A stretch of 12,031 nucleotides of DNA from Vairimorpha ceranae (Eukaryota > Microsporidia > Nosematidae), in the NCBI RefSeq assembly GCF_000988165.1, contig NW_020169395.1, forward strand, positions 1 to 12,031. Reading direction: 5' to 3'. Below are positions 1 through 12,031 of the stretch, piece by piece. Made by a program: the position numbers and the translations under genes. Numbering within the stretch: position 1 is the stretch's first letter; every line of letters begins with the position of its first letter. The notes beneath the pieces are model-generated. The model saw nothing but the letters and a program-made list of their open reading frames with translations. It was not told the origin of the DNA and did no database searches.

Positions 1-180
1 TGGTATGCTGCGTTGATAATACGCGATGTTGATATTAAGGAAAGAGGAGTTTTCAATACAAGAATGATGAAGCTAATGAAAAAAATTACAAAGGTATAAA
101 AGAATATGCTGAGAAAAGAAAGCTTTCAATGATGTTAAAATGTTCTGAAAGTTTGTGGTGGTGGAATCAGGAAGTGTAAT
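1..180 (+). pseudogene. Coding-like scrap, possible non-LTR retrotransposon fragment
   Basis: Two overlapping frames read as plausible protein. One from base 1 gives about 33 codons, including IIRDVDIKERGVFNTRMM, before a stop. The other, from about 61 to 177, contains KLSMMLKCSESLWWWNQEV followed by two stops. A WWN-E motif followed by basic residues resembles the linker between endonuclease and reverse transcriptase in some LINE-type polyproteins, but the match is short and no endonuclease or RT motif is present. It may equally be the end of a host gene lying left of the window. Family assignment is a guess; only the coding-like character is supported. Confidence 0.2.
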
Positions 181-189
181 AGTTTCTCC

Positions 190-880
190 GAAAAAGAATT
201 AATAAATAAACAATTAAATTATTATTATATATTTAAAAAGAATAATTATTTATAGTGGTTGCCGGAAAGAGTATTCAAATTTTTCCAAAGATTTTTTCAA
301 ACATCAAACAGTAAATCATTCAAAATACTATGTTGATAAAAGATTCAATATTCATAAAATAACATAGAAGTTAACTAGAGCTAAACTGAAAGATCAATAC
401 CCACTAGAAGTATAACATGGAAATTGGTCGATGTATACTTATTAAGATTTATATGTTAAAAAAGAGAAAAGTAACAGCCTCAATGTTTTATTAATATTTA
501 CTTATTAGCTTATTTATTACTTATATATAAATTGAACAGTTTTTTTCAATTTTAAATAAATTACTTTTTAAGACTTCGTCTTACAAGTGTAATTTTATTA
601 AAAAATTGGGGCTAAAAATTTCAACTTTTGAAAATAATAAAAAATTCTGAAAAAAAGCCGACTTAAATCAAATTAAATACTATAAATACGCGTATTTTAA
701 GCAGAAAATGCTTTAAATGTAATAAAACAAACCGAAGCATATAATTTTTGGTAGTAAGATTTTTTAATAAGCTGTGCAAATAATGATATAATTTTAATAA
801 AAATACAATATTAAATTCATAAATAATTAGTACAATCGTAGTCTTTAAACTTGTAGACTATGGTTTAATTTTCATTCATT
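190..880. other. AT-rich non-coding stretch
   Basis: No open frame of useful length and no recognisable protein motif was seen on either strand. The sequence is poly-A/T rich with scattered stops in all frames. It may contain the eroded 5' part of the Merlin copy that follows, but nothing can be aligned by eye. Confidence 0.5.
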
Positions 881-1321
881 TGCCAATTATAGCCAGATTA
901 ATATATATCAATATGGAAACAATTGGCGCAACGATTAATAAGTTCAACCAGAAAGGTGTTTTGTTACTCATTTAGAATTTATTAAACTCGGAGACAAGGG
1001 AAATATAATTAAAATAGACGAGAGTAGGTTTGGAAAACGAAAACATAATCGTGGTCTCCGTGTAAATGTAGTTTGGGGTTTCAAAGTTGTAAAAGATCTA
1101 CATATAAAATAGTGGTCCTGCCTGTTGAAGATAGAAAAAAAAAAGTGTCATTACCTTGCATAAAAGAGTATGTTTATTCACATAGTATCATTTATTCCGA
1201 ATGTTAAAAAGCATATTAAGATCATAATTGTTTCTTTTTAAAGCATTTGACAGTTAATCACAGCATTGGATTTGTAAATTCAATAAATGTTGTTTATAAC
1301 AATACAAATGAAGGGTCTTTT
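880..1321 (+). pseudogene. Merlin (IS1016/ISXO2-like) DDE transposase remnant, copy 1
   Basis: Merlin transposases cut and paste their element using a D-D-E catalytic core. Translating across frames from about 945 gives, in order: an arginine/cysteine-containing segment before the core (PERCFVTHLEF), the family signature KIDESRFGKRKHNRG with the first catalytic Asp at 1017-1019, a PVEDRKKK stretch near 1120, IIYSEC-stop-KAY near 1190 where the usual second Asp is Glu (1199-1201) and the usual Trp is TAA, and HLTVNHSIGFVN near 1240-1280, followed by TNEGSF (Glu at 1310-1312). At least two frame changes and several stops show it is dead. The C-terminal half is missing. It is the first of three + strand copies in a row. 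Confidence 0.8.
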
Positions 1322-1430
1322 CAATGAATATGCCTACCTTTAAAAATATAAAACAAGGGCTAAAAAAATATTATTAATAATTTAATTCAAAAAAGTCTTT
1401 AAAATATCAATATATTCTATTAGTGCTTAA
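1312..1430. repeat. Possible eroded left end of the 2579-3884 Merlin family
   Basis: Bases 1312-1341 match the left terminal repeat at 2578-2607 at about 22 of 30 positions: AGGGTCTTTT is shared exactly, then a diverged decamer, then GCCTAC plus T-rich sequence at the same spacing. The following 70 bases remain visibly similar (TTAATA, TTTA/TTCAAAAAA, TCTTTAAA, TCAATA in the same order). This suggests an old relative of that element begins here and is truncated before 1530. AT-rich chance similarity and overlap with transposase coding sequence (EGSF) limit confidence. Confidence 0.35.
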
Positions 1431-1529
1431 CATAATAGGGGTTTAATAAAATAAAAAATTATAACATAAACTACCAAAGCTCAAGCCATCTAATATCATT
1501 TTTTAACATTTTTCTTAATTACATGTGGT

Positions 1530-1995
1530 TTTAACGACGATGGTACACGAAAAGTCTTTAAAAATAATGAATCCACTTCTTTTAAGCGCAATTATATAGG
1601 GGGCGGTTCAGAGACCAGCAATGGTATATTGGAGGTATCGAAAGAGATATAAAAATGCTTTATTGGTAAAGTCGAAAATAGAAACAGTAATACAATAACT
1701 AATGTAAACTAAATTATGTTCTTTCTGGCCCCTTGATAATTACAGATAAATGAACATACAAGAAATCTATAAGTAATTGCACAACATTAATCGTTTAAGC
1801 GTTAAACATAATGTTACTTTTGTTGATTTAAATAATCCTTCAATACATACTCAGAATATCGAAGGTCTATGGTCTCGTTCTAAATATTTTTAATATAAAG
1901 AAAGACTATAACAGTTGAGAAAGAGTTTATATATCTATTACAGTTTATCTGGTAACATATCGTAGAAAAGCGCTTACGTATGTCTTTTCTAGTTA
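1530..1995 (+). pseudogene. Merlin DDE transposase remnant, copy 2 on the + strand
   Basis: Cross-frame translation recovers a Merlin core. NNESTSFKRNYIGGG near 1563-1607 corresponds to the IDES-F-KR-YNRG signature, with the catalytic Asp read as Asn (1566-1568). Next come GGIERD near 1632, VENRNSNTIT near 1673, and LIITDK-TGA-TYK near 1735 with the second Asp at 1745-1747 and the expected Trp as a stop. SVKHNVTFVDLNN then HTQNIEGLWSRSK (Glu at 1861-1863) is uninterrupted at about 1800-1885. A final YLLQFIW-stop-HIVEK around 1936-1970 fits the usual C-terminal YL-EF-WR block. It covers nearly the whole catalytic domain but has several frameshifts and stops. No terminal repeats were found around it. 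Confidence 0.8.
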
Positions 1996-2169
1996 TATCA
2001 CTTCGACATGATACAATCAATTAAATATCTTTATTAATTTTTACCCTTTAAGCAACAAATTTTCAATAGCAGCTTGAAATTTTAAAAGTAGCTTAAAATT
2101 TACATTCATCTATCTTCTTGGCTCTATACAATACTCCCTTTAGGCAAATAAATAGGCCGACGACTATAA

Positions 2170-2578
2170 GCCAACATTTGCTAGAAAAATCATCAGAGCA
2201 TCGGGCCCCCTCGTACCGTTAGACATTCAGATTGGTGGCAAAGATGTAATTGTCGAGATTTATGAAAGCAAATTTGGTAAGCGCAAGTATAATAAATGCA
2301 GTAGACTCGGGGATGGTAGAAAGGACAGAAAATATGAACATTGTCCTACCACCTGTTAAAAATGTGATAAGGCTACTCATCACGCCTTAATTCGACTTTA
2401 TGTAAAACAAGGAAGTTTTTTTATACTGATTGTTGGAAAGGATATGAAGGATTAAATGATCTAGGAGACACACATCTTACAGTTAATCATGGCAAGCATT
2501 TTGAAGATTCTACTAGGAAGTTTATACAAACACATTTAAAGGCAGCTGGTCTACAATTAAAAGAGTGATGCCAATATA
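2170..2578 (+). pseudogene. Merlin DDE transposase remnant, copy 3 on the + strand
   Basis: An open frame from about 2179 reads IIRASGPLV, then IGGKDVIVEIYESKFGKRKY, the Merlin signature in which the first catalytic Asp is Tyr (TAT, 2261-2263). After a degraded middle, TDCWKGY appears with the second Asp at 2428-2430, then DTHLTVNHGKHFEDSTRKF. A one-base frame change leads into YTNTFKGSWSTIKRVMP, in which the expected catalytic Glu is Lys (AAA, 2538-2540). The frame stops at 2576-2578, exactly where the next element begins. The codons PRVRNRNKRTIKP at 3885-3925 could be its displaced C-terminus, consistent with interruption by that element. Two of three catalytic residues are lost. Confidence 0.8.
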
Positions 2579-2609
2579 GGGTCTTTTAGCGCAACTTGCC
2601 TACATTTTT
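2579..2609 (+). repeat. Left terminal inverted repeat of the 2579-3884 element
   Basis: About 31 bp, pairing with the complement of 3854-3884 with mismatches at positions 5, 8 and in the tail (T versus A before ACATTTTT). The core AGCGCAACTTGCC is identical in both ends. Confidence 0.85.
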
Positions 2610-2699
2610 TTAAAAAAAATAAAAAAAAGTTAATAGTTTATTTCAAAAAATATCTTTAAAGTTTCAATAATGACTTCTCTAAAATTACTAAAAGGTGCA

Positions 2700-3420
2700 T
2701 TAAGTAAGCATTTTTGTTTAAAAGTATATTAATATTATTTCTGGCCACACCAGACTCTTTTCATATTGAGCTTTTCATATGCGACCAAAATCCTTCAATA
2801 TTGTTTGTGTGTGTACCATCTTCAACTTTAAGTCTAGTAGAATAATTAACTACATAGTGGTGTAAATTAAGTTGAGAATCTACTGATGGATTCTTATCAG
2901 TAAACAGTATGCTTTTTTCATGTATAAATTCATAAAAGGCGGATTTTAAAGAAACAATAGTTTTATCTGAAATTCTTAATATAAAAAAAAAATTTCGAAG
3001 TTCTATCTACACCACCCAAAATCAAATGGGTATCAGCAACATTTCATCTGAACTAGTTAGATTTCTGTTTATTTTACACATTTTTAAATGACACTTTCAT
3101 CAACTTTAACTAGTATTTGATCATTATCCGCTAGTATTGGCCTGCGAGATAAAAATACTTTACAGCAAGCTAACAATAAAGATTTATATCTCAAAAAAAT
3201 TGTGTCTATCAAACACAAAAACCGATTTTTTGTTGTAATTACAATCATTCATCAAAAGAAAAATCAATTGTATGACAACTGTATTTGGCGGTTTGCTTTG
3301 AAAAAGAGAATGTCTTTTTTTACATCCTCTTTTTAAACACCTTTATACAAACTTAGTGATACAAGTTACAAAGTGACCAACATACAATCTATATTACAGA
3401 AATTACAACTTGTTGTCAAA
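2700..3420 (-). pseudogene. Merlin DDE transposase of the 2579-3884 element
   Basis: Read on the minus strand from about 3340 leftward. A Cys/basic segment (RGCKKRHSLFQS, about 3295-3345) corresponds to the N-terminal zinc-binding region. ILADNDQILVKVDES carries the first Asp at 3109-3111. Next come HLILGGVDRTSK near 3020, FIHEKSILFTDKN with the second Asp at 2896-2898, LHHYVVNYSTRLKVEDG, and THTNNIEGFWSHMKS with Glu at 2794-2796. Spacing of about 71 and 34 residues between catalytic positions suits the family. The stretch from 2940 down to 2770 is one clean frame, while the N-terminal half has several stops and frame changes. All three catalytic residues survive, unlike the neighbouring copies, so this is probably a younger insertion, but it cannot encode an intact protein. 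Confidence 0.8.
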
Positions 3421-3424
3421 AAAA

Positions 3425-3774
3425 TATGCTGTTTGTCAGCAAAAATCTTTTAAATATCATGACATTAGTAAAAATTTGTTCATTAAAACCAACATGCACA
3501 TAAGGGTATAAAAAATTATTTTTAAAATAAAAAAGCTAAACAACATTAATTATATTTTTTCTTTAAAAAAGTTCTATTTTTTTATTACAAATCAAATATA
3601 TAATTATAAAATTTAAAAAAAACTCAAGAGAAGCGCATTACTAAAGACAAATAAAATTGAAAAGTATTCAAGACAACGTCCGATTCATTTAATAATAGGG
3701 CATTTTGTAAAAAAAACTTGATTTCTGATATTTGCATTTAATCTCGATTAATATGCTTGTTTTGAACTGTATGC
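3425..3774. other. AT-rich leader of the 2579-3884 transposon
   Basis: This non-coding stretch lies between the transposase N-terminus and the fold-back at the right end, so it is the 5' leader of the minus-strand gene. No open frame or specific motif was recognised beyond TA-rich runs that could serve as promoter sequence. Confidence 0.45.
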
Positions 3775-3881
3775 TTTTCTAGCAAAATTTGCCTACATTT
3801 TTGTTTTTACATTTTACATGCTTATTTTTTTAACTCCTATTTCTCCCGAAAACAAAAATGTTGGCAAGTTGCGCTAGAAAA
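3775..3881. repeat. Subterminal fold-back: internal TIR copy facing the right TIR
   Basis: Bases 3775-3807 (TTTTCTAGC, AAAATTTGCC, TACATTTTTGTTTT) pair with the complement of 3849-3881 at 29 of 33 positions without gaps, with a 41-base spacer. The internal arm has the same orientation as the left TIR. A long hairpin can therefore form at the transposase 5' end of the element. Bases 3854-3884 are the true right TIR. Confidence 0.8.
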
Positions 3882-3884
3882 CCC

Positions 3885-4094
3885 CCCGAGTAAGAAACAG
3901 AAATAAAAGAACAATTAAACCTATCTGAATCTACTTATGTTTTCTAGACAACATATTAGTGATAGATTCTCAAAGATGATTCAACTTTTACTAAATAAAT
4001 AAAAATTAAATATTCTTATATTCCAATATATTTAAATATTAAAAATCGCACAAAAAAAGAAGTAAAAAATATTACTTCTTCTTTATCTTTTGTT
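3885..4094. other. Spacer between Merlin and gypsy elements
   Basis: Bases 3885-3925 may encode the displaced C-terminus of the + strand Merlin remnant (PRVRNRNKRTIKP then a stop). The rest is AT-rich. A perfect 9-bp inverted repeat, AAGAAGTAA at 4057-4065 and TTACTTCTT at 4072-4080 with a 6-base loop, followed by a T-rich run, could form a small hairpin of unknown role. Confidence 0.4.
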
Positions 4095-4095
4095 C

Positions 4096-4100
4096 CCCCC
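4096..4100. repeat. Target site duplication, left (CCCCC)
   Basis: CCCCC lies directly outside the 3' LTR and matches 7444-7448. The run is six C here, so the exact edge is ambiguous by one base. Confidence 0.65.
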
Positions 4101-4150
4101 TATTATGATTTATAAGTTAAGAGTTATTTATTTATAATATTTTTGTAACA
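4101..4150 (-). repeat. 3' LTR of the gypsy element (50 bp)
   Basis: On the minus strand it starts TGTTACAAAAATATTATAAA and ends AAATCATAATA. It aligns with the 45-bp copy at 7399-7443: the first 20 bases differ at one position and the last block (AAGTT to the end) at two, with a 5-7-base central difference. Similarity stops sharply at both edges. The terminal CA is TA here, a single change from the other copy. Confidence 0.85.
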
Positions 4151-4160
4151 TTCTTCCGCC
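4151..4160 (-). promoter_or_regulatory. Candidate polypurine tract
   Basis: On the minus strand GGCGGAAGAA lies immediately before the 3' LTR, where the plus-strand primer of an LTR retrotransposon is expected. Nine of ten bases are purines. It is short and assigned mainly by position. Confidence 0.5.
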
Positions 4161-4181
4161 AAGTCAATAAACCCCTTTTAT

Positions 4182-4900
4182 TTACGGCCTTGGCTAGTCG
4201 TAATGTCTCTTTGTGCTTTTATTATTATCTAGTCCAATTTTACACGCGTCTTTTCCAATTTCCTCTTCTATCTTACCTACTCTTTCATATTTAGGTTGTC
4301 CTTTAAATTTATGTATTTCGTTTTTTATCAGCACGTTGTCTTCTATTTTGTATTTATTTTCCTTTTCTCCTTTATTCCTTTTTTCTTTATACTTTAAAGC
4401 ATTTTGGAACTGTGCCTTTTCGCCTTTATCTTATTTTCTTTCTTTCTTTCTTTCTTTCTTCCTTCCTTGCTTCTTCTGGTGTCATATCCACGCTACAATG
4501 GTGTACGTTATTGTAAACGTTTAATACACCGTCTACTCTATCAATTAGGATGATAATTGAGGGATGTTTATTAATTCCTTCTAATATTGTTCTGTTAAAA
4601 CATTCGATTTTGCCATTTGATTGATGATAAGGTTGTGTGTCTTATTATGTCGTTAATTTTACACCATTCCAAGACTTATTTGCTAACATTCTCTTTCGCA
4701 GAATCACATATTAATCTTTTAATATTTATTTGTTCTTTTACTTTTGCTAAAAAACTTACAATATTCTCCAAGTTTCTATTTCTCAATACTTCTGCGAATC
4801 CATATCTACTAGAAAAATCTATCGCCGTAATAATATATTTATTCTCATAAGGTCCTATGGTATAAAAATTAACCTTTTCTCCTACCTCATAGGAGTTAAT
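4182..4900 (-). pseudogene. Gypsy integrase, DDE core and C-terminal domain
   Basis: Integrase inserts the cDNA into the host chromosome. On the minus strand the core reads YENKYIITAIDFSSRYGFAE with the first Asp near 4815-4820, IKRLICDSAKEN with the second Asp near 4700, and after one frame change PYHQSNGKIECFNRTILEG with Glu at about 4603-4605. The D1-D2 gap is only about 38 residues and D2-E about 32, shorter than the common retroviral spacing. VYNNVHHCSVDMTPEEARK follows, then an Lys/Glu-rich stretch encoded by a TTTC repeat, then a C-terminal domain (IEDNVLIKNEIHKFKG and KRHYD-stop-PRP) ending at TAA 4182-4184, 31 bases before the 3' LTR. Frame changes and stops make it non-functional despite the retained triad. 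Confidence 0.88.
4435..4468. repeat. TTTC microsatellite inside the integrase gene
   Basis: An imperfect run of TTTC/TTCC repeats. On the coding minus strand it gives alternating Glu, Arg and Lys codons (EERKKERK) in the linker between the DDE core and the C-terminal domain. It probably expanded by slippage, in or after the life of the element. Confidence 0.8.
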
Positions 4901-5584
4901 TTAATGTGAGTTATTAACTTTAATTAGATTGTATAATTTACATTCTACACAATTACTTAATACTTCTTTTATTAGTTGATACGATACTTGATCTTTGTGT
5001 GCCTTATTGTATTTCTCACAGATTATTCTAGCACCCCGATGCACTATTTGTTTATAGAAGTTTAAGATTGCTTTTTTCTTTTCTTTTTCTATAGTATCTT
5101 TAATTATGTTAATGTGATGTGTTTGAGTTATTCTGCTTAGTCCATCTACATGAGTTATTTTCCGTCCTTGTCTACATTCAACTTTTAAACTGAAGAGCTG
5201 AATTCTTTCGATCCAGTGTTCAATTCTTTTTGAGCGCAGTGTTCCGCGGTCATCTAACGCTTTAAGAGCTTTATGGTCTGTTATCAATTTAAATTCTCTT
5301 TCTAGTAAAAAGTATTTGAAATGCTCCATTGCACACAGTTCTGCTAGCATTTTTTTTTCACTTATCGAATAATTGCGCTCTGCGCTTCCTAATTTACGTG
5401 AAGCAAATGCGACCGGCAAACTATCTCCATCAAACTCTTGACATAGAACTGCTCCGATACCTACATTGAAGACATCTGTTTCTTTTATAAATTTCTTTTC
5501 AAAATCCGGTTGTTGTAACACTGTGCCCCTATTAGTAGCTCTTTTGGTGTATTGGAAGCTTTTTCGCAATTGCATGTCATTCAA
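4901..5584 (-). pseudogene. Gypsy RNase H and integrase zinc-finger segment
   Basis: This is the longest uninterrupted frame of the element, 227 codons. The RNase H domain (about residues 25-150) degrades RNA in the RNA-DNA hybrid. It shows TDVFNVGIGAVLCQ (usually TDAS), LPVAFASRKLGSAERNYS, EKKMLAELCAMEHFKYFL, ITDHKALKAL, the RI-HWIERIQLFS block and the closing HVDGLSR. An integrase N-terminal HHCC finger follows (HRGARIICEKYNKAHKDQ, then NCVECKLYN). There is no independent gene start: the Met at 5584 is internal to pol, and RT lies directly upstream in other frames. Being open over 680 bases, it is the best preserved part of the element. Confidence 0.92.
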
Positions 5585-5589
5585 ATTTA

Positions 5590-6480
5590 ATATTCTTTTT
5601 TGTCAGTCTAAGCAATGGTTCTTGGATCGCAGCGCAATTTTTTATGAACTTTCTATAATAATTTACTATTCCCAAAAACATTTTACCTCGTCTGAATTAT
5701 TTTGTTGTGGATACTTAATTATCTATACATGGTAAAATCATATCGCCTATCAACACGTGTCCCAAAAACTTTATTTCTGTAACTGCATATATTGTTTTTT
5801 TGGCCATGATATTGTTCTTAATTGGCGTTTTAACAACATTTTTAAACGCTTGATCATGCTCTTCTCTCGTTTTCCGAAAATTAATATGTCATCCACATAA
5901 ACGTTCAACATTTTTAAATAAATTCTTGTAACATGTTATCTATAACTCTTTGAAAAATGGCCGGAGAGTTTTTGAACCCCATGAGCATTCTAGTCCACTC
6001 ATATAGTCTATTTTTTATTCTAAATGCTGTCTTGCGACAATTTTGTTCGTTTATTCTAATTTAAAAGAATCCTTTTTTAAATTGATTTTTGATCCTTTAG
6101 TTTATAAATGATCTCATCTATGTTAGGCAAAGAATATCTGTCTAGTTTTGCTAATTTATTAAGCCTTATCAGATTTGTTGTTAAGCGTATACTTCCATCT
6201 GTTTTCATCACTGGTCTGACGTTATTAAACCAGGCATATTGGCTTGGTCTGATGTATTCAACTTTTAGTAGTCTCTTTACTTCCTCTTCTATTTTTTCCT
6301 CATAGGCTTGCGGCAACTTATATTGTTTGATTACAACATTCCTTCCTTATTCAGTTTCAGTCTTTAATTTTCAGCTCAAATTTTCTCCCTTTTTCTTTGA
6401 ACAGTTCTTCCAGTGGCGAATCAATAGTGTCGTCTTCTGTTTTATTTTCTTTTTTCATTATTGGGTTAGTTGATCAATCT
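5590..6480 (-). pseudogene. Gypsy reverse transcriptase, broken
   Basis: RT copies the element RNA into DNA. On the minus strand it begins near 6440 with SPLEELFKEKGRKFELKIK, then an open stretch (6316-6077) with EEEVKRLLKVEYIRPSQYAW, VRPVMKTDGSIRLTTNLIRL and DRYSLPNIDEIIYKLKDQK, the usual fingers-palm entry. The next expected block, motif A with its catalytic Asp (LDL followed by GF), is absent: the frame goes to FKKGFF and RINEQNCRKTAFRIK near 6070-6020. MLMGFKNSPAIFQRVIDNML is intact near 5990-5935, and the catalytic YVDD lies at 5888-5899 followed by ILIFGK. FLGHVL and FLGIVNYYRKFIKNCAAIQ close the thumb region near 5760 and 5640. At least five frame changes or stops are present. Confidence 0.92.
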
Positions 6481-6484
6481 CTTC

Positions 6485-6730
6485 CCACTATAATTATAAA
6501 ATTTTCTCTTTTAGGAAGTATATAAAAGATTTCTTCATAGATATTTTTTTTGATAAAAAAAATTTATTTTTGTACTTCTGAAATCAAAAATTTTTCATTA
6601 AAACATGAAAATCTCTCTCACTTCTGATTAAGTTTACAAATGTCTAACTTCAATTTTTTCCGTTACTATTTTCGATATCTAGTTTTCCTTTGCTCCTGTG
6701 TCAAGCAATACTAAAAAATTGTTTCTTTTT
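6485..6730 (-). pseudogene. Gypsy aspartic protease remnant
   Basis: The retroviral-type protease would cleave the Gag-Pol precursor. On the minus strand NNFLVLLDTGAKEN contains the active-site LLDTGA at 6691-6708, followed by a stop, then ISKIVTEKIE. Near 6490-6510, FIIIVGRD resembles the C-terminal hydrophobic-GRD motif of these proteases. The intervening flap region is degraded. It lies between gag and RT, where gypsy elements carry it. Confidence 0.75.
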
Positions 6731-6764
6731 ATACGTACGTAATTATTTTTATTTAATAATTATT

Positions 6765-7343
6765 CTGTTTCAGCAATATTAACTCTTTTTGATCGCTGTT
6801 TTTTAAGTGCTTCTCCTCTTCTTTAAATATATTATTTTTCTTATTAACAACCCCTTTCTCCTTCCTGTTCACTCAAGCTTGATACAATTCATCACCTATT
6901 GCACTTCCCCTTTACTTTATCGTAAAGCGTTTTGATGAATTTCTTTTTACCACAAATCGCCAATCTTATTTCTGTAATGCTTTTCATTAGTCCTTTCTTT
7001 AAAATTTTCAAAATAATGTCTTCTTTTGGTTTCGGCTGTTTTCCTCCTTTTTCCATTTTTTTAAAAATTTAAATGCAGATTCTTCTTTTTTCTGTTTAAT
7101 ATCTAAAAAATTTCGTCGTAATAGTCCTTCCAATGTTTCTAAAGCCTCTTCTTTCTATGTTTCATAAGACAAATCATTCACATTTTTAGATTTAAATCCC
7201 TCTTGATGCCACCGAACAAGCATATCATCTCCTTGGGACAGCATACTATATATTTTTTCTTTATCAGACGTTTTATCAAATCCAAGGTTATACTCTTTTC
7301 TTGATATATCTAGTTCAAGATTCTCCGTAGATATTTTATCCAA
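6765..7343 (-). pseudogene. Gypsy gag with one in-frame stop and eroded zinc knuckle
   Basis: Gag forms the particle that packages the element RNA. A single minus-strand frame runs from about 7349 to 6892 with only one TAG, at 7155-7157. Before it are YNLGFDKTSDKEKIYSMLSQ and GDDMLVRWHQEGFKSKNVND; after it KEEALETLEGLLRRNFLDIK, a lysine-rich linker, and ITEIRLAICGKKKFIKTLYD. KCNR then a stop, followed in another frame by DELYQA and VNRKEKGVVNKKNN, looks like a damaged CCHC zinc knuckle. No ATG begins the frame; a TTG occupies the likely start. Identification rests on position, charge pattern and the Cys motif, since gag sequences are poorly conserved. Confidence 0.75.
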
Positions 7344-7389
7344 TCTTGATTAAATTTCTTTTAACTTATCTCAATAATTTTGATTTTTT

Positions 7390-7398
7390 TTTCCACCA
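7390..7398 (-). promoter_or_regulatory. Primer binding site of the gypsy element
   Basis: On the minus strand TGGTGGAAA follows the 5' LTR with no gap. It is complementary to a tRNA 3' end of ...TTTCCA-CCA, the usual minus-strand primer type. The tRNA was not identified. Confidence 0.7.
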
Positions 7399-7443
7399 TG
7401 TTATGATTTTTAAGTTGGGGGGTTTTATAATATTTCTGTAACA
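7399..7443 (-). repeat. 5' LTR of the gypsy element (45 bp)
   Basis: On the minus strand it starts TGTTACAGAAATATTATAAA and ends AAAAATCATAACA, giving TG...CA ends and a 5-bp terminal inverted repeat (TGTTA/TAACA). A CCCCCC run in the middle is absent from the 4101-4150 copy, which has an A/T-rich insert instead. Confidence 0.85.
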
Positions 7444-7448
7444 CCCCC
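7444..7448. repeat. Target site duplication, right (CCCCC)
   Basis: CCCCC lies directly outside the 5' LTR and matches 4096-4100, the 5-bp length normal for Ty3/gypsy integrases. Confidence 0.65.
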
Positions 7449-7819
7449 TTTTCATTTAAAACATTAGAAAGGGATTAAGAAATAAAATTATACGCCCCTT
7501 GATGCTTTTATTACACGTTCCCTGTAGCCATTTCATTTTGTAAAAAATATTGGCAATGATTACGGCTTTTAAATAAATTTTCTGACTAAAATTATATAAC
7601 GCTTAAGGAAAAAAGGGATGGACCCGGGGATAGGGGAAACATAAATTTTCCAAAATTTTATTTCTAAATATTTATGACCTCCAAATGTTGAAACTTTTTG
7701 TATTAGCAAGAAGAGCAGAAATTGAGGAAAGTTTCCTTTCTTTTACTGTTAAATTGGTGCTTTTAAATATTACACCAAGGTTATGTGAATGTTGTGACGT
7801 AAAGTGTTTAAAAAGGGGG
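7449..7819. other. Degenerate stretch, no assignable gene
   Basis: This stretch and the bases just beyond contain overlapping 70-codon frames on opposite strands (7685-7897 plus, 7672-7884 minus). The plus frame carries a Cys cluster (LCECCDVKC) and the minus frame a weak HFTSQHSHN motif. Neither has a convincing family match. The most likely content is the eroded 3' end of the old minus-strand Merlin copy. Confidence 0.4.
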
Positions 7820-8022
7820 AAATATACGGCGTATAAAATGAAAGTCGTTTTAAATGTAACAATTGCCGGAGTTGAAAATCCCAAACCTTGTTTGTAAAAA
7901 CAATATTTAACTATACCAAAGTAAAGGCTTCAACGATTTTTTGCACTTTGTACCTGCATTCACTCGAAGTTAAGATTCCTGACATTGTTTTTGAATGTAA
8001 TGTTTTTGAAGAATGAGTAAAA
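7820..8022 (-). pseudogene. Old minus-strand Merlin transposase, downstream piece
   Basis: Read leftward from 8022, weak but ordered Merlin-like motifs appear: SGILTSSECRYK near 7980-7945, where a TD-CW-AY block is expected, FTLV-stop-LNIVFTNK near 7915-7880, matching HLTVNHS-FVNP, and IVTFKTTF near 7860-7840, where TNTIEGSW would lie. If the transposon at 8031-9041 and one duplication copy are removed, these motifs fall about 77 codons after the first catalytic Asp in the upstream piece, close to the 81 measured in the inserted copy. The similarity is low and the assignment depends on this spacing argument. Confidence 0.4.
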
Positions 8023-8030
8023 GAATAATC
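8023..8030. repeat. Target site duplication, left (GAATAATC)
   Basis: GAATAATC directly before the element matches AAATAATC directly after it (9042-9049) at 7 of 8 positions. Eight base pairs is the duplication length known for Merlin elements. Confidence 0.75.
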
Positions 8031-8037
8031 GGATCAG

Positions 8038-8070
8038 TGCGGTTATTTCCCCCGGGGGGAAATAACCGCA
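8038..8070. repeat. Perfect fold-back at the left end of the young Merlin element
   Basis: TGCGGTTATTTCCCCC (8038-8053) is exactly complementary to GGGGGAAATAACCGCA (8055-8070) with one unpaired G between. The right-hand arm is a second, inverted copy of the TIR interior. The 3' end of the element has no equivalent. Confidence 0.9.
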
Positions 8071-8094
8071 GTATATTTTTTTACTCTTATATGA

Positions 8095-8986
8095 GAAAAA
8101 ATTTTGCCAATTATTGGTACTGATATAAATTGTTCTATTAACTTTCTCAAGTCCAAAGGATTAATTAAAAGAAGCATGTGTTGCGTTTATTGCTCTAGAG
8201 GTATAGACTGGCTAGCTTGCAGTAAGACCAAAGACAAATTTGTTTGGAAGTGCGGAAAGAAACAATATCTTAATTTTAAAACTAAACTTTCAATCAGAAA
8301 CAATTCGTTTTTTGAAAAAAACGAATTGATTTACAAATGAGAGTATACGCCATTTACCATAAGAGCATAAACACTTCGCATAAAAATATTGGCGTTTTGA
8401 CGGGACCAAGACACGATAAGGTAACTGACATGTGCAGAAGTTTTAGAAATGCATGTGTAAAGTTCTTTATTAGAAATACTATTTCCCTTGGTGGTCCTAG
8501 CATTATATGCCAAATTGATGAAAGCTTGTATTTTCACAAGCAAAAATATCATGGGGGACGCACGTCAGAACATCAAGTCTGAGTTTTTGGGATAGTTGAT
8601 ACAAGTTATTTATCGGCAAGAGGATACATAGAGGTTGTAGCCCCAAAAGATAAAGCTACCCTTCTGTATACTATTCGAAGAATATGTTTGCCTGGTAAGA
8701 TTATTCATAAAGATCAATGGGCTGCATATAAGGATATTACAGGCTTGGGGGTTCAACATTATACAGTAAACCGTTCTTTAAATTTTGTTAATCCTGATAA
8801 TGGTGTCCATACGTAACATATGAATCGTATTGGAATAAGGATAAAATTTATATTGAAAAAATGAAAGGCGTTAAAAAGAAAGGCTTAAGTTCATATCTTG
8901 CTGAATATATGTGACGTAAAATATTTAGAGCTAATGGGTTTTATAAAATATTAGAATGTTTGACTGTATTGAATAAAAATAATTAA
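8095..8986 (+). pseudogene. Merlin DDE transposase of the 8031-9041 element
   Basis: The reading frames total about 297 codons, a normal Merlin length. An N-terminal zinc-ribbon-like part (FLKSKGLIKRSMCCVYC ... FVWKCGKKQ, then KLSIRNNSFFEKNEL) runs to a stop at 8338-8340. A frame change then leads to GVLTGPRHDKVTDMCRSF, IICQIDESLYFHKQKYHGG with Asp at 8517-8519, a TGA at 8580-8582 where Trp is expected, then an open stretch with IEVVAPKDKATLLYTI, IIHKDQWAAY (Asp at 8712-8714) and HYTVNRSLNFVNPDNGVHT. A TAA at 8814-8816 and a one-base loss near 8823 destroy the region of the catalytic Glu. YWNKDKIYIEKMKG and YLAEYM-TGA-RKIF complete the C-terminus, ending at 8984-8986. There is no in-frame ATG at the start; the nearest ATG (8091) is in another frame. 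Few lesions suggest recent inactivation. Confidence 0.92.
8301..8328. repeat. 28-bp palindrome inside the transposase coding region
   Basis: CAATTCGTTTTTT (8301-8313) and AAAAAACGAATTG (8316-8328) are exact complements around a 2-base loop. The sequence lies in the codons for NNSFFEKNEL, about ten bases before the frame break at 8338. Confidence 0.9.
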
Positions 8987-9018
8987 ATTTCTCTATTATT
9001 TTTTTTTATTTTTTTCTG

Positions 9019-9041
9019 GGGGAAAATAACCGCACTGATCC
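9019..9041 (-). repeat. Right terminal inverted repeat of the young Merlin element
   Basis: The complement begins GGATCAGTGCGGTTATTTTC and pairs with 8031-8053, with one additional T before the C run. Confidence 0.9.
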
Positions 9042-9049
9042 AAATAATC
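9042..9049. repeat. Target site duplication, right (AAATAATC)
   Basis: It matches 8023-8030 except at the first base. Confidence 0.75.
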
Positions 9050-9410
9050 AATTCTTTTTTTGTTCTGTCTTTCAACCAACCCAATTCCTAAACGCCTTCT
9101 ACAGGATAATCTCTGTTATATCTTCTTTTGCTGAATTTAGATTTGTCTATTTCAATAATTTCATCTTCACTGCCACATAATTATTATTTTTATAGAAATT
9201 TTTTTTGATAGTTCTATATACACATTTTTTATGCTAACTCTTACGATATATAAGCAATAGAAAATGAGGGGGTTTTGATAGGTCATAATTCTAATATTCT
9301 TAGAAACTTAAATCTTCAAAGATAGTTTTCTTCCAGATAGAAACCCGTTTATTATAAGCGAAACAGAATTTATTTTTACAACGAAAAAATTCATAAGTTT
9401 TATCTCAAAT
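9042..9410 (-). pseudogene. Old minus-strand Merlin transposase, upstream piece
   Basis: Read leftward from about 9395, the N-terminal zinc-binding region appears as FFRCKNKFCFAYNKRVSIWK then TIFED. It aligns with FVWKCGKKQ...KLSIRNNSFFEK in the young element. After a degraded stretch, EIIEIDKSKFSKRRYNRD (9112-9161) gives the Merlin signature with Asp at 9145-9147 (Lys replaces the usual Glu), then PVEGV-TAG-ELGWLKDRTKK. The frame then meets the right end of the young transposon at 9041. TAG again sits at an expected Trp. It predates the insertion and is of a different lineage from the inserted element. Confidence 0.75.
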
Positions 9411-9557
9411 GTTTTGTTGCCCTTATCTATACCCATCCCACACCTACTTCCATTTATTATCTTAAAATTATTCAGAATTTAATTTTTAAGTTCTTTCTTT
9501 TTAAACTTTGAACTTTATTTTTAAAGGCTAAAAAAAATTTCAGAACCCCTTTTTTTA
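9411..9557. other. AT-rich stretch before the membrane-protein frame
   Basis: No gene was recognised. A CCCC run at 9546-9549 lies 8 bases upstream of the GTG that opens the membrane-protein frame. C-rich motifs just upstream of start codons are known in microsporidia, so this may be a promoter remnant. Confidence 0.3.
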
Positions 9558-9866
9558 GTGCATCTGCGTATTTTTAACCCTATATTTGCTTTGATATTGG
9601 TGTCGCTAGCCACAGCTGGTGGACTTTTTTTCCTTTTCTTTGTTGCGGCTGTTATTATGATCAGGGCCCAGCCCAAGTTGTACTTCTTAGCCTTTAATAT
9701 ACTTACAGTTTTTGCTACAATCTTCGTTTTTAAATATACGTTATTTACTTTAATTATGATGAGTGAGGAATATACTCATAAAATCTATAATACTTACTAT
9801 TTTTTTATGATCGGGCTTGGACCAGCATTTTTTGTTGCATTCAACATACCAACATATATAATATAA
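9558..9866 (+). CDS. Hypothetical three-helix membrane protein, start codon unclear
   Basis: An uninterrupted frame of 102 codons, opened by GTG and in fact open from 9525, ends in TAA at 9864-9866. Three hydrophobic segments are evident: residues about 6-34 (NPIFALILVSLATAGGLFF onward), 42-68 (YFLAFNILTVFATIFVFKYT onward) and 80-102 (a Gly/Pro-containing last helix). Short charged links separate them (RAQPK and MSEEYTHKIYN). Codon use is less AT-biased than the surroundings (GCC, GCG, GGC, CAG), and it lacks the stop-littered look of the neighbouring transposon relics, so it may be a host gene or a 3' fragment of one. No ATG exists before codon 34 (9657-9659). A CCCC run just upstream of the GTG favours a mutated ATG start; a truncated gene is the alternative. 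No family was recognised. Confidence 0.45.
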   Translation: MHLRIFNPIFALILVSLATAGGLFFLFFVAAVIMIRAQPKLYFLAFNILTVFATIFVFKYTLFTLIMMSEEYTHKIYNTYYFFMIGLGPAFFVAFNIPTYII

Positions 9867-10073
9867 CCATACATATTATACTACCTCACACACGGACGCC
9901 ACCAACACATCAATAACAGCATCATACTGTTTTTTTCCGACACAAACCAGGAACGACGACTTGGTTCAAGCATAATGCCTAGTCAACAATACGTCTAACT
10001 AAAACAATTATAAAAAGATTTATTTTCATTAGATCTAGGATGAATACTTTTTTTTAAAAAAATTATACCCCAT
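9867..10073. other. Intergenic stretch
   Basis: Nothing recognisable was seen. The first 100 bases are richer in C and A than the rest of the window (runs of CACACA, ACGCCACCAAC) and could be the 3' flank of the membrane-protein gene. The remainder is A/T runs. Confidence 0.4.
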
Positions 10074-11022
10074 GATTGCACCAGTCAAAGCAAATGAGGA
10101 ATACCATAATATTGTACAATACTTGCAGGGGAAAGATGTGACAATCGGGGAGATTAAGTAAGCAAACTATCGATTTAAAAATGGTGTGGAAATTTTGTTT
10201 GGTAGACAATCTACTTTTTTTAAAAAATGCAAATGGAAACCACAAACGTGTTATTGTTGAGGGCATAATGGCGGCAATAAAACTTGAGGTGCAGACATTG
10301 CACAGACAAAAACATTATGAACACAATCGTTTTTATGGACTGTGCAAGCAACTGTATTTCTTTATACCAAAACCGCTTGTTAGAGGGTTTGTGCAGAATG
10401 CAATATTTGTGCACAAGCACAACCTCTAAAAACAAAAGAAAAATTTAAACACATTTTGCCAAGCAGGCCTTTTGAAGGGTTGATAATAGATCTTATTGAT
10501 ATGAGGAGTTATGCTTGTCAAAATAGTGATTACACTTGGATCTTAATTGGTATAGATGTAAATGCAAAGCATACATTAACCGGTTCGATGAAGCAAAAAC
10601 GGCTGTTGAAGTTGTTATGCGTTTAAAACCCCCTTTATATCCTTGGTTATCCTCAAATTTATAAGTTGACTATGGTAAAGAATTTACAAATTCAGTTTTC
10701 ACTGGATTTTGCAACTCAAAAAAATACTCTAATTCATGGTAAGCCTGGGCATCTGCAAAGCCAAGGCTAAGTTGTGAGATTTAATCAAACTCTTACAAGA
10801 TATCTACAATAACATTTGTATAATCAAAACAATGCAAATAATAAAAAATGGTCATCAATTTTACAAAAGATGGCTTATGAGTAAAATATGGCTGTTCATT
10901 CTGTGGCAAATAAGTCGCCATTTAATTTGTTTTTTTATAAAATTGGCTTTAATACGATATTACTCGAGAATAAAGGTGAATATGAAGAGAGAAGTGATAA
11001 AAATATAAACATTGGTGTATAA
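10074..11022 (+). pseudogene. KRBA2/SCAND3-like retroviral-type integrase, broken
   Basis: Proteins of this type carry an HHCC zinc finger and an rve DDE core and are common transposon-derived genes in microsporidia and animals. Here HRQKHYEHNRFYGLCKQLYF, then IPKPLVRGFVQN, then (after a one-base loss near 10398) NICAQAQPLK forms the zinc finger. SRPFEGLIIDLIDMRSYACQ has the first Asp at 10489-10491, NSDYTWILIGIDVNAKHTLT follows, and after frame changes DYGKEFTNSVFTGFCNSKK has the second Asp at 10668-10670. GKPGHLQSQG-TAA-VVRFNQ follows, where the catalytic Glu is Val (GTG, 10774-10776). LTRYLQ, KKWSSILQKMAYE and VANKSPFNLFFYK finish the core. Spacing of about 60 and 35 residues is textbook for D,D(35)E. 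Lesions are few for its length, so decay is recent to moderate. Confidence 0.85.
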
Positions 11023-11039
11023 ATGAAGATCCAATAAAA

Positions 11040-12031
11040 AGTCGTGCCGTCCCAAAACCTCTACTTTATAAAAAAATTTTTAACCCATATATGAGAGAAC
11101 TTTTTTGGATTATTAGCCAGAAAGATACATCCGTTCCAGTAGTTGATTTTTTTATTTATAGTTTTAATAGAAAAGGACCTAATAGCAACGACTATTGGGG
11201 GTGTTTAAAGTCGGGATGTGGCACTTCGATTGTACCAAGGGTGTCCTCCCTTGTTAAGAAAGCTGAAATTCATATGCACAGTCATGATCTTACAACAATC
11301 ATTAAGTTCCAAATGAAGGTTTTTATTAAATCAAGACTTTTGGAGAATTTGTTTATTTCTGCAAATAAATTATATGATGCAGCATTGTTTTTATTCATGT
11401 GATGAATTTATTCTGGGATTTGCACCTTCCTATTATTCTTTTAAAACCAGTTTATATAGATGGAAAAAAGAAGTTTTGCCAAATGGCGGCTTTTTAGCGA
11501 TACAAAATTTTAATTTTAACGAGTTTATTTTACCAAACGGGCATAATACTCTAATTTTTAAAGAGATAGAAATACATAAAATAATAATTATGAACGATCT
11601 GAATTTTATTGGCCGGTTTACTGCTTCAAAAAACTAGAAATTGGTTTTAGGGAGAACTTTTAAGTTTTCATCGAATAGTTTTTTCAGCTTTATATAATTC
11701 ATAGTGATTTTAATGGACAAAGCTTTCCACTGGTTTACATTTTTTTATTTAGTAAAACAAAGGAAATATATGTTAAATCTTTTCAAGTTTAAAAAACCAA
11801 TTACATCGTTTTGGAATAATCCTAAACCCTGATAAAATTCAAATTGACTTTGAGATAGCGACGTTTAGTGCTATAAGAATTGTCTTTTCCGATGCAAGTG
11901 TATCTGGATGCTATTTTCATTTTGGAGAGGCAATATGGAGAAAAAATCAAAAACTCGGACTTGTAACATTGTAAAACAATAATATTTTGTTTCGAAATTT
12001 TGTTGAAATGCTTTCAGGCATTGCTTTAGTA
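11040..12031 (+). pseudogene. MULE transposase with FLYWCH-type zinc finger, runs off the window
   Basis: Mutator-like transposases cut out and reinsert MULE elements. An open stretch to 11402 holds an N-terminal FLYWCH-type finger: FFIYSFNRKGPNSNDYWGCL, then SGCGTSIV and IHMHSHD (Cys-Cys-His-His). A second frame (11374-11637) has ILGFAPSYYSFKTSLYRWKK then EVLPNG, usual before the catalytic domain. Next LGRTFKFSSNSFF corresponds to DGTFK but lacks its Asp (GGG at 11650-11652). LYIIHSDFNGQSFPLVYIFL and FSKTKEIYVKSFQ follow, then IQIDFEIATFSAIRIVF with Asp at 11846-11848, GCYFHFGEAIWRK (CxxH, 11909-11920) and, after a TAA, NNNILFRNFVEMLSGIALV at the edge. The C-terminus and any terminal repeats lie beyond the window. 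Confidence 0.88.

Follow-up and report, generated by a model that had tools for sequence, protein, structure and literature searches.

Long terminal repeats of about 50 bp in a decayed Ty3/gypsy element of the microsporidian Vairimorpha ceranae

The size of long terminal repeats (LTRs) is usually put down to what each repeat has to accommodate, namely promoter, poly(A) signal and R region. A 12,031-nt stretch of the Vairimorpha ceranae genome (contig NW_020169395.1, positions 1 to 12,031, hereafter the window) raises the question of how a gypsy element could have worked with LTRs of only 45 and 50 bp. In our reading, the window probably holds a defunct microsporidian Ty3/gypsy element, the LTRs of which measured about 50 bp even while it was active, each LTR amounting to a bare host core promoter.

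Limits and content of the window element

The decayed Ty3/gypsy element lies on the minus strand of the window, and the repeat read from 7443 to 7399 is therefore its 5' LTR. Its features, in the order of the element, are as follows.

7444..7448, no strand: target-site duplication next to the 5' LTR, reading GGGGG on the strand of the element
7399..7443, minus: 5' LTR, 45 bp (edges common to the C75 and C112 copies; alignment tests)
7417..7429, minus: TATAAAA and then six consecutive C, within the 5' LTR (host comparison)
7397..7399, minus: ATG across the junction, its A closing the LTR and its TG belonging to the primer binding site (read by eye)
7384..7398, minus: primer binding site (PBS), decayed in this copy, complementary to host tRNA-Ala(AGC) in C75 and C112
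5899..6081, minus: reverse transcriptase (RT) fragment (PF00078, 41 bits, over the cut-off) with three internal stops
4904..5602, minus: RNase H and downstream part, 233-aa open stretch (PF17917, 3.2e-27)
4679..4900, minus: putative integrase core piece (Pfam rve below the cut-off, E 0.049; Nosema granulosis match)
4151..4160, minus: polypurine tract adjoining the 3' LTR, GGCGGAAGAA on the minus strand (read directly)
4101..4150, minus: 3' LTR, 50 bp (pattern match and alignment)
4096..4100, no strand: target-site duplication, 3' side, part of a six-C tract of the plus strand

The two repeats had been proposed as true LTRs in a sequence-only reading of the window, and our analyses bear this out. 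A 20-nt pattern of the LTR start, with up to three mismatches allowed, matches the window only twice, in the two repeats (0.07 matches expected), and local alignment of the 45-bp copy with the 3' region gives a score of 25, higher than all 1,000 shuffles (at most 22). Genome-wide, the same pattern is not greatly above background, with 114 matches vs 71 for the reversed control. The LTR pair has 38 identical and 7 differing bases plus a 5-base gap. Its edges are fixed by the target duplications that adjoin them on the outside and by the PBS and polypurine tract on the inside, and they are kept in diverged copies. The ends TGTTAC...TAACA had been described as common to both repeats. The 5' LTR has TG...CA ends; the 3' LTR terminates in TA rather than CA. 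The 5-bp duplication reported earlier is present, albeit weak when taken alone, because the 4095-4100 side is a six-C run.

The polypurine tract was recognized correctly, and a purine-rich tract next to the 3' LTR was also read in the C112 and C22 copies (direct reading, without statistics). The position assigned to the PBS is likewise right, but its tRNA match in the window copy has decayed to 7 nt for tRNA-Ala, vs 8 nt for tRNA-Phe. In C75 and C112, the PBS follows the LTR without a gap and is an exact complement to host tRNA-Ala(AGC) over 15 and 14 nt, respectively, the runner-up among 55 host tRNAs matching 8 nt.

The layout had also been called complete, which applies to the ends of the element but not to its coding region, fragmented in all three frames. 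RT lies upstream of an RNase H of gypsy type (RVT_1, 41 bits; RT_RNaseH, 3.2e-27). Over 74 aa, the integrase-like piece shares 53% identity with a gypsy Pol protein of Nosema granulosis, the nearest named protein found for the element, in the part that follows the RNase H of that protein. A genome-wide search with rve (PF00665) did not match the element, no gag or protease domain was detected in the window pieces tested, and a scan of viral contigs revealed no relative. In the C112 copy, RT and RNase H are accompanied by a protease piece of marginal significance (E 0.001, falling just short of the cut-off). The frame opened by the ATG at the LTR/PBS junction runs for 12 codons in the window copy and 37 in C112.

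Other copies and a second short-LTR family

The genome search, which scores best candidates only and hence yields lower bounds, returned at least nine matches and at least five placed copies of this family (family A), the window copy included, with matching LTR edges wherever ends are present. C112, approximately 65% identical to the window copy at the nucleotide level, is a second copy with both ends and has a 53-bp LTR at each of them (pair alignment score of 41; at most 25 in 1,000 shuffles) and an ATACC target duplication clearer than that of the window. As C112 is so diverged, LTR size must have been kept through a long divergence. C75 retains only the 5' end, C22 and C13 only the 3' end, and their LTR edges agree, which upholds the earlier argument that decay of one copy does not account for the shortness. 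Beyond the edges, the flanks differ in all three 5' and all four 3' comparisons, made by eye. All the copies seen are broken.

A search with the 3' half of the LTR identified at least ten sites, none being found with the reversed pattern. Six of them belong to the five copies and four are new (C48, C92, C52 and C73). At C48, C52 and C73, similarity stops at, or within two bases of, the common edge, and C92 has a weak match to C112 (72% across 92 bases, of which 39 lie beyond the edge), the sole exception to the absence of identity well beyond the edges. No copy with longer LTRs enclosing these repeats was found among the best candidates scored in the host genome. The 1.1-kb stretches around these four sites contain other weak matches to internal parts of the element.

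A second gypsy family (family B; C39 and C8) likewise has short LTRs, of 40-49 bp, several of its limits having been placed by eye. LTR-only tests, which covered C39 and C8, were clear for both: the C39 pair (47 and 49 bp) scores 35 against at most 20 in 1,000 shuffles, and the C8 pair (41 and 40 bp) 28 against at most 17. In a test of whole end regions, C39 (37 vs a maximum of 38 in 30 shuffles), C8, C13 and C111 were all at chance level. The C39 target duplication is imperfect (4/5); C8 has none at its ends and its 5' LTR does not start with TG, but it harbours a 12-nt tRNA-Pro(AGG) PBS and a zinc knuckle (E 0.00091, just under the cut-off). The LTRs of the two families may be related to each other.

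Because the same edges occur in other copies, two of them with a tRNA-Ala PBS, and a second family is equally short, the sequences argue that the short LTR is ancestral and not a remnant.

Other candidates were considered. C10 might represent a third such family, with a TATA-like string, CCC, an in-frame ATG directly after it and then a 7-nt tRNA-Ser PBS, but it was left out of the family count because a 3' LTR could not be demonstrated (score of 16; shuffles up to 20). In C32, repeats of approximately 190 bp flank a gypsy RT (score of 90; shuffle maximum of 43) and are likely to be conventional LTRs, although no PBS match to a tRNA was found there. A 452-bp direct repeat in C4 (91.6%) was discarded as a conventional LTR, since comparison with C10 indicates that it resembles duplicated coding sequence; the C4 end tests were at chance level.

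Host gene-start signals and the working of a minimal LTR

The host SSU rRNA fits SSU_rRNA_microsporidia best (1041.8 bits). In 14 of 27 host ORFs, a CCC lies within 30 nt upstream of the first ATG, at a distance of 0-14 nt, as opposed to 1 of 27 at -60 to -31; shuffling yields a mean of 1.3 and a maximum of 5. It had been argued that repeats of this size hardly leave room for a promoter, and a different transcription arrangement had been proposed. Microsporidian core signals are short enough to fit into such an LTR, and given these signals and the CCC before host ATGs, an exotic arrangement seems unneeded.

Among the 12 LTRs compared, TG and CA occur together at the ends of six (window 5', C75 5', both of C112 and both of C39), with TG at the start of nine and CA at the end of seven. 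CCC is kept in nine LTRs of both families, 20-21 nt before the LTR end and PBS, and the other three are one substitution away from it. Since homology by itself would keep this distance constant among members of one family, only the equality between families is independent. The part preceding CCC varies from 17 to 30 nt. It includes a TATA-like string (loose pattern) in nine LTRs and not in three, with TATAAA proper in five. Immediately upstream of the CCC position, eight LTRs have AATAAA or ATTAAA and four do not. Strings of both types are common by chance in DNA of 24% GC. A scan for CCC followed by a PBS in the stretches examined gave ten matches, at least three of which are not LTRs, with a mean of 1.0 in shuffles.

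We propose that U3 would be an AT-rich segment of 17-30 nt with CCC, a motif characteristic of genes in microsporidia, at its end, and that transcription would start at or near CCC. R plus U5 would then span only about 20-23 nt, the PBS following directly. With AATAAA or ATTAAA just before CCC, polyadenylation would take place within the 3' LTR, and the first strand transfer would have to make do with an assumed R of about 10-20 nt. The gag-pol frame would open at the LTR/PBS-junction ATG in family A, and in family B at an ATG within the LTR, 5 nt past CCC. The CCC-to-ATG gap of family A, 19-20 nt, exceeds the 0-14 nt of the host sample. Somewhat more tentatively, at slightly less than even chances, two or more gypsy families, perhaps three, share this host-core-promoter LTR, with a U3 of 17-30 nt, a CCC initiator and a fixed R-U5 of 20-21 nt that could even hold the gag start codon.

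Alternatively, the mini-LTRs might be real and serve for strand transfer and integration only, the promoter being located inside the element or in flanking host DNA. The start site in the LTR is predicted from sequence, and transcription overrun is known in E. cuniculi, according to the available text of PMC2803860. Against this, the frame seems to begin no further downstream than the LTR/PBS junction, and transcripts started inside the element would thus lack both the frame start and the PBS; the LTR contains a host-type CCC at a fixed distance; and R would be undefined in transcripts driven by a flanking promoter. We thus regard this alternative as unlikely.

Non-standard replication, by self-priming or R-independent template switching, could be invoked since R would be at most about 20-23 nt with a start at CCC, but it is quite improbable: the 14-15 nt match to the tRNA 3' end and CCA after the LTR is the ordinary layout for a tRNA primer. 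Still less credible is the view that longer LTRs lost their outer parts and that the repeats are what remains of their interior. The copies are old and decayed, as the 7 substitutions and 5-base gap of the window pair illustrate, and the weak match at C92 passes the edge, but the outer edges adjoin 5-bp duplications (window copy and C112), the inner ones adjoin PBS and polypurine tract, and edges are concordant among copies. Finally, a non-autonomous deletion derivative mobilized in trans (TRIM/SMART-like), in which small LTRs are typical (85-bp SMART repeats in the available text of PMC3281118), is hardly conceivable, as the window copy holds RT, RNase H and an integrase-like piece between its LTRs, and C112 RT, RNase H and the marginal protease piece.

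If the proposed bare-core-promoter LTR is correct, no other autonomous retroelement would have working LTRs as short as these, and the minimum R for strand transfer would have to be revised downwards. Should 40-53 bp suffice where host promoters are minimal, the length of LTRs would follow host transcription signals, and R could approach the enzymatic minimum. LTR searches commonly default to at least 100 bp, and those assuming such lengths would overlook these elements in compact genomes.

Comparison with known elements

Ty3/gypsy elements of Nosema bombycis were reportedly described by Xu et al. in 2006. Those of N. bombycis and Anncaliia algerae (groups 1-3), which share host phylum and Ty3/gypsy class with the window element, code for one polyprotein that combines Gag, protease, RT, RNase H and integrase, in the available parts of PMC4202319 and PMC2474625.

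LTRs of 40-53 bp are the shortest that we found for a protein-coding element, although supplements on microsporidian transposable elements, outside our search, may list similar ones. In the available portions of the literature on very short LTRs, no length below 76 bp is stated for an element with its own enzymes. The shortest printed lengths found there are 76 and 90 bp for FRetro64 (Ty1/copia, Oryza brachyantha) and 85 bp for SMART/FRetro129 (PMC3281118). These are about 1.5 to 2 times the lengths of the window LTRs, and FRetro64 is a copia element and SMART/FRetro129 non-autonomous, whereas the window element is of gypsy type with enzyme domains.

The LTR of mag, a Ty3/gypsy element of Bombyx mori, is 77 bp long; our literature search found no paper stating this figure. 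In the available text of PMC3286476, Culex mag-like elements have LTRs of 119-304 bp and Leu, Ser or Arg primers, and woot-like mosquito elements have 'unusually short LTRs'. The LTRs of mag and mosquito gypsy elements are thus also short, but longer than those of the window where that text gives a length, and the Culex primers differ from the tRNA-Ala of C75 and C112. Ty1 of yeast belongs to the copia group, with an LTR of more than 300 bp, and its Gag start codon lies within the LTR, which resembles the start proposed for family B.

Limits and copies of the window element

The host assembly comprises 4.56 Mb in 116 contigs, the window being its contig C3, and its SSU rRNA best fits the Rfam microsporidian family (1041.8 bits). 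The element characterized here is the following:

4101-7443, minus strand, gypsy element

Its LTRs are 45 bp (5') and 50 bp (3') long, with 38 identical bases, 7 differences and one 5-base gap. On their inner sides, they directly adjoin the PBS (TGGTGG...) and the PPT (GGCGGAAGAA), and GGGGG adjoins the outer edges of the element on both sides. RT, RNase H and integrase-like pieces, with broken frames, are found between the LTRs.

Searching the host assembly at the DNA level yielded at least nine matches, read as at least five placed copies including that of the window (hereafter family A). Beyond the LTR edges the copies are unlike one another, as judged by eye for three 5' flanks and four 3' flanks, which upholds the sequence-only reading that the LTRs span only 45-50 bp. 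The copy on contig C112 has the full layout (3347 bp, ~65% identity to the window copy), with 53-bp LTRs at each end that differ at 6 positions and an ATACC duplication. That on C75 retains a 5' LTR (50 bp) and the PBS, its interior being deleted, and 3' LTRs are retained on C22 and C13. Searching the genome with a pattern of the LTR 3' half revealed 10 sites, versus 0 with the reversed pattern; six belong to family A copies already placed, and four are new, mostly partial LTRs. C92 shows a weak local match to C112 (72% over 92 bases, 39 of them past the LTR), which we attribute either to chance or to a decayed piece of the element interior.

Primer and second gypsy family

The first base of the PBS is that right after the LTR. 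We compared the PBS with all 55 tRNA genes found in the host (best candidates only). tRNA-Ala(AGC) (C22:19008-19079) matches the PBS of C75 over 15 nt and that of C112 over 14 nt, with 8 nt for the runner-up. The window PBS is decayed and fits tRNA-Ala(AGC) over 7 bases and tRNA-Phe over 8, so that the window copy alone is insufficient to identify the primer.

The elements on C39, C8 and C13:35.3-38.6k, whose limits were placed partly by eye, form another gypsy family (family B), the RT pieces of C8 and C112 sharing ~43% identity over 82 aa. C39 has LTRs of 47/49 bp and an imperfect duplication (TGAGT/TGTGT). C8 has LTRs of 41/40 bp and a 12-nt PBS for tRNA-Pro(AGG); its ends lack a target duplication, and TG is missing from the start of the 5' LTR. 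A single 3' LTR was seen in the C13 element.

LTR content and the host CCC signal

In 9 of the 12 LTRs of both families, 20-21 nt separate the end of the CCC motif (the first CCC in longer C runs) from the LTR end, the remaining three being one substitution off. The 17-30 nt of LTR upstream of CCC harbour TATAAA in 5/12 cases, a looser TATA-like string in 9/12, and AATAAA or ATTAAA in 8/12. In family B, an ATG located 5 nt past CCC within the LTR is in frame through the PBS; it is part of a 183-codon open stretch reaching a marginal zinc knuckle in C8, and its frame ends after 7 codons in C39. In family A, the ATG spans the LTR/PBS junction, its A being the final LTR base, and opens 37 codons in C112.

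In E. cuniculi, RACE-defined 5' UTRs are <7 nt, and most genes carry a CCC-like motif immediately upstream of their coding start (PMC2803860). Among 27 host ORFs of at least 120 codons, from stretches chosen for other purposes or at arbitrary places, CCC is present in the last 30 nt upstream of the first ATG, taken as the start, in 14, versus 1 at -60 to -31 (shuffled control: mean 1.3, maximum 5); a few of these ORFs may be transposon-derived. A smaller sample of 12 ORFs, including two transposon starts, gave 6 versus 0. The element boundaries, primer, duplications and common host-type signal are established. Transcription would start at the LTR CCC, R and U5 would total ~20-23 nt, and the poly(A) signal would overlap the promoter within the LTR. 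Retroviral R can be as short as ~15 nt, as in MMTV.

Published LTR lengths and other elements

In the portions of the literature consulted, the shortest LTRs stated are those of FRetro64 (76-90 bp) and SMART (85 bp) (PMC3281118), and those of mosquito woot-like elements are called unusually short, with no length given (PMC3286476). The passages of the microsporidian literature examined state no LTR length for microsporidian elements; the short-LTR trait may already be tabulated for them.

C10:6440-6500, with a TATA-like string, CCC, an in-frame ATG straight after it and a 7-nt tRNA-Ser PBS, is a candidate third mini-LTR family; a search for its 3' LTR found none. Direct repeats of ~190 bp at C32:705-896 and 4871-5059 (TGTTACC or TGTTCCC ... 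GGTAACA) flank a gypsy RT, with no PBS match, and are likely LTRs of conventional size in the same genome.

In the window, an open stretch at 10384-10626 looks integrase-core-like by eye, with no Pfam match at 0.001. A second inverted-repeat element (8023-9049; 31-nt repeats 87% complementary) contains a broken transposase-like frame, two pieces of which had no Pfam match, and its flanks resemble by eye an 8-bp duplication with one mismatch. A Merlin/IS1595-type DNA transposon remnant lies at 2579-3884, with 31-nt inverted repeats (90% complementary) and a transposase piece at 2761-3006 on the minus strand (PF12762, 1.5e-6).
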